From positions 1 to 64,000 of IMG/VR virus record IMGVR_UViG_3300042882_000899: a stretch of 64,000 bases of DNA; one strand, 5' to 3'. Within the stretch, counting starts at the first letter, position 1. Each line of letters begins with the position of its first letter. Positions 1 through 64,000 of the stretch are shown piece by piece. This DNA comes from a virus. The notes beneath the pieces were generated by a model, which had not been told where the DNA came from, made no database searches, and worked only from the letters and a program-made list of their open reading frames with translations. The position numbers and the translations under genes are program-made.

Positions 1-2055
1 TTCCGCTTTATTAATCCAGAACGAAATGACTTTCCAGATATCGATACAGACTTTGAGGATCGTCGTCGTAAAGAGGTTAAAGATTATTTAAAGAAGAAGT
101 TCAAGCACGTTGCGTCTATTTCTACATTCACTTACTTTAAAGATAAGGGTGTTATTCGTGATGCAGCCCGTGTATTTATGGTTCCACTTTCTGATGTTAA
201 CCGTGCCATGAAGTCCATTGATACATTTGAAGACTTTATGGATTCACCAAATACAAAAGAGTTTAGATCAAAGTACCCAGAGGTCACATGGCTTGCTGAA
301 AAGCTACGTGGAAAAATTCGCAGCGTTGGAGTGCATGCTGCTGGAGTTGTTGTAGCAAAAGATGATTTAAGAAAGTATGCTCCAATAGAATCTAGAGCAG
401 ATGCAAATGACGAAGTTTCTGGAAGAATTCCAGTCGTGGCATACGACATGGATACGGTTGCAGATATAGGTCTTATTAAACTAGATGCCCTAGGACTTAA
501 GACTTTATCTGTAATCTCTGATACTTTAAAAACAATTAAGGACAGATCAGGTAAAGAAATTAACTTGTACGACATACCTCTTGACGATAAAAATGTTTAT
601 AAGATATTTAATGATGGATACACAAAGGGAATATTTCAGGCAGAAGCAACTCCATACACAAACCTTCTTATTAAAATGCGGGTTGACAAGTTTGAAGATT
701 TAGCTGCATCAAATGCTTTAGTTCGCCCAGGTGCAATGAATACAGTAGGTGCTTCTTATATTAAGCGTAAGCATGGAGATGAAGCGGTTCATTACACTCA
801 CCCTATAATGAAGCCTTTTACAGAAAATACATATGGAGTTATTATTTATCAAGAGCAAGTTATGCAAGCATGCGTACACTTGGGAGGCATGACTTGGTCA
901 GAAGCAGACAAGGTTAGAAAGGTTATTGGTAAGAAGCAAGATGCAAAAGAACTCAGTCCTTTCAAAGATAAGTTTATTGAGGGCGCTAAAAAACATATCA
1001 GCACCGATGAAGCAGAAAACCTCTGGAAAAACTTCGAAGCACATGCTGGATACTCATTCAATCGCAGTCACGCTGTCGCTTATTCTATGCTTTCTTATTA
1101 TACCGCTTGGCTTAAGTGCTATTATCCTTTGGAATTTTTATTCTCGATCCTTAAAAACGAAGGGGACAAAGACGCCAGAACAGGCTATCTGATTGAAGCA
1201 AAGAGACTTGGAATTAAGGTAAAGCTTCCACATGTTAATGAGTCTGATGTAAACTTTTCATTACAAAAAGATTCTATTAGGTTTGGATTAGCAGAGGTTA
1301 AATTTATTTCAGACAGTATTGCAAATAAGATTATAGAAAAGAGACCATATGAAAACTATAAAGACTTTGTTGATAAGGCATCCAAAAAAGGCAGTGGCAT
1401 TAATTCTAGGGCCATTTCTTCTCTTAACGCTATTGGCGGTGCTGCTTTTGATGATAATCCTAGAAGCGGCAAAGAAGCCGAGTCTTATTACGAATTTTTA
1501 GGGATACCATCCTTTAATCTTTCTAATCTGGATCCAAAGATTAAGGCACAGGCTAGACCAATTGACGAGTTTGAAGAGCTTGGCTCCTTTGTTATGTTTG
1601 GAATGGCTAAAAGTATAAAGCGTGGAAATGGTTGGTCAAGAATTGAGCTGGTCGATGAAAGCGGATCAGTAGGCCTATTTGATATTGAGCAAACAAAAAT
1701 AGAAACAAATAAAATGTATTTCGTTCTTGTTGGAGACAATAGAATATCTAGGTATGTAGAGGTCGACTTAATCAATAAAGATTCAGATGACGCTTTTGTT
1801 AAATATTTATATGCACAATCATACCCTATTGACGATAACCAGAGGTTTGTGATAAGCTATACACCATATAAAACAAAAGCTGGTAAGACTATGGCACACT
1901 TAGTTATGTCGGATAAAGATAAAAATTTAAATAGAGCAATTGTATTTTCAAGCATGTACCCACTTTCGTTGGCAAAAATGCGAGAAGGAATGATATGTCA
2001 GCCAGTTCTAAAAACTTTAGAAGATGGAACACTTATGGTTAAGGAAGTAATATGA
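1..2055 (+). CDS. dnaE: DNA polymerase III alpha subunit (C-family), 5' end outside window
   Basis: Replicative C-family DNA polymerase. The open frame runs from base 1 with no start, so the N-terminus (and any PHP domain) lies off the left edge; 684 residues are visible. Residues 12-18 read PDIDTDF, the acidic catalytic motif of bacterial PolIII alpha. Further family landmarks are GVHAAGVVVA near residue 110, SFNRSHAVAYSMLSYYTA near 350, and a C-terminal OB-fold-like stretch (FGMAKSIKRGNGWSRIEL). It overlaps the next gene by four bases and leads a replication/recombination block with RecA and SSB. No domain is broken. Confidence 0.95.
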   Translation, partial: FRFINPERNDFPDIDTDFEDRRRKEVKDYLKKKFKHVASISTFTYFKDKGVIRDAARVFMVPLSDVNRAMKSIDTFEDFMDSPNTKEFRSKYPEVTWLAEKLRGKIRSVGVHAAGVVVAKDDLRKYAPIESRADANDEVSGRIPVVAYDMDTVADIGLIKLDALGLKTLSVISDTLKTIKDRSGKEINLYDIPLDDKNVYKIFNDGYTKGIFQAEATPYTNLLIKMRVDKFEDLAASNALVRPGAMNTVGASYIKRKHGDEAVHYTHPIMKPFTENTYGVIIYQEQVMQACVHLGGMTWSEADKVRKVIGKKQDAKELSPFKDKFIEGAKKHISTDEAENLWKNFEAHAGYSFNRSHAVAYSMLSYYTAWLKCYYPLEFLFSILKNEGDKDARTGYLIEAKRLGIKVKLPHVNESDVNFSLQKDSIRFGLAEVKFISDSIANKIIEKRPYENYKDFVDKASKKGSGINSRAISSLNAIGGAAFDDNPRSGKEAESYYEFLGIPSFNLSNLDPKIKAQARPIDEFEELGSFVMFGMAKSIKRGNGWSRIELVDESGSVGLFDIEQTKIETNKMYFVLVGDNRISRYVEVDLINKDSDDAFVKYLYAQSYPIDDNQRFVISYTPYKTKAGKTMAHLVMSDKDKNLNRAIVFSSMYPLSLAKMREGMICQPVLKTLEDGTLMVKEVI

Positions 2056-2276
2056 CAAATAACACAGAAGACATTTTTAAAACAATGAACGCCAGCAGAG
2101 TTCTAGTTGCTATTTTAAATAAAATTGGATCAATTGAGATTCCTACGGAAGATTTTATTAAGTCTAATAGTGAAGACACTCAGCTTTCTGTTGTTTATAA
2201 CGACGAGTCTTTGTCGTTTGAATTTAAGCTAGAGAGCAAAAATTCAGAATCTTATGATGAACTGGCTAATAATTAA
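2052..2276 (+). CDS. hypothetical protein, 74 aa
   Basis: Not recognised. Acidic, soluble, no cysteine motif or membrane segment. Its ATG overlaps the stop of the polymerase gene (ATGA) and it ends five bases before recA, so it is probably translated from the same message. A small accessory factor of the replication block is possible but nothing in the sequence proves it. Confidence 0.7.
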   Translation: MTNNTEDIFKTMNASRVLVAILNKIGSIEIPTEDFIKSNSEDTQLSVVYNDESLSFEFKLESKNSESYDELANN

Positions 2277-2281
2277 TTAGC

Positions 2282-3286
2282 ATGGATATTCAACTAGATG
2301 ATATTTTAGCAAAGCTAGACCCAAAGACTAGAGCCAGGGTTCAGTCAGCTGTTGATATCCAGATAGATAAGCAGCCAACCCCAAGCATAGGACTAAACTT
2401 TGCACTAAACGGCGGATTTGCATATGGTAGGCAGATACTTGTTTGGGGAAACAAGTCAGCAGGAAAATCTTCTTTTTGCTTGCAAATGATTGCATTAGCT
2501 CAAAAAGAAGGAAAGACATGTGCATGGATCGATGCAGAGCACTCATATGATCCCGATTGGGCAGAAAAGCTTGGAGTAAACTCAAAAGAATTAATTTATT
2601 CACCAGCTAAAACAGTAAACGACATGGTAGATGTTGCAACAAAACTTATGGAAGCGGGAGTTGATTTGATTGTAGTAGACTCTATTTCAGCACTTCTACC
2701 AGCAATTTATTTTGAAAAAGATGGAAATGAAATGAAAGATTTGCAGGACACAAAGCAGATCGGCGCAGAAGCAAAGGATATGACCCACGCAGTCAAGATG
2801 TTAAACTATGCAAACAAAAATACACTACTTGTTCTCATTTCACAACAAAGAAACCAGTTTGGATCTATGCATGCTAGCCACATACCCACGGGAGGCATGG
2901 CAGTTAAATTCTTCTCATCTACCGTTGTTAAACTATGGTCTTCGGAAGCCGAAGCTAATGCTATTAAAGCTGGCATTAAGGTTGGTGACAAAATTATTGA
3001 GCAAAGGGTTGGCAGGCCAGTCAATTGGATTGTTGATTACAACAAAGTCGGTCCCCCAAATTTATCTGGACAATACGACTTTTACTACCAAGGGGAAGCT
3101 CTTGGTATAGATTATGTAGGTGAAACATTAGATGTTGCTGAAATGTGTGGTATTGTAGAAAAGGGCGGAGCCTGGTATACTGTTAATGGAGAGAGATTGC
3201 AGGGCCGTGCAAAAGCTGTTGCATATTTAAAAGATAATCCAAAAGTAGTAGATACCCTAATTGAGGAAATCCGTGCCAAATCTTAA
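2282..3286 (+). CDS. recA: RecA-like recombinase
   Basis: ATP-dependent strand-exchange protein of 334 residues, close to the usual RecA length. The Walker A loop is GNKSAGKSS near residue 57, followed by a WIDAEHSYD segment near 82, a Walker B-like LIVVDSISAL near 124, and LLVLISQQRN near 180, the usual RecA core order. Acts in recombination-dependent replication and repair of phage DNA with the downstream SSB and RuvC-like resolvase. It could equally be called UvsX-like. Confidence 0.93.
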   Translation: MDIQLDDILAKLDPKTRARVQSAVDIQIDKQPTPSIGLNFALNGGFAYGRQILVWGNKSAGKSSFCLQMIALAQKEGKTCAWIDAEHSYDPDWAEKLGVNSKELIYSPAKTVNDMVDVATKLMEAGVDLIVVDSISALLPAIYFEKDGNEMKDLQDTKQIGAEAKDMTHAVKMLNYANKNTLLVLISQQRNQFGSMHASHIPTGGMAVKFFSSTVVKLWSSEAEANAIKAGIKVGDKIIEQRVGRPVNWIVDYNKVGPPNLSGQYDFYYQGEALGIDYVGETLDVAEMCGIVEKGGAWYTVNGERLQGRAKAVAYLKDNPKVVDTLIEEIRAKS

Positions 3287-3464
3287 TGAGTTTTTGAAAA
3301 AACAAGAGCGTAAGGAAATTAATTCTACATTTGAATCCCTTACAGGTATTAGACCATGCTCTAAGTGCGATCTTGATGTAGATGGTGGGTGGTGGGATCC
3401 CGATAATTTAATAATGAAATGGACCTGCTCTGAAGGCCACGAAACAGTACACAGGATTCAGTAG
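3273..3464 (+). CDS. small zinc-ribbon-like protein, 63 aa
   Basis: Starts at GTG 3273, five bases after the Shine-Dalgarno GAGGAA inside the recA tail; a TTG at 3261 lies before that site and is less likely. One CxxC pair (PCSKCDLDV) and a later WTCSEGHE could bind a metal. Overlaps recA and abuts the next gene. Function unknown. Confidence 0.7.
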   Translation: MPNLNEFLKKQERKEINSTFESLTGIRPCSKCDLDVDGGWWDPDNLIMKWTCSEGHETVHRIQ

Positions 3465-3769
3465 TGTCGGAAAGAGCAGAAGTAAAAAGAGACGGCGCCA
3501 AAGCTCAAAAAAATAGTGGGCGTGGGGAATATCAAAAGGGCGATGCCAAATGGAAGATGTTCCTTGTAGACTATAAAGAGTCCAAATCATCTTTTAATTT
3601 AAATAAACCTGTGTGGGCTAAAATTTGTACAGACACGTTTAAGGTTAATAGAGATATGCATCCTGCGCTAAAAATAATAATTGGATCAGACAATAAGGTT
3701 AGGCTTGGTATAATAGAGTGGTCAGTGTTAGAAGAGCTGATTGATTTTTGGGAGGAAAACCATGTTTAG
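3464..3769 (+). CDS. PD-(D/E)XK-type nuclease-like protein, 101 aa
   Basis: GTG start overlapping the previous stop. The pattern KGDAKWKMFLVDYKES (GD followed by VDYK) fits the D...(D/E)xK core of small phage endonucleases and Hjc-like resolvases, and the N-terminal region is basic and glycine-rich. It follows recA, which suits a role in recombination or DNA maturation. The family call rests on this one motif, so a generic nuclease is the safest description. Confidence 0.55.
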   Translation: MSERAEVKRDGAKAQKNSGRGEYQKGDAKWKMFLVDYKESKSSFNLNKPVWAKICTDTFKVNRDMHPALKIIIGSDNKVRLGIIEWSVLEELIDFWEENHV

Positions 3770-4754
3770 TTTAGACGAAAAGCATCACATAATGCCATTC
3801 GTTACCTTGTATAAGAATGCAATTAAAAACCCTAAAGATTTTTTAGACATAATAGAGTCATCTGAGAATGCTAATCCTGAGAACAGTATAGAAAATTCGT
3901 GGGGTGCGTGGGATAATTTTGGGGTTAAAGCAAATCTTCATGACATACACAACCAATCTAATAAAAACACTCACCCAGAGCTAAACATATTAGACGAGTT
4001 TACAGAGTTGATTAATGCTGGCTTAGATGAGTATATAAACTATTGGATAACAGAAAAAAATGTTGATATGTATAAGACAACAAACCCAGAGCACTGGAAA
4101 ACAATATTTCCCCCATTTGTTAAAAATTGGAACTACAGATCAAACTTAGTTGACCTAGTAGAAGACTTCGAGTCTTGTGAGACTGTAATGACAGCAAGCG
4201 GTAATCCTGGATGGATAAGCTCTGGAATTGACATATTAAAGCACAAGGAAAATACATCAGATAAATTTGCAATAGGATATCATATTGATACAGACGGAAG
4301 CATCGACACCCCAGGCCCAAAAACAGTTTTGACCGCTACAATATATATCAACGATGACTACGATGGCGGAGGGGTCTCATACTTAAATGAATTTGATGGG
4401 ACCATAGTGAACTATAAGCCATCTGCTGGCGACCTAGTTATATTTCCTTCATCAAAACCATTTTTCCATGCAGCACTTCCTTTAAGCGGAGACAAGCCAA
4501 AATATTTAGCAAGGAAGTTTTTAAGATGGAAAAGCATTGGATCGGAAGCTTGGCAAAATGAGATTAAAGAAAATGGCGAACAGTTCACATTAAAGCTTCA
4601 CACTGAAAAAAGAAAAATTGAATCAGCAATGGGGTACTATACAAAAAGAGTTTTCCTTAAGGGAGAAGATAGGTCTACCCAAGATCAACACGGAGACCCT
4701 TTCTTTGTTAAAGACATAATCGATTTTAATAAAAAAATAGAGGGTGGTGCATGA
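3762..4754 (+). CDS. 2OG-Fe(II) oxygenase (prolyl 4-hydroxylase superfamily), copy 1
   Basis: Iron- and 2-oxoglutarate-dependent dioxygenase; substrate unknown. ATG 3762 has GGAGG seven bases upstream and overlaps the previous gene. The iron-binding HxD is H174/D176 (GYHIDTDG), the distal His is H236 (FFHAALP), and a basic residue for 2OG follows in KYLARKFLRW. The strand TATIYINDDYDGGG and YKPSAGDLVIFPS are hallmarks of the P4Hc fold. The 170 residues before the domain have no recognised family. First of three tandem relatives. Confidence 0.85.
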   Translation: MFSLDEKHHIMPFVTLYKNAIKNPKDFLDIIESSENANPENSIENSWGAWDNFGVKANLHDIHNQSNKNTHPELNILDEFTELINAGLDEYINYWITEKNVDMYKTTNPEHWKTIFPPFVKNWNYRSNLVDLVEDFESCETVMTASGNPGWISSGIDILKHKENTSDKFAIGYHIDTDGSIDTPGPKTVLTATIYINDDYDGGGVSYLNEFDGTIVNYKPSAGDLVIFPSSKPFFHAALPLSGDKPKYLARKFLRWKSIGSEAWQNEIKENGEQFTLKLHTEKRKIESAMGYYTKRVFLKGEDRSTQDQHGDPFFVKDIIDFNKKIEGGA

Positions 4755-5839
4755 TGTGGGAAGGACAACCAGGTTTTGCTCCTGGGTACGAAAAAAACCA
4801 TGATCTTTCAAAAAGACATGACCTTTTCCCTTACATTTCTGTTTATTCTGGCGGGATTAAAAACCCAGAACAAGTGCTTTCAATAATAAAAAAATCAGAG
4901 TCGCTTGAAAAGGTAGGACCATACTTAAGTAAGTGGGAGAGATGGTATGATTTTGGATTAAAGTCTAGACTTTATCCACACTCAGAAACAAAAAATTTAA
5001 TAACATTAAACTCCGAGCATTTAAATATGCTGTCAGAAGAAGAAGATAAAACTTTTTACGAGCAAGAGAAGCTGTATTTTGAAATAGATGATGCAGTTTA
5101 TTCTGCAATGAAAGATTACCTAGATCATTGGGTAGATAAGCCATTTGACCAATCATACTTTAATGATAATTGGGAATACAAGCAATCAATTTTCCCAGAG
5201 TGGCTTCCAGACTGGAATATTCGAGAAACATCTGGAAAGATTGGGACAGGTTGGCTGCAAAGCTCTTATGATGTTTTAAGCCACAACTCTGAAACCGATA
5301 CAAGGAATAATCGTGAGTATGCAATTGGATTTCATACCGACAATAAGGCAAGCATGGTTTCTATGCCAGGCCCAAAGCCGATTCTTACGGCTACAATTTA
5401 TCTAAATGACGACTACGACGGGGGAGAGGTTTCGTTCTTAGCAGATAGAAGCTCTTCTATAATAAGCTACAAGCCAAAGGCTGGGGACATAACCGTTTTC
5501 CCATCCTACAATCCATTTTTCCATGCTGCACTACCAGTTAGTGGCGGCAAAAAGTATTTAATTAGATACTTTTTGTGCTATTATTATGGAGGGTCAGAAG
5601 ATTACCTAGATGGTTTAGAGGAATACGGCGAAGAGGTCTGGAAAAAAATGCAACAGTATAGAATTCTTGCAGAAGATAACTCTGGAATGCATGAAAGACA
5701 TGTGTTGTTCCCAGGAGACAGCCCAGAAGAAACATTTAGGAATTGGTCAAAAATTTATAGAAAGCAGTCTGCTATAAATAGACAACCATTTTTTGCTGAG
5801 ACTGTAAAATATGTAGATGGGAGAAAAGATTTTGATTAG
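4751..5839 (+). CDS. 2OG-Fe(II) oxygenase (prolyl 4-hydroxylase superfamily), copy 2
   Basis: Second of three tandem dioxygenases, overlapping copy 1 by four bases. Complete site: H195/D197 (GFHTDNK), distal H258 (FFHAALP), basic residue in YLIRYFLC. Shares with copy 1 the strings PGPK, NDDYDGG and YKPKAGD, plus a similar N-terminal half that begins with a WxxWxxFG-type segment, so all three look like products of local duplication. The longer tail (about 80 residues past the domain) is family-specific. Substrate not deducible. Confidence 0.85.
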   Translation: MMWEGQPGFAPGYEKNHDLSKRHDLFPYISVYSGGIKNPEQVLSIIKKSESLEKVGPYLSKWERWYDFGLKSRLYPHSETKNLITLNSEHLNMLSEEEDKTFYEQEKLYFEIDDAVYSAMKDYLDHWVDKPFDQSYFNDNWEYKQSIFPEWLPDWNIRETSGKIGTGWLQSSYDVLSHNSETDTRNNREYAIGFHTDNKASMVSMPGPKPILTATIYLNDDYDGGEVSFLADRSSSIISYKPKAGDITVFPSYNPFFHAALPVSGGKKYLIRYFLCYYYGGSEDYLDGLEEYGEEVWKKMQQYRILAEDNSGMHERHVLFPGDSPEETFRNWSKIYRKQSAINRQPFFAETVKYVDGRKDFD

Positions 5840-6893
5840 TCATGAGATATTTAAGCAATGTATAGTTTACCAGGTGGAAGACTTCGATGCTAAAGGAGTG
5901 CTTGATGTTATAAAATCCTCAGAAGGAATACAAGAGGGACATCTTATAGCTGAATGGGAAGACTGGTACACATTTGGAAAAAAAACAAAGTTCATTGATG
6001 CAAGAAAAGAAACAAATCCTGTAACTGAAGATCTAGACCGTATTTATACTGATGCCCATATGAAAGTTAAGACTGTTATAGATAGATGTATTAATGACTA
6101 CATAGCCAATTATTTAGATAGCGGACAAAGATCTTGGCCAGATTATGTTGATTTTTCTGATTTAAAAAAGGGCGTGTACAAGAAAAAAAGTTATATAGAC
6201 TCGATAGACTTTGCTGACTTAGAAAGCGAAGATGTATTAGAAAGCATGATGGACCTTAAGATAGTCACCTGTGATAATACTGGAGATCCTATATTTAGAA
6301 ACCCTTCCAATGGGTGGTCTGATAGCTCCTATGATTTATTAAGGCATGACCCTTTAACAGACAGGGAGTATGCAATAGGTTGGCATACAGATAGAAATGA
6401 AGGTTTAGATGAAGCTCCAGGGCCAAAGTCTATACTATCAGTAACCATATATCTTAACGATGATTATGAGGGCGGCGAGATTGCATTCTTAAAGGATGGA
6501 GACGATAAGGTTATTGTTTATAAGCCAAAGGCTGGCGACATAGTAATTTTTCCTTCTTCTAATCCTTTTCAGCATGCAGCAATGCCAATAAAATCAAATG
6601 TTCCAAAATATTTTATAAGACACTTTCTTACTTGGTCGTACCCTGGAAGCGAAGATTGGAATTTAAACGCTAAAAAGTTTGGATTAGACGAGTGGATTCA
6701 AATGGAGCATGAGAGAATACACTTAGAAACAATTTCTGGCAAAGGAAGAAAGCATGTTGTTTTGCCAGGGGCAAGAAATGATTTTGATAAAAGATCTATG
6801 CCAGAACCATTTTACGTAGAATCCCAAATAAACGGAGAAGATTATTACATAAAAGAAGTTATTTTTATGTATGGAAGCTCTTTACAAAAATAA
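5817..6893 (+). CDS. 2OG-Fe(II) oxygenase (prolyl 4-hydroxylase superfamily), copy 3
   Basis: Third tandem dioxygenase. Numbered from ATG 5817 the metal ligands are H190/D192 (GWHTDRN) and H253 (FQHAAMP), with YFIRHFLTW supplying the 2OG-binding base. The start is uncertain: the best ribosome site, GGGAG at 5819-5823, lies inside the ATG 5817 reading and would serve TTG 5832 eight bases later. Either way it overlaps or abuts copy 2. Ends the oxygenase run; a new promoter region follows before ssb. Confidence 0.83.
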   Translation: MGEKILISHEIFKQCIVYQVEDFDAKGVLDVIKSSEGIQEGHLIAEWEDWYTFGKKTKFIDARKETNPVTEDLDRIYTDAHMKVKTVIDRCINDYIANYLDSGQRSWPDYVDFSDLKKGVYKKKSYIDSIDFADLESEDVLESMMDLKIVTCDNTGDPIFRNPSNGWSDSSYDLLRHDPLTDREYAIGWHTDRNEGLDEAPGPKSILSVTIYLNDDYEGGEIAFLKDGDDKVIVYKPKAGDIVIFPSSNPFQHAAMPIKSNVPKYFIRHFLTWSYPGSEDWNLNAKKFGLDEWIQMEHERIHLETISGKGRKHVVLPGARNDFDKRSMPEPFYVESQINGEDYYIKEVIFMYGSSLQK

Positions 6894-6957
6894 AAAGATT
6901 TACTATACTTAGTTCTGAGCAGTTTAAAATAAATTACTCATATTTATAAGGAGTAAC

Positions 6958-7350
6958 ATGGCTAACCCAACAATTACAATAGTAGGAAGAGTTGGTAGTG
7001 ACCCAGAAGTTGTAGGATCAAACGGTCTTCGATTTAGAGTTGCTACAAATGATCGTGTTAAGAATGATGTTACTGGAGCCTGGGAAGATAAAAATACTTC
7101 TTGGTGGACAGTAAAGGCCTGGCGAACACTAGCCGATCAATCAAAGTCGGTAATTCGGAAGGGCATGGAAGTTACCATTGTAGGTAAAATCTATGAAGAT
7201 ACCTGGACAGATAAAGAAGGTATCAAGAAGAGCTCTTACGAAATTAATGCAGATTCAATTTCTGTAACAACATACACATTGTCTAAAGACAAGATGCCGA
7301 ATTCAGATGAATTCCCATCTTATAAGACATATGCAGAGGTTCCATTTTAA
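6958..7350 (+). CDS. ssb: single-stranded DNA-binding protein
   Basis: OB-fold SSB of 130 residues that coats single-stranded DNA during replication and recombination. N-terminus TITIVGRVGSDPEV and the block WEDKNTSWWTVKAWR are typical; the family's acidic tip is replaced by a short C-terminus ending EVPF. Good ribosome site AAGGAG nine bases upstream. TAATG coupling to the next gene. Confidence 0.9.
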   Translation: MANPTITIVGRVGSDPEVVGSNGLRFRVATNDRVKNDVTGAWEDKNTSWWTVKAWRTLADQSKSVIRKGMEVTIVGKIYEDTWTDKEGIKKSSYEINADSISVTTYTLSKDKMPNSDEFPSYKTYAEVPF

Positions 7351-7505
7351 TGAAAGAAGTAGTTCTTACTACATTAGTAGGAATTGGCGTGGGTGGGATA
7401 TTTAGTCTATTTAGACTACCTATCCCTGCCCCTCCAGTATTCTCTGGTCTTATGGGCATATTTGGCTTATGGCTGGGGTATGGATTAGTTCAAAGGATAA
7501 TCTAA
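7350..7505 (+). CDS. XapX-like small membrane protein, 51 aa
   Basis: Two hydrophobic helices separated by a proline-rich turn (RLPIPAPPVFSG), the arrangement of the XapX/DUF1427-type family. ATG overlaps the ssb stop and its stop overlaps the next ATG, so it is translationally coupled in the ssb operon. Role unknown. Confidence 0.65.
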   Translation: MKEVVLTTLVGIGVGGIFSLFRLPIPAPPVFSGLMGIFGLWLGYGLVQRII

Positions 7506-7609
7506 TGCTAATATTTTTTTATGGTGTGATGTTAGGATTTGTTGTAGGCTACGGAGTTGGTCTTTTAATGGATAAATGGGATAAGAGGATTAAAAGTGAC
7601 AGAGGATAA
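7505..7609 (+). CDS. single-pass membrane mini-protein, 34 aa
   Basis: One predicted helix (FFYGVMLGFVVGYGVGLLM) followed by a short basic tail. Overlaps genes on both sides (start in the previous stop, end inside the next gene). Too short to classify. Confidence 0.5.
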   Translation: MLIFFYGVMLGFVVGYGVGLLMDKWDKRIKSDRG

Positions 7610-7934
7610 AAACACACTAGAGCTAATTAACTCTATCACTGAGTTCAATGATCTTCATGAATATATGAATGATGCTCAACTTGATAGAGCTTTAGCTGTT
7701 ATAGTTAAGCTATTATTAAATCCAGATGTTCCTGCTGCAAAAGCACCACATCTTATCATTGAGCTTCAGGCTATGTCTACTAAGTTTGCCATGATGGCAT
7801 CATATTATTCAACAATAGCAAAAGATAAAGCTGGAACAGCAAACAACAATAAGAAAAATATATATTATTCAGCAAAGGAGTCCATAGACAAACTTGTAGA
7901 TGCACTTAAGTATGTCGTTAGGTATAACTTGTAA
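7596..7934 (+). CDS. hypothetical protein, 112 aa
   Basis: GTG start inside the preceding mini-gene. Helical, soluble; no recognised motif. Sits directly before a Cas4-like exonuclease and overlaps it by one base (TAATG), which suggests a helper in recombination, but this is inference only. Confidence 0.7.
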   Translation: MTEDKNTLELINSITEFNDLHEYMNDAQLDRALAVIVKLLLNPDVPAAKAPHLIIELQAMSTKFAMMASYYSTIAKDKAGTANNNKKNIYYSAKESIDKLVDALKYVVRYNL

Positions 7935-8725
7935 TGGGTAGAAACATAGTAAAAAATTTAAAGTTTAAAAAGCACATGGGTAAGTTTTTTGACCCAGAAC
8001 TTTTTGCATCGATGCTTGATGAGTCGTATAAGAATACAAAAAGAGCAGATGGAGAAATGACTAAGGCATCATTTAGTCCAAGCTCCCTTGGTTACGGCCA
8101 CGGAACATGTCCCAGATATTGGTATATGGCTTTTTCTGGAGCTGTTTTTATTGATAACAATGATGCGGTTGCCGTTGCAAATATGGCCCAGGGCACACAA
8201 GCTCACGAGAGGCTTCAAAATTTAATTAAAACTATGCCACAATGGAAAGCCGAAGAAGAAGAGATTACTAATGAGTATCCTCCAATACGTGGATTTATTG
8301 ACCTTGTAATGGAATATGATGGAGAAACAGTAATTGGTGAAATCAAAACTGCCAAGCAAGAAGTTTGGGATACTAGGCAGGCTGAGATGAGTCCATCTAC
8401 AAACCATCTACTTCAACTACTTACATACATGAAGTTAAAGGATGCAAAAGAAGGATTCTTTCTTTATGAAAATAAAAACACTCAAGAGATATTAATTATT
8501 CCAGTATCAATGAATGAGAGAAATAAAAAGATCATTGAGGACACTTTTATATGGATGAGAGAAGTCTGGGACAACTTTAAAGATGGCGACCTGCCAATGA
8601 AGCCAGAGGGAGCCACAAAAACCAAGATGCCTTGCACATACTGCCCTATTAAAAAAGAATGTTATTCAAAAGATACCCCTATTGGAACGGTGCAGATAGA
8701 AAGGTTCAAGGTGCCATCTTTATGA
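7934..8725 (+). CDS. Cas4/RecB-like PD-(D/E)XK exonuclease with Fe-S cysteines
   Basis: 263-residue nuclease of the Cas4/RecB-nuclease superfamily. GFIDLVMEYDGETVIGEIKTAK near residues 117-138 gives the D...ExK active site; a cysteine at GTCPRYWYM near residue 58 and CTYCPIKKEC near 236-245 match the four-cysteine iron-sulfur cluster of Cas4. Likely resects DNA ends for RecA-dependent recombination. No cas1/cas2 or repeat array is nearby, so this is a stand-alone phage exonuclease and not CRISPR adaptation. Confidence 0.82.
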   Translation: MGRNIVKNLKFKKHMGKFFDPELFASMLDESYKNTKRADGEMTKASFSPSSLGYGHGTCPRYWYMAFSGAVFIDNNDAVAVANMAQGTQAHERLQNLIKTMPQWKAEEEEITNEYPPIRGFIDLVMEYDGETVIGEIKTAKQEVWDTRQAEMSPSTNHLLQLLTYMKLKDAKEGFFLYENKNTQEILIIPVSMNERNKKIIEDTFIWMREVWDNFKDGDLPMKPEGATKTKMPCTYCPIKKECYSKDTPIGTVQIERFKVPSL

Positions 8726-9006
8726 TATGTGCAAACACAGATTGTATTAATGAGAAAGAGTTTACTCCAAAAACACATAATCAAAAGTATTGTAGCGACG
8801 AATGTTGCAGAGTTGCAACAAATAAAAAAATAATGGAAAAGTACTACGAAAAAAAAGCAATTAGATCTGGTCAAAAAAGATACTGCACCTCTTGCAAGTC
8901 TCCATTGAGTAGGTACAACACACTCTCTGTTTGTGCAAAATGCGAAAAAAATAATTCTACATCAGACAGAAATAAAATAATTGGAATGATCAATGACGCT
9001 TGCTAA
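8722..9006 (+). CDS. zinc-finger protein, 94 aa
   Basis: ATGA overlap with the exonuclease gene sets the start. Two cysteine clusters: CANTDC / KYCSDECC in the first half and YCTSCKSP / SVCAKCEK in the second, consistent with two small zinc sites in a basic protein. Possibly DNA- or RNA-binding; no family recognised. Confidence 0.68.
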   Translation: MICANTDCINEKEFTPKTHNQKYCSDECCRVATNKKIMEKYYEKKAIRSGQKRYCTSCKSPLSRYNTLSVCAKCEKNNSTSDRNKIIGMINDAC

Positions 9007-9559
9007 ACTATCTAGAACAAAGGCTTCCAGGGTTTTGGGGATAGACGCATCAACTTCATCGGTTGCTTTTTGTTTGATTGAAGACAACAAGCCTTTAAAG
9101 TGGGGTAAAATAAATTTAGTTGGAAATGATATATATGAAAAAATTCACGATGCAAAAATAAAAACTCATTCGATATTAAACGAGATTAAGTCGGACTATA
9201 TTGCCGTAGAAGGAGCTGTTCTTGTTAGATCTCCTGATGCTGTGATAAAATTATCATATGTCTACGGGGTTGTTATTGCTGAGCTAATGTCTACTGGAGC
9301 AAAAGTTATTACAATTAGTCCTTCTGCATGGCAATCGCATATTGGAAATAAAAACCCTACAAAAGAAGAAAAGTCTTCAATAAGATTAGCCAACCCAGGA
9401 TACGCAGACTCATGGTATAAAAATAAACTGCGTAGCATGAGAAAGCAAAGAACAGCAGATTATTTTAACAATAAGTACGGATTAGATATAATTGATTATG
9501 ACGTAGCAGATTCGTTTGGAATTGCTTACTATGCCAATGAAGTGTTGACAAAGAGGTGA
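8993..9559 (+). CDS. ruvC: RuvC-like Holliday junction resolvase
   Basis: 188-residue RNase-H-fold nuclease. The acidic residues are in LGIDASTSSVAF near 16, DYIAVEGA near 69 and DYDVADSFGIAYY near 172, the RuvC order. It would cut four-way junctions left by RecA-driven replication before packaging. Overlaps genes on both sides, so it belongs to the recombination operon. Confidence 0.82.
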   Translation: MTLAKLSRTKASRVLGIDASTSSVAFCLIEDNKPLKWGKINLVGNDIYEKIHDAKIKTHSILNEIKSDYIAVEGAVLVRSPDAVIKLSYVYGVVIAELMSTGAKVITISPSAWQSHIGNKNPTKEEKSSIRLANPGYADSWYKNKLRSMRKQRTADYFNNKYGLDIIDYDVADSFGIAYYANEVLTKR

Positions 9560-9696
9560 AATTGTATAAAAATAGAGACTGGTTACATAGGAGATATGTA
9601 ATACAAAGAAAAACAATGTCTGAAATTGCACAAGAGTGTGGCGTAACTGTTATGACCATACATAGAGCATTAAAAGAAAAAGGTTTAATAAAATGA
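9556..9696 (+). CDS. small helix-turn-helix protein, 46 aa
   Basis: GTG start overlapping the resolvase stop. The segment MSEIAQECGVTVMTIHRALK is a clear helix-turn-helix, preceded by a basic arm. Nothing else is present, so it is either a mini DNA-binding regulator or a DNA-recognition cofactor. Ends in an ATGA overlap with the next gene. Confidence 0.65.
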   Translation: MKLYKNRDWLHRRYVIQRKTMSEIAQECGVTVMTIHRALKEKGLIK

Positions 9697-10034
9697 CTTT
9701 AGAACCAGTATTTGAAGATTCAAAAGAATTTAGATATGATGACCTATATTTGCTTACAGTAGGAACAGAAGCTGGAAAAGAAATTTTAAACACATGTCTT
9801 GAAATTGCTCATATGCTTATTAAAAAGAATATATCTTATGGAAACTCTGCGCTGGACCCAGTTCGTATATTTTCCAAAGCGGGCCCAAAAGAGCAGCTGT
9901 ACGTTAGAATTGATGACAAGCTAAATAGGCTTATTAAAGGAGAAGAGTATCCAGGAGATAATGATATTGATGATTTAATTGGCTACCTAATATTGCTAAA
10001 GGTTGCTAAGGAATTTGCTATTTCAGTCAACTAG
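9693..10034 (+). CDS. DUF1599/MazG-like all-alpha nucleotide-associated protein
   Basis: 113 residues. The pattern KKNISYGNSAL ... DPVRIFSKAGP ... RIDDKLNRLIKGEE ... DIDDLIGYLILL resembles the DUF1599 (nucleotide modification associated) family, related in style to MazG-type NTP pyrophosphohydrolases. It may act on modified or non-canonical nucleotides in phage DNA synthesis. The catalytic role is inferred from resemblance only. Confidence 0.55.
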   Translation: MTLEPVFEDSKEFRYDDLYLLTVGTEAGKEILNTCLEIAHMLIKKNISYGNSALDPVRIFSKAGPKEQLYVRIDDKLNRLIKGEEYPGDNDIDDLIGYLILLKVAKEFAISVN

Positions 10035-10037
10035 AAG

Positions 10038-10043
10038 TATAAT
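10038..10043 (+). promoter_or_regulatory. -10 box of terminase operon
   Basis: TATAAT whose expected start point (about 10050) is two bases before ATG 10052, so the message is leaderless or nearly so. Confidence 0.55.
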
Positions 10044-10051
10044 ATATTAAT

Positions 10052-10588
10052 ATGGAAATTGAATTAGCTGATCATTTTGATCGAATGAATAAAGTAGTTG
10101 AAGAGCTTCTTAAGGGAAACACGCCCACTCAAATTGCTACAATTACTGGTCTCAAAAGGGCAGAGGTTTTAGAGCATATTGACGAGTGGAAAAAAGTAGT
10201 AAGAAACGATTCAAGCGCTAGAGATAAAGCAAAAGAAGCAATCTCTGCCGCAGACCAGCACTATGCAATGCTTATAAATGAAGCTTGGGAGCTAGCAAAA
10301 GAAGCCAAAATGCAGGGCCAACTTGGAGTTCAAGCTACAGCGATTAAGTTAGCAGGAGATATGCAAAACAAGAAAGTCACCATGCTTCAGGACGTAGGCC
10401 TTCTTGAAAACAATGAGCTTGCTTCACAGATATCAGACACAGAAAGAAAGCAAGAGATTCTGGTTAAGATACTTAAAGAGGTTTCTGCAACTTGCCCTAA
10501 ATGCAAACTTGAAGTTTCAAAGCGTCTATCTCAAATAAATGGAATAGCAGAGCCAATAGAAATTGTAGAGGCGGTGTCAAATGGTTAG
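10052..10588 (+). CDS. terS: terminase small subunit-like protein
   Basis: 178 residues. An N-terminal helix-turn-helix (NTPTQIATITGLKRAEVLEHI, residues about 23-43) precedes a long helical region, and a C-terminal CPKCKLEV could bind zinc. Position directly upstream of the large terminase, separated only by an oxygenase gene, supports a DNA-recognition role in packaging. The sequence itself is not a strong match to a named TerS family. Confidence 0.6.
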   Translation: MEIELADHFDRMNKVVEELLKGNTPTQIATITGLKRAEVLEHIDEWKKVVRNDSSARDKAKEAISAADQHYAMLINEAWELAKEAKMQGQLGVQATAIKLAGDMQNKKVTMLQDVGLLENNELASQISDTERKQEILVKILKEVSATCPKCKLEVSKRLSQINGIAEPIEIVEAVSNG

Positions 10589-11168
10589 CAGTCCAATAAA
10601 TCTAACCAACTTTGAGATACTTGGAGAAAGAATCTATGTCTATAAAAATTTTATATCTGAGTCTGAGATTAATGAGGTTTTAGCAGAGGTAAAAAATGTT
10701 GAAGACTGGTATGTTGGTGAATATTTTACAAACACAATGGCAACATATAACACAAAGACTGTTGACTACCTAAGAGAAAGAATACAAAACCTTCTAGACG
10801 ACACTCATTTTGCATCAGCCTCAAGCCATGTAGTTAGAATGGTTGAGGGTAACACGTGGGGCGCTCACTCAGATGTTCATGATTTTGAAGAAATTGAGGA
10901 ATTAGCTAAACAGTATGAAGAAGGCGAAGACTACATAGATAGACAGCTCTCGGTATTTGGAACAATTGTTTATTATCAGCTTCCAAAAGAAGGAGGCGGT
11001 CTTTTCTATACAAAGCAAAATTTAGAGTATAAGCCTTCTCCAGGAGATTTAGTGATACACGGATCAGATGATTATTGTGAGCATGGAGTTAAAGAAGTCC
11101 TAGATGGTGAAAGATACGCCACTTCTGGGTACATATACAAAAATGTAAAGATTAAAAATGGAAATTGA
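10581..11168 (+). CDS. 2OG-Fe(II) oxygenase inside the terminase operon
   Basis: 195-residue dioxygenase nearly limited to its catalytic domain. Ligands: H96/D98 (GAHSDVHD) and H168 (CEHGVKEV), with R176 in GERYATSGYIY as the 2OG anchor. Overlaps terS by eight bases and terL by eleven, so it is co-translated with the packaging proteins. The nearest relatives by pattern in the window are the genes at 55188 and 55948, which share HGV.EV..G.RY. Substrate unknown. Confidence 0.82.
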   Translation: MVSSPINLTNFEILGERIYVYKNFISESEINEVLAEVKNVEDWYVGEYFTNTMATYNTKTVDYLRERIQNLLDDTHFASASSHVVRMVEGNTWGAHSDVHDFEEIEELAKQYEEGEDYIDRQLSVFGTIVYYQLPKEGGGLFYTKQNLEYKPSPGDLVIHGSDDYCEHGVKEVLDGERYATSGYIYKNVKIKNGN

Positions 11169-12948
11169 TTTTAATGATATTATCGACATCCTTGACGGCG
11201 AAGAGTTTGACGAAAGGCCAGTGGATCTTGAGACTTTTGTTACAGACAAAAACTATTTAGGTTTACCAGAGCTATCTAATCACCAATACACTCTGATAGA
11301 AAAATCTTCTCAAATTTATAAAGAGTCTACCCTTATAAAATTGTTTGGCGAAGAAGAGGGGTCTCTTAGATACAGGCAAACTTGCAATGAGGTTGTTGCA
11401 CAGTTAGGCAAGGGAAGCGGTAAAGATTATTGCTCCACTATATCTGTAGCTTATATAGTTTATTTACTATTATGCTTAAGAGACCCAGCATCATATTATG
11501 GGAAGCCTCCAGGTGACTCAATTGATATTATTAACATTGCTATTAACGCACAGCAGGCAAACAATGTTTTCTTTAAGGGGTTTAAAAACAGAGTAACACA
11601 CTCACCTTGGTTTGCAGGTAAGTACTTTGAAAAAGCTTCTGAGATAAAGTTTGACAAAAATGTTACTGTATATTCTGGACACTCCGAAAGAGAGGCGTTT
11701 GAGGGGTATAACGTTCTTGTTGCTGTTCTAGATGAAATCTCTGGATTTGCTTTGGACAGCACAAGTGGGCATGATCAGGCTAAGACCGCAAGCGGAATAT
11801 ATGATATGTACAGGGCCTCTGTAGACTCACGTTTTCCAGATTACGGTAAAGTGATATTGCTTTCTTTTCCAAGATTTAAGAATGATTATATACAGCAAAG
11901 ATATGATGAAATAATATCAGAAAAAGAAACAATATTGATGTCTCACAAGTTTAAGCTAGATCCAGATCTGCCAGACAATACAGTTGGCAACGAGTTTGAA
12001 ATATTTTGGGATGAAGATCAGATAATTTCTTATAAATATCCTAGAGTTTATGCAATACGTAGACCAACATGGGAAGTTAATCCTACAAGAAGCATAGAAG
12101 ACTTTAAGATTGCTTTTTATAGAGATGTAACTGATGCTCTAGGAAGATTTGCCTGTATGCCACCAGAAGCAATTGATGCTTTTTTTAAGTCTCGTGAAAA
12201 AATTGAAATGGCGTTTAATGATCTTTCATTAGCCGTAGACGGATTTGGGAGATTTGAAGAGTGGTTTGTTCCTCAAGATGATAAAGACTACTTTATACAT
12301 GTTGACTTAGCTCAAAAGCATGACCATTGTGCAGTGTCCATGGCTCATGTTGAGAAGTGGGTGAGTGTAAAGGTTACAGATACTCATTCTCAACCAGCAC
12401 CAATTGTTAAAGTTGATGCAGTTATGTATTGGACACCAACTTCGGATAAGTCAGTGGATTTTGCTGAAGTCAGAGACTATATATTATCACTAAGGTCCAG
12501 GGGTTTTAATATTAGGCTATGCACATTTGACAGATGGAACTCGCACGATATGATGCAGCAATTAAGACAGTACGGAATTAGCACAGAAACATTGTCTGTG
12601 GCAAAAAAACATTATGATGATATGGCTATGGTAGTTATGGAAGAAAGATTAAACGGTCCGCATATTCCACTTTTAGTTGATGAGTTACTAGAGTTAAGAA
12701 TTATGAGGGACAAGGTAGATCACCCTAGAAAGGGGTCTAAAGACTTGGCGGATGCTGTGTGCGGGTCAATATATAATGCTATCAGCATGACCAGAACGGC
12801 ATTTGGAGATATAGAGGTACACGACTATTCGTCAGTAAAAAAACAGTATAGGGAATCTTTATCTCAAGAAAGCCATAATTTAATTAAAGCCCCATCAGCA
12901 ATGCCAAAAGATCTTTCTGATGCAATAAGTGGAATGGAAATAGTATGA
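11158..12948 (+). CDS. terL: terminase large subunit
   Basis: Packaging motor ATPase plus nuclease, 596 residues. Walker A-like LGKGSGKDY near residue 84 and Walker B VLVAVLDEISGF near 184 form the ATPase. The C-terminal RNase-H-fold nuclease shows YFIHVDLAQKHD near 380, CTFDRWNSHDM near 457 and GSKDLADAVCGS near 525. Length fits phage TerL. It is not followed by a portal gene; capsid genes are not in the window. Confidence 0.92.
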   Translation: MEIDFNDIIDILDGEEFDERPVDLETFVTDKNYLGLPELSNHQYTLIEKSSQIYKESTLIKLFGEEEGSLRYRQTCNEVVAQLGKGSGKDYCSTISVAYIVYLLLCLRDPASYYGKPPGDSIDIINIAINAQQANNVFFKGFKNRVTHSPWFAGKYFEKASEIKFDKNVTVYSGHSEREAFEGYNVLVAVLDEISGFALDSTSGHDQAKTASGIYDMYRASVDSRFPDYGKVILLSFPRFKNDYIQQRYDEIISEKETILMSHKFKLDPDLPDNTVGNEFEIFWDEDQIISYKYPRVYAIRRPTWEVNPTRSIEDFKIAFYRDVTDALGRFACMPPEAIDAFFKSREKIEMAFNDLSLAVDGFGRFEEWFVPQDDKDYFIHVDLAQKHDHCAVSMAHVEKWVSVKVTDTHSQPAPIVKVDAVMYWTPTSDKSVDFAEVRDYILSLRSRGFNIRLCTFDRWNSHDMMQQLRQYGISTETLSVAKKHYDDMAMVVMEERLNGPHIPLLVDELLELRIMRDKVDHPRKGSKDLADAVCGSIYNAISMTRTAFGDIEVHDYSSVKKQYRESLSQESHNLIKAPSAMPKDLSDAISGMEIV

Positions 12949-13193
12949 GTATATACCAAGAAAAAGCAAAGCAATGTAAATGTTGCAGCAAGCACGTACC
13001 ACTGCCTACTAGGCTAAAGGAGTATGACGGCACCCTTGTATGCCCAACTACATTTGATAACATTCATGAATACAAAAGGGTGTGGCTATCTGTTGGTAAA
13101 AGGCCACCAGGAAGCATAAGAAAACATTTTTCTGAGTATGTACAGGATATAGTGGAAAAAACTATTGACAGTATAGACAATGAAATACTATAA
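12945..13193 (+). CDS. small zinc-binding protein, 82 aa
   Basis: ATGA overlap with terL. CKCCSKHVPLP near residue 11 and a single later cysteine (LVCPTTFDN) give a possible zinc site; the remainder is helical. Unknown role, possibly packaging-associated because of the tight coupling. Confidence 0.65.
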   Translation: MSIYQEKAKQCKCCSKHVPLPTRLKEYDGTLVCPTTFDNIHEYKRVWLSVGKRPPGSIRKHFSEYVQDIVEKTIDSIDNEIL

Positions 13194-13202
13194 TATGACT
13201 AG

Positions 13203-13276
13203 GCAACAATAGCTTAGTCGGTTAAAGCCCCGAACTCATAATTCGGTAATCGTAGGTTCAAGTCCTACTTGTTGCA
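13203..13276 (+). tRNA. tRNA with CAT anticodon (Met or lysidine-type Ile)
   Basis: Acceptor GCAACAA pairs with TTGTTGC; anticodon stem CCGAA/TTCGG closes the loop CTCATAA; T-arm GTAGG..CCTAC is intact; CCA is not encoded. A TATAAT at about 13190 would start transcription just upstream. Elongator Met and tRNA-Ile2 cannot be separated by eye. Confidence 0.9.
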
Positions 13277-13287
13277 CAGGAGGAATA

Positions 13288-13629
13288 ATGTTTAATGACT
13301 TTGATGATGAAGAAGAGATGATGTTAAAAATTCAACATTATTTAGATATCGGCGCCATAAGAATAGTTGGTTTTGCAGAAAATGGTGAGGCAATATTTGA
13401 GTTAAATGAGGAAACAACATCACTTCTGGCGCCAGATCTTTGGCAGGCACATAAAGAGTATGTAGACTCAGAGCTTATTGATTTAATGAATAATGGTCTT
13501 ATGGAAGTTGAATATGATGAAAATCTAAATGCTACATTTAATTTTACGGAAGAAGGATTTAAGATTGCAGAGTCTAAGGGTATTGTACCAATAGAAGATA
13601 TTGAAAGGTTTAATCCGTATGAAAATTAA
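13288..13629 (+). CDS. hypothetical acidic protein, 113 aa
   Basis: Strong ribosome site AGGAGG directly after the tRNA. Acidic N-terminus (FDDEEEMM) and two similar strand-rich halves (IVGFAENGEAIFEL and EVEYDENLNATFNF), suggesting an internal duplication. No family recognised. Confidence 0.72.
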   Translation: MFNDFDDEEEMMLKIQHYLDIGAIRIVGFAENGEAIFELNEETTSLLAPDLWQAHKEYVDSELIDLMNNGLMEVEYDENLNATFNFTEEGFKIAESKGIVPIEDIERFNPYEN

Positions 13630-13717
13630 AATAGAGTATTATGTTTATAAAATTTATTCTTATATAAGAAAAAAAATAGTAAAGCCTAAAAGAGACAAGG
13701 AAGACTTTATTTACTAA
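13619..13717 (+). CDS. basic mini-protein, 32 aa
   Basis: Overlaps the end of the previous gene and its stop overlaps the carbamoyltransferase start (TAATG). Rich in Lys and Tyr. It may simply couple translation across the gap. Confidence 0.45.
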   Translation: MKIKIEYYVYKIYSYIRKKIVKPKRDKEDFIY

Positions 13718-15144
13718 TGATAATTCTTGGAATTAACGAAACATCTCACGACGCTTCAATATCCTTAATCAAAGATGGAGAAATACTTTTTGCGGGGCAT
13801 GCAGAAAGATATAGCAAAAAGAAAAATGATTGGTACAACAACAAAAACATATATTTTGATATGCTTAACTATGGCACTCCAACACATATAGCATACTATG
13901 AGCATCCCCAACTCAAAAGATCACGAATACTATTAAGAGGTGGATCAGCCGACTGGAAGCCCAACATTCCAATGAATCTTCCAATTAAATACTTTAATCA
14001 TCACTACTCTCATGCCTGTGCTGGATACTATACAAGTAAATTTAATGATGCATGTATTGTTGTGCTTGATGCAATAGGTGAATACAATACCTCCACAATT
14101 TGGGTTGGAGAAGGAGATAAAATTAGATTAAAGTATAAGCAGAACTATCCAGTTAGTTTTGGTTTATTCTATTCTGCATTTACAAAACTAATTGGGCTTA
14201 TGCCAAACCAAGAAGAGTACATAATGATGGGTATGGCAGCCTATGGAGACTGGAGAAGATATTATAAAGAGGTTAATGAGTATTTTCCATCATACTCAAA
14301 ACAAAAATATAATTTTCACAAAGGTATAGATGACTGGGGAATTGTAATTACTGAGCAAGACAGGTTTGATATAGCTGCAGCAGTGCAAATGGTTTATCAG
14401 CAGAGGCTAAATGATTTTATGCACATGGCCCATTCGGTTACTGGCAAAAGTAATTTGGTGTTCATGGGAGGGTGTGCGCTTAATTCATCTGCAAACACAA
14501 TTCTTTGGAATATATTTAACATGGTGTGGATTATGCCAAATCCAGGAGATGCTGGTAGCTCTTTAGGAGCAGCAGCAGCACTGTATGGAAAGCACATTAG
14601 CTGGAAAAACCCTTACCTAGGATATGATTTAGGCGGAGAGTATCCAGTTCAGAAAATTGTTGATGGAATATTAAAGGATGGAATTGTGGCGGTGGCAACA
14701 GGAAGAGCTGAATATGGCCCAAGGGCTTTAGGAAACAGATCAATACTGGCAGACCCAAGAGATCCAGATATTAAAAACAAAGTTAACTTAATCAAACAAA
14801 GGGAATTGTTTAGGCCATTTGCTCCAGTAGTAATGGAAGAATATGCATCAGAGTGGTTTGACATGGATTTCCCAAGCCCATATATGCAGTATACTGTTAA
14901 GTGTTTAAAGCCAGATAAGATTCCATCGGTTGTGCATGCAGATGGAACATCAAGGGTTCAAACAGTAAATAGAGATCAGCATAGAGGTCTTTACAGGGTT
15001 TTAAATAAGTTTTATCTAGAAACTGGAGTACCAGTACTTTTAAATACAAGCTTAAACATAAAGGGCCAACCATTATTAAATGATGAACCTGATATAATTG
15101 CATGGGAAAATGAATATAATTTTAAGATATTGAGGGGAGACTAA
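13717..15144 (+). CDS. NodU/TobZ-family carbamoyltransferase
   Basis: 475 residues. Family enzymes move a carbamoyl group from carbamoyl phosphate to a hydroxyl via carbamoyl-adenylate. N-terminal Kae1-like domain: LGINETSHDASISLIKDG, then HHYSHACAGYY near residue 93 and VVLDAIGEYNTS near 115; GGCALNSSANT near 251. The C-terminal domain carries GPRALGNRSILADPR near 336 and PVLLNTSLNIKG near 442. All landmarks are intact but it is shorter than typical NodU (about 550-600). The acceptor is unknown; it is paired with an SGNH hydrolase gene. Confidence 0.88.
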   Translation: MIILGINETSHDASISLIKDGEILFAGHAERYSKKKNDWYNNKNIYFDMLNYGTPTHIAYYEHPQLKRSRILLRGGSADWKPNIPMNLPIKYFNHHYSHACAGYYTSKFNDACIVVLDAIGEYNTSTIWVGEGDKIRLKYKQNYPVSFGLFYSAFTKLIGLMPNQEEYIMMGMAAYGDWRRYYKEVNEYFPSYSKQKYNFHKGIDDWGIVITEQDRFDIAAAVQMVYQQRLNDFMHMAHSVTGKSNLVFMGGCALNSSANTILWNIFNMVWIMPNPGDAGSSLGAAAALYGKHISWKNPYLGYDLGGEYPVQKIVDGILKDGIVAVATGRAEYGPRALGNRSILADPRDPDIKNKVNLIKQRELFRPFAPVVMEEYASEWFDMDFPSPYMQYTVKCLKPDKIPSVVHADGTSRVQTVNRDQHRGLYRVLNKFYLETGVPVLLNTSLNIKGQPLLNDEPDIIAWENEYNFKILRGD

Positions 15145-16236
15145 GTGGATTTAAATAAAAAAAACATTACATCGGCATCTTGGAGTTCAGACCCAATGGT
15201 TTATGTTGCTCTTTCTGCATTTAGAAGTTTAATAGAAAGAAGCAGGTATGGAGATTATTCCATTCAAAACCCTGATGATAATGAAATTTATTATGATTCT
15301 CGTGAAAATAAAAAAACTCTGCACTCCCCGTATATTAAAAATTTTTTAAACGATTATGATAAAAAAGAAATGTCTGTGCTTGCAGCTAAAAATGATTTTA
15401 AGGAGATAGATAAACATCAATACGAGCACTTGGGTGAAAAAGTAGATATTGAATACAGATTTAACAATATTGGATTTAGAGGACCAGACGTTAATGGAGA
15501 AGAAGATTTTATTGCAATTGGCTGCTCTCAAACATTCGGTTACTCACTGCCAGAAGAATTTACTTGGCCAGCTCAGATTGCAAAACTACATAAATCTAAT
15601 GTTGTTAATCTAGGCTTTAACGGTGATAGCGCAAAGGGCGCAATACTTAAAGCAATTGCGTATATAGAGCAGTTTGGAAAGCCGAAAGCTGTATTTGCCT
15701 GCTTCCCATTAAGAAGATCTGAGCATTTTGCTGTCCCCGAAATAAATTTTTTTAAATCTAATCGTGAAGTTGCTGGACCATTTAACTCTATGATTTTAAA
15801 AAATAATAATAAAGTTATATCGAAAGCCCCTCATGATTTTGATGAAGTAAATTCCGTTGAGGATCAGGTATTTGACACATACTGCATGATTAATATTTTT
15901 GATAAATATTGCAAAGAAGCAGGAATCAAATTTATTTGGACTGGGTGGGAGACTATGTTTGAATCCAATAGAATTCATTCAGTAATAAATAATCATACCA
16001 AGGGATTCTTTTTTATGAATAATATGAGTGATCTAAATTATGATAAAAGTATTTCATGTCATACAGAGTATTTAGACCACCCATTATTTCACTACGCCGC
16101 TGATGCAACAGTATCTAAAGATAATCCTAAAGACGTTAATGGCCATAAAGGAATACACTGGAATATACATATGGCAGAAAAGTGTTATTCTGAATATTTA
16201 AATGCAGTAGCTATTGATAATTCTTTAAGTAAATAG
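15145..16236 (+). CDS. SGNH/GDSL-like hydrolase
   Basis: 363 residues, GTG start right after the carbamoyltransferase stop. Block I nucleophile region FIAIGCSQTFGYSL near residue 127, LGFNGDSAKG near 152, and a late HKGIHWNIH where the catalytic Asp/His pair is expected, fit the SGNH esterase/acetyltransferase fold. The long N-terminal region before the fold is unrecognised. Pairing with the carbamoyltransferase suggests both act on one small molecule or glycan. Confidence 0.65.
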   Translation: MDLNKKNITSASWSSDPMVYVALSAFRSLIERSRYGDYSIQNPDDNEIYYDSRENKKTLHSPYIKNFLNDYDKKEMSVLAAKNDFKEIDKHQYEHLGEKVDIEYRFNNIGFRGPDVNGEEDFIAIGCSQTFGYSLPEEFTWPAQIAKLHKSNVVNLGFNGDSAKGAILKAIAYIEQFGKPKAVFACFPLRRSEHFAVPEINFFKSNREVAGPFNSMILKNNNKVISKAPHDFDEVNSVEDQVFDTYCMINIFDKYCKEAGIKFIWTGWETMFESNRIHSVINNHTKGFFFMNNMSDLNYDKSISCHTEYLDHPLFHYAADATVSKDNPKDVNGHKGIHWNIHMAEKCYSEYLNAVAIDNSLSK

Positions 16237-16250
16237 TATACTATTAATAT

Positions 16251-16322
16251 ACCTCTGTAGCTCAGAGGAAGAGCAACAGACTTCTAATCTGTTGGCCGCT
16301 GGTTCGAATCCAGCCAGGGGTG
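16251..16322 (+). tRNA. tRNA-Arg (TCT anticodon)
   Basis: Acceptor ACCTCTG pairs with CAGGGGT; anticodon stem ACAGA/TCTGT with loop CTTCTAA gives anticodon TCT, reading AGA, a common Arg codon in this AT-rich genome. T-arm GCTGG..CCAGC intact. CCA not encoded. Confidence 0.9.
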
Positions 16323-16359
16323 CGATACAAAGTATCATCACTTATATATAAGGAGAAAC

Positions 16360-16896
16360 ATGAAAACCGTAGGAGATAAGATCGGCAACTTTGCCGTTGT
16401 TGGAGTTAAGCCTGGGGCATTGTCGTATGACGAAGCTTCATTTGAAACAATTACGCAAGAATCTTTCCCAGGAAAATGGAAGATTATTGCATTTTATCCA
16501 AAAGACTTTACATTTGTATGCCCAACAGAAATTGTTGCATATGATGCTTTAGTAAATGATTTTAATGATAGAGATGCAGTTCTAATGACTGGATCCGTAG
16601 ATAATGAATTTTGTAAAATTGCATGGCGAAATGCACACGATGATCTAAAGAAGACAAACTCATGGTCATTTGCCGACACAGCTCATCAGCTGGCAAGCGA
16701 CCTAGGAGTGCATCACTCTTCTGGTGTAACATACCGTGCAACATTTATTGTTGATCCTGACAATATTATTCAACATGTAACCGTTAACAACCTAGATGTT
16801 GGTCGCAATCCAGATGAAACACTTCGTGTTCTAGATGCACTACAAACAGGAGAGCTATGTGCATGCAATAGATCACTAGGTGGAGAAACTCTATAA
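16360..16896 (+). CDS. ahpC: alkyl hydroperoxide reductase AhpC (peroxiredoxin)
   Basis: 178-residue 2-Cys peroxiredoxin that reduces peroxides. Peroxidatic C54 sits in FTFVCPTE and a resolving pair lies in the tail (LCACNRS). DVGRNPDETLRVLDALQ is a conserved AhpC segment. Ribosome site AAGGAG. Its stop overlaps the ahpD start, the arrangement used by actinobacteria, in which AhpD rather than AhpF reduces AhpC. Probably acquired from a host as a stress-tolerance gene. Confidence 0.93.
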   Translation: MKTVGDKIGNFAVVGVKPGALSYDEASFETITQESFPGKWKIIAFYPKDFTFVCPTEIVAYDALVNDFNDRDAVLMTGSVDNEFCKIAWRNAHDDLKKTNSWSFADTAHQLASDLGVHHSSGVTYRATFIVDPDNIIQHVTVNNLDVGRNPDETLRVLDALQTGELCACNRSLGGETL

Positions 16897-17408
16897 TGTC
16901 ATGGGTGGATCAGCTTAAGGATTCTCTTCCAGAGTATGCAAAAGATATTAAGTTAAATCTGGACGCTGTTATTAATAGGTCCACTATTGACCCAGAGCAT
17001 GCTACATATCTTTCAATTGCAGCAGCATTTGCAACTGGAAACGCTAAACTTCTTGCATTTATAGTTGCAAGCGCAACAGATGAAGTTGAAAAGAATGCAG
17101 CCCTTACGGCAGGCGCCATAATGGCACAAAATAATACTTGGTATCCTTTTATTGAAATGGCTGACGATGCTAATCTTAAGGGATTACCAGCACAGCTTAG
17201 AATGAATGCTATATCATCTCATGGCGGTACAACAAAAGGGAAGTTTGAAGCATATTCTTTAGCATCATCAATAGTTGGCAAGTGTCATTTTTGTGTTAAA
17301 GCACATTATGAGACATTAAAAGAAGAAGGATATAGTGTTGAGCAGTTGCGTGATATCGGAAGAATTGCAGCAACAATTAACGCATTGTCCAAAATCTTGT
17401 CAGCCTAA
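16896..17408 (+). CDS. ahpD: AhpD alkylhydroperoxidase
   Basis: 170 residues. The redox motif CHFCVKAHYETL near residue 129 is the CxxCxxxH signature of AhpD, the thiol reductant for actinobacterial AhpC. Helical throughout, as expected. One-base overlap with ahpC (TAATG). A tRNA-Lys follows. Points to an actinobacterial donor. Confidence 0.92.
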   Translation: MSWVDQLKDSLPEYAKDIKLNLDAVINRSTIDPEHATYLSIAAAFATGNAKLLAFIVASATDEVEKNAALTAGAIMAQNNTWYPFIEMADDANLKGLPAQLRMNAISSHGGTTKGKFEAYSLASSIVGKCHFCVKAHYETLKEEGYSVEQLRDIGRIAATINALSKILSA

Positions 17409-17445
17409 ACTTATTTCCTTGGCATGAATTAAAACTGCCAGATTT

Positions 17446-17518
17446 GTTCCTATAGCTCAGTTGGTAGAGCAGCAGACTTTTAATCTGCGGGTCGTAGGAT
17501 CGATACCTACTGGGGACA
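17446..17518 (+). tRNA. tRNA-Lys (TTT anticodon)
   Basis: Anticodon stem CAGAC/TCTG region with loop carrying TTT; acceptor GTTCCTA pairs with TGGGGAC with two wobble pairs; T-arm GTAGG..CCTAC. Reads AAA/AAG. CCA not encoded. Confidence 0.9.
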
Positions 17519-17535
17519 CCTTGTTTGCAATATGA

Positions 17536-17597
17536 TATAATTGATATAGGCTGCCGATTGGGGCCTAAATTAACTTATTCGCTTGAAAGGGGAATAA
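17536..17597 (+). promoter_or_regulatory. extended -10 promoter and hairpin leader of hsp20
   Basis: TGATATAAT at 17533-17541 is an extended -10 box. In the leader, TTATTC 17575-17580 can pair with GAATAA 17592-17597, placing the ribosome site AAAGG in the loop next to the stem. Confidence 0.5.
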
Positions 17598-17598
17598 A

Positions 17599-18015
17599 AT
17601 GGTAACACAATTTGCTATGGATCTATTCAAAGATCCATTTTTTATTGGCTTTAACAGAGAGTTGGAGCGTTTCAATAGTCTTAGTAAGGTAAATAATACT
17701 GCATTCCCGCCGTATGATTTGCTAAAGCTAGACGAAGACAACTATCAGTTAACGCTGGCAGTTGCTGGATTCACCAGAGAAGATCTAACTGTATCAATAG
17801 AGGACGGAAGTCTTTGGATTACAGGTGAGATTACAGAAGTAACAGATGCAGAAGTTGTCCATAAGGGAATTGCTGCACGTAAGTTCACAAGAATCTTTGA
17901 ACTAAGTGAATACATGGAAGTTTCTAGCGTAGAACTAAAAGACGGAATGTTAAATATCCGTGTTATTAGAAATCTACCAAAAGAAAAACAACCAAAAATT
18001 CTAAAAATTAAATAA
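17599..18015 (+). CDS. Hsp20/alpha-crystallin small heat-shock protein
   Basis: 138-residue ATP-independent holdase. The alpha-crystallin domain starts at YDLLKLDEDNYQLTLAVAGF and includes GIAARKFTRIFELSEYMEVSSVELKDGMLNI, the usual GxL-type strand, then a C-terminal IxI-like PKILKIK. Small heat-shock proteins are known from other large phages, where they are thought to protect folding of virion proteins; a GroES-like protein is also encoded here. Confidence 0.9.
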   Translation: MVTQFAMDLFKDPFFIGFNRELERFNSLSKVNNTAFPPYDLLKLDEDNYQLTLAVAGFTREDLTVSIEDGSLWITGEITEVTDAEVVHKGIAARKFTRIFELSEYMEVSSVELKDGMLNIRVIRNLPKEKQPKILKIK

Positions 18016-18065
18016 AAGTGAGACCTGGGTATGTCCAAAAACTGCCCTCTAACAGAGAGATTGAT

Positions 18066-18827
18066 ATGATTATTCAAATTATTGGGCTACCAGGTTCTGG
18101 AAAGACGGAGTTAGCAAAAGCATTAAAGGAAAGAATTAACGCCATTCATCTTAACGCAGATGAAGTACGTGCAACAGTAAACTCTGATTTAAGTTTTACC
18201 CCAGAGGATAGAATTGAGCAGGCAAGACGCATGGGTGAGATGGCTCGCTTAATTGCTAAGCAAGGAGTTGCACCAGTTATTGTAGATTTTGTATGTCCAA
18301 CTGACATTACTCGTGCAGCATTTGGCAAGCCAGATATATTTGTATTTATGGACACTCTTGCTGAAGGTCGTTTTGAAGACACAAACAAAATGTTTGAGCG
18401 ACCAACAGAGTTTGATGTATCATTTATTAGCCATAACTTAGATGCTGAAGCAAAGGCGTCTCATATTATTGACAAGTTCCGCCTGCACGATTGGTCAGCT
18501 CCAACAACTTTAATGCTGGGCAGATATCAACCATGGCATGAGGGACACCATGCACTATATAAAGAGGCGGGAAAGAGAACAGATCAAGTCCTACTTGGAG
18601 TACGCAATACATACAATACAAGTGAGAAAGATCCTCTCAAGTTTGATCAGGTAAAAGAATACATTGCTAAAGATGAATTTATGGATGGCGCATTAGTGCT
18701 AAGACTTCCTAATATTACTAACATTGTATATGGTCGTGATGTAGGGTATAAGATTGAGCAAGTAGATTTGGGGGCAGACATTCATGCTATATCGGCTACG
18801 CAAAAACGTAAAGAAATGGGCATCTAA
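18066..18827 (+). CDS. APS-kinase-like / nucleotidyltransferase fusion
   Basis: Start ATG 18066, just before the P-loop. Residues 5-13 are GLPGSGKTE; HLNADEVRATVNSDLSF and EDRIEQARRMGEMARL follow adenylylsulfate kinase (CysC). The second half opens with LGRYQPWHEGHHAL, an HxGH nucleotidyltransferase motif, and ends with VYGRDVGYKIEQ. Such kinase/transferase fusions resemble NadR in reverse order; a sulfate-activation role (PAPS) is possible because two sulfotransferases are encoded in the window. Substrates are not proven. Confidence 0.72.
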   Translation: MIIQIIGLPGSGKTELAKALKERINAIHLNADEVRATVNSDLSFTPEDRIEQARRMGEMARLIAKQGVAPVIVDFVCPTDITRAAFGKPDIFVFMDTLAEGRFEDTNKMFERPTEFDVSFISHNLDAEAKASHIIDKFRLHDWSAPTTLMLGRYQPWHEGHHALYKEAGKRTDQVLLGVRNTYNTSEKDPLKFDQVKEYIAKDEFMDGALVLRLPNITNIVYGRDVGYKIEQVDLGADIHAISATQKRKEMGI

Positions 18828-18840
18828 GTTTTTTAAAAAG

Positions 18841-18879
18841 ATGAATAAGCCAGTTAATAATTACGAGTGGCCAGCATGA
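18841..18879 (+). CDS. possible 12-residue leader peptide
   Basis: ATG ... TGA reading MNKPVNNYEWPA, overlapping the next start as ATGA. It could couple translation to the DUF2061 gene. Very short, so weak. Confidence 0.25.
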   Translation: MNKPVNNYEWPA

Positions 18880-19079
18880 ACGTATCTAAACAAAGATCAG
18901 CACTCAAGGCTATAACATGGCGTATAATTGGAACAGCTGACACCTTCGCTATATCTTGGATAATAACAAAGGAACCAGTTACTGCAGGTGCAATAGCGAG
19001 CTTTGAGGTATTTACAAAAACAATACTTTATTATTTTCATGAGCGTGGCTGGAACAAAGTAAAGTGGGGCAGAAAGTAA
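18876..19079 (+). CDS. DUF2061-like membrane protein, 67 aa
   Basis: Begins KQRSALKAITWRIIGTADTF and ends YYFHERGWNKVKWGRK, the two signatures of the DUF2061 family, with hydrophobic segments between. Start chosen at ATG 18876 by ATGA overlap; GTG 18867 is possible. A second member is at 29959. Function unknown. Confidence 0.78.
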   Translation: MNVSKQRSALKAITWRIIGTADTFAISWIITKEPVTAGAIASFEVFTKTILYYFHERGWNKVKWGRK

Positions 19080-19267
19080 TGCCAGTATACGAATATAAAT
19101 GCTCATACGATGAAGCACATGCAACTATGTCAGTACATAGATCAATTAAAGATGATGATCCAGGTTACACATGTGTTGAATGTGAATCAGTAATGATAAG
19201 ACATTTCACACCATTTGGTATACAATTTAAAGGTAATGGCTTTTATAAAACAGATAATCCCAAATAG
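19079..19267 (+). CDS. FmdB-like zinc ribbon protein, 62 aa
   Basis: Begins MPVYEYKCSYDEAH and has CVECESVM plus the late GNGFYKTDN, the layout of the FmdB putative regulator family; the first cysteine pair is degenerate (one Cys). TAATG coupling to the previous gene. Confidence 0.75.
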   Translation: MPVYEYKCSYDEAHATMSVHRSIKDDDPGYTCVECESVMIRHFTPFGIQFKGNGFYKTDNPK

Positions 19268-19318
19268 TTAAAGTGGTATAATTACTATGTAACAAAATAT
19301 GTTATGTAGGAGTTATAG

Positions 19319-21403
19319 TTGACTAGGACTAAAGCATGGAGATTATCATTAGCCACCATTTTAATGTTTGGATGGGTATTTCTTACTCCTGCCCATGGAG
19401 ATGATCCACTTAGCCTAGCCGCTCAAGAAATAGAAGAGCTTAATAATAAAGTATCTAATTTAGTTTATCAAGATGATTTTATAGATCTTATAGATATAGC
19501 AGAAAATAAATTTACATATGCAAAAAATGCGATGGAGCTTAAAGATGATGCATATGATGCCTACGATGATTCAGTAGATGCAGAGGCCGCAGCACTAGAA
19601 GCTAGAAGCCTTGCCCAGTCAAATGTAGATGGCCAGACAGCCACAGTAGCTTTGGCTCTTGAGCATAAAGATAATGCCCTTGAAGAAAAGAATGACGCTC
19701 AAGATGCGCTAAGCATAGCCAACATTAATGTTCAAACCACCCAATCAAATATGCAGAGTGCTGGAGGAGCAGGTCTTTCTTATACAGTTTATAACCTATT
19801 AAGAAGTGGAAATTCGGCAGTCCCTGGATCTGTAATTTGTTCTGGAACATGGAACTCAAATTATATGCAACTCCCAGTATGCGGAAATAGATACGAGGAT
19901 TTCATTGTTAAATTTACTGGACATATTACTGTTCCATCATGGTTTTCAACAGTAGAATTCGCAGGATACACAGATGATGGTTTTAGAATGTATGTTGATG
20001 GACAACTTGCTGTTAATAACTGGGTGGAGCAAGGTGTAAGATGGAGTGCTTGGTCTCCAACATACGATGTAAGCGAAGACAAGACTTTAGATGTAGAGAT
20101 ATGGTGGTATAACGGAGGAGGCCCAGGATCCTATCATCTTGGTTGGACAATTCCTGGAGGAATGACTGGTGCAGGGTGTGATTATGCTGGAGATCCACGA
20201 GTATGGGGAGAAAACTTTAGTTGTAATCTAAATACATTCTCTTCTGGATCAGGACCAACTCAAGCACAGTTAGATGCATATGACGAAGCACTTGCAGCAA
20301 GGGCTACAGCGCAAACAAATTATAACAATAAGTTAGAAGTATACAATGACAAACTAAGTATTTATAATCAAGAAGTGCAGACCTTACAAAATCTTACATC
20401 AAACCTTACAACAGCAGTCCAAAACCTAACAATCGCACAACAAAACCTAACATCTGCTTTAGAATTAAAGAATAATAGAATAAACACATATGATCAATCT
20501 ATAATTGATTTGAATGCTGCTATTGAAGATGCATGGACTTATTATTTTGAGCAATCTGAAAGAGAATTAAACGCTGCTATTGCACAAGCAGCAGCCAACG
20601 CTGCAGCCAATCAGCCTACACCAGAACCAAGTCAAGAACCAACACCTGAGCCTACAGACGAACCAACACCTGAGCCTACAGACGAGCCCACACCTGAGCC
20701 TACAGACGAGCCCACACCTGAGCCTACAGACGAGCCCACACCTGAGCCTACAGACGAGCCCACACCTGAGCCTACAGACGAGCCCACACCTGAGCCTACA
20801 GACGAGCCCACACCTGAGCCTACAGACGAGCCCACACCTGAGCCTACAGACGAGCCAACAGATAATGTTGAAATTAAAGATGAAGTTTTAGCAGCCTTAG
20901 TTCCTGAAAAAGGAAGCGGAACCGAAGAAGATCTATCTAATGTTATTGCAAATCTTACAAGCAAGGATAATAAATTAGTTGTATTATCTCCAGAACAAAT
21001 CTCTGCAGTTAGCCAAACGCTACAGGCTTTAACTCAAGAGGCAAAGGTTGAAGTTGCAGAAACCCTAGGAATTAAGGCTTCAGATGTTGCTAAAATTGCA
21101 GAGGCTATGGAAAGCAACCCAGGGCTTGCACAGGCATTTGTTGAGTTTGAGTCTAGAGCAGAGTCAGCGGGAGATGCAAGCATGCCATATACTTTAGCGG
21201 ACGCAACAACAGAGGTGCAAACAGAAGCATTTTTGGCGGATCCAATAGGAGCATTTACGGACATAGATTTTGGTAAGGTATTAAATCCCTCAGAATGGGG
21301 TAAAGATATGACAGATGACCAAAGAGAAAAAGCGCAGGAAGTTGTAATACCAGTAATTATCGCATCAAATATTATTGCAGCTGCAATGACTAGGAGGATA
21401 TAA
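19319..21403 (+). CDS. secreted PA14-domain protein with coiled coils and proline-rich repeats
   Basis: 694 residues from TTG 19319, six bases after AGGAG. Signal peptide LATILMFGWVFLTPAHG. Long alanine/aspartate-rich coiled coil to about residue 150, then a PA14 domain (about 153-300: FAGYTDDGFRMYVDGQ and VEIWWYNGGGPGSYHLGW are classic), a second coiled coil, nine PTPEPTDE repeats, and a C-terminal hydrophobic segment VVIPVIIASNIIAAA. PA14 domains bind sugars. A surface-anchored or virion-associated adhesin or lysis factor is likely; it heads the lysis group. TGGTATAAT at 19273-19281 is a good extended -10. Confidence 0.82.
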   Translation: MTRTKAWRLSLATILMFGWVFLTPAHGDDPLSLAAQEIEELNNKVSNLVYQDDFIDLIDIAENKFTYAKNAMELKDDAYDAYDDSVDAEAAALEARSLAQSNVDGQTATVALALEHKDNALEEKNDAQDALSIANINVQTTQSNMQSAGGAGLSYTVYNLLRSGNSAVPGSVICSGTWNSNYMQLPVCGNRYEDFIVKFTGHITVPSWFSTVEFAGYTDDGFRMYVDGQLAVNNWVEQGVRWSAWSPTYDVSEDKTLDVEIWWYNGGGPGSYHLGWTIPGGMTGAGCDYAGDPRVWGENFSCNLNTFSSGSGPTQAQLDAYDEALAARATAQTNYNNKLEVYNDKLSIYNQEVQTLQNLTSNLTTAVQNLTIAQQNLTSALELKNNRINTYDQSIIDLNAAIEDAWTYYFEQSERELNAAIAQAAANAAANQPTPEPSQEPTPEPTDEPTPEPTDEPTPEPTDEPTPEPTDEPTPEPTDEPTPEPTDEPTPEPTDEPTPEPTDEPTPEPTDEPTDNVEIKDEVLAALVPEKGSGTEEDLSNVIANLTSKDNKLVVLSPEQISAVSQTLQALTQEAKVEVAETLGIKASDVAKIAEAMESNPGLAQAFVEFESRAESAGDASMPYTLADATTEVQTEAFLADPIGAFTDIDFGKVLNPSEWGKDMTDDQREKAQEVVIPVIIASNIIAAAMTRRI
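20639..20854 (+). repeat. nine tandem 24-bp repeats encoding PTPEPTDE
   Basis: Nine near-identical 24-base units in frame inside the PA14 gene. The middle copies are nearly identical at the DNA level, implying recent slippage. Encodes a stiff acidic, proline-rich spacer. Confidence 0.93.
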
Positions 21404-21597
21404 TGAAAATAATCAAGGCCCTATTTAAATATATATGGGAAGTAATCAAGGAAAGCATAGCCCAGATATTTACCCTTTTGGGATTCTTTATTGCTTGGCT
21501 AACCCTTACTGGATCAGCCCAGCAGGTAGTAGGAGTTGCTACAGTTATTGCTACAGCAATATGGCTTCTAACCATACCACTACGAAAAGAGGACTAA
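21403..21597 (+). CDS. membrane protein, 64 aa (possible holin)
   Basis: TAATG overlap with the PA14 gene. Amphipathic basic start, then two hydrophobic stretches (FTLLGFFIAWLTLTG and VVGVATVIATAIWLLTI) and a charged tail. Size and topology suit a small holin, and lysis genes follow; holin identity is inferred from context. Confidence 0.6.
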   Translation: MKIIKALFKYIWEVIKESIAQIFTLLGFFIAWLTLTGSAQQVVGVATVIATAIWLLTIPLRKED

Positions 21598-21614
21598 TAG
21601 TGTATAATTATCCT

Positions 21615-21830
21615 ATGAAGAAAATAAGTGCTATTGCTTTAGCATGCTTGCTAATGCTATCATTAACTGGGTGCGACTCTTTAAATAGATACCGCTATCC
21701 ATGCCAAGATCCTAAAAATTGGGAAACAGCAGAGTGCACTCCTCCAGAATGTGAAGCTTCACAGACTTGCACAAAAGATGTAATAAAGATTACACCTACA
21801 ACACCAGAACAGGAAATAACAAATGGCTAA
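21615..21830 (+). CDS. small lipoprotein, 71 aa
   Basis: Signal peptide ending in the lipobox LTGC, so Cys24 would be lipidated and membrane-anchored. The mature part has four more cysteines (YPCQD, ECTPPEC, TCTKD). TATAAT at 21603-21608 places transcription start exactly on ATG 21615, so the mRNA is leaderless. Between the membrane protein and the holin-like gene; may assist lysis or superinfection exclusion. Confidence 0.75.
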   Translation: MKKISAIALACLLMLSLTGCDSLNRYRYPCQDPKNWETAECTPPECEASQTCTKDVIKITPTTPEQEITNG

Positions 21831-22233
21831 AGAAAAACTAACGCCCGCAGATTTAGATGCTCGATTAAAGTTTATTCTAGGAATAACACTTGGAAGCATT
21901 TTGTTTCTAACAGCTCTTGGAATTATTTATGGGCTGTTGTTTGTAACACAACCTATTGGAGCTCAGTCAGAAAACGACAAGATGTTTTTCAATGTTCTAG
22001 GAAGCATTGCAACGTTTATTACAGGCACACTGGCAGGAATTTTGATTGGAAACTCAGGCGCTAAAGATATTATGGCTGCCCAGATTCAAAATAAAGAAGT
22101 AGATGCAAAAAATACTCAGGCGGATAAAAAATTAGAAGCAGAGATTGACGCAACAGCAGCACGTTTAGCGGCAAAGCCTGATGGGGCTATGCCAGCAGAG
22201 CAGCCAGTTGATGCAGATTGGGATAAGGAATAA
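21823..22233 (+). CDS. holin-like membrane protein, 136 aa
   Basis: Two transmembrane helices (ILGITLGSILFLTALGIIYG and FNVLGSIATFITGTLAGIL) separated by a short polar loop, then a charged helical tail. Placed three bases before the endolysin. Probably forms the membrane lesion that releases or activates the endolysin. Confidence 0.65.
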   Translation: MAKEKLTPADLDARLKFILGITLGSILFLTALGIIYGLLFVTQPIGAQSENDKMFFNVLGSIATFITGTLAGILIGNSGAKDIMAAQIQNKEVDAKNTQADKKLEAEIDATAARLAAKPDGAMPAEQPVDADWDKE

Positions 22234-22235
22234 TT

Positions 22236-22832
22236 ATGTCACAAGATTTCCCAGTTCCAGCAGAAACAGCAAAGGCTCCTAAAGGAAGCGTTGCTAGATT
22301 AATTCAAGTTGCTAAATCTCAAGTAGGATACATTGAAGGTCCTAAAGATAATGAAACAAAGTATGGCGCTTATACAAAAGCCAACTTTCAGCCATGGTGC
22401 GGAAGCTTTGTAAATTGGTGTGGAAATGAAGCTGGCGTAAAGATTCCTAATACTGTATATACTCCAGGTGGTGCAGCAGCATTTAAAAAAGCTGGTGCAT
22501 GGATTGATGGAGATATTGCAGATCCAGAACCAGGAGATATAGCCTATTTTGATTTCCCTTCAGACGGTGTCGATAGAATTTCTCACGTAGGAATTGTTAT
22601 TGAAGACAACGAAGACGGAACTGTTTGGTGCATTGAGGGAAATACATCAAGCAACAAAAAGGGAAGTCAAAGAAATGGCGGAGAAACCTGCAAACAACTT
22701 CGTGCCTATAAGAAAAACAAAGCAGGAGTTATGGTTTCTATTGTAGGATTTGGTCGCCCAAAGTTTAAATCTGGAGGGTCAGCAAAGCCAACCGTATCAG
22801 CAGATGGTGTTTGCCCAACCTGCGGTAAATGA
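22236..22832 (+). CDS. CHAP-domain endolysin
   Basis: 198-residue cell-wall hydrolase. Catalytic Cys in WCGSFVNWCGNEAG near residue 50 and His in SHVGIVIE near 114 define the CHAP amidase/peptidase. Ends with a short VCPTCGK element after a flexible linker. No signal peptide, consistent with holin-dependent release. Confidence 0.87.
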   Translation: MSQDFPVPAETAKAPKGSVARLIQVAKSQVGYIEGPKDNETKYGAYTKANFQPWCGSFVNWCGNEAGVKIPNTVYTPGGAAAFKKAGAWIDGDIADPEPGDIAYFDFPSDGVDRISHVGIVIEDNEDGTVWCIEGNTSSNKKGSQRNGGETCKQLRAYKKNKAGVMVSIVGFGRPKFKSGGSAKPTVSADGVCPTCGK

Positions 22833-22975
22833 ATAAATATTTAATAAAGCTAGAAATATCCGTAGAGGTTGAAGCTTTTGATGAAAACGATGCAAGAGAG
22901 TATGTTTCAGACATATTTGGAGTTGATGATGAAGTCAAGTCTGTCAAGATTTTGACTGTTAAACAAAAGAGTTAG
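22829..22975 (+). CDS. hypothetical protein, 48 aa
   Basis: ATGA overlap with the endolysin gene. Strand-helix-strand pattern (YLIKLEISVEVEAFDENDAREYV ... VKSVKILTVKQ reads as a small ferredoxin-like half) similar to small actinophage proteins. Its TAG stop is in frame with the next gene. Confidence 0.6.
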   Translation: MNKYLIKLEISVEVEAFDENDAREYVSDIFGVDDEVKSVKILTVKQKS

Positions 22976-22984
22976 GCTAAAAAG

Positions 22985-23677
22985 ATTAAAGTTGTTGTTG
23001 TCACTGGTGCCAGTTTTGGAATAGGTAAAGCAGTAGCATTGGGGTTTTCAAAACTTGGGTACAAGGTATTTGCCTGTTCTAGAAAGATGCCATACCTGGA
23101 AGATCTGACAAGGCTAGATGGCGGAGAAAATATAGTTCCAGTACAGTTGGATATAACATTGCCAGATAGTGTAAAGAATCTTTCTGAAAAAATTGGAAAT
23201 TTAAATATTGATATTTTAGTTAACTCTGCTGGTGGAGATATGACTGGTCCTAAAGATGGCGGCTTGAAAGATTACACAATGGAAGAGTTTAGCGAGGCAT
23301 TTAATTTAAATGTTTTTGGAACTTTTGAAGTTATAAAAACAATAATCCCTAAAATGAAAAAAGAAAGCAACCCTATTATATTTACACTATCATCTGTTGC
23401 TGGTCAAGCAAATACAAATAATGTAGGTTTGCCTTACCATTTAGCTAAAAATTCAGAGAGTAAAATGCTTGACTTTTTATCAAAAGACATCTATCCTATA
23501 AGAAGTACAGATTTAATAATTTCTACAGTAAATAGCTTTAGAAAAGAAGAGATGAAAGATTCAGCTATGACCCCAGAAGATATATTTAGTGTAATTAAAT
23601 TTATATCAGAATCACCAAGCTATTTAACTGTAGACAAGATTCATTTAAGGCACATAAATTCAGGCGGGGCAATATAA
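22985..23677 (+). CDS. short-chain dehydrogenase/reductase, apparent ATT start
   Basis: NAD(P)-dependent oxidoreductase of about 230 residues. The cofactor motif TGASFGIG lies at the N-terminus, the catalytic Ser in TLSSVAG and the YxxxK motif as YHLAK. After the in-frame TAG at 22973 the frame reads GCT AAA AAG ATT AAA with no ATG, GTG or TTG before the Rossmann strand; the first TTG (23039) would delete the cofactor motif. ATT 22985 with an upstream AGG is the best start; readthrough of TAG is the alternative. Substrate unknown. Confidence 0.75.
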   Translation: MKVVVVTGASFGIGKAVALGFSKLGYKVFACSRKMPYLEDLTRLDGGENIVPVQLDITLPDSVKNLSEKIGNLNIDILVNSAGGDMTGPKDGGLKDYTMEEFSEAFNLNVFGTFEVIKTIIPKMKKESNPIIFTLSSVAGQANTNNVGLPYHLAKNSESKMLDFLSKDIYPIRSTDLIISTVNSFRKEEMKDSAMTPEDIFSVIKFISESPSYLTVDKIHLRHINSGGAI

Positions 23678-23910
23678 TGATCTGTCTTAACGAGTCAGGC
23701 GTTAATGTATTAAAAAAAAGAGCAGAGTCTAGTAACCTAGAAATTCGCTGGAATAACTACGATGTAATATTATGGCAAAAAGACTCTTCTGGATTCTTTA
23801 ATGTAAACGGAGAGTATAGAAAAAATAGCTGGGGCATTAGCAGTAAGTTTATTGTTAATGAAAATGGAGTTTGGGCTTTTCCAAAAAAATATGTCAAATA
23901 TTTTAAATGA
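23677..23910 (+). CDS. hypothetical protein, 77 aa
   Basis: TAATG overlap with the dehydrogenase. Strand-rich, basic, with repeated aromatic residues (ILWQKDSSGFFNVNGEYRKNSWG). No family recognised. Confidence 0.65.
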   Translation: MICLNESGVNVLKKRAESSNLEIRWNNYDVILWQKDSSGFFNVNGEYRKNSWGISSKFIVNENGVWAFPKKYVKYFK

Positions 23911-24202
23911 TTTAGACTCTGATGAGCAATCTATAAGGTGGTGGCACCTTGCCGCATGCAGTGGCATGGATACAAATTTATTTTTTGATAAATATGAATC
24001 AGATATAAATATGTCTAAGGCCATAGATCAATGCTGTTTATCTTGCCCAGTTATGGCAATTTGTTATAAAGCTGGTGTAGATAATAATGAGTACGGAGTT
24101 TGGGGCGGTGTATTTTTGTCAGCAGGGCTAGTAGATAAAATAAAAAATGTTCATAAGACAAAAGATATATGGAAACAAGTAAAGGCAAAACATAGTGTCT
24201 AA
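23891..24202 (+). CDS. WhiB-family iron-sulfur transcription regulator
   Basis: 103 residues. Four cluster ligands C23, C49, C52, C58 (AAC then CLSCPVMAIC, spacing Cx2Cx5C) and the GVWGG turn are the WhiB signature. WhiB proteins occur only in actinobacteria and their phages, where they bind the housekeeping sigma factor; this one may redirect or damp host transcription. Starts at ATG 23891, overlapping the previous gene by 20 bases. Confidence 0.92.
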   Translation: MSNILNDLDSDEQSIRWWHLAACSGMDTNLFFDKYESDINMSKAIDQCCLSCPVMAICYKAGVDNNEYGVWGGVFLSAGLVDKIKNVHKTKDIWKQVKAKHSV

Positions 24203-24500
24203 CGTTTACGACAATAAGCATTTTAAATATGGTATGAACCAATGGACTGGTGAACCCAACAAGCCAGTTTTTTATAATGCAGATATGAAAAAAAAGTTAA
24301 GGGAATTAAACAAGCCTATGTTTTTGCTTATGGATGTTGTTCAGTACCCAGAATTTTTAGCATTAAGGCTATATGAAGATAATTTTATTCAGTTTGATGG
24401 CATTGAGAAAGAAAAAGTTATTGATTATGTTTCAAAAGCTAAAAAGCTACTTGAATCTTATGGAGTCAGGGTTGAACTAGAAGGGAAACCTCATGGGTAA
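24195..24500 (+). CDS. hypothetical protein, 101 aa
   Basis: GTG start overlapping the whiB stop. Mixed alpha/beta; no known motif. Overlaps the next gene by eight bases. Confidence 0.65.
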   Translation: MSNVYDNKHFKYGMNQWTGEPNKPVFYNADMKKKLRELNKPMFLLMDVVQYPEFLALRLYEDNFIQFDGIEKEKVIDYVSKAKKLLESYGVRVELEGKPHG

Positions 24501-25005
24501 TCAGAAAAAATATTTAGAGGAATATAAAACAGCTAGCGAGTTGCAGTTAAACAAAACACACTATCAGGTAGTAGATGACTTTAAAGAGTCTAGTAAGGGC
24601 CAGTTTGATAAATATATGCTCACTGTTGCCAGGGATGGTGAGAGCCCAGTTAGGTCTATTCGTGAGTTCAATAATGCAGTAGATGCTGTTAATGTTTATA
24701 ACTCATATACAGACTGGGGTTTTGCAAAGGAGTACCTGACTGTTTGCCTTTACCAGCCAGGTGGATTTATGTCAGAAAAAATATTAAGGCGTGTCCATAT
24801 AGGGGGTTCAAGCGGTGACTGCACATTTATAAAAGATGATTATATAAAGGCAGCAAAAATCTTGCTTGACTTCAAAGATAATTTAGAATATGCTGTATAC
24901 CAGCAACTTGTTAAAGAATTTGCTGGATTGTTTTCAAAAGATAACATCAGGTTTGATGTTACTCGCTTCTTTAAAGAAGCTCAATGTGAAGAGGTTTTTG
25001 AATGA
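24493..25005 (+). CDS. hypothetical protein, 170 aa, fused form of the 49455/49643 pair
   Basis: Not a named family. Its middle (YTDWGFAKEYLTVCLYQPGG) matches the minus-strand gene at 49643 (FTDWGFADEYATVNLYTPTG), and its C-terminus (LFSKDNIRFDVTRFFKEA) matches the gene at 49455 (MFAKDNERFDVKRFHEA). So one long gene here equals two adjacent short genes there. Probably a conserved phage-specific protein whose two domains work together. Confidence 0.7.
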   Translation: MGNQKKYLEEYKTASELQLNKTHYQVVDDFKESSKGQFDKYMLTVARDGESPVRSIREFNNAVDAVNVYNSYTDWGFAKEYLTVCLYQPGGFMSEKILRRVHIGGSSGDCTFIKDDYIKAAKILLDFKDNLEYAVYQQLVKEFAGLFSKDNIRFDVTRFFKEAQCEEVFE

Positions 25006-25241
25006 ACGAAAAAATATTTTGCTACTCATGCAACAAAACAAAAAATAAATTAAATTTAAAGAAGTCATCTCTTCTAAATATAAACTTATTTCTTTGCCAG
25101 ACATGCATAGACAATAAGTTTGAGCCAAGGTGGGTAGTTCTAATTGCTGGAAGGCAGGATGGGCATGAGCATGTTAAGGATTTCATTCAGAAAAAAAGAT
25201 ATATTGGAGCTGAAATTACAGCATCTGAGCTATTAATTTAG
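25002..25241 (+). CDS. zinc-ribbon protein, 79 aa
   Basis: ATGA overlap with the previous gene. CYSCNKTKN and LCQTCIDNKFEPRWVVL form two CxxC knuckles; the latter pattern is common in small phage zinc ribbons. Function unknown. Confidence 0.68.
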   Translation: MNEKIFCYSCNKTKNKLNLKKSSLLNINLFLCQTCIDNKFEPRWVVLIAGRQDGHEHVKDFIQKKRYIGAEITASELLI

Positions 25242-25248
25242 ATTAATT

Positions 25249-25268
25249 ATAAGGTATAATTACCTTAT
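25249..25268 (+). promoter_or_regulatory. palindromic operator over a -10 box
   Basis: ATAAGGTA and TACCTTAT form an 8-bp perfect inverted repeat around TAAT; the -10 TATAAT (25255-25260) lies inside it. A repressor bound here would block transcription of the next gene, whose ATG is three bases beyond the expected start. Confidence 0.55.
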
Positions 25269-25269
25269 A

Positions 25270-25584
25270 ATGGAAATAACTTACATAACGATTGTAGTAT
25301 CAGTATTAGCTGCAACGCTCAGCGGGTTTGCTACTGCGTTGGTTAATGGGTTTAGAGACGCTAAAAAGGAAAGAAATAGGCGGGAAGAGCGTGAAAAAGA
25401 CCACCTTAAATTAGATATAAAAGACCTAAAAATAGAGTTATATCAGCTTGAAAAAGAATTAAATGAGTGGAAAGATAAATATTATAAAGCCATTCAAGAT
25501 TTAATTGAAATGAAATCTGAGCTTGAAAGCGTATTATCCCAATTAAATCATATTGAATATCATGAGATGATGGACACAGAATAA
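25270..25584 (+). CDS. membrane-anchored coiled-coil protein, 104 aa
   Basis: One N-terminal transmembrane helix (YITIVVSVLAATLSGFATALV) then a long charged coiled coil. Nearly leaderless, under a palindromic promoter. Could be a spanin-like or membrane-scaffolding protein; not proven. Confidence 0.65.
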   Translation: MEITYITIVVSVLAATLSGFATALVNGFRDAKKERNRREEREKDHLKLDIKDLKIELYQLEKELNEWKDKYYKAIQDLIEMKSELESVLSQLNHIEYHEMMDTE

Positions 25585-25605
25585 TTAAAATAGTACAATA
25601 AAGGT

Positions 25606-26163
25606 ATGACTTGTATTGTTGCAATTGCCCAAAATGGTGTAGTATACATGGGTGCTGATCATGCAGCATCTGACGATAAGACTGGATGGATTTTGTCCAG
25701 AAAAGATCCCAAGGTTTTTAAAGTGGGACAATATGGTATTGCATTTACAGATTCTTTTAGAATGGGACAGATCTTACAATACAACTGGACCCCACCAAAA
25801 TACACTCCTACAAAAACAAACTCAGGTCTTGACAAGTTTATGAGAACTAAATTTGTTGACTCAGTCAAAGAATCATTTAAGGAACATGGTTACGGAAACT
25901 TTGGCCCAAACGAAGATGGAGATACTGGTGGTATTTTTATAGTTGGGGTATGCGGTAGACTCTTTACTGTAGATGAAGACTTCCATGTTGGAGAAAATGT
26001 TGTAAACTACATGGCTGAAGGATCTGGCGGAACGATAGCTCTTGGAGCTTTACACGCTACGAAGAAACAAAAAAACCCTAGAATTAGATTGAAAGCAGCC
26101 TTAGAGGCGGCAACTGAGTTTAATATGAGCGTAGCAGCCCCCTATACATACATTCAAGTTTAG
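25606..26163 (+). CDS. proteasome beta/HslV-like Ntn-hydrolase
   Basis: 185 residues. Starts M-T-C-I-V-A; removal of Met would expose Thr2 as nucleophile, as in HslV and proteasome beta subunits. GVVYMGADHAAS near residue 11 and KVFKVGQYGIAFTDSFRMGQ near 36 follow the family. Phages carry related proteins of unknown use. TACAAT at 25594-25599 puts the transcript start on the A of ATG, so it is leaderless. No unfoldase partner is visible. Confidence 0.78.
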   Translation: MTCIVAIAQNGVVYMGADHAASDDKTGWILSRKDPKVFKVGQYGIAFTDSFRMGQILQYNWTPPKYTPTKTNSGLDKFMRTKFVDSVKESFKEHGYGNFGPNEDGDTGGIFIVGVCGRLFTVDEDFHVGENVVNYMAEGSGGTIALGALHATKKQKNPRIRLKAALEAATEFNMSVAAPYTYIQV

Positions 26164-26177
26164 TGTATAATTAATTA

Positions 26178-26390
26178 ATGGATATAAACGACTTAAGGCC
26201 AGACTATTCAAAATCAATGGACATAAGAGGTGTACCAACACATGTATGTCCATGTGGTTGTGAAATATGGAATCTTAAAGTTATCTTTGATAGTTGCGAA
26301 ATTGCAACTTATTTTTTAGATATGGAGTGTGCTAATTGTGGCACACTGGCAACTGCACCAACGCCACTGGATAGAAAAGAAGAAGAATGA
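26178..26390 (+). CDS. small zinc-ribbon-like protein, 70 aa
   Basis: VCPCGCEIWNL and MECANCGTLATAP give a four-cysteine site resembling actinophage zinc ribbons. TATAAT 26166-26171 makes the mRNA leaderless. Overlaps the next gene by four bases. Confidence 0.72.
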   Translation: MDINDLRPDYSKSMDIRGVPTHVCPCGCEIWNLKVIFDSCEIATYFLDMECANCGTLATAPTPLDRKEEE

Positions 26391-26563
26391 GATCACAAAG
26401 AAGAATTGACATGCTAGAGCTTGAACTATATAAGCTTAGAATTGAATTAGATATAATGCACGAAATCATGAGTAATATTATCAATACTCAGCAAGTAGCG
26501 GCGGAAGCTAAAAACATGGATTCTGGTAAATGGTATCCACGAACAAGACCAGCACAGAACTAA
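26387..26563 (+). CDS. hypothetical coiled-coil protein, 58 aa
   Basis: ATGA overlap. A helical core (RIDMLELELYKLRIELDIMHEIM) followed by a flexible tail. Function unknown. Confidence 0.6.
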   Translation: MRSQRRIDMLELELYKLRIELDIMHEIMSNIINTQQVAAEAKNMDSGKWYPRTRPAQN

Positions 26564-26569
26564 AACCTA

Positions 26570-26598
26570 TTGACAATACTTAGTCAATTTAGTAGAAT
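26570..26598 (+). promoter_or_regulatory. promoter of the subtilisin-like protease gene
   Basis: TTGACA 26570-26575, 17-base spacer, TAGAAT 26593-26598; expected start 26605, one base before ATG. The spacer carries TTAGTCAA, similar to the promoter at 39024. Confidence 0.7.
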
Positions 26599-26605
26599 TA
26601 GCTTT

Positions 26606-27565
26606 ATGAAAAAACTAATAGCTGTGGTACTTCTAGCCAGCTCAATGATTATTACTTCAGTTCCCGCACAGGCAAACTTAAAAACACCCACCCCCACCCT
26701 TGCCATTCTTGACACAGCATTGGACACATCAATTCCATACATCAAGTCTAGATTAATTGCAGAGGTTTGCATTTTAGACTGGCCTTCTTGCCCAAACAAA
26801 AAGGCATTCATGGAGGGTTCTGGATCTACAGTTCTTCCAATGAATATTCTTTCTAATTCAAACTTTAGTCATGGCACACAGATGGCATCAATAGCATTAC
26901 TAAATAATCCGAACTTGAATATTGTATTTGTTAGAATTTTTGGGCACACGCCCAAAGGACAAAGGCAGACAACTGGGATAAATACCCTGGTAAACGCTTT
27001 AAATTGGGTTCAATTAAATAGAATTAAGTATAATATAGTAGCAGTTTCTGCTTCTCAGGGTGCATCAAATCCTGTTATAAATAAAATTGCTTCTTCAAGA
27101 TACTGCTCTGTAACAGCATTAGATTCAGTAGTTTCAAATTTAAATAATGTTGGAGTTCCAGTATTTTTCCCTGCTGGCAATAGTGCGAGAGTTGCAAAGA
27201 TGAATGGAAAAATTGAATGGCCAGCATGTATCCAACAATCAATAGCCGTTGGTGGAGTTGAAACGTTGGGTGTTAGTAAACCAAGTATCTCACTGATTAG
27301 TAATTACGACAAAAACTTGGTAGACATTTGGGGAGATATTAATCAGCCAGCTTTGTATCCTGGTAACATTAATGGATATTCATATGGAACATCTGCTGCC
27401 AATCAGGTGGTAGCAGCAAAGTACGTTGCTTTAAAGGCATTTAAACCAAACCTTACAGTTGATCAGCTAATGGCTCTAATTAAGTCTTCAGCTGATAAGG
27501 TTGAAAATGATCTTTCTCAAGAAGTGTACTTGTTTAATTTATCTAGGGCTATCAATGGACAATAA
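26606..27565 (+). CDS. secreted subtilisin-like (S8) serine protease
   Basis: 319 residues starting MKKLIAVVLLASS, a Sec signal peptide ending near PAQA. The catalytic triad is complete: Asp in LAILDTALD, His in FSHGTQMAS, Ser in YSYGTSAAN, plus the oxyanion Asn in FFPAGNSA. A phage gene for an exported protease would act outside the infected cell or in the wall. Leaderless mRNA; the TTG at 26570 lies within the -35 box and is not the start. Confidence 0.88.
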   Translation: MKKLIAVVLLASSMIITSVPAQANLKTPTPTLAILDTALDTSIPYIKSRLIAEVCILDWPSCPNKKAFMEGSGSTVLPMNILSNSNFSHGTQMASIALLNNPNLNIVFVRIFGHTPKGQRQTTGINTLVNALNWVQLNRIKYNIVAVSASQGASNPVINKIASSRYCSVTALDSVVSNLNNVGVPVFFPAGNSARVAKMNGKIEWPACIQQSIAVGGVETLGVSKPSISLISNYDKNLVDIWGDINQPALYPGNINGYSYGTSAANQVVAAKYVALKAFKPNLTVDQLMALIKSSADKVENDLSQEVYLFNLSRAINGQ

Positions 27566-27764
27566 GTTAACTGTACTAGAAGAAATTATTAAAGATATTG
27601 GTGAGGAGCTATATCAGAAATGGTATAACGCATTGGCAATTGAGGATAGGACAGAAGAGGCATCAAGGGCAATGTCTTCAAATGCTGGAGAAACAGCAAT
27701 TTGGGTTATTCAAAAATTTATGGATAAGTTCAATCAAGCAGCAGATGAACTAAAGGGAGAATAG
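27555..27764 (+). CDS. hypothetical helical protein, 69 aa
   Basis: ATG 27555 overlaps the protease stop by eleven bases. Entirely helical, acidic. No motif. Ends one base before the thioredoxin gene. Confidence 0.65.
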   Translation: MDNKLTVLEEIIKDIGEELYQKWYNALAIEDRTEEASRAMSSNAGETAIWVIQKFMDKFNQAADELKGE

Positions 27765-27765
27765 A

Positions 27766-28068
27766 TTGATAGTAACAGATGAAAGTTTTGATAATGTACT
27801 TAAGTCTCACGATTTAGTGCTTATCGACTTTTGGGCTCCATGGTGTGGCCCATGTAAAAAGGTATCTCCCATATTAGATGAGATATCAGAAGAGCGTGGA
27901 TTATGGGTGGGGAAGCTAAATGTTGATGAGAATCCAATAAAATCAGCAGAATACTCTATTACTTCTATCCCATATATGGTATTATTTAAGTCTGGGAAGC
28001 CAGTAAAGTCTATTACTGGAGCAAAACCTAAGCATGTAATGCTAGAAGAACTTTCAGAATGGATCTAG
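27766..28068 (+). CDS. trxA: thioredoxin
   Basis: 100-residue thiol-disulfide oxidoreductase. Active site WCGPCKK near residue 27 inside LIDFWAPWCGPC; cis-proline in YSITSIPYMVLFK. TTG start with GGGAG upstream. May feed electrons to the class II ribonucleotide reductase at 58542 or to the peroxiredoxins. Confidence 0.92.
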   Translation: MIVTDESFDNVLKSHDLVLIDFWAPWCGPCKKVSPILDEISEERGLWVGKLNVDENPIKSAEYSITSIPYMVLFKSGKPVKSITGAKPKHVMLEELSEWI

Positions 28069-28253
28069 AGAATATAGATTCAAATCATTTAGAGTTTGAA
28101 ATATGGCTCAAGAGTGGTTATGATAGAGGTTGGGTGTCTGATGTATTTTGCGATACTCATGACGGTCCGCCTTTGACAGATGAAGAAATGCAAGAATGGG
28201 AAGAAGGCGGGGACCCCTGCTCTTTCCATGTAAAAATAAATGCACTACACTAA
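28059..28253 (+). CDS. conserved actinophage small protein, 64 aa
   Basis: Overlaps the thioredoxin end. The stretch CDTHDGPPLTDEEM followed by EEGGDPC is a motif I associate with small actinobacteriophage proteins; acidic with two cysteines. Function unknown. Confidence 0.72.
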   Translation: MDLENIDSNHLEFEIWLKSGYDRGWVSDVFCDTHDGPPLTDEEMQEWEEGGDPCSFHVKINALH

Positions 28254-28301
28254 CATTCTGCAATCGCAAAGATTACAGAGGAAATAAGGAGAATAAATTA
28301 A

Positions 28302-29492
28302 ATGAACTCATTTAAGAAAATCGCACTAGCCATGGTTGCAGCCATGACTTTGGGCACAATGGTAGCAACACCTGCAAGTGCTAACACCATGTCAGTTGTA
28401 GCATCTACATGGAACGCTGCAAAGGCTGGCGGAGCTGGTTTTGATACACCCGCAACTGCTGGTACAGCACTAACTACTGCAATCGTACGTCCAGTACCTG
28501 CAGACAATGCAATTGACAACACAGATGTTGTACAGTTGGTAGCAACAGTAGTTGCTGGAACAAACGTAGTCGCAACAGCAACAAACGCAACAATCGTTTC
28601 TGCATTGCACTCATCAGCTGCACCAGTAGGAGCATCTTCAGGTTCTTCAAGCCTAACAGTTGCAACTGGAACTGGAACAACAGCAACATTTTATGTCTAT
28701 ACAAAGACAACAGCGATTGGAACAGTTGTAATTACAAATGGTCCAGTAACACTTACATACTATGTACAGGGTACAGCTGGTCTAATTAATAACCTAACAG
28801 TATCTGCTCCAGCAGCAGGTGCAGCAGGAACAAAGCAGGACATTGTTGTGACAGCAACGGATGCATTTGGAAACAAGGTATCTGGCAAGTCAATTACAGC
28901 AACAGTTTTTGCTTCAACAGCAGTGATGGATACAGCAACAGTAACAACTGGTGCCACACTTGCAGATTTTGGAACAGCAACCTTTAAGGCAACTCTTCCA
29001 ACAACTGGAACACGCTCACTTATTACATTTGCGCCAACAACATCAACAGATGCAGTTGCAGCAGCAGTAGTAGGATTGACCGCTCCAACACTAGCACCGT
29101 TTGCAGAAATTACAGTTCGTGATCTAGTATCAGAGCTTGCTGCTCAAACTGCAGCTAAAGATGCAGCGCTTGCTGCTAAGGCTGTTGCAGATGCTGCAGT
29201 TCTAAAGGCTGCTGAAGATGCAGTTGCTGCTAAGGCTGCTTCAGATAAGGCTCTTGCTGATGCAAAGGTTGCTGCAGATGCAGCACTTGCTGCAGCAGTT
29301 AAGGTAGAGACAGATAAGGCTGCTGCTGCTAAGGTAGCATCAGATGCTGCTCTTGCTGCTAAGGATGCACAGATTGCTAAGTTGACAGCAGATAATGCTG
29401 CTGCACTTGCTTCTTTGAAGAAGTCATTCAATGCACTTGCTACAAAGTGGAACAAGAAGAATCCAAAAGCTAAGGTCACCTTAGTTAAGTAA
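28302..29492 (+). CDS. secreted surface protein with Ig-like and Ala-rich coiled-coil regions
   Basis: 396 residues, Sec signal peptide ending ATPASA. The middle holds a bacterial Ig-like (Big) fold (DIVVTATDAFGNKVSGKSITATV). The last third is an alanine-rich coiled coil, ending NALATKWNKKNPKAKVTLVK, like secreted wall proteins of low-GC freshwater actinobacteria. Richer in G+C codons than neighbours, suggesting host origin. Good AAGGAG site. May be displayed on the host or virion; function not proven. Confidence 0.72.
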   Translation: MNSFKKIALAMVAAMTLGTMVATPASANTMSVVASTWNAAKAGGAGFDTPATAGTALTTAIVRPVPADNAIDNTDVVQLVATVVAGTNVVATATNATIVSALHSSAAPVGASSGSSSLTVATGTGTTATFYVYTKTTAIGTVVITNGPVTLTYYVQGTAGLINNLTVSAPAAGAAGTKQDIVVTATDAFGNKVSGKSITATVFASTAVMDTATVTTGATLADFGTATFKATLPTTGTRSLITFAPTTSTDAVAAAVVGLTAPTLAPFAEITVRDLVSELAAQTAAKDAALAAKAVADAAVLKAAEDAVAAKAASDKALADAKVAADAALAAAVKVETDKAAAAKVASDAALAAKDAQIAKLTADNAAALASLKKSFNALATKWNKKNPKAKVTLVK

Positions 29493-29501
29493 TTAGTTTT
29501 T

Positions 29502-29531
29502 AGTGGGGTGGGCACCAGTGCTTGCCCCACT
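29502..29531 (+). terminator. hairpin after the surface protein gene
   Basis: AGTGGGG pairs with CCCCACT around a GC-rich inner loop (GGGCAC..GTGCTT). No long T-run follows. Separates the surface gene from the next promoter. Confidence 0.65.
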
Positions 29532-29557
29532 AATACTATTATGATAAAATAGATATT

Positions 29558-29710
29558 ATGGAATGGGACCATTTTCACATAATTAAAAAAAAGATTCTAA
29601 GAGAATTGATAATTGAAATAGAAAATTTAGAATTTCCGCCAGACTGGAGACCCAAAGACGTTTTGGGACTAGTAGTAAGAAAATTAAAAGAAAAAGAGGA
29701 ATCATGTTAA
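29558..29710 (+). CDS. hypothetical protein, 50 aa
   Basis: TAAAAT at 29545-29550 makes the mRNA leaderless within one base. Helical, charged; overlaps the next gene by seven bases. Unknown function. Confidence 0.6.
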   Translation: MEWDHFHIIKKKILRELIIEIENLEFPPDWRPKDVLGLVVRKLKEKEESC

Positions 29711-29958
29711 GAAATAAGTTTAAGAAGTGGTTTGGTTTCCCTATGGGAAATGACTACAATGTTGATTCGCTAGAAAGATTACAGAAGTTAGTTAAAGAGG
29801 ATCTTAATGTTGTAGTAAAGAGGGCACCAGCCAAGAAGGCACCAGCCAAGAAGGCACCAGCCAAGAAGGCACCAGCCAAGAAGGCACCAGCCAAGAAGGC
29901 ACCAGCCAAGAAGGCACCAGCCAAGAAGGCACCAGCCAAGAAGAAGGCAACTCGATAA
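29704..29958 (+). CDS. histone-H1-like protein with eight APAKK repeats
   Basis: 84 residues: a short N-terminal region, then APAKK repeated eight times and KKATR. Such Lys/Ala/Pro tails occur in histone H1-like and HU-like proteins and bind DNA by charge. Likely a nucleoid or packaging-related DNA-binding protein. Confidence 0.75.
   Translation: MLRNKFKKWFGFPMGNDYNVDSLERLQKLVKEDLNVVVKRAPAKKAPAKKAPAKKAPAKKAPAKKAPAKKAPAKKAPAKKKATR
29824..29943 (+). repeat. eight tandem 15-bp repeats (APAKK)
   Basis: Eight apparently identical 15-base units, GCACCAGCCAAGAAG, in frame. Identity at the DNA level implies recent expansion; copy number probably varies. Confidence 0.95.
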
Positions 29959-30177
29959 ATGGACTCAAATAGAAAGTCCTTGCTTAAGACCATTAGTTGG
30001 CCTTTCGTACACTTCACATTTGTTGCTGGAATAATTTACTTTGCTCTTAAATATTTTACTGGAGAGGCAGAGTGGGAGTATGTTGGCCTATATGGCCTAA
30101 TGTATCTTTCTTTAGAAATGACATTCTTTTTTATTCATGAAAGATTATGGAATAAATTTGGCGGGAAGATTAAGTAG
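29959..30177 (+). CDS. DUF2061-like membrane protein, second copy
   Basis: 72 residues: SLLKTISWPFVHFTFVAGIIY and FFFIHERLWNKFG match the two DUF2061 signatures, with hydrophobic segments between. Related to the gene at 18876. Confidence 0.75.
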   Translation: MDSNRKSLLKTISWPFVHFTFVAGIIYFALKYFTGEAEWEYVGLYGLMYLSLEMTFFFIHERLWNKFGGKIK

Positions 30178-30184
30178 CTAATTA

Positions 30185-30979
30185 ATGAAATTTCACTGGA
30201 TGATAAGGCATGAAGATACAAGTCCAGAAGGCCTAAAAAAAGCATTTGCGTATATAAATAGCTTTGGATACGACTCATGCATGCTGACTTATCATTCAAG
30301 AGAAAATGACATGTTTATCAAATTAGCTAGGGCAATTGATCCTGACCTGCCATTAAAATATATTATTGCGATGAGGACCTATGCCATTAGCCCAGAGTAC
30401 CTTGGGCTAATGGTTAAGGGGTTTGAAGAGATTGCAAAAGACAAGATAATGTTCAACATAGTTGCTGGGGACCTTCACGCAAATGAAACTAGCGTAGAAG
30501 ATGTGGTTGATTCTAGTCTTTTATCTACATCTCAAGATAGAGTTAAGTATACTGGATTATGGTTAGAAAAATTTACAAACTTAGAAATATTAAATGGCCG
30601 ATTACCCAAAATGTTTATGAGCGGAACTTCGAAGGCCACTTTTGACAACTGTAAAAATTTTAATGGCGGAATAATGGTAATGGTTGACTACTACATGGAA
30701 AACTTAGAGTTTTTATCCAAATTTGATACACGTTGCGTAAGCCTTCAAATATGTATTAGAGATACAGATGAAGAGGCTGATGAAGTAAAGCATGCCAATT
30801 ATGAAGGCGATAAGCTAAAATGGTGTTATTTTTATTCAGAAGATACTTTGTTGAAAAAGATCATGGATCTAAAAAGAAATGGAGTAACTGATATAATGGT
30901 TACTGGTTTACCATTTGACCCTGAAGTTCAAAGGGTTCATGAGTTTATTAAAAAAAACCTGGAGGCTTTTAATGGATGA
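30185..30979 (+). CDS. luciferase-like (LLM) flavin monooxygenase-related protein
   Basis: 264 residues with the TIM-barrel pattern of LLM enzymes such as SsuD: YINSFGYDSCMLTYHS near 20, SPEYLGLMVKGFEEIAKDKIMFNIVAGD near 75-102 (cf. the NLVTG segment), and a C-terminal DIMVTGLPFDPEVQRV. Shorter than free-living LLM proteins (about 330-380). Overlaps a 2OG oxygenase by eight bases. Flavin use and substrate are inferred. Confidence 0.6.
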   Translation: MKFHWMIRHEDTSPEGLKKAFAYINSFGYDSCMLTYHSRENDMFIKLARAIDPDLPLKYIIAMRTYAISPEYLGLMVKGFEEIAKDKIMFNIVAGDLHANETSVEDVVDSSLLSTSQDRVKYTGLWLEKFTNLEILNGRLPKMFMSGTSKATFDNCKNFNGGIMVMVDYYMENLEFLSKFDTRCVSLQICIRDTDEEADEVKHANYEGDKLKWCYFYSEDTLLKKIMDLKRNGVTDIMVTGLPFDPEVQRVHEFIKKNLEAFNG

Positions 30980-31652
30980 TGTAAAGATAGTAAATAATTT
31001 TATCTCAAAAGAAGACATAAAAACCTTTACTAAGTATATAGATGACAACTGGCAGGACCAAAACTTATTTAGACACAGGGTTGGGCTTGCTTTTAATAAA
31101 GGGCTTGCCGTAAGAGCTGTTTTCCCAGATGAAAAGCCTGCATCTTTATTTAAAGACCTTGAGGGTATTATATACAAACATTCTGAAAAATTTTTAAATT
31201 TATCAAAAAGCTTGTTTGATGACGATAGAGATGTTTATTTTTATGGAGTTTCTATCACAAGGTTGAGCAAGGATATTCAAATAAGAATACATACTGATGT
31301 CCACGACTACTTTACCGATCTTTTATACTCTGGTGTCATATACTTAAATGATGACTACCGTGGAGGAGAAATAACATTTTTAGATGAATACTCTTCTAGA
31401 GAAGAAGATGTTAAAATTGATCATTCTAAATCACAGAAAGTTGATTTCCCTTTGTACGACGACTCTTTAGGTGGATTTTCATATAAGCCTAAAGCTGGAG
31501 ATATTGTAATTTTCCCAGCAAATAAACTTCACGGAGGCAAGGTGGTCACCGAGGGGACTAGAGATGCAATAGTTTTTTGGTCAACTTTAGCAAAAGAATA
31601 CGAATTTGAAGGCTTTGATTCAGATCGAATCGTAGCAAAAATAAGAAGTTAA
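30972..31652 (+). CDS. 2OG-Fe(II) oxygenase
   Basis: 226 residues from ATG 30972, preceded by GGAGG. Ligands H107/D109 (RIHTDVHD) and H187 (KLHGGKVV); YLNDDYRGGEITFL and YKPKAGDIVIFPA are standard P4Hc strands. The 2OG-binding basic residue would be in GTRDAIVFW. Coupled to the LLM gene. Confidence 0.83.
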   Translation: MDDVKIVNNFISKEDIKTFTKYIDDNWQDQNLFRHRVGLAFNKGLAVRAVFPDEKPASLFKDLEGIIYKHSEKFLNLSKSLFDDDRDVYFYGVSITRLSKDIQIRIHTDVHDYFTDLLYSGVIYLNDDYRGGEITFLDEYSSREEDVKIDHSKSQKVDFPLYDDSLGGFSYKPKAGDIVIFPANKLHGGKVVTEGTRDAIVFWSTLAKEYEFEGFDSDRIVAKIRS

Positions 31653-31660
31653 GGGTATTT

Positions 31661-31783
31661 ATGTTTAGTGGTTTTTGTGAAATAGAAGGCTGTGGCCAAA
31701 AGGCAACTAGGCTTTCTGGAAAGCTTAATGGGCCAATAATAGACATATGTGATGAGTGTTGGCACGAGCAATATAAGTCCTAA
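31661..31783 (+). CDS. zinc-ribbon mini-protein, 40 aa
   Basis: FCEIEGCGQKATR and DICDECWHEQY give four cysteines in two knuckles, a common actinophage pattern. Not classified further. Confidence 0.65.
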   Translation: MFSGFCEIEGCGQKATRLSGKLNGPIIDICDECWHEQYKS

Positions 31784-31795
31784 TCAACTAAATGC

Positions 31796-31858
31796 TATAA
31801 TAGTCTTATAAGCGGAATACTAGTCCCGCTTAAATTAAATAACCTATAGGAGTAATAA
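31796..31858 (+). promoter_or_regulatory. promoter and hairpin leader
   Basis: TATAAT 31796-31801; the leader can fold AAGCGG with CCGCTT around ten bases before the ribosome site AGGAG. The stem may protect the transcript or terminate some of it. Confidence 0.5.
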
Positions 31859-31859
31859 T

Positions 31860-32012
31860 ATGTCAGACGGAAAAGATTTAAACGGATTTACATCACCAAA
31901 GGTAAACGACTCAACTGTTTGGGGAAACAATGAGCAGTACGCAGCTGATCCAAAGGCAGCATTCCCATCAACAGACGTTTCAAACCAGGCACAGGCTCAA
32001 GGCCCTAAGTAA
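31860..32012 (+). CDS. hypothetical protein, 50 aa
   Basis: Good ribosome site AGGAG. Polar, low-complexity, acidic at the start; ends in QAQAQGPK. Might be a virion decoration or unstructured protein; unknown. Confidence 0.65.
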   Translation: MSDGKDLNGFTSPKVNDSTVWGNNEQYAADPKAAFPSTDVSNQAQAQGPK

Positions 32013-32013
32013 C

Positions 32014-32106
32014 ATGTGCGTTGAATGCGGTTGCGAAAGTTTAGGCAGTGAAACTGGAATTAAAGAAGTTAATATCCAGGATGTTTCAGATCAAGGTAAT
32101 AGATAA
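32014..32106 (+). CDS. MCxxCGC mini-protein A, 30 aa
   Basis: Starts MCVECGCES. The CxxCGC at the extreme N-terminus is the same pattern as the nickel-binding start of HypB. One base separates it from the preceding stop; TAATG overlap with its paralogue. Metal binding is inferred. Confidence 0.6.
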   Translation: MCVECGCESLGSETGIKEVNIQDVSDQGNR

Positions 32107-32213
32107 TGTGTAAAGATTGCGGATGTGGAGTAGAACAAGAAATTCAAAACGAGTCTGCTGAATCACCAGCTAGCAGAAACGTTGTAACTATATCACAGAT
32201 TAAGGGCGCATAG
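32106..32213 (+). CDS. MCxxCGC mini-protein B, 35 aa
   Basis: Starts MCKDCGCGV, paralogue of mini-protein A. The tail ends RNVVTISQIKGA. Two tandem copies of the same N-terminal metal motif argue that these are real genes. Confidence 0.6.
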   Translation: MCKDCGCGVEQEIQNESAESPASRNVVTISQIKGA

Positions 32214-32395
32214 TGTCAGAAAACGTTGTAAGCTCTGGAGAGGCAACTAAAAAAAATCCTTCTCAGGGTAAATTTAAATCTGGTATACAGTCTAAAAGAC
32301 CACCAATTAAGATAGACGTTAACAAGCACGGAATTAGAAGAGAAACTCCAACTGTTCCTAAATCACCTAGAAAAACTGGAAGAAAAAAAGTATAA
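32213..32395 (+). CDS. basic protein, 60 aa
   Basis: GTG start overlapping the previous stop. Highly basic with no hydrophobic core (ends PRKTGRKKV); probably disordered and nucleic-acid binding. Confidence 0.55.
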   Translation: MSENVVSSGEATKKNPSQGKFKSGIQSKRPPIKIDVNKHGIRRETPTVPKSPRKTGRKKV

Positions 32396-32565
32396 TGTCG
32401 CCAAAAAAGTTTGGCAAATTTGCGCCATTTAATGATACCATTATAAAAGATGGTAAAATTATAAAGATTAGAAAAGACGGTAGAATAAAGTCTATTGTTA
32501 ATGATTACGAACCTAACCATAAAGGGGATAAAAAATTAGAAAGCTTCAGGACGGAACAGAAGTAG
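32395..32565 (+). CDS. basic protein, 56 aa
   Basis: TAATG overlap. Lys/Ile-rich strands (IIKDGKIIKIRKDGRIKSI). It ends over the start of the following reading frame at a run of six A residues, where a slip or indel would join the two. Confidence 0.5.
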   Translation: MSPKKFGKFAPFNDTIIKDGKIIKIRKDGRIKSIVNDYEPNHKGDKKLESFRTEQK

Positions 32566-32765
32566 AAGAATTTGAATTCCCTATAGATTTAATTATACAC
32601 ACTAAAGCACCTGCTAAGTGGAAAATTATTGACATGGAGACTGGCGAAGAGTACCTTGGAAACCAAGAACCCCATAAAACTTTTGCGGAGATCTTGAGAT
32701 CTAGGGTTTCTTCTGGTAAAATTGGTCAATGGAAGAAAATAAAAAGGAGATCTGGTCATGAATGA
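32535..32765 (+). CDS. phage protein with no standard start (ATT start or frameshifted)
   Basis: The frame encodes VEEFEFPIDLIIH, WKIIDMETGEEYLGN and IGQWKKIKR, like a small conserved phage family, so it is surely coding. Upstream it reads TAA AAA ATT AGA with AGGGG seven bases before ATT; the first ATG would remove half the protein. Either ATT 32535 starts it or it is the continuation of the 32395 gene after a -1 shift at the A-run (or a sequence error). Confidence 0.55.
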   Translation: MRKLQDGTEVEEFEFPIDLIIHTKAPAKWKIIDMETGEEYLGNQEPHKTFAEILRSRVSSGKIGQWKKIKRRSGHE

Positions 32766-33237
32766 AAAAAATGTAGCTGAATGGATAGATGAGGATTTAA
32801 TAAAAAACGGAATTGCAGACGTTGTTAAAAATTTGAATTTATATAACTATAAGTATTTAAACATTCATTTTATACCAAATATCTTGAGCGATACCTGTTC
32901 AATAGAAGTTGAAGAGCTAAAAAGTGGTTACGAAGTTATTGATGGAATAGCCCTAGTAATCATAACATGTAATTCTGATCAGGATAAAGAGCTATGGTTA
33001 AAAGAAAATAACATCCCAGACTATTGGAATATATTCTTAGATCACGATAGAAGTGTATCTAAAAATTTTTCTAATCTAAATACAGAATACGATATCCCAG
33101 AAAGACTTTCCTGCTTAGTTAATTTTAACGGCGAGGTCCTGTGGTCCATGAAAAATGGTTTAAACGAAAAAAGAGATATGCTACTTTCAAATGAATTTAA
33201 TAAAGGCTTTGAAACTTTAAAAAATACAGCAGAGTAG
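32758..33237 (+). CDS. peroxiredoxin-like (thioredoxin-fold) protein
   Basis: 159 residues. FIPNILSDTCSIEVEEL matches the active-site loop of AhpC/TSA proteins around C45-50, followed by IALVIITCNSDQDKELWLKENNI and a RLSCLVNFNGEVLW strand. The usual TxxC/R context is partly changed, so activity is uncertain. A second peroxide-related gene besides ahpC. Confidence 0.5.
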   Translation: MNEKNVAEWIDEDLIKNGIADVVKNLNLYNYKYLNIHFIPNILSDTCSIEVEELKSGYEVIDGIALVIITCNSDQDKELWLKENNIPDYWNIFLDHDRSVSKNFSNLNTEYDIPERLSCLVNFNGEVLWSMKNGLNEKRDMLLSNEFNKGFETLKNTAE

Positions 33238-33241
33238 TTTA

Positions 33242-34036
33242 ATGAAAAAGTTGTATTTTTTACATATACCAAAAACTGCTGGTAAATTTGTATCTGCTGG
33301 TGTATCAAAATCTCTTTCGGATCATGCTAACTCTTTATACATAAGCACACATTTTCCTAACAACAAAGAATTTTTATCGGATAAAATATATATCTCTGCA
33401 CATGCTGGTATGTATATACCAGAAAACGTAGAAGGTGTTGATGTAGCCACTATAGTTAGGAATCCCATTCATGCCAGGGCAAGCTACTTTAATTTTATAT
33501 ATCATATGTATTTAGACAAAAGGGAAGAGTATCTAAATCTTAATACAATGCGTGAAAAGTTCTTATACTACCTCTTTGAAGATAATAATTTTTTATCCCA
33601 TAACAATTATCAAACCAGATTTCTATGCAATTCTTCAAACCCAAAATCATGGGACAGAAAAGAGTATTTTAAAGAAAGCAATAGTCTTTTAAAAAAATAT
33701 CATGACGGTCAGGCTTTTGATTGGTTTATTGATAATGATAATACTTCAGTAGAATTAGCTATTTCAAATTTATCTAATTTTAAAATAAAAAATACTGTTG
33801 AAAGGATAGATTTATTTTTAGAAAGCGTATCTTCATGGTTTATGGATAACTATGGGATCAGCGTAGAGTTTAATAAAAATGATAGGATAAACGAAAGCTT
33901 GTCGAAGGACAAAAATAATTCCTATTCATCTAAAGATTTAATTGACATGCTAAGCGAAAAAGAAATAGAAAAAGTTTTAACTTTAAATAGCATGGACTAT
34001 GCTGTTTATAATTTTGTAAAGGGCATGGAGTCTTAA
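33242..34036 (+). CDS. sulfotransferase-like protein A
   Basis: 264 residues. FLHIPKTAGKFV is the 5'-phosphosulfate loop and VRNPIHARASYF near residue 76 the 3'-phosphate loop of PAPS-dependent sulfotransferases. Likely moves sulfate from PAPS to a glycan or small hydroxyl compound; acceptor unknown. Related by motif to the gene at 53865. An APS-kinase-like gene is at 18066. Confidence 0.75.
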   Translation: MKKLYFLHIPKTAGKFVSAGVSKSLSDHANSLYISTHFPNNKEFLSDKIYISAHAGMYIPENVEGVDVATIVRNPIHARASYFNFIYHMYLDKREEYLNLNTMREKFLYYLFEDNNFLSHNNYQTRFLCNSSNPKSWDRKEYFKESNSLLKKYHDGQAFDWFIDNDNTSVELAISNLSNFKIKNTVERIDLFLESVSSWFMDNYGISVEFNKNDRINESLSKDKNNSYSSKDLIDMLSEKEIEKVLTLNSMDYAVYNFVKGMES

Positions 34037-34037
34037 A

Positions 34038-35336
34038 ATGAAATTAAGTCCAGAAAGACCAAAAAAAGAATTAGAAGCGTTTAACTTTAAAATGCAAGGC
34101 TCATATGAAATAGATGAAATTACGAATATCGCCTTGTCATTTGATAAGCAGTGGAATTTATATACCTCTAGACAAAAAGAAGTGTATCCAGATAGAGTAA
34201 ACCCACATCTACACACAAATACTTATATCATACAGAACCACCCCCTGGACTGGGTTTTTGGAAGCCCAATAGCATCAGAGGTTTTGGATCCAGAAGCATT
34301 GTCTTCTATTTCTCATATAGTAGAATCTCTGGAGGAGGATTTAGTTGGAAAAGCTGCCAGAGTGCTTTTGATAAAACTAGAAGCTAATAAAGATGTCGCT
34401 ACACATGTTGATAATGGCGACTACTTATCAACAGTTAGAAGGTTTCACATACCATTGATAACAAATGATTTAGTTTCATATACAGTTAATGATGAAACTA
34501 TACATATGAAAAAATCTGAATGCTGGGAAATAAACAACCTAAAATATCATTCAGTTAGAAATGATGGGGATCAAGATAGAATACACTTATTAATAGATAT
34601 ACTTCCTGAGTATTCATTTAGAGTTTATAACGATAATTTAGACAAAAATGTTAGAATTATTGAAAATTTTATAACATCAGAAGAAGCAATTTTTTTTATA
34701 GATTATATAAACAAAAATAAAGATGACAAATCTAAATTTCCTTTAACAAGAGGCGAGGTGAGAGGAAAGATTAGAAGTGAAGCAAACATACCAGAGCTGG
34801 TGCCATTAAAAAAACATGAGGAAATACTAAATCAAATAAAAGATATTTCTAATAGGACTATGCGTGAGTTTAAGGATATATCTGGCAAAGATGACCTGTG
34901 CACCTCTGCATTTTGGATGACCAGACTTGGTCCCAATACAGTTTTGCCAATGCATACAGATGACCACAAGTTTGCTCAACATCTCTATATGAGCTCAGTT
35001 ATATATTTAAATGAAGATTATGAGGGCGGCTATATTAAATTTAAAGATGTTGATGTAACCTATAAGCCTAAAAAATATAGTGCAATATTTTTCCCATCTT
35101 CATATCAGCATGCAGTAACTAGAGTGAAAAGTGGTATAAGAATGACTTTGCCTAACTGGGTTTCGCTTGGGCAGGAAAGAAATATATTTGTAGAGAATCC
35201 AATTGTACATGATCCAAGAACTTTATTTGGTAGTGATTCTGATGATCCAGCTCTTCCAGCCCTTCTAGCAAGCTGGGCCAAAGCAAACAAGACAACAATA
35301 GCTGGTTATGATGGAACTGAGTATTATGGAGAGTAA
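34038..35336 (+). CDS. double oxygenase: Asp/Asn beta-hydroxylase-like plus P4H-like
   Basis: 432 residues with two complete dioxygenase sites. Domain 1: H123/D125 (ATHVDNGD), RFHIPLITND and H171 (YHSVRNDG), the layout of aspartyl/asparaginyl beta-hydroxylases. Domain 2: H306/D308 (MHTDDHK), YLNEDYEGGYIKF, H358 (YQHAVTRV), R364. No linker stop or frameshift. A fusion of two oxygenase classes is rare and suggests sequential hydroxylation of one protein. Confidence 0.8.
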   Translation: MKLSPERPKKELEAFNFKMQGSYEIDEITNIALSFDKQWNLYTSRQKEVYPDRVNPHLHTNTYIIQNHPLDWVFGSPIASEVLDPEALSSISHIVESLEEDLVGKAARVLLIKLEANKDVATHVDNGDYLSTVRRFHIPLITNDLVSYTVNDETIHMKKSECWEINNLKYHSVRNDGDQDRIHLLIDILPEYSFRVYNDNLDKNVRIIENFITSEEAIFFIDYINKNKDDKSKFPLTRGEVRGKIRSEANIPELVPLKKHEEILNQIKDISNRTMREFKDISGKDDLCTSAFWMTRLGPNTVLPMHTDDHKFAQHLYMSSVIYLNEDYEGGYIKFKDVDVTYKPKKYSAIFFPSSYQHAVTRVKSGIRMTLPNWVSLGQERNIFVENPIVHDPRTLFGSDSDDPALPALLASWAKANKTTIAGYDGTEYYGE

Positions 35337-36030
35337 AACGTTTGATCAAGAACACGCCATAGATTTGCTTGGTTACAACCTTAATAAAGTACCAATAAGT
35401 GAAGTTATTTGGTTAGATAAAAGCATACTGTTAAGTTTTGATTTAATGATTCACAAAAGCCCACTGCAGTACTCAGCTATAGTAGATATTGATTTTTTTA
35501 CACATGATAAAGATAAGGCATTTGAAAAAGAAAAGGCAAAATCATTTGCATCGATAACAATAAACGATAAAAGCATTTTATTGTCTTACAATGATTTCAG
35601 CATAAAATCTCCTTATATTTTTAATTTATTTGATTATGATAATAAATGGCATAGTTTTGAAATAGAAATTTTTCGGGAAAATCTATGGTGTCCAAATAAA
35701 AAATGTAAGTTTGAAGATTGTGTTCATTTAGATGCAGAGGCTTTAGATGATGACTATTTGGGATGGGACAATAGAGGATTAAAAAAGCATAGACGGGTTT
35801 CACTGTCTATTGATGGTTCAGAAAAACAATATTTTAACTATATGACTGATGCTAATAATTCTGTGATAAGTTTTGGAAACAATAACTTTAATCTAACAAA
35901 AGATTCAAAGTTGTATGCAGACGTAATTAAATATAATTTAGCAAATAAGCCATCATTATCATTAAAAAACATAAAAGCTGTATCGGGCGAGGATGAGGTA
36001 GAGTTTACATTAAAGAATAATATAAGTTAA
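35326..36030 (+). CDS. hypothetical protein, 234 aa
   Basis: Start ATG 35326, overlapping the double oxygenase. Beta-rich with a CPNKKCKFEDCVH cysteine cluster near residue 125. Reads like a lectin/beta-sandwich fold (ILLSFDLMIHKSP, WHSFEIEIFREN), but no family is recognised. May be the partner or substrate of the upstream enzyme. Confidence 0.65.
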   Translation: MESKTFDQEHAIDLLGYNLNKVPISEVIWLDKSILLSFDLMIHKSPLQYSAIVDIDFFTHDKDKAFEKEKAKSFASITINDKSILLSYNDFSIKSPYIFNLFDYDNKWHSFEIEIFRENLWCPNKKCKFEDCVHLDAEALDDDYLGWDNRGLKKHRRVSLSIDGSEKQYFNYMTDANNSVISFGNNNFNLTKDSKLYADVIKYNLANKPSLSLKNIKAVSGEDEVEFTLKNNIS

Positions 36031-36040
36031 AAATATGCTA

Positions 36041-36069
36041 TTGACATACACCTACATATATTATATAAT
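36041..36069 (+). promoter_or_regulatory. consensus leaderless promoter
   Basis: TTGACA 36041-36046, 17-base spacer, TATAAT 36064-36069; expected start at 36076 is exactly the A of ATG. Confidence 0.85.
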
Positions 36070-36075
36070 TTAATT

Positions 36076-36231
36076 ATGAAAACTTTAGGAACATTAATTT
36101 TGTTAGGATTTATTGCCTACTTTATCTTTGCTGCTTATAGAGATATGAAGCAGGCAGTTGAAGCAACAAAGATACAGGAAAAGTACAATACAGACAAATT
36201 TTGGACATCTCAAAGGGATTTTGAGGAATGA
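36076..36231 (+). CDS. single-pass membrane protein, 51 aa
   Basis: N-terminal helix (TLGTLILLGFIAYFIFAAY) and charged tail. Leaderless under a consensus promoter; heads an operon with groES (ATGA overlap). Confidence 0.7.
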   Translation: MKTLGTLILLGFIAYFIFAAYRDMKQAVEATKIQEKYNTDKFWTSQRDFEE

Positions 36232-36530
36232 GTATGATTAAGCCATATGGCAATTTGCTGCTAGTTAAAGAAGATAAGGTAGAAGACAAAACAACATCCT
36301 CTGGTATTGTTTTGATGGCTTCTTTAAATGAATCATCTCTTAGAACTGGAAAGATCATCGACCTTGGAAATGGTGAGCATAACTATAAGGGTGAGCTAAT
36401 CCCTATTAACGGATTAGACGTTGGTGATGTAGTTTACTACAATCAAAACAGCGGTATTGATATTGAAGATGAAGGCGGAGAAAAGTATTTACTTCTGAAT
36501 ACAAAAAGCGTACTAGCGATTAAGGATTAA
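36228..36530 (+). CDS. groES: GroES-like co-chaperonin
   Basis: 100 residues. Begins MIKPYGNLLLVKEDKVEDKTTSSGIVL and ends EKYLLLNTKSVLAIKD, with GDVVYYNQNSGIDIE between: the GroES order, with a divergent mobile loop (NESS). Phage co-chaperonins such as T4 gp31 replace GroES for capsid folding. ATG 36228 and 36234 are both possible. Confidence 0.85.
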   Translation: MSMIKPYGNLLLVKEDKVEDKTTSSGIVLMASLNESSLRTGKIIDLGNGEHNYKGELIPINGLDVGDVVYYNQNSGIDIEDEGGEKYLLLNTKSVLAIKD

Positions 36531-36535
36531 TTATT

Positions 36536-36646
36536 GTGAGAGAGCCTAAAATCATGAAGATGGACTGGCGTTCACTAGGATATTGGCCAGTTTACAAAGA
36601 TGAAAAGCTTACATGGGAAAAGGATCCTGATAAAGATGTGCAATAA
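36536..36646 (+). CDS. mini-protein, 36 aa
   Basis: GTG start. Tryptophan-rich, MDWRSLGYWPVYKDEKL. Overlaps the next gene by eleven bases. Unknown. Confidence 0.5.
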   Translation: MREPKIMKMDWRSLGYWPVYKDEKLTWEKDPDKDVQ

Positions 36647-36728
36647 ATGCGGGATGTATCAAGAGAACATAGAGTATTGGGATAATCATCAGACTATGTC
36701 AGATAACAATGTATGGTGTGCTAAATGA
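36636..36728 (+). CDS. zinc-binding mini-protein, 30 aa
   Basis: CNKCGMYQ and VWCAK give three cysteines. Overlaps neighbours on both sides. Unknown. Confidence 0.45.
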   Translation: MCNKCGMYQENIEYWDNHQTMSDNNVWCAK

Positions 36729-36811
36729 AAGCTTTCTTAATATTAATGCTAGGTTTATTTCTATTTCTTAATTACATGGCCTGGTTACAACAGCAAAGAA
36801 TGGTCGGATAA
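36725..36811 (+). CDS. membrane mini-protein, 28 aa
   Basis: Almost entirely a hydrophobic helix (FLILMLGLFLFLNYMAWL). ATGA overlap before, TAATG after. Unknown. Confidence 0.5.
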   Translation: MKAFLILMLGLFLFLNYMAWLQQQRMVG

Positions 36812-37080
36812 TGATTGATTGGTTAGTTAATCGCATATTTAGATTTACATCTCTAAGGCAGGCCATCTTTAATGAAGTACATCTGTATGACCATTTAGAT
36901 AGTATTATGAGTGACCCAGAATCTATGGAAACAGCATCATTGAGCTGGTGTGAAGGAGATACATGGTATGGTTGGGCGCATGATAGTAACGCAAAACGTT
37001 ACTACTTTGATGATATTGGAAATAAGTCTCTCATTGGATTATGGGAAGATCAATTTTTAAGCAAGGCTGATAACAATTAG
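36811..37080 (+). CDS. hypothetical protein, 89 aa
   Basis: TAATG overlap. Contains ETASLSWCEGDTWYGWAHDSNAK; one cysteine, aromatic-rich. Similar in tone to phage proteins of unknown function. Ends four bases before a tRNA. Confidence 0.65.
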   Translation: MIDWLVNRIFRFTSLRQAIFNEVHLYDHLDSIMSDPESMETASLSWCEGDTWYGWAHDSNAKRYYFDDIGNKSLIGLWEDQFLSKADNN

Positions 37081-37083
37081 AAT

Positions 37084-37154
37084 TTCAGGTTCCTATAATG
37101 GTCGTAGAGCGGTTTCCGAAACCGACAATGAAGGTCCGATTCCTTCACCTGGAG
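37084..37154 (+). tRNA. tRNA-Arg (CCG anticodon)
   Basis: Acceptor TTCAGGT pairs with ACCTGGA, D-arm CTAT/GTAG, T-arm GAAGG/CCTTC. Anticodon loop TTCCGAA gives CCG; the stem has one G.A mismatch at its base. Slightly degenerate, but all arms fold. Confidence 0.7.
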
Positions 37155-37158
37155 CATA

Positions 37159-37350
37159 ATGCCTAAACGTTGGGAAGATAAATCTCAATGGATAACTCAT
37201 TGCCCAATATGTTTTTGTGCAACCACACATCAATTATTAGATTTTCATTTACAATATCATAAAATGTTGATCCCAATTAGTGAGGCCGTCGAAAAAAGAG
37301 ACATCTCAGTCAACTACGTTGACGCAACTGATGGTATAATAGATATCTAA
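37159..37350 (+). CDS. C2H2-like zinc-finger protein, 63 aa
   Basis: THCPICFCATTHQLLDFHLQYHKML is a single CxxC-HxxxH finger. The next gene has its own TATAAT at 37334. Possibly DNA-binding. Confidence 0.65.
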   Translation: MPKRWEDKSQWITHCPICFCATTHQLLDFHLQYHKMLIPISEAVEKRDISVNYVDATDGIIDI

Positions 37351-37365
37351 CGATAAGGATATAGT

Positions 37366-37596
37366 ATGTGGTGGTCATGGGTACTTGCTGCGATAGGTGT
37401 AGCTGGGATATATTTTGTAGGTCGAAAAGATAAGTGGGGGTGGTTTGTCCTGCTATTTAACGAATGTCTCTGGATAGCTTACGCAGTAATAACAAAACAG
37501 TATGGGTTTATTGCATCTGCAATCGCATATGCAGCAGTGTATATTAGATCTTATATACACTGGTCTAAAGAGCCAGTAAATAAAATAAGCATATGA
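37366..37596 (+). CDS. membrane protein, 76 aa
   Basis: Three hydrophobic segments, with WGWFVLLFNECLWIAYAVITKQYG resembling small PnuC-like or DUF-type proteins. Ribosome site AAGGAT. Function unknown. Confidence 0.65.
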   Translation: MWWSWVLAAIGVAGIYFVGRKDKWGWFVLLFNECLWIAYAVITKQYGFIASAIAYAAVYIRSYIHWSKEPVNKISI

Positions 37597-38372
37597 AACA
37601 AACAATTAAGTTTCATTCAAAAACATTTAAAAACAATTTAGTTAAAGAAAATGCCCCATCACCTGCAAAAAGCTTTATGCCAGACTGGTTTGTGTCTAAA
37701 GAAAAATATGTTGTGGATGAAAATAATAACAAGTCTATTGAGTTTTACAAAACTAAAGATGGATCTGTCAAATTCAAAAGAAACAGAACGTATAAAGCTT
37801 GCCCTGCACTACTGGATTCTTTGTCGTCTGGCTACCTATTGTACACTCCATGCGACATAGAGGTTAAGAAAAAAGATGGGCAATACTTAATATCCGTAAA
37901 TGAAGATTTTGGTTCTGGAGTCAATGTAAAAAATGGTGCATTTTCATTTATTAGGGGCGAGAATGACGGATTTCCAACCCCAGTTGGCCACAGCCCAGTG
38001 CATTTTGTATGGAATACCAACTGGTTTCCAGAGGTTCCAGATGGGTATGTAGCTCTATTTGCTCACCCTATAAACAGGTTTGATCTACCATTCACAACAA
38101 TATCTGGAATAGTAGATTGCAGCGGATACATAAATGGAGGGGCAATCCCTTTCTTTATCAAAGAAGGATTTGAAGGTATAATAGAAGCTGGCACACCATT
38201 TGTTCAGATAATTCCATTTAAAAACGAGCAATGGGAGCACGAATCTATATTCTATAACGAAGAAGAGTCCTTAATTCATAGGCAACAAATGAACTCAGAA
38301 TATAGAGTTGTAGATGTTGATCACGACACTAACTATAAGCAAAAATTTTGGACTAAAAAAACTTATAAATAG
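37593..38372 (+). CDS. conserved phage hypothetical protein, 259 aa
   Basis: Recalls DUF6065-type phage proteins: SFMPDWF near residue 27, GFPTPVGHSPVHFVWNTNWF near 130 and EAGTPFVQIIPFKNEQW near 204. Soluble, beta-rich; no catalytic motif visible. Name is tentative. Confidence 0.65.
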   Translation: MKQTIKFHSKTFKNNLVKENAPSPAKSFMPDWFVSKEKYVVDENNNKSIEFYKTKDGSVKFKRNRTYKACPALLDSLSSGYLLYTPCDIEVKKKDGQYLISVNEDFGSGVNVKNGAFSFIRGENDGFPTPVGHSPVHFVWNTNWFPEVPDGYVALFAHPINRFDLPFTTISGIVDCSGYINGGAIPFFIKEGFEGIIEAGTPFVQIIPFKNEQWEHESIFYNEEESLIHRQQMNSEYRVVDVDHDTNYKQKFWTKKTYK

Positions 38373-38381
38373 GGGGAACAA

Positions 38382-38630
38382 ATGGCATACTCTAGATTCG
38401 CAGATAGCGATATATACATCTATCCTCATGTTGGCGGGTGGATTGAATGTGCAGCATGCTGGCTAAATGAGCCTTCAGATGAATATTCTTTATTCTCTAT
38501 GTCAGAAGAAATACATGACGATGGTCATCTAATTGCACATGTAAGAGAACATATTAAGGCGGGACACAATATTCCAACTGGTCTACTAATGGACATCCTG
38601 GAAGATGATAATAGATATGGTAAAATATAA
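38382..38630 (+). CDS. actinophage hypothetical protein, 82 aa
   Basis: IECAACWLN ... HDDGHLIAHVREHIKAGHNIP has a CxxC plus a His-rich helix like single-finger actinophage proteins. Good ribosome site GGGGAA. Unknown. Confidence 0.7.
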   Translation: MAYSRFADSDIYIYPHVGGWIECAACWLNEPSDEYSLFSMSEEIHDDGHLIAHVREHIKAGHNIPTGLLMDILEDDNRYGKI

Positions 38631-38632
38631 TT

Positions 38633-38854
38633 ATGGATAATATAGAATTAACAGATGAAGAGATCTCAAAGGGCTATGAGTCAGATAACCCAGATGAAGA
38701 TAAATGGGACAACATTGAAAAAGCTTGCTGGAGCGGTTATAAGCAGGTTGGTATGAAAGAAAAGGGTGGACAAAAAGTCCCCAACTGCGTACCTGTAAAA
38801 AAGTCCCTATTTGGCACTGAAGGCCCCCAGAAGCTCATACCAAGGAATAAGTAA
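38633..38854 (+). CDS. protein with CWxGYxQVGMKxKGGxxVPNC motif, 73 aa
   Basis: Residues about 32-53 (CWSGYKQVGMKEKGGQ..VPNC) are a motif found at the ends of many phage structural and prohead proteins. Here it stands alone behind an acidic leader. Possibly a virion-associated tag protein. Confidence 0.65.
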   Translation: MDNIELTDEEISKGYESDNPDEDKWDNIEKACWSGYKQVGMKEKGGQKVPNCVPVKKSLFGTEGPQKLIPRNK

Positions 38855-38855
38855 C

Positions 38856-39020
38856 ATGGGTATACTAGACAACCTTGAAGCGGCTTTAGAGGCGGAAGAG
38901 GCAGAAAAGTGTCATTACTGCCAAGCTGTAGCTATATATAATGACCTTGCTGAAGTAGATAAGAACTATCAAATAGTAGGCGTATGTGCATGCCATTCAT
39001 TTAAAGGACTATCCTCCTAA
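38856..39020 (+). CDS. small zinc-binding protein, 54 aa
   Basis: Start ATG 38856 right after the previous stop. CHYCQAVAIYN and GVCACHS supply cysteines and a histidine. Unknown. Confidence 0.6.
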   Translation: MGILDNLEAALEAEEAEKCHYCQAVAIYNDLAEVDKNYQIVGVCACHSFKGLSS

Positions 39021-39023
39021 CTA

Positions 39024-39053
39024 TTGACAATTCCTAGTCGACTAGGATATAAT
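39024..39053 (+). promoter_or_regulatory. leaderless promoter with 14-bp palindromic operator
   Basis: TTGACA 39024-39029, 18-base spacer, TATAAT 39048-39053, start at the ATG. The spacer contains the perfect palindrome CCTAGTCGACTAGG (39033-39046). Confidence 0.75.
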
Positions 39054-39058
39054 GTAAT

Positions 39059-40015
39059 ATGAAAAAAACAAAATGGCTATCATCAATTGCTATATCAATT
39101 ATTATGGCTATTTCTCCTGCGTCAGCAGTCGAGAATGGAACCTTATTAACACACGATGACAATGCTGTCTATTTATTAGACGGATCAGTAAATGCTTTCC
39201 TTTACAAGCCACAGATCGTATTCACATCTGCACATGGAATGGACCAGTGGGCTAAAGGAGATCTATTTGTTAATACATCCTACGGCAAAAAAGTAATGGT
39301 TAAACAGATACTAATGGCAAAGGGATTTAAAGATAGAATAATTACTAAAGAATCAATTGCGTCAGGAACATCAGTCACAAGCAGGTCCAATGACTTTGCA
39401 ATACTAATCTTATCAGAACCAATTCCAATGACAAATACAGTAGAATTAATTAAGGCTGAAGATCTTCCTATCATTCTTAATAGCCAAGAGCCAGTATACT
39501 CAGTTGGATATAGCTATTATGACAACACTCGCAAGAAAGACCAGAGCCCAAGACAACTTGAAGCAAAGATGATTGATAAAGAGTTGGCACGTCAGATATA
39601 CCAAAGGTACTATTCAGTCTGGCATCCAAATTGGGGTCCACGTGGAGCAACATTCGAACTGCTAGATATTCAATTAGTACATTCTGCAGCAAAAGGCTCA
39701 GGTTGTGACGGAGACTCAGGCAGTGGTTACTTTATTAAAAGGGGTGAAAACAAGGTCTACTTGGGTCCTGCTGGGGCACACAGTATTGGAATACCAAACT
39801 GCGGTCAGCCTGGATATTGGGGTGAGTACGGTAATGCCTTTGGTATTGAACCTGTATATAAACACTTAGATCTTATAAAAGAGGCTGAACTAATTGTTGA
39901 TAGCATGGTAATTAAGCCAGTAGACCCGAAGGTGGAACCTAAAGTAGAACCGAAAAAGAAGTATAATAGGAGATGGTCTAGCTTATTCAGGTATACACAA
40001 TTTCTTATGTGTTAA
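39059..40015 (+). CDS. secreted trypsin-like serine protease
   Basis: 318 residues; signal peptide SIAISIIMAISPASA. Triad: His in FTSAHGMD, Asp in SNDFAILIL, Ser in GCDGDSGSGY, the chymotrypsin-fold order. The C-terminal tail is Pro/Lys-rich (VEPKVEPKKK) and basic. With the subtilisin-like gene it forms a second exported protease driven by a similar promoter. Confidence 0.85.
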   Translation: MKKTKWLSSIAISIIMAISPASAVENGTLLTHDDNAVYLLDGSVNAFLYKPQIVFTSAHGMDQWAKGDLFVNTSYGKKVMVKQILMAKGFKDRIITKESIASGTSVTSRSNDFAILILSEPIPMTNTVELIKAEDLPIILNSQEPVYSVGYSYYDNTRKKDQSPRQLEAKMIDKELARQIYQRYYSVWHPNWGPRGATFELLDIQLVHSAAKGSGCDGDSGSGYFIKRGENKVYLGPAGAHSIGIPNCGQPGYWGEYGNAFGIEPVYKHLDLIKEAELIVDSMVIKPVDPKVEPKVEPKKKYNRRWSSLFRYTQFLMC

Positions 40016-40092
40016 TATAGTCTAATATAGGCCGAAAGTGAAGTCGAAAAGTAGAGACACCCAGTCACTACGTGACAATATAGATTGGCAAC

Positions 40093-40440
40093 ATGAAGAA
40101 TTTAAATCAGGTATTTAAGCCTTATAAGGCTCAGTTTGATAGATGCCCTATACATATTAAGATCCTAGCCATATTGTGCGTTATGTACCTATCTGTCCCA
40201 ATTGACCCATTTGATATACTATTCCCCTGGGCGGCATTCTCAGATGATATATTCATAGCAGGCATCCTACTCAAGATATTGCACAAACACGGCGGGCTAC
40301 CAGAAGAAGATAGAACTACCCCTATAGATCTACTAAGAGATATATTCAAGAGAACAGATAAGAAACAAGAAGATACTTCCTTGGCAGTACATTTATTTAA
40401 AGATAATGTATGCAAGGATTGTGGATTGAAGCAAGTATGA
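40093..40440 (+). CDS. DUF1232/YkvA-like protein, 115 aa
   Basis: LSVPIDPFDILFPWAAFSDDIFIAGILL follows the DUF1232 core (SPIDLIPD..LDD). The tail adds NVCKDCGLKQV, a half zinc site. Membrane-associated by family. ATGA overlap with the next gene. Confidence 0.65.
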   Translation: MKNLNQVFKPYKAQFDRCPIHIKILAILCVMYLSVPIDPFDILFPWAAFSDDIFIAGILLKILHKHGGLPEEDRTTPIDLLRDIFKRTDKKQEDTSLAVHLFKDNVCKDCGLKQV

Positions 40441-40556
40441 AAGAAGAATTAGATCCATTAGGCATATCTTGGAAAGATGCACCAGATTGGTGTGATGATT
40501 GCAATTCAAATCCTGGAGAAAAATGTCCAGATTGTGGCTATACACACAATTGCTAG
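40437..40556 (+). CDS. zinc-ribbon mini-protein, 39 aa
   Basis: WCDDCNSNPGEKCPDCGYTHNC has five cysteines in a small ribbon. Last plus-strand gene before the strand switch. Confidence 0.6.
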   Translation: MKEELDPLGISWKDAPDWCDDCNSNPGEKCPDCGYTHNC

Positions 40557-40809
40557 AGCTCCACAAATAGGGACATATTAGCTCCTAACTACTATATCCC
40601 CCCTCCCTTTATCTCCCTTGTATCAGCCTCCTAGAGGCTTATATAGTGGAGTATTGTGGAGTAAAGTGGAGAATCATACTATCAATTAATGTCTAAATAC
40701 TATCATTATATATATCTAAACATATGTATGTAATGGAACGCTACCATTTGATGTTCATAATGTCAATAGCGCCTATATAAAGCATATTGGCCAATATATG
40801 TCAATAGAT

Positions 40810-40855
40810 ATTCCAGGAAATTTTTTTATTTGTTCGTAAAGAGCAATTTTGGCCC
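40810..40855. repeat. CGTAA intergenic repeat, copy 1
   Basis: ATTCCAGG, then CGTAA (40835-40839), then TTTTGGCCC. AT-rich version without DnaA-like boxes. Confidence 0.65.
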
Positions 40856-40953
40856 ATATTTATGGCAAAAATTATGTCAAATTCTGCATGATTTGTCTCA
40901 TATAATGAGATATTCTATGCACATTTTGACAGATTATATTAGATTTAATACAA

Positions 40954-40999
40954 ATTCCAGGGCATTTTTATATGTGATCGTAAAGAGAAAATTTGGCCC
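40954..40999. repeat. CGTAA intergenic repeat, copy 2
   Basis: ATTCCAGGG, CGTAA (40979-40983), TTTGGCCC; same 46-base layout as copy 1, which lies 144 bases away. Confidence 0.65.
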
Positions 41000-41067
41000 A
41001 TAAGATGGGCATACAAAAATGGGACATATAGCTAATTAAAGCCATATGCCCCATAGGGGAAGTTATC

Positions 41068-41412
41068 TTAGAATGAATCCAAGTCCATTATGTATTTACT
41101 ATCTCTTACTCTTGTTTCTTCAAGGGATTGGATTGTTAGGTTTCTATCCACCGCCCCGTATTTTGCTTCCAGGATGTCATTGAGAGCATCTGCCATAAGC
41201 AATCCTTCGGATGTGTATCCTTTATCCCATTCTGACTTTAATCTAAGGGAATTGTATTGGATAATGTATCTAACTAGTTCCATTAGCCTGTCTTGGGTAT
41301 ACAAGGTATGTTCAGTTGTTAATACATTTGCCATTACAGCAGGTGAGAAGTTAGCATTATTTAGATAGTCTGTTAGTTTTTCTGCCGCTTTGAATTCGTT
41401 TGCTTTAGCCAT
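41068..41412 (-). CDS. hypothetical protein, 114 aa
   Basis: Helical protein with MAKANEFKAAEKLTDYLNN and HTLYTQDRLMELVRYIIQY; no family recognised. Last gene of the minus-strand block, with its own TGTCAG promoter at 41434. Confidence 0.7.
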   Translation of the reverse strand: MAKANEFKAAEKLTDYLNNANFSPAVMANVLTTEHTLYTQDRLMELVRYIIQYNSLRLKSEWDKGYTSEGLLMADALNDILEAKYGAVDRNLTIQSLEETRVRDSKYIMDLDSF

Positions 41413-41433
41413 TGAGTTCCGCCTTTCGTTTTG

Positions 41434-41455
41434 ATTATACCATTGACCACTGACA
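41434..41455 (-). promoter_or_regulatory. TGTCAG-type promoter P1
   Basis: TATAAT 41434-41439, ten bases, TGTCAG 41450-41455. No palindrome upstream; a terminator hairpin abuts it. Confidence 0.7.
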
Positions 41456-41467
41456 TTTGTAAATGAA

Positions 41468-41500
41468 GGGGGACCCGCCTCAGCAGAGGCAGGTCCCCAC
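41468..41500 (-). terminator. hairpin terminator of the mini-Lsr2 gene
   Basis: GGGGACC.GCCTC pairs with GAGGC.GGTCCCC around a four-base loop (12 pairs, one mismatch). Directly after the gene stop. Confidence 0.75.
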
Positions 41501-41509
41501 AGTTAGTTG

Positions 41510-41662
41510 TTACTTGACGTTCTTCTTGTCTGTGAAGACTACGCCTTCTTGTGCTGCCTTGCTGATAGCTCCTAGAGCTGCTGCTGAAAAGCGACCACGC
41601 TTGCCTACAGAAATGCCCTGGGTCTTTAGGTACTCACGAGTTGTTGTTGGTGTTGATGTCAT
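41510..41662 (-). CDS. Lsr2-type DNA-binding mini-protein, 50 aa
   Basis: Consists of only the Lsr2 C-terminal domain: TREYLKTQGISVGKRGRFS carries the RGR AT-minor-groove motif, followed by helix AALGAISKAAQEG. Lacks the dimerisation domain of host Lsr2, the actinobacterial nucleoid silencer. Could compete with host Lsr2 on AT-rich phage DNA. Its upstream TATAAT (about 41698) has no TGTCAG box. Confidence 0.75.
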   Translation of the reverse strand: MTSTPTTTREYLKTQGISVGKRGRFSAAALGAISKAAQEGVVFTDKKNVK

Positions 41663-41709
41663 TTAGTTTGATCCTTTCTAGATCGAGTTGTTATATATAT
41701 TATATCCGA

Positions 41710-41754
41710 ATTTCGGGGATTTGTAAATAGAGTCGTAAAGCAATATTTTTGCCC
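41710..41754. repeat. CGTAA intergenic repeat, copy 3
   Basis: ATTTCGGGG, CGTAA (41734-41738), TTTTTGCCC. Part of the palindrome CCGAATTTCGG. Confidence 0.6.
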
Positions 41755-41812
41755 GTCTCCCTTAGATTGATGACCGTTATGTCCGAATTGTCCATAACGG
41801 TCCAACCTATCT

Positions 41813-41998
41813 TTATTTAGTTGTTACTTCTAGTTCTACTACATTGTATGGCTCAATCAGGTCATCAGTTGGAATCTCAGTCCAGCCCTCTGCAGGAATC
41901 CTAAGCGCTGACTCCCATGCAAGGTCGTGAGACTCTGCGTTAATGATTACATAAAACTCTTGCTTGCGGTCACCATAGATTTTATAGTCTTGTCTCAT
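41813..41998 (-). CDS. hypothetical protein, 61 aa
   Basis: Strand-rich: FYVIINAESHDLAWESALRI. ATGA-type coupling to the gene upstream. Unknown. Confidence 0.65.
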   Translation of the reverse strand: MRQDYKIYGDRKQEFYVIINAESHDLAWESALRIPAEGWTEIPTDDLIEPYNVVELEVTTK

Positions 41999-42132
41999 AG
42001 TCCCACCTGTTCTACCCTATCTTTAATTAGTTTAGCAATGATGTTATGGGCCTCGATGTTTTCAGTTTCGCTGCCACCCCATAGCAAAGCTTGGGCCTTG
42101 CTAAGTTGATCGTTTAAGTATTCATCACTCAT
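41995..42132 (-). CDS. hypothetical protein, 45 aa
   Basis: Start ATG 42132 (MSDEYLNDQL), inside the end of the previous gene. Helical. Unknown. Confidence 0.6.
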   Translation of the reverse strand: MSDEYLNDQLSKAQALLWGGSETENIEAHNIIAKLIKDRVEQVGL

Positions 42133-42439
42133 CTTCATCTTCGTCTTCTTCCTCTTCCCACTCAGGGTCAGTAATGTAGTCACGATTCAACATCCACTCT
42201 AGGACATCGTCTTGGTGCTGTTCTGCACCGTATTCCAAGGAAAAGCCTTGTCCAGCCTCCACAGCCTCGCACAGGTGGTTCCACATGTCATCTTGGGTAA
42301 CCTTAGCATTGTAGTTCTCATCATCTAAGATGTTATTAATAGTTGACCATGTCCATAGCCAAACAAGCGATAGGCCAAGGTCGGTGCTGTCTAGAATCTC
42401 TAAACACTTGTTTAGTTTATCTTTATCTTCAGGCTTCAT
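42125..42439 (-). CDS. hypothetical acidic protein, 104 aa
   Basis: Helical, Trp-rich (LVWLWTWSTINN) with a poly-acidic tail (EEEEDEDEDE). Overlaps both neighbours. Acidic tails can mimic DNA, which could interest those looking for inhibitors; no proof. Confidence 0.68.
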   Translation of the reverse strand: MKPEDKDKLNKCLEILDSTDLGLSLVWLWTWSTINNILDDENYNAKVTQDDMWNHLCEAVEAGQGFSLEYGAEQHQDDVLEWMLNRDYITDPEWEEEEDEDEDE

Positions 42440-42725
42440 TCAATGGCTCCGAATCTATTCTCTCTTGAATTGCAAATGAGAGTTGATATGTTAGTTGATA
42501 CAGGTCAACTAGCATGTCGAGTCGTCCTTCACACTCTGTACGGACCATAGAGTCCATTGCCTCTTCGGACCTTTCTTCTTGTGCTAATGCCTCTGATAGG
42601 TCTTGCTCAGCAATTAGCATTAGATTCTTTAGTTCACCATGCAAGATATCAAGGCCTGATACTCCAGCATTAACCATGCGTTGCAAATGGGGCGGGAGCC
42701 CAATGTCTTCTGCAGTCATATTCAT
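42429..42725 (-). CDS. hypothetical helical protein, 98 aa
   Basis: Begins MNMTAEDIGLPPHLQRMVNAG, then long helices. Start could be the third codon ATG. Overlaps both neighbours. Unknown. Confidence 0.68.
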   Translation of the reverse strand: MNMTAEDIGLPPHLQRMVNAGVSGLDILHGELKNLMLIAEQDLSEALAQEERSEEAMDSMVRTECEGRLDMLVDLYQLTYQLSFAIQERIDSEPLNEA

Positions 42726-42931
42726 TAATATACCCTTTCGTTATCAAGCATTATATCAGTTGCCACTGACAAAATATGTTCCATAGTATCAATTGCTCCT
42801 GTGTAATATGCATCTGATTCAAAGTACTCATCTTCATTTAAAGGTATGTTATTTCTAGCATCCTCTAAATCTTGTTCTAAACTAATCTTATGTATCTTTA
42901 GATATTCCATAAAATGTGATGACCTAGTCAA
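42725..42931 (-). CDS. hypothetical protein, 68 aa
   Basis: Helical with DEYFESDAYYTGAIDTMEHIL. ATG 42931 or the internal MEYLK start. Unknown. Confidence 0.62.
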   Translation of the reverse strand: MTRSSHFMEYLKIHKISLEQDLEDARNNIPLNEDEYFESDAYYTGAIDTMEHILSVATDIMLDNERVY

Positions 42932-43100
42932 AATAACCCTCCGCCCATAGTCCCTGGAGAAAACTAACTGTCATCTCCAAATCATTTCTAAGTTGTGTCT
43001 TGTCCATTAAATCGGACGGGGATCGAAGATAGAATAACTTAGCATCATGTACTGAGTTAATCATAGTATCTAAATCTTTTTTCTCATATCCTAACATCAT
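42924..43100 (-). CDS. hypothetical protein, 58 aa
   Basis: MMLGYEKKDLDTMINSVHD start with overlap to the gene upstream; helical throughout (LEMTVSFLQGLW). Unknown. Confidence 0.6.
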   Translation of the reverse strand: MMLGYEKKDLDTMINSVHDAKLFYLRSPSDLMDKTQLRNDLEMTVSFLQGLWAEGYFD

Positions 43101-43309
43101 AAGCAGAACTCATCTCCTTCAATATATCCATAGTATTCATTGTATGATTGTTTTAAGTTATCAGGTGCAAATTGCATAAACTTAAATTCTGCATAATCTG
43201 TACCTTCATCTAAATTAGCATTGTTCCATTGCTCAAATAGATGTTGCTCAATATCTACTTGAATTGCTCCAAGAAGATGTTCTCCTACTGTATCTGTAAA
43301 TGCTTCCAT
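43097..43309 (-). CDS. hypothetical protein, 70 aa
   Basis: Follows the DUF1281-like gene with one-base overlap. Acidic with aromatic residues (EQWNNANLDEGTDYAEF). Unknown. Confidence 0.65.
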   Translation of the reverse strand: MEAFTDTVGEHLLGAIQVDIEQHLFEQWNNANLDEGTDYAEFKFMQFAPDNLKQSYNEYYGYIEGDEFCL

Positions 43310-44043
43310 TATGCTTCCGCCTTTCTATATTCAGGAACTTTGGTTTCTAAGTATACACTATGGGTCTGACATTCTTTAACAGCCTCTAGGTCTGCCTCGC
43401 CAAGCCAGTTGCAAGCACCGCAGATTTCTCCACATTCATTCTCGCAGTATTCCATTTGATTAGTTGCATCACAATCACGGCACATGTTATCATATTCTGA
43501 TTCTGAGATAACTTCACCACGGAGGAATTCCATTTCCCCACCCCAACCTGTTTCTTCTTCATATGATAAAGTAAATAGTAGTGTTGGGTATTGTGCAGAT
43601 AGTTTAGAGATAGCACCAAGAGGCCGTGACCATGCAGTATTAAAGTTATAATGAACTACATAGTTCTCGCCATTCTCGGCTTCCTCGATAGTTGTATCAG
43701 GATACTTGTCATCTTCTGATACAGCAACATCCCACTTAGTACCCCACTCACGAACATTAAAGTTGTACCAGTCATTGGTCTCAAACTTCATTGCCTGAGA
43801 AAAGTCGGTGGAACGAGGAGGTTGTCCATGATATACCTCATCAGTAATACCAGCATCCTTATATGAATAGATATTATGAAAAGCAAAGATAGGATTAACA
43901 TACTTAGTCTGCTTGACATCATATGATAAATCACCTACAGGTGTAATAGAATAAACAAATGGCTTATTCATCTGCTTGATTAGATTTTTAACTTGCTCAG
44001 GATTACCTTCAATAGTTAATCCATTAAATACCCAGTTTGGCAT
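43309..44043 (-). CDS. DUF1281/YubB-like ferredoxin-fold protein
   Basis: 244 residues. MPNWVFNGLTIEGNPEQV and the later WYNFNVREWGTKWDV are the family signature (plasmid and phage proteins of unknown function). A cysteine-rich knuckle (CRDCDATNQMEYC..CGEICGAC) near residue 195 probably binds zinc. First gene after promoter P2. Confidence 0.8.
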   Translation of the reverse strand: MPNWVFNGLTIEGNPEQVKNLIKQMNKPFVYSITPVGDLSYDVKQTKYVNPIFAFHNIYSYKDAGITDEVYHGQPPRSTDFSQAMKFETNDWYNFNVREWGTKWDVAVSEDDKYPDTTIEEAENGENYVVHYNFNTAWSRPLGAISKLSAQYPTLLFTLSYEEETGWGGEMEFLRGEVISESEYDNMCRDCDATNQMEYCENECGEICGACNWLGEADLEAVKECQTHSVYLETKVPEYRKAEA

Positions 44044-44070
44044 TTTATATCCTTTCGTTGATATGTTCCT

Positions 44071-44116
44071 ATTATATATTAGACCACTGACAAATGTCTA
44101 TATGATATGGGTCACA
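44071..44116 (-). promoter_or_regulatory. TGTCAG promoter P2 with weak CRP-like site
   Basis: TATAAT 44071-44076, TGTCAG 44087-44092. TATGA-N6-TCACA (one mismatch) at 44101-44116, nine bases from the box, centred near -44. Confidence 0.65.
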
Positions 44117-44146
44117 AACGATAATTTGACCCCTCCAAATTAGTGT

Positions 44147-44182
44147 TTACACTTCTATATGTAAATCAATATAGATGTGTAA
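44147..44182. repeat. 14-bp inverted repeat
   Basis: TTACACTTCTATAT and ATATAGATGTGTAA pair at 13 of 14 positions around an eight-base loop. Possible operator or RNA hairpin. Confidence 0.7.
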
Positions 44183-44206
44183 GCTTTGTGGTCAAGATCA
44201 TAGCAA

Positions 44207-44251
44207 ATTCCAGGGAATATAATTGACAGTCGTAACGACAATATGCTACCC
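44207..44251. repeat. CGTAA intergenic repeat, copy 4
   Basis: ATTCCAGGG, CGTAA (44231-44235). The right end is diverged. Confidence 0.55.
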
Positions 44252-44271
44252 TCATGTCTTTGCGGGCAAAG

Positions 44272-44298
44272 AAAAACCCCCCAGCTAGTGGGGGGTCT
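44272..44298 (-). terminator. intrinsic terminator
   Basis: CCCCCC/GGGGGG stem with seven-base loop; read on the minus strand it is followed by TTTTT. Classic rho-independent form. Confidence 0.85.
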
Positions 44299-44416
44299 TG
44301 AATAATGGCTGCCTGGATTTCCAACGAAAGAAATAAACCCGCTTTACTTAGCGCCTGGCCATTGAGACTGATAGACGCACCATTATATTTCCTATTAAAA
44401 CCAGGACCTTAGTCCT
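44272..44416 (-). ncRNA. candidate small structured RNA
   Basis: TGGTATAAT (extended -10 at 44423-44428) predicts a start at 44416; the terminator at 44272 ends it after about 145 bases. A 5' hairpin AGGAC/GTCCT is present; only an 11-codon frame lies inside. Could also be just the 3' end of the upstream gene. Confidence 0.4.
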
Positions 44417-44423
44417 AGTCTAA

Positions 44424-44789
44424 TTATACCATAACTAGTCGACTGTATTTGTCTACGAATGCCGCCAAGGATAGACTGAATACAACCGTGCTCATATCTT
44501 CCTCGTACAGTGTAAACGTTTGAGAGGCCCAGTTAATTACAGGCACCTTGTGTTCGTTGTCCCCTAGTTGATTTACGTAGAGCCCCCATGATAATGTTTG
44601 ATTCCAGTCTTCTCCAATTAAATGAGAGATTGCAATACGTGTTGCATATGATGGGTCCTGCCAACGTGTCTCTGCAGCGCTAACAGCATTTGCCAGTTTG
44701 GCTAGCATGTCGTGGCCTGCCCAGTGCCCGTATAAAAATATTGTATCGCCTTTTTGGTCTTTAAACCCAAAGTTTGCTCTGTCGCCCAT
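44424..44789 (-). CDS. conserved actinophage protein, 121 aa
   Basis: MGDRANFGF, IFLYGHWAGHDMLA and IAISHLIGEDWNQTLSWGLYVNQLGDNEH are recurring in actinobacteriophage proteins of unknown function. Complete. Its last codons overlap the candidate small-RNA promoter. Confidence 0.78.
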   Translation of the reverse strand: MGDRANFGFKDQKGDTIFLYGHWAGHDMLAKLANAVSAAETRWQDPSYATRIAISHLIGEDWNQTLSWGLYVNQLGDNEHKVPVINWASQTFTLYEEDMSTVVFSLSLAAFVDKYSRLVMV

Positions 44790-44790
44790 A

Positions 44791-45000
44791 TTATTCCGCC
44801 GTTTCTAAAGTAGGTACTGCTTCTTCTATTTTGTTTAATTCTATCACTTCGTATGCGACCTTGTCAAGGCCACGCTTGCTTGCATTGTAGTGGTGACCGC
44901 AAAAGAACAGTTCACCTTCTACTAGTTTAACTAAGTACATTGCTTGAGCTGTGTTACATTGATCACATGCTATCCATCTTGTTAGATCTTCCGTTGTCAT
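44791..45000 (-). CDS. DUF7455-like zinc protein, 69 aa
   Basis: CDQCNTAQAMYLVKLVEGELFFCGHHYN follows the actinobacterial DUF7455 zinc ribbon. Overlaps the upstream 48-residue gene as ATGA. Supports an actinobacterial host. Confidence 0.75.
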   Translation of the reverse strand: MTTEDLTRWIACDQCNTAQAMYLVKLVEGELFFCGHHYNASKRGLDKVAYEVIELNKIEEAVPTLETAE

Positions 45001-45143
45001 AGTTTTCCTCCTTCGATCATCTCAGATAGACGGTCAAGGATCCAGGAATCAATGTCGTTGATATCAATCTCTGACAACTTTTCCATGATCTCTTCACGAG
45101 CAAACTTATATCCATCTGCCCAGCCATCTTTATATTCTGACAT
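44997..45143 (-). CDS. hypothetical protein, 48 aa
   Basis: Acidic helical mini-protein (MSEYKDGWADGYKFAREEIM) with good ribosome site GGAG and ATGA coupling downstream. DGWxDGYxxAR-like starts are common in phage mini-proteins. Unknown. Confidence 0.62.
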   Translation of the reverse strand: MSEYKDGWADGYKFAREEIMEKLSEIDINDIDSWILDRLSEMIEGGKL

Positions 45144-45152
45144 AATCTCTCC

Positions 45153-45356
45153 TTAGTAACCTGTTGTTTCGTAGTCTGATATGTATGATTCAGTTAAGTT
45201 GTACTTATCACGCAGACGACTTACTTTCTCAATACTACCAGTTCCAATGTTGAATGTCAATGGAGCCATTCTCTGCGGGTCGAGTCCGTTGATTTCTGCA
45301 TCCCAATAGGCCCTCTCCATGGAGAGCCTATTAGGAGCGGTGAGTTCAAAATACAT
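45153..45356 (-). CDS. hypothetical protein, 67 aa
   Basis: TAATG-type coupling to the upstream gene. Contains RLSMERAYWDAEINGLDP, mixed fold. Unknown. Confidence 0.65.
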   Translation of the reverse strand: MYFELTAPNRLSMERAYWDAEINGLDPQRMAPLTFNIGTGSIEKVSRLRDKYNLTESYISDYETTGY

Positions 45357-46012
45357 TATGCCTCCCTAACGTTGCAAACTTCGGTGTCATCAATTGTGAT
45401 GTTTCCGTCATTTGATTCAGCATATAATGAATCTGTTATAACTGACTCAAGGTCGTACTCTGAATAATCTGATAGAACATCATATGAATATGTTCCAGTA
45501 ACTTCTACAGATGCAGTAAACTGAACTTCCTTGATAAGTTCGATACCAAGCGCTTCAGCAATGTCACGCAATGTATCTTGGTCTTGTGAATCTGCATATG
45601 CCTCGCAGATGATTTCCTTGACTGCATCAATCTTAGATTGAATAGAACTTAAAGTCTTCTGCGATTGACGGGCATTGTGAAGGTCCCATTCAATACTGGT
45701 AACCTTATCTGTAATGTACTCAGGATTAGAATAACCGTTAATCTTTTTATATGTTACTAATAGATTAGAGTTATATGTATCTGGTACCAAGTGCTCTGTT
45801 GTTTCCATTTTTTCCTCTTTCGTTTGGGTTAAGGGTGTAATTGTAGCATGCTCCACTGACAATAATGTAGTCTTACGCCCGCATGGGCATGTGAGTTCTG
45901 TCACACCTGAAGGAAAGCCAAATCCATCAGATGATGTAAGTTCAATTAAACAATCGCAATGCTCAGGATCACATGCGAATGTGTATTTACTTGATATGAG
46001 TTCGTTGGTCAT
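45356..46012 (-). CDS. hypothetical protein with N-terminal zinc ribbon and nested second start
   Basis: 218 residues from ATG 46012, which coincides with the start point of promoter P4 (leaderless). The N-terminal 60 residues hold CDPEHCDC and CPCGRKT, a probable zinc ribbon. A second promoter (P3) plus ribosome site GAGG and ATG 45808 lie inside, in frame, so a shorter 150-residue form without the zinc part (METTEHLV...) is also expected. Confidence 0.7.
   Translation of the reverse strand: MTNELISSKYTFACDPEHCDCLIELTSSDGFGFPSGVTELTCPCGRKTTLLSVEHATITPLTQTKEEKMETTEHLVPDTYNSNLLVTYKKINGYSNPEYITDKVTSIEWDLHNARQSQKTLSSIQSKIDAVKEIICEAYADSQDQDTLRDIAEALGIELIKEVQFTASVEVTGTYSYDVLSDYSEYDLESVITDSLYAESNDGNITIDDTEVCNVREA
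45840..45905 (-). promoter_or_regulatory. TGTCAG promoter P3 with CRP-like site, inside a gene
   Basis: TACAAT 45840-45845, TGTCAG 45856-45861, perfect TGTGA-N6-TCACA at 45890-45905 (29 bases from box; centre near -64.5). Lies within the 218-codon gene. Confidence 0.7.
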
Positions 46013-46019
46013 GAAGAGA

Positions 46020-46084
46020 ATTATACACCAGGCCACTGACATTTACAATAGATTCCAGGGAATATTTGTGTGAGTCGTAACACA
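46020..46084 (-). promoter_or_regulatory. TGTCAG promoter P4 with near-CRP site
   Basis: TATAAT 46020-46025, TGTCAG 46036-46041, TGTGA-N6-ACACA (one mismatch) 46069-46084, 28 bases away. Start point at the ATG 46012. Confidence 0.68.
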
Positions 46085-46095
46085 CTTTTTGCCCC
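46052..46095. repeat. CGTAA intergenic repeat, copy 5
   Basis: ATTCCAGGG, CGTAA (46076-46080) in the loop of a GTGTG/CACAC stem, then GCCCC. Confidence 0.65.
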
Positions 46096-46113
46096 CTTAG
46101 CTTTGAGGGCGCT

Positions 46114-46190
46114 TGGCGATCCATATCGGACTTGAACCGACGGCCTCTACCGTGACAGGGTAGCGCTCTAACCAACTGAGCTAATGGACC
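46114..46190 (-). tRNA. tRNA-Asp (GTC anticodon)
   Basis: Acceptor GGTCCAT/ATGGATC with one wobble; anticodon stem CTACC/GGTAG closing CTGTCAC; GTTCAAGTC-type T-arm. CCA is encoded at the 3' end, unlike the other tRNAs here. Only tRNA on the minus strand. Confidence 0.92.
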
Positions 46191-46236
46191 AAGAAAAATT
46201 GTGAGCAGTTTTTAATCATGCTCAGGATTTTATTTA

Positions 46237-47244
46237 TTAAAACGCAGAAACTAATTTTTTAATTTTATTTTTTTCTGCGGTTAGAATTGGGTCAAAGCCT
46301 GATGCACCAGCCATAAGTGTTTCAGAATTGCCACGACCTGAACGATAATAGTCAAGGCGTTCAGTAAGTGCATTGAAAGCACCCCACTTTGTACCCTTGA
46401 TGTTAGCGTTAGTTGGTGAGTTATGATAAAGGTCATCAAGCAAAACGACTTTATTCTCCCACTTAGTTAGCGCAACTTTAGCAGCATCCTTATCTGGCTT
46501 AGGATAAATTGTCTGAATCAACTTTGAGAATTCTGCATCAGTAATTGATTGAGAATAAAGTGCTTGCGCTTCCTTCTCAAATTCATCAAAGTATCCAAGA
46601 GCAAGACCAAGAGTCTCACGAGCAACTTGGATGCGACCTTCAACAGATTGCGTGTGGCGAATCTTAAATGATTGCTTTGCATTACGCATTGCAAGATTAA
46701 GAGTGTTTTGGCATACTACACGAACAGGGGTAACAGCAGCCTGAACAGCCACAGACCCGTCATGAGATGTCCATACGATTAGATACAACTTAGTTGCATC
46801 ATTTGCGCCTTGTGGGTCAAGCACCATTGTGCGAGGAATGTCCACAGTACCAAATACAACTTTACCGCTACGCAATGAGCCAGCAGACTCCCAGCGACAG
46901 TCAGCGTTTGCATCATGAATTGCATCAGCAAATGCAAATAGTTCCTCATTCTGCACAGGCTTGTAACGCTTGCCAACAGTGGCAAGAACATCAGTACCCT
47001 GATTGAATGGGTTATCACGAATAACTAACTGAGCATTTGATACATCATTCCATGTATCGGAGATGTGGTCAGTTAGTGGAGATAGACGAACATTCCAATT
47101 GGAAAGTTTTGCCTCATCCAACATCATTTGAGTTGTAACATCCTCATCTTGTGTAAAGATGCGATTTGCGAGATTGTGCCATGCAGGTGCGCCACGCAAT
47201 GCAAAAGCAACTTGACCATTTTCGGTTTCTAGATTATGAGCCAT
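46237..47244 (-). CDS. DUF932 phage/plasmid-like protein
   Basis: 335 residues. MAHNLETENGQVAFALRGAPAWHNL and RVVCQNTLNLAMRNAKQSFKIRHT are the DUF932 (TIGR03299) landmarks. Found in many phages and plasmids; role unclear, perhaps DNA-related. Own promoter P5 with CRP-like site; RBS from AACGAAAGG leader. Confidence 0.88.
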   Translation of the reverse strand: MAHNLETENGQVAFALRGAPAWHNLANRIFTQDEDVTTQMMLDEAKLSNWNVRLSPLTDHISDTWNDVSNAQLVIRDNPFNQGTDVLATVGKRYKPVQNEELFAFADAIHDANADCRWESAGSLRSGKVVFGTVDIPRTMVLDPQGANDATKLYLIVWTSHDGSVAVQAAVTPVRVVCQNTLNLAMRNAKQSFKIRHTQSVEGRIQVARETLGLALGYFDEFEKEAQALYSQSITDAEFSKLIQTIYPKPDKDAAKVALTKWENKVVLLDDLYHNSPTNANIKGTKWGAFNALTERLDYYRSGRGNSETLMAGASGFDPILTAEKNKIKKLVSAF

Positions 47245-47275
47245 TTATTTTTTACCTTTCGTTTGATTAGTTGTA

Positions 47276-47351
47276 AGTATAACAGAACCCACTGACAAAT
47301 ACTAGTCTAGTTACATTATGTCTCATTATGTGGGATGTGATCAATCTCACA
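47276..47351 (-). promoter_or_regulatory. TGTCAG promoter P5 with CRP-like site
   Basis: TATACT 47276-47281, TGTCAG 47292-47297, perfect TGTGA-N6-TCACA 47336-47351, 39 bases from the box (centre near -74.5). Confidence 0.75.
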
Positions 47352-47353
47352 AA

Positions 47354-47398
47354 ATTCCAGGGATATCCACAGGCAGTCGTAACCCTGTGGATAACCCC
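47354..47398. repeat. CGTAA repeat, copy 6, with DnaA-like box
   Basis: ATTCCAGGG, stem TATCCACAGG/CCTGTGGATA with CGTAA (47378-47382) in the loop. TTATCCACA at 47386-47394 (minus strand). Confidence 0.72.
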
Positions 47399-47444
47399 TC
47401 AGATTTACGGGCCAGCTGCAGAGAATGCAGCCAGTGTTAGATCT

Positions 47445-47699
47445 TTAAAGACCTAACTCATCCCTAGTTAATTTATTTGTTCTCCCATAATTAATAACTT
47501 CGGACGGGAGGTAAAGAGCAGTAGTCTTAGTCTTCTTCAATGTATCATACACATAAGCACGTACATCACCAAAGAAGTTACGTCGATTAGAAAATGCTAA
47601 CTCAGTTAAGTATTCTTTATCTACGCCTTGCTCTGAATAAATTGTTAAATCATTTAACTTATTTGCGTCATAAATTTCTACACGAAATCTATTTTTCAT
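47445..47699 (-). CDS. hypothetical protein, 84 aa
   Basis: Basic, mixed fold (RFRVEIYDANKLNDLTIY); follows the 138-residue gene without a visible TGTCAG promoter. Unknown. Confidence 0.68.
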   Translation of the reverse strand: MKNRFRVEIYDANKLNDLTIYSEQGVDKEYLTELAFSNRRNFFGDVRAYVYDTLKKTKTTALYLPSEVINYGRTNKLTRDELGL

Positions 47700-47770
47700 T
47701 TTGTTACCTTTGTTAGTGGTTGTCCCCGAAGGGAGAGCAGTTTGGCGACATACTCAGGTCGTTGGATTGT

Positions 47771-48187
47771 TTAGAGATACTTAGCAATTTGCTTCATTGT
47801 AGAAGCATTTACTGTTTCCTCATCTGTCATCTTGAGAATTGTGAGAGCATTTGTGATGTCCTCTTTCATTTCCTTATACTGCCATTGTTGTATAGTCTCA
47901 AAGTCCTTCTCAGGCTCAGCAGGGAAATCGCTTTCGCCTGTTGTGATGTCAAAATCAACATTGAGAGTTTTGTTCCATTGACGATAGTTTGTGCGAAGGT
48001 TCTCAGCCTTTGAGAAGCGGTCAATAGCCCACTTTCCAATTTCCTTCTGCCACTTTTCATAAGCCTTCTTATACTTTGCTTCGTTGGCTTCTTGTGAGGC
48101 ATAGTTCTTTTCTATTTCTGCTAGACGAGTCTCTAGTGCCTTGATTACCTTTGGTGTTGCCACCTTTACTGTGATTGCTCTACTCAT
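47771..48187 (-). CDS. hypothetical coiled-coil protein, 138 aa
   Basis: Long charged helices (TRLAEIEKNYASQEANEAKY). Promoter P6. No family recognised. Confidence 0.7.
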   Translation of the reverse strand: MSRAITVKVATPKVIKALETRLAEIEKNYASQEANEAKYKKAYEKWQKEIGKWAIDRFSKAENLRTNYRQWNKTLNVDFDITTGESDFPAEPEKDFETIQQWQYKEMKEDITNALTILKMTDEETVNASTMKQIAKYL

Positions 48188-48225
48188 TGTTATTACCTTT
48201 CGTTGGTTGTTTAGTTTGTTTGAGT

Positions 48226-48247
48226 ATTATAGCAGGGGGGTCTGACA
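48226..48247 (-). promoter_or_regulatory. TGTCAG promoter P6
   Basis: TATAAT 48226-48231, ten bases, TGTCAG 48242-48247. No palindrome; the upstream gene ends close by. Confidence 0.7.
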
Positions 48248-48273
48248 TTTCTGCGACCCCCCATGCCGTTAGA

Positions 48274-48456
48274 TTATACGCCTAGTAGGGTTTGAGCAGA
48301 TACCGAAGTCCAACGAGTTTCCTTGTTGGGCATTTCTAGTAGCACACGCACCGAGCCAGATGTTTGTGGGTGGATTTCCTTAATCACACCTGTTTTCTTT
48401 GACTTGAGAGTGGTGAATAAATCGCCCACCTGATACAACTTGTCGTTGATTGTCAT
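48274..48456 (-). CDS. small beta-barrel-like protein, 60 aa
   Basis: VGDLFTTLKSKKTGVIKEIHP resembles KOW/SH3-like barrels found in phage mini-proteins. Promoter P7. Function unknown. Confidence 0.68.
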   Translation of the reverse strand: MTINDKLYQVGDLFTTLKSKKTGVIKEIHPQTSGSVRVLLEMPNKETRWTSVSAQTLLGV

Positions 48457-48486
48457 TTATTGCCTCTTTTCTTTGTTAGGTTGGTA

Positions 48487-48562
48487 ATTATAGCATTGGG
48501 GTCTGACATTAGTCTAGCCCTATCTCACTATGTGAGAAAGTTATTGTGTGATAAAAATCACA
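48487..48562 (-). promoter_or_regulatory. TGTCAG promoter P7 with CRP-like site
   Basis: TATAAT 48487-48492, TGTCAG 48503-48508, TGTGA-TAAAAA-TCACA 48547-48562, 39 bases apart. The upstream gene's stop codon lies in the palindrome. An extra inverted repeat TCTCAC/GTGAGA is at 48523-48537. Confidence 0.75.
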
Positions 48563-48698
48563 AGTATTCGGTTAGATCGCCATCCATGATCTCATTTAGC
48601 TCTAAGCCTTCTGAGTCTGCGATTGCTTCCCATAGATCCATTTCATTAAAGTCTCCATCAGGATGTCTCTCTGATAAGATAGAATAAAGATTATTCAT
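48558..48698 (-). CDS. hypothetical acidic protein, 46 aa
   Basis: MNNLYSILSERHPDGDFNEM; TAATG coupling upstream. Stop TGA is part of the CRP-like palindrome. Unknown. Confidence 0.6.
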   Translation of the reverse strand: MNNLYSILSERHPDGDFNEMDLWEAIADSEGLELNEIMDGDLTEYL

Positions 48699-48964
48699 TA
48701 GTAATCCTCCTCTGGTAGCCAAGCGTCTAAGTGGTGTTGTTCAGCAATTGCCCAAGCGGGTGCTGTTGTTCTATCTTTGTATTTCACGCCTTCAGGAAGT
48801 GCTATTGGTGCATCGTATTCTCCCGCATGGATAGCATCAATGGCATCAATGCAGGGTTGCACCATAGAAAGTGGGACGGGTGGGTAATGATTACCCTGTA
48901 AGTGATAGCCTAGTGCTACCTCTAAATCTAATTCAGTTAAATCTAATGCTGTGTTGTATCCCAT
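48698..48964 (-). CDS. conserved actinophage protein, 88 aa
   Basis: The core GNHYPPVPLSMVQPCIDAIDA is a pattern shared with many actinobacteriophage proteins of unknown function. One-base gap to the gene upstream. Confidence 0.75.
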   Translation of the reverse strand: MGYNTALDLTELDLEVALGYHLQGNHYPPVPLSMVQPCIDAIDAIHAGEYDAPIALPEGVKYKDRTTAPAWAIAEQHHLDAWLPEEDY

Positions 48965-49171
48965 TTATTCTGCCACCTTTAGAATAGCCCATGAGCCACC
49001 CTTGTTAATTTCATCTAGTGCAGGCTTAAGTGTTGGTGCAATAAGTGTTTTTAGCATTCCTTCTAGCATAAGTATTTGGTCTGACTTATCAAGTGCAAGT
49101 AGCATAGCACCTGTTGGATTAGTTTCATCAACTTCAGTTATGAAGCGGAGAGCGTGTTCGATAGTTATCAT
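48965..49171 (-). CDS. hypothetical protein, 68 aa
   Basis: Helical, MITIEHALRFITEVDETN. First gene of the P8 operon, with AACGAAAGG leader. Unknown. Confidence 0.68.
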   Translation of the reverse strand: MITIEHALRFITEVDETNPTGAMLLALDKSDQILMLEGMLKTLIAPTLKPALDEINKGGSWAILKVAE

Positions 49172-49200
49172 TTTTTGCCTTTCGTTGTTGGTATAAGAGT

Positions 49201-49275
49201 ATTATAGCGTAGGCCACTGACAAATTGTGCAACACTCCCAAGATTAATCTAATTTATTTTGTGATTAATCTCACA
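49201..49275 (-). promoter_or_regulatory. TGTCAG promoter P8 with CRP-like site
   Basis: TATAAT 49201-49206, TGTCAG 49217-49222, TGTGA-TTAATC-TCACA 49260-49275, 38 bases apart (centre near -73.5). Confidence 0.75.
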
Positions 49276-49276
49276 A

Positions 49277-49336
49277 ATTTCAGGGGGTTGTGGATAACGC
49301 CCGTAAGCCTGTGGATAACCCCGCAGTATTGCGGGC
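49277..49336. repeat. CGTAA repeat, copy 7, two DnaA-like boxes
   Basis: Exact TTATCCACA (minus strand) at 49289-49297 and 49310-49318, starts 21 bases apart, flanking CGTAA (49302-49306). Followed by hairpin CCCGCA/TGCGGG (49320-49335). Confidence 0.75.
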
Positions 49337-49413
49337 TTCCCGCAGCTTTTATTGATCAAATTTATTTTTATGTTTTATTTTGCGTGTGTATTTTTTTTTA
49401 TTACGAACAGGTT

Positions 49414-49433
49414 GCGCCGCATTACTGCGGCGC
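49414..49433. terminator. perfect GC hairpin
   Basis: GCGCCGCA and TGCGGCGC around four bases, just after the 49455 gene on the minus strand. No T-run, so terminator role is likely but not certain. Confidence 0.55.
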
Positions 49434-49454
49434 AATTCCTGAATTCGTTTTACT

Positions 49455-49646
49455 TTATCTCGAAGTGAATTTTGGAACATTGTATCCACTCGCTTCGTGA
49501 AATCGTTTTACATCAAATCGCTCATTATCTTTAGCAAACATTTCAGCGAAATCATTTACCATTTTAGAAAAAACAGCGGGGTGAGTTTTATCGCTAGCAT
49601 ACTTTAGAATTTCTGCGGTTGCGACATAATCTTTGCGTGTCATCAT
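49455..49646 (-). CDS. C-terminal-half homologue of the 24493 protein, 63 aa
   Basis: MFAKDNERFDVKRFHEA matches the C-terminus of the 170-residue plus-strand protein. Overlaps the gene upstream by four bases, and together they equal one copy of that protein. Function unknown. Confidence 0.7.
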   Translation of the reverse strand: MMTRKDYVATAEILKYASDKTHPAVFSKMVNDFAEMFAKDNERFDVKRFHEASGYNVPKFTSR

Positions 49647-49849
49647 TTTACTACGACCCTTCTGCCTTCACGATAAAAAACTTTTGTGTGGCATTTGCCA
49701 GTTGGCGTGTAAAGATTTACAGTTGCGTATTCATCAGCAAATCCCCAATCGGTAAAGCGGAAAAAGTTTTCCCACGCACCAAATTCGTTTTCGTATTCTG
49801 CCGACCAATGCGGAGCATTTGAGTCATAGGCGCAAGTTAGTTTATACAT
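49643..49849 (-). CDS. N-terminal-half homologue of the 24493 protein, 68 aa
   Basis: Start ATG 49849 (TAATG coupling). FTDWGFADEYATVNLYTPTG matches the middle of the 24493 protein. Split form of that gene. Confidence 0.7.
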   Translation of the reverse strand: MYKLTCAYDSNAPHWSAEYENEFGAWENFFRFTDWGFADEYATVNLYTPTGKCHTKVFYREGRRVVVK

Positions 49850-49974
49850 TAGTTGTTCTCCAATTCTTTTACACAATCGCATTGTTCGCAATCATAGTCA
49901 TTATCATTACCAAAAAAGATTACTCCGTATCCGTGGCAATCTATACAATCTATTCTTATTAGTGAGTTTATCAT
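49849..49974 (-). CDS. zinc-binding mini-protein, 41 aa
   Basis: RIDCIDCHGYG and DCEQCDCVKE supply two cysteine pairs. First gene of the P9 operon. Confidence 0.6.
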   Translation of the reverse strand: MINSLIRIDCIDCHGYGVIFFGNDNDYDCEQCDCVKELENN

Positions 49975-50003
49975 TTAGTTTTCCTTTCGTTTTGTTATTG
50001 CTT

Positions 50004-50025
50004 ATTATAGCCTAAGCCACTGACA
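50004..50025 (-). promoter_or_regulatory. TGTCAG promoter P9
   Basis: TATAAT 50004-50009, ten bases, TGTCAG 50020-50025. No palindrome; an upstream gene fills the space. Confidence 0.7.
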
Positions 50026-50026
50026 T

Positions 50027-50170
50027 TTATTCGGCTTCGGGGGTGGTGAATAAGGCTCCCTCGTTGAGTAGCCCTACCTCAATGTTAAACAGTTCATCAG
50101 GGGTGGCTTCGGATAAATCTACCCAGCCCGCACCATTTTGATCAATTCTAAAAATCTCAATGTATCCCAT
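50027..50170 (-). CDS. hypothetical protein, 47 aa
   Basis: MGYIEIFRIDQNGAGWVDLSEATP; overlaps the gene upstream by one base. Unknown. Confidence 0.58.
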   Translation of the reverse strand: MGYIEIFRIDQNGAGWVDLSEATPDELFNIEVGLLNEGALFTTPEAE

Positions 50171-50334
50171 TAGTGTTGTTCCTCGCAATCTTTGTCATAG
50201 TCAAATCCGCAAAAGTAGCAACCCATAAACTCTAGGTGCTCTATACAGTAATACTTAAATTGACTTTCATCACAGCAAAAATGTTGCTCGTCTGCGATTT
50301 CATAGAAATCGGTTTTGTCGATTATGTTTAGCAT
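50170..50334 (-). CDS. cysteine-rich mini-protein, 54 aa
   Basis: HFCCDESQFKYYCIEHLEF and GCYFCGFDYDKDC; six cysteines, likely zinc. First gene of P10. Confidence 0.6.
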   Translation of the reverse strand: MLNIIDKTDFYEIADEQHFCCDESQFKYYCIEHLEFMGCYFCGFDYDKDCEEQH

Positions 50335-50363
50335 TAGTTTTCCTTTCGTTTGCTTATTTAGTT

Positions 50364-50385
50364 ATTGTACCGCAAGGGTCTGACA
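50364..50385 (-). promoter_or_regulatory. TGTCAG promoter P10
   Basis: TACAAT 50364-50369, ten bases, TGTCAG 50380-50385; TCTGAC/GTCAGA makes a small palindrome with the upstream stop codon. Confidence 0.68.
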
Positions 50386-50387
50386 AA

Positions 50388-50600
50388 TTAGTCAGACACC
50401 TTGACGGCTAAATAGCGGTATGTATCTTTTAGATTTAGCGGGGCTGAATAATGAGGTCGAACCTGAACCTTGTATGTATCACAATTCGCATACCATACAT
50501 CATCATTTTTTTCCGCTGAGATAATTTCACCCTTTAGAGTTTTTGAGTGATAAGTTTTTCCTACAAGTAGGCTTTCGATAGAATAGACATTTGCTGACAT
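50388..50600 (-). CDS. hypothetical protein, 70 aa
   Basis: Start MSANVYSIESLL at 50600. Beta-rich (VGKTYHSKTLKGEIIS), a small barrel like the 48274 protein. Promoter P11. Confidence 0.66.
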   Translation of the reverse strand: MSANVYSIESLLVGKTYHSKTLKGEIISAEKNDDVWYANCDTYKVQVRPHYSAPLNLKDTYRYLAVKVSD

Positions 50601-50632
50601 TTGAGTCCGCCTTTCGTTTGTTGATAGTAGCA

Positions 50633-50718
50633 ATTATAGCCTATCCCACTGACATTTTCTAATTACTAGCGAGTAATTCCAAATAATGAGACGCTCAAGT
50701 CATGTGATAAAAATCACA
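50633..50718 (-). promoter_or_regulatory. TGTCAG promoter P11 with CRP-like site
   Basis: TATAAT 50633-50638, TGTCAG 50649-50654, TGTGA-TAAAAA-TCACA 50703-50718, 49 bases apart (centre near -84.5). Confidence 0.75.
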
Positions 50719-50726
50719 AAATCTCG

Positions 50727-50825
50727 GGCGTGTCGCAAATTCCAGGGGTTGTGGATAACTCCCGTAACCCTGTGGATAACCCCGCTCTTTTGCGGGCGCA
50801 TCAACTTTTGTCAAGTCGACACGCC
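50727..50825. repeat. inverted repeat GGCGTGTCG/CGACACGCC around a DnaA-box repeat
   Basis: Nine-base arms at 50727-50735 and 50817-50825 enclose repeat copy 8 and its hairpin. The same arrangement recurs at 51549-51678. Confidence 0.7.
50739..50796. repeat. CGTAA repeat, copy 8, two DnaA-like boxes
   Basis: Exact TTATCCACA (minus) at 50750-50758 and 50771-50779, starts 21 bases apart, flanking CGTAA (50763-50767); then hairpin CCCGC/GCGGG (50781-50796). Confidence 0.75.
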
Positions 50826-50830
50826 GTTAC

Positions 50831-50929
50831 TTATTTAAAATCTTTAAAAATTTCCTCAAGCTTTAAGATTTGCTCATCTGTTAAATGATCAATTTCAATT
50901 GCTTTTTCAAATCCAAAAAAATCTGTCAT
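50831..50929 (-). CDS. mini-protein, 32 aa
   Basis: MTDFFGFEKAIEIDHLTDEQ, helical; ATGA overlap with the gene upstream. Last gene of the P12 operon. Confidence 0.55.
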   Translation of the reverse strand: MTDFFGFEKAIEIDHLTDEQILKLEEIFKDFK

Positions 50930-51141
50930 TCGCTCATCAACCTTTCTAAATCGTCTGCGTTATCTTTCATGTAATTATCTTGAAAATCTAGTAACGCCTC
51001 ATTGTAAGCAATTGGGTCACAATCTTTTAAGATTTGGGAGGGATAGAAAACAGCGTTACCCATTTCATAGACGGGATAACAATCATCAAGCATTTCATCA
51101 AATAATTGTTTAATCGCAAAAGTAATTTCGAAATCTAGCAT
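50926..51141 (-). CDS. hypothetical protein, 71 aa
   Basis: Acidic, helical (FAIKQLFDEMLDDCYPVYEM). Overlaps neighbours on both sides. Unknown. Confidence 0.63.
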   Translation of the reverse strand: MLDFEITFAIKQLFDEMLDDCYPVYEMGNAVFYPSQILKDCDPIAYNEALLDFQDNYMKDNADDLERLMSE

Positions 51142-51302
51142 TAGTTAGTTTCCTTATCTTTTAGAATGTTAAGAATAATTTGTAATTGTTCAACAGAAAG
51201 AAGTGCTTGAGCACAACCCCATGTAAATGCTAAATCCATTTCTTGATAATGTTTTTTAGCAAGTGTATTTATTTCTTGCGTTAATTCGAAATTAGTTTTC
51301 AT
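51141..51302 (-). CDS. hypothetical protein, 53 aa
   Basis: MKTNFELTQEINTLAKKHYQ; helical. Overlaps neighbours by one to four bases. Unknown. Confidence 0.6.
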   Translation of the reverse strand: MKTNFELTQEINTLAKKHYQEMDLAFTWGCAQALLSVEQLQIILNILKDKETN

Positions 51303-51475
51303 TTAGATACATACCAATCTGTCCACATAGGAAGTTGCTCAGGGTCACTATCATAGTAGTAACGCTCAATGTTTTGTTCACAATCCATACAGAAAGTGTA
51401 TTGCTCATCTCCGATTTCTGAGATAGCGGATTTCATAGGGTTATGTTCTTTACATAGCGTGTTTAGTGTAGTCAT
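51299..51475 (-). CDS. zinc-binding mini-protein, 58 aa
   Basis: Start MTTLNTLCKEHNPM at 51475 with AAAGG before it. CKEH and FCMDCEQN give a CxxH + CxxC site. First gene of P12. Confidence 0.65.
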   Translation of the reverse strand: MTTLNTLCKEHNPMKSAISEIGDEQYTFCMDCEQNIERYYYDSDPEQLPMWTDWYVSK

Positions 51476-51509
51476 TTGAGACCACCTTTCTTTTTGTTTG
51501 TATGTCGCT

Positions 51510-51585
51510 ATTGTAGCAGGGGGGTCTGACATTTTGACCTGTTTCTCGGGCGTGTCGCAAAACTATTTTTGTGATAAAAATCACA
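51510..51585 (-). promoter_or_regulatory. TGTCAG promoter P12 with CRP-like site
   Basis: TACAAT 51510-51515, TGTCAG 51526-51531, TGTGA-TAAAAA-TCACA 51570-51585, 39 bases apart (centre near -74.5). Confidence 0.75.
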
Positions 51586-51678
51586 TAAATCCTGGGGTTT
51601 TCCACAGATGCCCGTAAGCCTGTGGATAACTCCCGCAAGTACTTGCGGGCCAGCTTGATAATGTCAAGCCGACACGCC
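51549..51678. repeat. second GGCGTGTCG/CGACACGCC inverted repeat
   Basis: Arms at 51549-51557 and 51670-51678 enclose the CRP-like site, repeat copy 9 and a perfect hairpin. A third lone GGCGTGTCG is at 52618-52626. Confidence 0.7.
51589..51649. repeat. CGTAA repeat, copy 9, DnaA-like box and hairpin
   Basis: CGTAA (51613-51617) in the loop of a TTCCACAG/CTGTGGATAA stem; exact TTATCCACA (minus) at 51621-51629; perfect 18-bp palindrome CCCGCAAGTACTTGCGGG (51632-51649). Confidence 0.75.
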
Positions 51679-51684
51679 GTTAGG

Positions 51685-51807
51685 CTAGTGTGACTCTTGC
51701 CACAATTCACGCATCTCTGCCATGAAGTCATGGTAGGCGATCCTCGCCATGTATAGGGCGGGAATAGCAATGGCTAATTGTACTAGTGTAGTAAGTAGTC
51801 TATTCAT
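51685..51807 (-). CDS. membrane mini-protein, 40 aa
   Basis: N-terminal helix LLTTLVQLAIAIPALYMA, then a charged tail. ATGA overlap. Unknown. Confidence 0.58.
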   Translation of the reverse strand: MNRLLTTLVQLAIAIPALYMARIAYHDFMAEMRELWQESH

Positions 51808-51976
51808 AGTGTAGCAACCGCCTTTATGTCCATTACATTAGCAGTAAACTTTTTACTCTTTCCTAATTCGCTCTCATTAAGAGCATTGATTAGATTATCA
51901 ATAGCCTTTACATCATGAGCAACATTATCGATTGAGATTAGTTTAGAGCCTTGCCAAATTGAGTAAGTGATAGTCA
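51804..51976 (-). CDS. hypothetical protein, 56 aa
   Basis: Start MTITYSIWQGSKLIS at 51976 with GGGAG upstream. Small alpha/beta protein of the P13 operon. Unknown. Confidence 0.63.
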
Positions 51977-51979
51977 TTA

Positions 51980-52168
51980 TTAGTTCTCCCATGTTAGTGC
52001 GTATAGTTTTGCTAGTGCTTCATCATCTTCATCATCAAAGTCATCAAAGTCAAGCGCTGGCGCTTCATCTAGTTCATCATCAAGGTGACGATAGGCGTCT
52101 GATACATCTGATTGGATAGTGTCCCACTTAGAGACGGAATTATTTTCGTATGAGTATGCGTATGACAT
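51980..52168 (-). CDS. hypothetical acidic protein, 62 aa
   Basis: Rich in Asp/Glu (FDDFDDEDDEALA), with an N-terminal Tyr-rich part. TAATG coupling upstream. Unknown; possible DNA mimic by composition only. Confidence 0.62.
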   Translation of the reverse strand: MSYAYSYENNSVSKWDTIQSDVSDAYRHLDDELDEAPALDFDDFDDEDDEALAKLYALTWEN

Positions 52169-52281
52169 TATTTATTCATCTCCTTAGCGATAGCCTCTGA
52201 CTTAGTTAGTGCCTCTAGGGCGATTGCTAGGGAGGCAAGGCGTTGCGCCTCTACCATTTGCTTGTATTCATCTAGGTTCAT
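52168..52281 (-). CDS. helical mini-protein, 37 aa
   Basis: MNLDEYKQMVEAQRLAS; a single helix. First gene after P13. Unknown. Confidence 0.55.
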   Translation of the reverse strand: MNLDEYKQMVEAQRLASLAIALEALTKSEAIAKEMNK

Positions 52282-52313
52282 TTATGACCTTCTTTCGTTG
52301 TTGTTATTCTGTA

Positions 52314-52378
52314 ATTGTAGCGTATGGGTCTGACAAATTGGGGAGGTTGGCTAGTGTGTCGGTGTGATACTAGTCACA
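52314..52378 (-). promoter_or_regulatory. TGTCAG promoter P13 with CRP-like site
   Basis: TACAAT 52314-52319, TGTCAG 52330-52335, TGTGA-TACTAG-TCACA 52363-52378, 28 bases apart (centre near -63.5). Contains the stop codon of the upstream gene. Confidence 0.75.
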
Positions 52379-52546
52379 CTCTCCACATGGGCATTGAGGA
52401 AACTCTCGCTCTTGCTTTATGCGGTTAGCGAGTCGCTCTACCTTTAGGTATGTATCAGCGGAGGCACCTCGGAAAGATACTACCTTTCCTTCAGCGATAA
52501 GGTGAGCAGCCTTAGCAATCTTTTGCTCTAGTGTTAGTGAAGTCAT
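52370..52546 (-). CDS. hypothetical protein, 58 aa
   Basis: MTSLTLEQKIAKAAHLIAEG ... ends CPCGECD, a small metal-binding tail. AAGGAAG ribosome site. First gene of the minus block (P14). Confidence 0.62.
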   Translation of the reverse strand: MTSLTLEQKIAKAAHLIAEGKVVSFRGASADTYLKVERLANRIKQEREFPQCPCGECD

Positions 52547-52578
52547 TATTTAACTTCCTTTCTTTTTGTTATACCTTA

Positions 52579-52654
52579 AGCATAGCATGGGGGACTGACA
52601 AATTGACGCAAATCTCGGGCGTGTCGCAAAAAAACCTTTGTGATTAGCATCACA
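52579..52654 (-). promoter_or_regulatory. TGTCAG promoter P14 with CRP-like site
   Basis: TATGCT 52579-52584, TGTCAG 52595-52600, TGTGA-TTAGCA-TCACA 52639-52654, 39 bases apart (centre near -74.5). Divergent from the plus-strand methyltransferase promoter. Confidence 0.72.
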
Positions 52655-52768
52655 CTCACGCTCAAGGCTCAAATAATTATGGGCGCACTATCCAAAATGT
52701 CCGTTTTGTCTAGGATGTGTATCATACATGTAAAAAATATATTAACATTTTTAGAAATCCTAAAAAGC

Positions 52769-52799
52769 AGTCGACTGGAATATAATGCGGTGGTACAAT
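52769..52799 (+). promoter_or_regulatory. promoter of the methyltransferase gene with AGTCGACT palindrome
   Basis: AGTCGACT 52769-52776, four bases, TATAAT 52781-52786; a second extended -10, TGGTACAAT (52791-52799), predicts a start exactly at ATG 52806. Confidence 0.65.
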
Positions 52800-52805
52800 A
52801 GAAAC

Positions 52806-53546
52806 ATGGAAGATAAAACCTACAAAGAAGCTAACGATATATTCGGAGACAATCAAATATTGTTTATGAATCACGGGTTTTGTCCAGTATCAGAAGATAT
52901 ACAGGATCTTGAATTTAAACATCAGGTAGAGTTATATAATCAAGCTATTAAAGAAATAGATTTAGATGACAAAGTAGTTTTAGAAATTGGTTGCGGAAGA
53001 GGCGGGGGATCAAAATGGATTTCAAGCAAACACAATGTGCCTACATATCATGCTTGCGATATATCTGAAGAAAATATAAACTTTTGTAATAAAACAAATA
53101 CTAATAATAATATAATATACTCAATTATGGATTCTCAAAATTTACAATATCCAGATGATTTCTTTGATCTTGTAATATGCGTAGAGTCTTCTCACAATTA
53201 TAAAAACATGGAACTATTTTTTGAGAACGTAAGACGTGTGTTGAAAAAAACTGGTCAACTGGTTTTATTAGATAACTATGTTCTTGGAGAGGAAGCAATC
53301 CAAAATAAGCTGATGTCTATAGATAGCGTAAAAGGGTCGGCAGTAGGATTTAATGTTTTAGAATATGTCGACATTACTGAAAATGTAAAAGCATCCTGTA
53401 AAGAAGATATCGAATTAATAGACAATTGGGTTTCTGACATAAACGCAGCGGAAAAATTAAAGTCTATATCTTCTGGTTCATACAAAAGATATGAAAATAA
53501 CCGCTGGGCCTATTTTAAATTTAAATTTGGTATGATAGATCTATGA
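52806..53546 (+). CDS. class I SAM-dependent methyltransferase
   Basis: 246 residues from leaderless ATG 52806. VVLEIGCGRGGGSKW near residue 59 is the SAM loop, YHACDISEENI the acidic motif II, FDLVICVESSHNY motif IV. Most like small-molecule or ubiE-type methyltransferases; no DNA target-recognition domain. Starts the plus-strand block opposite P14. Confidence 0.82.
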   Translation: MEDKTYKEANDIFGDNQILFMNHGFCPVSEDIQDLEFKHQVELYNQAIKEIDLDDKVVLEIGCGRGGGSKWISSKHNVPTYHACDISEENINFCNKTNTNNNIIYSIMDSQNLQYPDDFFDLVICVESSHNYKNMELFFENVRRVLKKTGQLVLLDNYVLGEEAIQNKLMSIDSVKGSAVGFNVLEYVDITENVKASCKEDIELIDNWVSDINAAEKLKSISSGSYKRYENNRWAYFKFKFGMIDL

Positions 53547-53653
53547 CATGTTCATTTTGCGATAAATACGCATATACAAGTATAATAGATAACCGCGGGG
53601 TTAAATATCGACTTTGCGAAGTACATGTCAAAAAAATTAGCACAACTTCTTGA
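53543..53653 (+). CDS. zinc-ribbon mini-protein, 36 aa
   Basis: CSFCDKYAY and RLCEVHVKK; ATGA overlap with the methyltransferase. Unknown. A GC-poor gap without genes follows up to 53864. Confidence 0.55.
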   Translation: MTCSFCDKYAYTSIIDNRGVKYRLCEVHVKKISTTS

Positions 53654-53864
53654 CTTCGATAAAAGTTAAATGCTACACTTAGTTTGCTTTGTGGGGGGCT
53701 TACCCTGAAACTCAATATGTACCAGATAGTATCTGAGAATATATGTTCCAGGAATTGCTTTCTCTATCTTTCCAAAAAGAAAAAATTTGGGGGGTAGGGG
53801 GGCTTTCCTAAAATCTAATATCCCCAGATAAATCTATAAATACAAACAGAAAAGAAGGTGTATA

Positions 53865-54548
53865 GTGGATAATGGAATAGTCGACAAAGACAAAAACGTA
53901 TACTTTTTGCATATTGCTGGTAATGGTGGAAGAGCTTTAAAAGAATATGTTTTAAATCCATTGTTTGGTAAGCAATCTGATATAGTAGGAAAACATAACG
54001 GGTGGTCAGATTTTATTAATGATCAAACATATGTTATTTGCATATTAAGAGATCCTGTAAAGCATGCTTGCGGATTTTATCTTCACTTTGTATATAAAGA
54101 AAAAGAAGGAACTGATGTAAAGTCCCGATTCCTTGATTACTATAGAAATACAAAGCAGCTTCACAATTTTCAATCTCAAAATATACTTGTTTCAGGACAA
54201 CATTTTAATTATGGGAATGGAAAACACTTTAATGAAGATCTAGCTGATACAGACTTAGATCTACTTAACAGTAGAATTAAAAGAATAGATCTGCTTATAA
54301 GCCAAGATATGCTCCTTAATGACATTCAGCATGTCTCTAATGTTTTGGCTGAAAATTTAGATCTACCAACAATCAAAATTAAAGAAGTTGACAAAACAAA
54401 ATATTCAAATTATATGTCACGCAACTTGTATAAATCTCTTACAGAAGAAGAAAAACAGGAAATTCAAAATTTAAATAGTATTGATTATAAAATTTATAGT
54501 CAACTAAGATTAGAAGAAATAAAAAAACGGGGAGAGTACAAAAATTAA
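53865..54548 (+). CDS. sulfotransferase-like protein B
   Basis: 227 residues, GTG start with GAAGG upstream. YFLHIAGNGGRALKEYVL replaces the usual HIPKTAG loop; ILRDPVKHACGFYLHF near residue 58 is the 3'-phosphate motif. Ends as sulfotransferase A does (LNSIDYKIYSQL vs LNSMDYAVYNFV), so they are paralogues. The altered first loop may change donor binding. Confidence 0.65.
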   Translation: MDNGIVDKDKNVYFLHIAGNGGRALKEYVLNPLFGKQSDIVGKHNGWSDFINDQTYVICILRDPVKHACGFYLHFVYKEKEGTDVKSRFLDYYRNTKQLHNFQSQNILVSGQHFNYGNGKHFNEDLADTDLDLLNSRIKRIDLLISQDMLLNDIQHVSNVLAENLDLPTIKIKEVDKTKYSNYMSRNLYKSLTEEEKQEIQNLNSIDYKIYSQLRLEEIKKRGEYKN

Positions 54549-54621
54549 GACTCTATATGCCATTATCATAGTCACAGTAATGACTACTATCCTTGGCATA
54601 CTATATCAGATATGGCTCTAA
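54544..54621 (+). CDS. membrane mini-protein with apparent ATT start, 25 aa
   Basis: Reads ATT AAG ACT CTA, then AIIIVTVMTTILGILYQIWL, a full membrane helix. Upstream in frame: TAA then no ATG, GTG or TTG; GGGGAG lies eight bases before ATT. The internal ATG would cut the helix in half. Confidence 0.5.
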   Translation: MKTLYAIIIVTVMTTILGILYQIWL

Positions 54622-54626
54622 TATTA

Positions 54627-54701
54627 GGGCCTATAGCTTAATCTGGTTAAAGCACTTGTCTTATATACAAGCGACTTTGGGTTCAAATCCCAATGGGCCT
54701 A
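54627..54701 (+). tRNA. tRNA-Ile (TAT anticodon)
   Basis: Anticodon stem CTTGT/ACAAG closes CTTATAT (anticodon TAT). Acceptor GGGCCTA pairs with TGGGCCT with two wobbles; T-arm GGG..CCC intact. Reads ATA directly, which most bacteria do with a lysidine-modified CAT tRNA. Confidence 0.88.
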
Positions 54702-54731
54702 CTTGGTTTAAATAGGGAGTATAATACTTAT

Positions 54732-54881
54732 ATGTTAGCTTATGATGTTCCTCTTTCCGCCCTCCTTTTTATTCTATGGGCAGGTGTACCTGTTGAGGAA
54801 TACATAAAAGGTCCGTCTCAGGAAGAAACTCTAGCTTATATTGAGATGTTGAAGAGGATACAGGAGAATGAAAATGAGTAA
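54732..54881 (+). CDS. membrane-segment protein, 49 aa
   Basis: Starts MLAYDVPLSALLFILWAGVP. TATAAT 54720-54725 puts the transcript start on ATG 54732 (leaderless). Unknown. Confidence 0.65.
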   Translation: MLAYDVPLSALLFILWAGVPVEEYIKGPSQEETLAYIEMLKRIQENENE

Positions 54882-55131
54882 ATACAGTATACTTACTGGT
54901 TTAAACAAAGAGCCTGGAAAATGCGAATATTGTGATGAAGATGCCTATGTTAAGTTAACCATAAAATTAGAAAGTGCTAAAGACCTAAATGATCCTCATA
55001 AATGCGAATCTAGATTCTGCTCTATAAGAGGTGGAGTACAATTAGAAAGCATTAAGTGGTTATGTGCTGAATGTCTAAATGAAAAGCTTCCGCACGATTT
55101 TACGCACATGGGTAAATATGTCAATCTTTAA
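54874..55131 (+). CDS. zinc-binding protein, 85 aa
   Basis: Start MSKYSILTGLNKEPGK at 54874 with GGAG upstream. CEYCDEDAYV and WLCAECLNE are two CxxC knuckles; CESRFCS between. Unknown. Confidence 0.68.
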   Translation: MSKYSILTGLNKEPGKCEYCDEDAYVKLTIKLESAKDLNDPHKCESRFCSIRGGVQLESIKWLCAECLNEKLPHDFTHMGKYVNL

Positions 55132-55187
55132 TATTGAGGTCTCTATTTTTCGGCTCACTTTTCGACGCACTTTAGGACTAATCTAAT

Positions 55188-55970
55188 ATGATAAATATTG
55201 ATCAAGATATACTTTACTTAAACAATAAACTTCTTTCTAATGATAGATTTGAAAAAATTCACGATGAAATATACATATGCAAAAAATTTTTATCTGAAGA
55301 AGAGTGCTATATTCTAGTTGAGGATGCAAAAAAAGATATTGGTGCTCAAGGTAAACAATATACAAGCAACCTTTTGATTAATTATAAGGACAGGCTTTTG
55401 AGCTTGATTGATTTTGAGAGTCAAGGCAATATAAAAGAGAGCAATATAAACGGTGGCTGGGATAAGCTTGTCTTACGATCAGATGGTGATTCCGATAAAT
55501 TCCACATAGACATATATAATTATTTAAACAAGTATATGGAATCATCACAGATACAGTTTGATGAAAGACTTGAAAAAATTAATACTTCATTCATGTCATT
55601 TGTGATTTACTTTTCAGAAGACTTTGATGGTGGAAGTATATCTTACCCAGAATACAACTTTAAGTACAAGCCATCTATTGGAGATATGATATTGCATAAT
55701 GTTCAAATTGTTCACGGTGTTGAGCCAGTTACAAGCGGCGAGAGATGGTCGTATCAAGGATCTATAGATATGGTTAAATATATTGAAAAAGATTTATTTA
55801 CTAAGTTTATCGTTGACAATGAATATTTTCAAAATAGACATGACGCTTTAAAGATGCCTAAAGAGCCAGACCATAAGATGAAGGACGATATGTTTTTTTA
55901 TAGAGAAGATCAGTCCCCTCTTTTAAACAAAAGATTACTTAAGTATGTTACTCAGGAGCCATATCTTTAA
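55188..55970 (+). CDS. 2OG-Fe(II) oxygenase
   Basis: 260 residues. H106/D108 (FHIDIYN), H176 (VHGVEPVTSGERW) and R182 complete the site; FSEDFDGGSISYPEYNFKYKPSIGDM is the P4Hc strand. Overlaps the convergent oxygenase gene by 23 bases at the 3' ends. Related in layout to the terminase-operon enzyme. Confidence 0.82.
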   Translation: MINIDQDILYLNNKLLSNDRFEKIHDEIYICKKFLSEEECYILVEDAKKDIGAQGKQYTSNLLINYKDRLLSLIDFESQGNIKESNINGGWDKLVLRSDGDSDKFHIDIYNYLNKYMESSQIQFDERLEKINTSFMSFVIYFSEDFDGGSISYPEYNFKYKPSIGDMILHNVQIVHGVEPVTSGERWSYQGSIDMVKYIEKDLFTKFIVDNEYFQNRHDALKMPKEPDHKMKDDMFFYREDQSPLLNKRLLKYVTQEPYL

Positions 55971-56784
55971 AGAATTCAGCTGCAAGTTCTTTGCCTTTTA
56001 GTCCAGATTCTTGCATAGCTTTAATTTTTTCTTTAGTAAACTGAGGATTTTGTATTAAAGGCTTCATCCATTCAAGTTCATATCTTTCTGATTTGTCTCC
56101 GATTTGATTGTAGTACTCATCAGTTTTGTAATTATAAAATGTTCCTGGATTATCTTCTGCTCTTAAAACAAAGTTTGAGTATGCGTATCTTGTTCCTGAT
56201 GTAACTTCTCTAACACCGTGTGCATAATCAGCAAAAGCTCCATGTATTACAACATCTCCTTCTTCTGGCTGATATTCTAGGCATGGTCCGTCAAAATTAG
56301 TTGTTTTCTTTGTGCCATCTGGATTAAAGTTTGGATAAAATACAGCACCGCCTTCAAATTTTCCAAAATACCCAACTAGGCCATAATCAATTATGCAGCA
56401 TGTTTGAAAAACATCTGGCTGCGATAGAAGGTGGCATGAGTGCTTTCCTGGAGAATCTGAGTGGATAAACATTCCTCCATCGCCAGGCTTAACTTTTAAA
56501 AAGTTTCTAGATGGATGGATTACGTATTCTGGATATATAAGTTCTGATATATACTCCCAGATATCTATAATTCCACCGATAGGATTAGTAGTTTTTTCAG
56601 CATACCAATCAATTAATGTTTCTTCGTATTGAGTTGTCATCTGAGATTCTTTTTCCAGCTGTTCTCTAACTGACTCTAATATACTTTCTGGTATTATTTT
56701 TTTAAAAACAAAAACTCCTGTTTTTGTACCATATTCATCGATTGTTGAAACAATAGTTTCACACTCTGGTTTATCGTAAAACAT
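55948..56784 (-). CDS. 2OG-Fe(II) oxygenase, convergent partner
   Basis: 278 residues. H108/D110 (FIHSDSPG), H189 (YAHGVREV) and the R of GTRYAYSNF; EGGAVFYPNF and YQPEEGDVVIHG fit the fold. TAATG overlap with the 44-residue gene upstream. Confidence 0.82.
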   Translation of the reverse strand: MFYDKPECETIVSTIDEYGTKTGVFVFKKIIPESILESVREQLEKESQMTTQYEETLIDWYAEKTTNPIGGIIDIWEYISELIYPEYVIHPSRNFLKVKPGDGGMFIHSDSPGKHSCHLLSQPDVFQTCCIIDYGLVGYFGKFEGGAVFYPNFNPDGTKKTTNFDGPCLEYQPEEGDVVIHGAFADYAHGVREVTSGTRYAYSNFVLRAEDNPGTFYNYKTDEYYNQIGDKSERYELEWMKPLIQNPQFTKEKIKAMQESGLKGKELAAEFFKDMAPE

Positions 56785-56918
56785 TACTTCCCCCTAAAAA
56801 ATTTATCCATAAGTTTTTCAATTTTGCATAACCAGGATTTACATTTATGATCTTTGTAGTTATTGAAATTAGCAAAGTACGGCCTTGTAGCAACTTGCTT
56901 AAAGTGATCTCTTGCCAT
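56784..56918 (-). CDS. hypothetical basic protein, 44 aa
   Basis: Leaderless: TGGTATAAT (56925-56933 region) places the start at ATG 56918. Aromatic and basic (RPYFANFNNYKDHKCKSW). Unknown. Confidence 0.62.
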   Translation of the reverse strand: MARDHFKQVATRPYFANFNNYKDHKCKSWLCKIEKLMDKFFRGK

Positions 56919-56943
56919 TTCTTAATTATACCACCAATAATAA

Positions 56944-56968
56944 AAAAACCCCATTTCTGGGGTTTTCT
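56944..56968. terminator. bidirectional terminator
   Basis: AAAACCCC and GGGGTTTT around six bases, with A/T runs on both sides. Ends the minus operon above it. Confidence 0.85.
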
Positions 56969-56970
56969 TA

Positions 56971-57156
56971 TTACTTCAATAAATTATTAGCTAGCAACTC
57001 ATCATACACTTCTGAAAGAAGGTATTCCATTGCCACTAGGCCTTCAGAAATCTTTGCTTCAACTTCCTCTTCTGGCATTCCAGAACCTTTGCCTAGGTAT
57101 CTATTTCCTTCGAGAAACTTTTCAAGCATTAACTTTATTACAGACTCTTTATCCAT
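56971..57156 (-). CDS. hypothetical protein, 61 aa
   Basis: Helical, acidic (LEKFLEGNRYLGKGSGMPEEE). Overlaps the gene upstream. Unknown. Confidence 0.65.
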   Translation of the reverse strand: MDKESVIKLMLEKFLEGNRYLGKGSGMPEEEVEAKISEGLVAMEYLLSEVYDELLANNLLK

Positions 57157-57379
57157 TTTCTTCCCTTAAGTTGTTGTAAGCTGGACTGGGACCAAGGAGG
57201 AACCCATCTTTATGATATCCTATCATTTTTTCTATTTTTTGTAAATCTTCATCTGATTTAGCAAGCATATTAGCAATTAGGACCATAATGTCATATATTC
57301 TGTGAGACATTATATAATTTACAAGTGGTAAATTGTCTTCTAGAGCATCACTTTTTTCTGGACCCGCCTCATTCAACAT
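57149..57379 (-). CDS. hypothetical protein, 76 aa
   Basis: Helical, with MSHRIYDIMVLIANML. Overlaps both neighbours. Unknown. Confidence 0.65.
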   Translation of the reverse strand: MLNEAGPEKSDALEDNLPLVNYIMSHRIYDIMVLIANMLAKSDEDLQKIEKMIGYHKDGFLLGPSPAYNNLREENG

Positions 57380-57560
57380 CTTTAGTCTTAATTCCGTCTA
57401 TTGCTTCTTGAAGAGTGCTGCCACTTTCAAGGTGGTGATTTAAATATTTAATAAATACAGAAATGGCATTGGCAGCCAAAAAATCAGTATTCATATGTAT
57501 GCATGGGATATTTCTAGAAACAGCCCTAACTAAATCTTGGTCTAGATCAATTTTTTTCAT
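57369..57560 (-). CDS. hypothetical protein, 63 aa
   Basis: MKKIDLDQDLVRAVSRNI; helical. Overlaps both neighbours. Unknown. Confidence 0.63.
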   Translation of the reverse strand: MKKIDLDQDLVRAVSRNIPCIHMNTDFLAANAISVFIKYLNHHLESGSTLQEAIDGIKTKDVE

Positions 57561-57756
57561 TAATTTCTTTTTCCATTCTGCTGTAAAGTGCTAGTCCTAT
57601 TTGTTTTTTATAATTGCAAGCTAAACAGTATAAGAATATTTCATCTTCTGTGTTAGCATTGGCAAAAAGAAAGCCTTGGCATAATGGGCAATCCATAGAT
57701 GCAACAAGGCCTTCTCTTGCAAGAGTTAAATATGTAGATACTAGCTGTATCTTAAT
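57547..57756 (-). CDS. zinc-ribbon protein with possible ATT start, 69 aa
   Basis: CPLCQGFLF and YCLACNYKK form a zinc ribbon. AAAGGGG stands five bases before ATT 57756 (ATT AAG ATA CAG), directly after the previous stop; no ATG, GTG or TTG precedes it. The internal ATG 57696 would give a 49-residue form and cannot be excluded. Confidence 0.55.
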   Translation of the reverse strand: MKIQLVSTYLTLAREGLVASMDCPLCQGFLFANANTEDEIFLYCLACNYKKQIGLALYSRMEKEINEKN

Positions 57757-57768
57757 ATTAACCCCTTT

Positions 57769-58329
57769 CTAATTTTTAGATGGAAACTTGTCTAACCACT
57801 CTTTTGTTCGAGGAGTCAAACCTTTCCATGACGACCAATTTTGACCGCCATTGGTCATGTAATACGTTATCTCTGCGTTGATTGCTGGATCAAATAACGA
57901 ATAGTTACTATCCAGTTTGAATTTTTCTTTACGATCATCACCTAGGTTGCCCAGCATGTTGATCTGAAAAATTCCATAGGAACTGTCTCCAGTTTTCCTG
58001 TTGCCGTTATAAGCCATTGGGCGTCCATTAGACTCCTTTTTAGCTACAGCCCACGCCATTTTAAGGGCGCTACCCTCAAAGCCTACAGCCTTGAGAAGTT
58101 CAACCAATTCTTTGTCCGTTAAAGATTCAGATGGTTTCCACACAGTATTGCTGAATTCCTCCAGCTTTTCCTTGTTAAGTTGTGCTTCGGTTTTTACATC
58201 TGGTTTTACAACCAGAGCAGACGCAGATTGAATTACTTCTGTTTGACCAGTAAATAAAAACAACACTGCTACTGATATTGCAACGTAGTGATGTAGAACA
58301 TCGCTAAGTTTTTCTTTTATATTCTCCAT
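57769..58329 (-). CDS. lysozyme-like transglycosylase with N-terminal membrane anchor
   Basis: 186 residues from ATG 58329 (GGAGGA seven bases upstream). Signal/anchor helix HHYVAISVAVLFLFTG. Catalytic Glu in AVAKKESNGRPMAYN, then SSYGIFQINM, the SLT/lysozyme pattern. Cuts peptidoglycan; likely for DNA entry or late lysis, separate from the CHAP enzyme. Confidence 0.8.
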   Translation of the reverse strand: MENIKEKLSDVLHHYVAISVAVLFLFTGQTEVIQSASALVVKPDVKTEAQLNKEKLEEFSNTVWKPSESLTDKELVELLKAVGFEGSALKMAWAVAKKESNGRPMAYNGNRKTGDSSYGIFQINMLGNLGDDRKEKFKLDSNYSLFDPAINAEITYYMTNGGQNWSSWKGLTPRTKEWLDKFPSKN

Positions 58330-58362
58330 AGGCATTTCCTCCAATAGAGATAACGAGCTATA

Positions 58363-58392
58363 AGAATACCATTAAAAACTTTAATCTGTCAA
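58363..58392 (-). promoter_or_regulatory. promoter of the transglycosylase operon
   Basis: TTGACA 58387-58392, 18-base spacer, TATTCT 58363-58368 on the minus strand; no TGTCAG box. Confidence 0.65.
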
Positions 58393-58541
58393 CTTAAAAA
58401 ATATTTTATTTTATTCTAGTTAACTAATAAATATGGCTATTTTTATGTATTATTTATAAAGTCTTCACTTTCGTAAGAAACTTTGATAGAATAGGACTCT
58501 ATCAAATTAAATTTAACCGCTAAGCGGAGAAAAGGTCATAC

Positions 58542-60476
58542 ATGTCAAATACCATTGCAAACCCATACGAAAATTTTATTGCTTTATCACGTTACGCTAG
58601 ATGGATTCCAGAAGAGAACCGTCGTGAAACGTGGGGTGAGACGGTAGATAGATATTTTGACTTTATGCTAAACCATCTTAGAGAAAATCACAATTACATT
58701 CCAACTGAAAAGCTTGTAGCGGAATTAAAAGACGGTGTATTCAAAAGAAACGTAATGCCCTCTATGCGCTCCGTTATGACTTCAGGAGCAGCACTAGAAA
58801 GAGATAATGTTGCAGGATACAATTGTTCATTTGTCCCAGTTGATTCTCCAAGATCTTTTGATGAAACTATGTATATTCTTATGTGTGGAACAGGTGTTGG
58901 TTTTTCTGTTGAATACAAGTATGTTAACAAACTTCCTTCCGTTCCAGAAACATTTGAAAAATCTACAACAGTTATTACAGTAGAAGATTCAAAGCAAGGT
59001 TGGGCAAAAGCCTACCGTGAACTTCTTGCACTGCTTTGGTCAGGACAAATTCCAGCAATTGATGTTTCAAAGGTTAGACCAGCGGGTGCACGTTTAAAAA
59101 CAATGGGCGGAAGATCTTCAGGTCCTCAGCCACTAGTCAATCTTTTTGATTTTACAATTGCAAAGTTTAAAGCAGCAGCAGGCCGAAATTTAAAGCCAAT
59201 TGAGGCGCATGACATTATGTGCAAGATTGGTGAAGTTGTTGTTGTTGGCGGAGTTCGCCGATCAGCTATGATTTCTCTTTCAAACATTAACGATATTGAA
59301 ATGGCTGCAGCCAAGTCAGGAAACTGGTGGGAAAACAATACACAACGTGCTCTTTCAAATAACTCTGTAGCTTATTCTCGTAAGCCAGACATGGAGCAAT
59401 TTATTGCAGAATGGAAATCACTTTATGATTCAAAATCAGGAGAGCGTGGAATATACAATGTTGCAGCAGCTCAAAAACAAGCCTCAAAGTATGGACGAAG
59501 AGATCCAGAAATTCATTATGGAACAAACCCCTGTTCAGAAATTATTTTACGCCCCTATCAATTTTGTAATCTTTCAGAAGTCGTACTACGTGAAAGCGAT
59601 ACAAAGAAGGATATTGAGCGCAAAGTTGAGCTCGCAACAATCCTTGGAACATGGCAAGCAACATTAACAGATTTTAAGTACCTTAGAAAAATCTGGAAAG
59701 ACAATACAGAAGAGGAAAGACTTTTAGGGGTTTCTCTTACTGGACAATTCGGTCATAAATTTATGTCTGGTAAAGAAGATATCATTGCCCTAGAGTCTTT
59801 TCTAATGTCTATGCGTGAAAAAGCTAGGGATACAAATAAAGAAGAGGCTGCTAAAATAGGTATTCCAGAGTCAGCAGCAATTACATGCGTAAAACCTTCT
59901 GGAACTGTTTCACAGCTTGTAGGAGTATCTTCAGGCATGCATCCTTGGCATTCACCATATTACATTCGCACAGTTCGTGGATCCAAAGGCGACCCAATTT
60001 CTGTTTTCTTAAAAGAAGTTGGAATCCCAGTAGAAGATGATGTTATGAAACCAAATGAAACTTATGTTTTTTCATTTCCAGTAAAAGCCCCAGAAGGTGC
60101 AATTGTAAGAAGTGATTTAACTGCATTAGATCACCTAAACACTTGGTTGGTGTATCAACGTGCATGGTGCGAGCACAAGCCGTCTATTACAGTTTCTGTA
60201 AAAGAAGACGAGTGGATGGAAGTTGGTGCGTGGGTCTACAAACACTTCGATGAAGTTTCAGGTATATCATTCTTACCTCATTCAGATCACACCTACAAAC
60301 AAGCCCCTTACCAGGAGGTAACTAAAGAAGAGTACGAAACCCTTGTTGCAAAAATGCCTAAGCAAATTAGGTGGGAAGATTTATCTTTTTATGAAACAAA
60401 AGACGGAACTTCTGTAAATGCAACACTTGCATGCAGCTCTGATGGAAATTGCGAATTGGTAGATATTAGCGCATAG
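58542..60476 (+). CDS. nrdJ: class II (adenosylcobalamin-dependent) ribonucleotide reductase
   Basis: 644-residue monomeric reductase that makes deoxynucleotides for phage DNA. YNCSFVPVDSP near residue 93 supplies an active-site Cys, GTNPCSEIILRPYQFCNLSE near 327 the radical region, PSGTVSQLVGVSSGMHPWHS near 450, and a C-terminal CSSDGNCEL as the thiol relay. No activity cone at the N-terminus. B12 dependence is inferred from the monomeric class II layout. A CCGC/GCGG hairpin precedes the ribosome site. Confidence 0.88.
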   Translation: MSNTIANPYENFIALSRYARWIPEENRRETWGETVDRYFDFMLNHLRENHNYIPTEKLVAELKDGVFKRNVMPSMRSVMTSGAALERDNVAGYNCSFVPVDSPRSFDETMYILMCGTGVGFSVEYKYVNKLPSVPETFEKSTTVITVEDSKQGWAKAYRELLALLWSGQIPAIDVSKVRPAGARLKTMGGRSSGPQPLVNLFDFTIAKFKAAAGRNLKPIEAHDIMCKIGEVVVVGGVRRSAMISLSNINDIEMAAAKSGNWWENNTQRALSNNSVAYSRKPDMEQFIAEWKSLYDSKSGERGIYNVAAAQKQASKYGRRDPEIHYGTNPCSEIILRPYQFCNLSEVVLRESDTKKDIERKVELATILGTWQATLTDFKYLRKIWKDNTEEERLLGVSLTGQFGHKFMSGKEDIIALESFLMSMREKARDTNKEEAAKIGIPESAAITCVKPSGTVSQLVGVSSGMHPWHSPYYIRTVRGSKGDPISVFLKEVGIPVEDDVMKPNETYVFSFPVKAPEGAIVRSDLTALDHLNTWLVYQRAWCEHKPSITVSVKEDEWMEVGAWVYKHFDEVSGISFLPHSDHTYKQAPYQEVTKEEYETLVAKMPKQIRWEDLSFYETKDGTSVNATLACSSDGNCELVDISA

Positions 60477-60497
60477 TGGTACAATAATATAATTGGG

Positions 60498-60538
60498 CTA
60501 AAACCCAAAATTCCTAGGCAACCCGCCTAGAAATAAGG
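60498..60538 (+). promoter_or_regulatory. structured leader of the 60547 gene
   Basis: After TATAAT (about 60490) come TGGG/CCCA and CTAGGC/GCCTAG hairpins, then AAGGAGG. Could modulate translation. Confidence 0.45.
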
Positions 60539-60546
60539 AGGATCTA

Positions 60547-60771
60547 ATGAAACAAGATCTTAATGGAGATGGAAAGGTTACAATGCAGGAGAAGATTCTA
60601 GCAGCACTAGCAAGTTACGGACGTCATTTTCTAGGAGCAGCAATTGCCCTATACATGACTGGCAACACTAGTCCAAGAGACCTACTGTTGGGCGGATTTG
60701 CTGCCACAGCACCCGTAATTTTGAAAGCGCTCAACCCAAATGAGCCATCGTTCGGCTTCACAAACAAGTAA
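60547..60771 (+). CDS. membrane protein with EF-hand-like start, 74 aa
   Basis: DLNGDGKVTMQE is a calcium-binding EF-hand/dockerin-like loop; then FLGAAIALYMTGN and a second hydrophobic stretch. Found near tail genes. Possibly a holin or virion membrane protein. Confidence 0.6.
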   Translation: MKQDLNGDGKVTMQEKILAALASYGRHFLGAAIALYMTGNTSPRDLLLGGFAATAPVILKALNPNEPSFGFTNK

Positions 60772-60789
60772 GCAAAAATAGTCAATTAA

Positions 60790-60825
60790 GAATACTCCTG
60801 TGCTAAAATTAGTACAGGAGTATTC
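60790..60825 (+). promoter_or_regulatory. perfect 12-bp stem-loop before tail genes
   Basis: GAATACTCCTGT and ACAGGAGTATTC enclose 12 bases that include TAAAAT. May act as terminator or mRNA-stability element. Confidence 0.7.
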
Positions 60826-60846
60826 CTATTTAGGAGACTATGGCAA

Positions 60847-61194
60847 ATGGCAGGACAAAAGAATTTCGAAGTAGATCAAAACGCAACATTTAGCTTTGTA
60901 GTAGAATATAAAGACGAAAGTGATAATGCCATTGATCTGAGTGGCGCATCTGCAAAAATGCAAATCCGTGATACAAAAGGCGGAACTAAATTAGCCGTCA
61001 CATTAACATCACCTTCAGGCGGCATTACAATTGATGGACCAAATGGTAAATTAACTGTAAAGATGACACCAACACAAACTAGCAAAATCTTTTATCCTAA
61101 ATCATCTTATGATGTAATGGTTATAGATTCTAATGGGAATAAAATAAAACTCCTTGAGGGTTTCATGACCCTAAATAGATCGGTAACTATATAA
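60847..61194 (+). CDS. tail/baseplate-type beta-sandwich protein
   Basis: 115 residues. FVVEYKDESDNAIDLSGASAKMQIRD resembles upper-baseplate (BppU-like) domains that link fibres to the virion. Start ATG 60847; ATG 60840 in another frame gives a 17-codon overlapping frame near the same ribosome site. Confidence 0.72.
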   Translation: MAGQKNFEVDQNATFSFVVEYKDESDNAIDLSGASAKMQIRDTKGGTKLAVTLTSPSGGITIDGPNGKLTVKMTPTQTSKIFYPKSSYDVMVIDSNGNKIKLLEGFMTLNRSVTI

Positions 61195-61634
61195 TGGTTG
61201 AATCAGTAGTTGTCAGAGAACAAATAAATAAAATTGTAGTATCTTCTCCAGGTCCGCAAGGACCAAGAGGAAGAACAATTCTAAATGGATCTGGAGATCC
61301 TTCAGCAAATTTAGGACTCACAGGAGATTTTTATTTTGATAATCTTTCAGCAGCTTTTCATGGACCAAAACTTTCTGATCAATCGTGGTCAGGATCTAGC
61401 AAAATATTTTTAACAAATAACACTTTAGCTTATTCATGGGAGCTTGCTCAAGTAACTGGGCCATCCCAAGGAGTTTACTCTGTTGTTATTTCTCATGGAC
61501 TTGGTTATCAACCAAATGTTACAGTTAAGTCAAGTGCTGGAGATATTTTGGAAACTGGAATAGACTACAATAGTACTAATCAAATAACACTGACTATGGC
61601 TCAACCATTTTCAGGGACAGCATACCTGTCATAA
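61194..61634 (+). CDS. tail-associated protein with collagen-like linker
   Basis: 146 residues. SSPGPQGPRGRT near residue 18 is a short Gly-X-Y (collagen-like) segment, then a C-terminal beta domain (YSVVISHGLGYQPNVTVKSS) seen in phage fibres. Overlaps the preceding stop by one base. Confidence 0.72.
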   Translation: MVESVVVREQINKIVVSSPGPQGPRGRTILNGSGDPSANLGLTGDFYFDNLSAAFHGPKLSDQSWSGSSKIFLTNNTLAYSWELAQVTGPSQGVYSVVISHGLGYQPNVTVKSSAGDILETGIDYNSTNQITLTMAQPFSGTAYLS

Positions 61635-61645
61635 GGAGATAGCAA

Positions 61646-62926
61646 ATGGCAAGAAAATTTTTAGTTAGCGTTGATCTCAACAAGAATGAGTTGCTCAATG
61701 CTAGAATCCAAAACTTAGGCGCAGCGCCTTCAAATCCAGTATCTGGTCAAATATACTACAACACTGGAACAAATGTTCTTTACTTCTACAATGGTACAGA
61801 GTGGACACCAGCTTCTGGTTCTACTGAAGTAATTCAAGACCTCATTGGTTCTTCTGTAATAGGGGGAACAGGGTTAACATCAACATATGATGATGCAGCA
61901 GGAACAACAACTTTAAAATTAAATGATACATCAGTTACAACTGGATCTTATGGTTCACAAACAAAAATTCCTACATTTACAGTAGATCAGCAAGGTAGAC
62001 TAACTGCAGCTGGCGAAGTTGATGTAGCAACAGAGCTTGGAATAACTGGAGATACTGGAACTACATCTATTTCGTTACTAACAGAAGGATTAACAGTATC
62101 TGGCGGAGAAGGAATTGATGTAGCAGTAACAAATAACACAATTACAGTTTCTGCAGAAGATGCAACATATACAAATAAAGGCGTAGCATCATTTGATTCA
62201 ACAGACTTTACAGTAACAGCAGGAGCTGTGTCCCTAAATAAAGATCCAGTAATTACTCTTTCAGGAGATGTAACTGGTTCTGCAACAATGACCAATCTTG
62301 GCGATGTAACTATTTCAACTACAATTGAGCCAAACTCTGTTGCATTGGGAACAGATACAACTGGAAGCTATGTTTCAACAATCACTGGAACAACTGGAGA
62401 AATTACAGTATCTGGATCTGGATCAGAATCAGCGGCAGTAACAATTGGTTTGCCAGACGATGTAACAATTGCTGGTGACTTAACAATTAATGGAAACCTC
62501 GACGTACAAGGATCTATCAACTCTATAAGCACAACAGAAGTTAATATTGTTGATAACAAAGTTGTTCTTAACACAAACGTTACTGGAGCTCCATCAGCAG
62601 ATGCTGGGCTAAAAGTAAATCGTGGAACCTCAGCAGACGTAGAGCTTCTATGGAATGAAACGGCAGACCAGTGGACATTAACAAATGATGGCACAAGCTA
62701 TCATGAAATAACAAGAAAGTATAAGACTACACTAAACACATCAGCAACATCTTATACTGTAACCCATAATTTAGGTACAAAAGATACAGTAGTTTCTATA
62801 TATGAAGTTGCTTCCCCATTTGCAGAAGTACTTGCAGATGTTGAGCATACATCAGATTCAGATATAACTATTAAATTTGCAGTTGCACCAACAGCTGGAG
62901 AATATAGAGTAGTTGTAATAGGGTAA
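61646..62926 (+). CDS. tail fibre protein
   Basis: 426 residues. N-terminal ELLNARIQNLGAAPSNPVSGQIYYN and LYFYNGTEWTPAS are common in phage fibre attachment; the remainder is repetitive beta-helix (GDVTISTTIEPN, TVSGSGSESAAVTIG), ending in a carbohydrate-fold-like VTHNLGTKDTVVSIYEV. Host-recognition role likely. Confidence 0.78.
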   Translation: MARKFLVSVDLNKNELLNARIQNLGAAPSNPVSGQIYYNTGTNVLYFYNGTEWTPASGSTEVIQDLIGSSVIGGTGLTSTYDDAAGTTTLKLNDTSVTTGSYGSQTKIPTFTVDQQGRLTAAGEVDVATELGITGDTGTTSISLLTEGLTVSGGEGIDVAVTNNTITVSAEDATYTNKGVASFDSTDFTVTAGAVSLNKDPVITLSGDVTGSATMTNLGDVTISTTIEPNSVALGTDTTGSYVSTITGTTGEITVSGSGSESAAVTIGLPDDVTIAGDLTINGNLDVQGSINSISTTEVNIVDNKVVLNTNVTGAPSADAGLKVNRGTSADVELLWNETADQWTLTNDGTSYHEITRKYKTTLNTSATSYTVTHNLGTKDTVVSIYEVASPFAEVLADVEHTSDSDITIKFAVAPTAGEYRVVVIG

Positions 62927-62935
62927 GGATTTCAA

Positions 62936-63310
62936 ATGGCTAAAAAGTTTAAGTCCTTACTCAATCTACTTACACTTACAGAAGACCCTATTGTAGGATC
63001 ATCTGGAGATGTATACTTCAATGTTACAAGTAAAAATATTAAGATATACAATGGCAGTATTTGGGTTGACTTAACACCAGCTTCTGATGATCCCGCCCCA
63101 TTTTACATGCACACACATTCTTACGATGGAAATGTTCACACAGTTAACTTAAATGAAACTGTATATTTTGATAATTTAAATCAAAATGTTGGCGTTGAAG
63201 AAACGGTTCCTGCTATAATTGGCATAGACGGTGGTTCTCCAACATCATCGTATGTAGACGCAAGCTATAAGCAATTAACATTGTTGGATGGAGGCCAAAT
63301 TGGCGACTAA
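62936..63310 (+). CDS. tail fibre-related protein, 124 aa
   Basis: Begins MAKKFKSLLNLLTLTEDPIVGSSGDVYFN, short version of the previous fibre start with KIYNGSIWVDLTPAS. No globular enzyme motif. Confidence 0.68.
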   Translation: MAKKFKSLLNLLTLTEDPIVGSSGDVYFNVTSKNIKIYNGSIWVDLTPASDDPAPFYMHTHSYDGNVHTVNLNETVYFDNLNQNVGVEETVPAIIGIDGGSPTSSYVDASYKQLTLLDGGQIGD

Positions 63311-63851
63311 TTACCCTACATCAAAAGATAATCTTAGCAACCCTGCCGCAAGCGAATCAATGGAAGGCCATGCAGAGTTGCATGGTAATGTAAATGATGC
63401 GATTGAAGCAATTGAAAACAAACTTGGTGTAAACGGATCAACAGATACAAATTCAATAGATTACAAAGTAACTCAGCTTGAGTCATCATTAGCAATCCTT
63501 GATTCAGAAAATGCATCAGAGCTTTTAGGACTTGACGGAAACAATGATTTAACTATAGACGGCATAGAAAACAAAACTGCTATAGATTCATTTTCAAAGA
63601 CAGTATACAAAACAGCTAAATACTCACTACAGATTCATAAATCTGTTGGGAACCTAACATCCACATCAACCATACTTTTGTTAAACGATGGAAATGATTT
63701 TTACATATCAGAATCAGATATAGTATCAAACACAGATTTATCTTTAGCTACAGTTACTTTTGAAGAAAATAACGGTATAATAAGTTTATGCGTAACTCCT
63801 GTTTCAGGATCAATAAAAGTAAGATATTTTAGAACAGCACTAAAAGCATAA
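63300..63851 (+). CDS. structural protein, 183 aa
   Basis: Start TTG 63300, five bases after GGAGG, overlapping the previous gene; ATG 63288 lies before that site. DLSNP-type linker, then helix AIEAIENKLGVNGSTDTNSIDYKV, typical of phage fibre trimerisation stalks. Tail module. Confidence 0.68.
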   Translation: MATNYPTSKDNLSNPAASESMEGHAELHGNVNDAIEAIENKLGVNGSTDTNSIDYKVTQLESSLAILDSENASELLGLDGNNDLTIDGIENKTAIDSFSKTVYKTAKYSLQIHKSVGNLTSTSTILLLNDGNDFYISESDIVSNTDLSLATVTFEENNGIISLCVTPVSGSIKVRYFRTALKA

Positions 63852-63885
63852 AAGTATAAAAAAGCAGTAAAAGGGAGTCATATCA

Positions 63886-64000
63886 ATGGCAACAGTAAAT
63901 AAAAACTTTAGAATTAAAAATGGTCTTATCGTTGAGGGTGCTACCGCTACCGTTAACGGTTTTGGTGTATTAACCAAGGCTCAGGCAGACCAAGACTACA
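63886..64000 (+). CDS. tail fibre-like protein, 3' end outside window
   Basis: MATVNKNFRIKNGLIVEGATATV is the classic start of phage fibre proteins with an IKNGLxVxGxxxxV motif. Runs off the right edge at residue 38. Confidence 0.75.
   Translation, partial: MATVNKNFRIKNGLIVEGATATVNGFGVLTKAQADQDY

Follow-up and report, generated by a model that had tools for sequence, protein, structure and literature searches.

Oxygenases of the prolyl 4-hydroxylase (P4H) kind carry a basic residue ten positions beyond the distal histidine of their iron site, and bacterial P4Hs are known to hydroxylate elongation factor Tu (EF-Tu), as has been reported for the enzyme from Bacillus anthracis. Human AspH, a hydroxylase of the PF05118 type, holds its iron by two histidines only and has a TPR domain, according to excerpts of PMC6817910. 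A combination of two different 2-oxoglutarate (2OG) domains within a single phage protein has a precedent in ORF248 of cyanophage S-SCSM1, which according to an extract of PMC9602691 unites PF13640 and PF05721 and comes from a genome where 24 ORFs encode 2OG oxygenases. The pairing of PF05118 with a P4H-like domain is not common, and we found no description of such a fusion in the open-licence literature. Here we analyse a fusion of this kind, encoded in a 64,000-nucleotide stretch of viral DNA (positions 1 to 64,000 of IMG/VR record IMGVR_UViG_3300042882_000899, hereafter the window), with the following features.

34038..35336, + strand: two-domain 2OG/Fe(II) oxygenase fusion, 432 aa, single ORF
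34038..34622, + strand: N-half, about residues 1-195, PF05118
34404-34406, 34410-34412, 34548-34550 and 34578-34580, + strand: N-half site residues H123, D125, H171 and R181
34644..35171, + strand: C-half, about residues 203-378, PF13640, P4H-like
34953-34955, 34959-34961, 35109-35111 and 35139-35141, + strand: C-half site residues H306, D308, H358 and R368
35172..35333, + strand: C-terminal tail, residues 379-432, placed from alignments

Architecture and conservation of the fusion protein

The original prediction, made from the sequence alone, held that one 432-residue protein carries two complete but different oxygenase sites, and its ORF coordinates, plus strand, length and all six named site residues are correct. 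Residues 87-188 match Pfam family PF05118 (Asp_Arg_Hydrox; E 5.8e-17, 62.4 bits against a curated cut-off of 22.6) and residues 293-375 match PF13640 (2OG-FeII_Oxy_3; E 6.6e-10, 40.3 bits against a curated cut-off of 27), and since both halves exceed their curated cut-offs, a chance pair of motifs can be ruled out. The structure prediction that had been proposed as a check yielded a confident AlphaFold2 model of the whole fusion from 14 aligned sequences (mean pLDDT 89.3, pTM 0.82), in which both halves are confident, the C-half adopts a P4H fold and the L-proline cis-4-hydroxylase structure 4p7w is matched. The top BFVD match to this model, A0A0P0YLZ9 (366 aa), is aligned across both halves with a poor whole-chain superposition (rmsd 18.6), and may be another two-domain viral oxygenase.

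At least 24 fused ORFs exist, 23 in IMG/VR contigs plus that of the window, and these represent at least 12 distinct proteins that are 49-79% identical to the window protein. The relatives stem from IMG/VR scans and from profile searches of fetched loci, and the count is a lower bound since the last scan covered 80 of 199 relatives. Because all 24 fused ORFs, which stand for 12 distinct proteins, keep one frame, an assembly or sequencing artefact is ruled out, and we regard it as virtually certain that the fusion is a genuine two-domain protein. At E<=0.01 Pfam recognizes PF05118 in all 12 distinct proteins and PF13640 in 10 of them, and among the aligned rows the tail is complete in no lineage but that of the window.

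Both triads as well as R181 and R368 are invariant in the 12 distinct fused proteins, which together with the Pfam scores bears out the claim of two complete and different sites. Altogether 71 of 195 positions in the N-half and 47 of 183 in the C-half are invariant. Of 14 half-by-pair comparisons, 10 give dN/dS values of 0.06-0.23 and four give none since dS is saturated, and both halves are under purifying selection. The Foldseek matches of the fusion model include yeast Tpa1 (4nhk and 3kt7), and double-domain proteins of this sort have one inactive domain, which would fit the notion that catalysis is confined to one half and that its partner serves for binding or as a scaffold. This notion is however made improbable by the facts that neither triad and neither arginine position varies and that selection maintains both halves, and we predict with good confidence that both are active.

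Structural relatives of the two halves

In the N-half the HxD..H triad is complete (H123/D125/H171), and an arginine, R181, lies ten residues past the distal histidine. The best solved sequence relative of this half is the L-proline cis-4-hydroxylase (PDB 4p7w, E 0.0012), to identical residues of which H123, D125, R135, H137, H171, R181 and H183 are aligned, and Foldseek places the fusion model on the same structure with E 9.5e-11 and 17% identity in the fold alignment. The NCBIfam amino-acid hydroxylase model TIGR04531 is missed by far (22.2 against 300 bits).

Fusion residues of about 196-388 align to P4H-type enzymes, namely human P3H1 (Z 18.4, rmsd 2.9 over 177 residues), 6n1f (Z 18.2) and the viral vCPH (Z 17.0), in a VIA-align list that is filled by C-half rows and barely covers the N-half fold. 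With PF13640 scoring over its cut-off and R368 at the position of the basic residue of P4Hs, the P4H-like label originally given to this half is well founded. The C-half also matches phrog_274 and phrog_2297, both labelled DNA endonuclease, and this could suggest that bases in DNA or RNA are hydroxylated by at least one of the halves. These labels however look like carried-over names, since the matches span the same residues as PF13640, and as the best folds are moreover those of prolyl hydroxylases and Tet_JBP reaches E 0.07 in the Pfam scan of the fusion, we consider a function in nucleic acid modification very improbable.

Distribution and origin of the fusion

The original prediction knew of no common protein with this pairing, and in tblastn searches there was indeed no fused full-length match in INPHARED (50,697 phage records; half-matches only, in 3 records) nor in 72,556 plasmids (half-matches only, in 15 records). 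In bacterial genomes from two phyla, matches to the fused profile occurred in 24 of 296 and in 5 of 288, with one half only among the matches listed, which argues against a common bacterial architecture in these 584 sampled genomes. Two genome-contig scans returned no relatives and two N-half relatives, respectively, and Pfam finds the second oxygenase domain absent from four longer frames (G236, G213, G050 and G469). The supposed rarity thus stands for these collections, and the 24 fused ORFs show that the pairing is not confined to the window.

Many viruses have an unfused N-half, which frequently follows the same sulfotransferase-like gene that precedes the fusion. In a tree of 55 distinct N-half rows, with identical rows collapsed, all 10 fused rows and 15 unfused ones have this gene next to them, and since such unfused loci and tree rows exist, the partnership of N-half and sulfotransferase-like gene is commoner than the fusion. 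The remaining 30 of the 55 rows are without an adjacent sulfotransferase-like gene, and the N-half can therefore work without it. A single supported clade of 17 rows (97/90) unites the 10 fused rows with 7 of the unfused rows that have the sulfotransferase-like gene, and the fusion arose in a clade where the N-half also stands unfused behind the same gene. The fused label requires two changes on the tree, of which supported branches force only one, and the history may accordingly comprise either one gain and a later loss or two gains. The idea that the C-half stems from a recent duplication of the oxygenase gene next to the fusion is unsupported: in a tree with rows more than 93% identical collapsed and with weak deep branches, the C-halves group with the free C-half of locus L153 (90/95) and lie outside the neighbouring oxygenase's own clade (100/98).

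Gene neighbourhood

The genes that accompany the fusion, together with a more distant APS-kinase-like gene, are the following.

33242..34036, + strand: sulfotransferase-like gene (264 aa) whose stop codon ends one base before the fusion start codon
32758..33237, + strand: AhpC/TSA thioredoxin-fold gene, just 5' of the sulfotransferase-like gene (PF00578, E 7.5e-6)
30969..31652, + strand: separate 2OG oxygenase (PF13640) of the same gene set (E 1e-8, scanned from 30915)
30185..30979, + strand: luciferase-like-monooxygenase-type gene, named from a weak TIGR03565 match (E 3.1e-5, under cut-off)
18018..18827, + strand: APS-kinase-like and nucleotidyltransferase-like (NMN-adenylyltransferase-like) protein (PF01583)

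In every one of the 24 fused ORFs a sulfotransferase-like gene lies directly 5' of the fusion, overlapping it or at most 3 bases away. A further PF13640 gene is found directly downstream of the fusion in 17 of the 24 and upstream in 6, and is absent from the short locus L047. The luciferase-like-monooxygenase-type gene is kept near the gene set in L001, L002, L004, L016, L017 and L049, and the AhpC/TSA gene is conserved in L001, L002, L004, L006, L048 and L049. Other arrangements occur as well, since eight loci (L112, L114-L118, L122 and L123) have the order sulfotransferase-like gene, N-half alone and further oxygenase without a C-half, the N-half gene overlaps a P4H-like gene in L060 and L062, and a free C-half is present in L153. 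A 259-aa protein matching phrog_7084 (window 37593-38372, E 3.9e-37) is likewise conserved in the vicinity of the fusion and also close to some free N-halves (L054-L057), while a GroES-like protein (window 36228-36530) and a trypsin-like protease (39059-40015) are conserved in the nearest relatives.

The product of 33242..34036 is, judging from its predicted fold, a probable sulfotransferase. No sulfotransferase Pfam family is matched at E<=1 by any of 7 members of this neighbour group and the best Foldseek match has E 0.021, and an AlphaFold2 model of modest confidence (pLDDT 69) matches heparan sulfate 2-O-sulfotransferase with Z 13.5 over 212 residues and 6-O-sulfotransferase with Z 11.8, other sulfotransferases filling the list down to Z 6. 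Furthermore, L075 has a distant relative (blastp E 4.9e-5) next to a P4H-like gene, which relative reaches 19.3 of the 22 bits required for Sulfotransfer_2.

The constancy of this neighbourhood bears on two further explanations. The halves might modify host or virion proteins independently, the C-half for instance acting on EF-Tu, and be fused for co-expression only, with the sulfotransferase-like neighbour serving another path. Such a function is in agreement with the fold neighbours of the C-half, which include the Pseudomonas putida P4H-EF-Tu complex (4iw3, Z 16.2) and B. anthracis P4H (5v7y, Z 16.0), but P4H folds are common to many enzymes with other substrates and the sulfotransferase-like gene is kept in all 24 cases, and we find this explanation rather unlikely. 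Alternatively, the oxygenases could mainly burn or sense 2-oxoglutarate and thereby shift host nitrogen metabolism, and a part of PMC3037559 indeed proposes a nitrogen/2-oxoglutarate role for cyanophages, partly from their numerous 2OG oxygenase genes. The present virus would fit with its roughly 13 such genes, but the many invariant residues beyond the triads and the fixed gene order favour defined substrates, making this role quite improbable.

The complete virus record comprises 114,960 bases and has phage genes for DNA polymerase, a UvsX-like recombinase, terminase and ribonucleotide reductase. The uncultured viruses that carry the fusion are probably bacterial viruses, and from the style of the proteins we guess the host to be an actinobacterium from freshwater. 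About 13 2OG oxygenase genes, the fusion included, are spread over the 115 kb, among them a tandem of three at 3.7-6.9 kb and a group of five at 70-75 kb (window 3741-6893, 10581-11168, 30969-31652 and 55188-55970; record G000 70,261-74,674 and 106,373-106,627). The window also encodes a NodU/Nol-like carbamoyltransferase (13717-15144; phrog_1601, E 4.8e-104), followed by a 363-aa protein with a weak DUF6473 match only.

Possible function

At slightly less than even confidence, we favour the reading that the fusion is a bifunctional hydroxylase of a coupled hydroxylation-sulfation pathway, encoded in a conserved sulfotransferase-linked viral operon. In this gene set, which runs from the sulfotransferase-like gene over the N-half-C-half fusion to a third oxygenase, each half would consume O2 and 2-oxoglutarate and hydroxylate a C-H bond, and the two would be joined since they act on the same or on successive substrates. 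Since the fusion is conserved and its partners are fixed, a substrate or product should be common to both halves. A hydroxyl formed by the gene set would then be sulfated by the neighbouring sulfotransferase-like protein, and the phage's APS-kinase-like protein would perhaps help with PAPS.

The product of 18018-18827 is a possible PAPS supply, as it scores well over the PF01583 cut-off (55.5 against 21.1 bits) with a best PDB match of E 1.1e-10, and it falls short of the NCBIfam apsK cut-off (TIGR00455, 57.4 against 138.7 bits). Such a gene is found in 13 of 16 related virus records, and L153 has a similar gene that shares its NCBIfam matches and starts about 17 bases past the N-half gene. 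It is however also present in G595, G597 and G598, records without a strong sulfotransferase match, and therefore appears loosely linked rather than tied to the pathway. A complete viral hydroxylate-then-sulfate pathway, with two to three oxygenase sites, one pair of them fused, a sulfotransferase of the heparan-sulfate-2-O type and a PAPS-making kinase of its own, all serving to decorate a host-surface or virion peptide, lipid or glycan in the course of infection, is doubtful.

Our first guess at the substrate is a peptide or amino acid, because the iron ligands of the N-half are like those of amino-acid and proline hydroxylases and those of the C-half like those of prolyl hydroxylases, a glycan or lipid being also possible. 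A bacterial gene set that independently connects PF05118 with sulfation, and that looks like a peptide-tailoring cluster, occurs in a Bacteroidetes MAG (L081, 181-4537), where PF05118, PF13640, PqqD, Transglut_core3, P-loop kinase-like and Sulfotransfer_1 genes lie within 4.4 kb. In another locus (L080, 3992-5272) a single 426-aa frame has PF05118 and behind it a long C-terminal region that lacks a Pfam match and is β-propeller-like by eye, and a TPR-sulfotransferase gene lies 1.8 kb away. Some phages carry many 2OG oxygenases, and the search for their role becomes narrower with a fusion whose make-up and partners are conserved; the sulfotransferase-like neighbour moreover implies a searchable mass signature of +16, +16 and +80 Da.

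Comparison with known systems

The N-half shares with 4p7w and other amino-acid hydroxylases of the PF05118 type the HxD..H triad and the arginine at +10, yet the 280-residue solved chain of 4p7w corresponds to just one half of the fusion. Human AspH is likewise of the PF05118 type and has its arginine ten residues beyond the distal histidine (H725/R735, corresponding to H171/R181), but judging from excerpts of PMC6817910 it is without a carboxylate iron ligand, whereas the N-half has D125, which is invariant in 12 of 12 distinct proteins. The initial description of the N-half as Asp/Asn β-hydroxylase-like is consequently right at the level of the Pfam family and wrong for AspH itself, and the Pfam scan of the fusion, unlike AspH, reveals no TPR family at E<=1. 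The C-half shares its fold (Z 15.5-18.4) with B. anthracis P4H (3itq), the viral vCPH (5c5t), human PHD2 and P3H1, and has HxD..H in common with the prolyl 4-hydroxylases, but these enzymes are free-standing or found in other architectures and about 14-21% identical to it. The neighbouring gene product is in a similar manner like the heparan sulfate 2-O- and 6-O-sulfotransferases in fold, at 15-17% identity and without their Pfam match.

As far as the extract of PMC9602691 goes, S-SCSM1 ORF248 resembles the fusion in combining two different 2OG domains in a single phage chain and in stemming from an oxygenase-rich genome, but pairs its P4H-like domain with PF05721 and not with PF05118 and shows no connection to a sulfotransferase. 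An independent link between PF05118 and sulfation exists in the Diaphorobacter plasmid protein WP_166071357.1, which has PF05118 and Sulfotransfer_3 in one chain. The bacterial protein joins PF05118 to the sulfotransferase itself, whereas the viral fusion joins it to a P4H-like domain instead, and the PF05118-sulfation link of the plasmid protein thereby has a viral counterpart.
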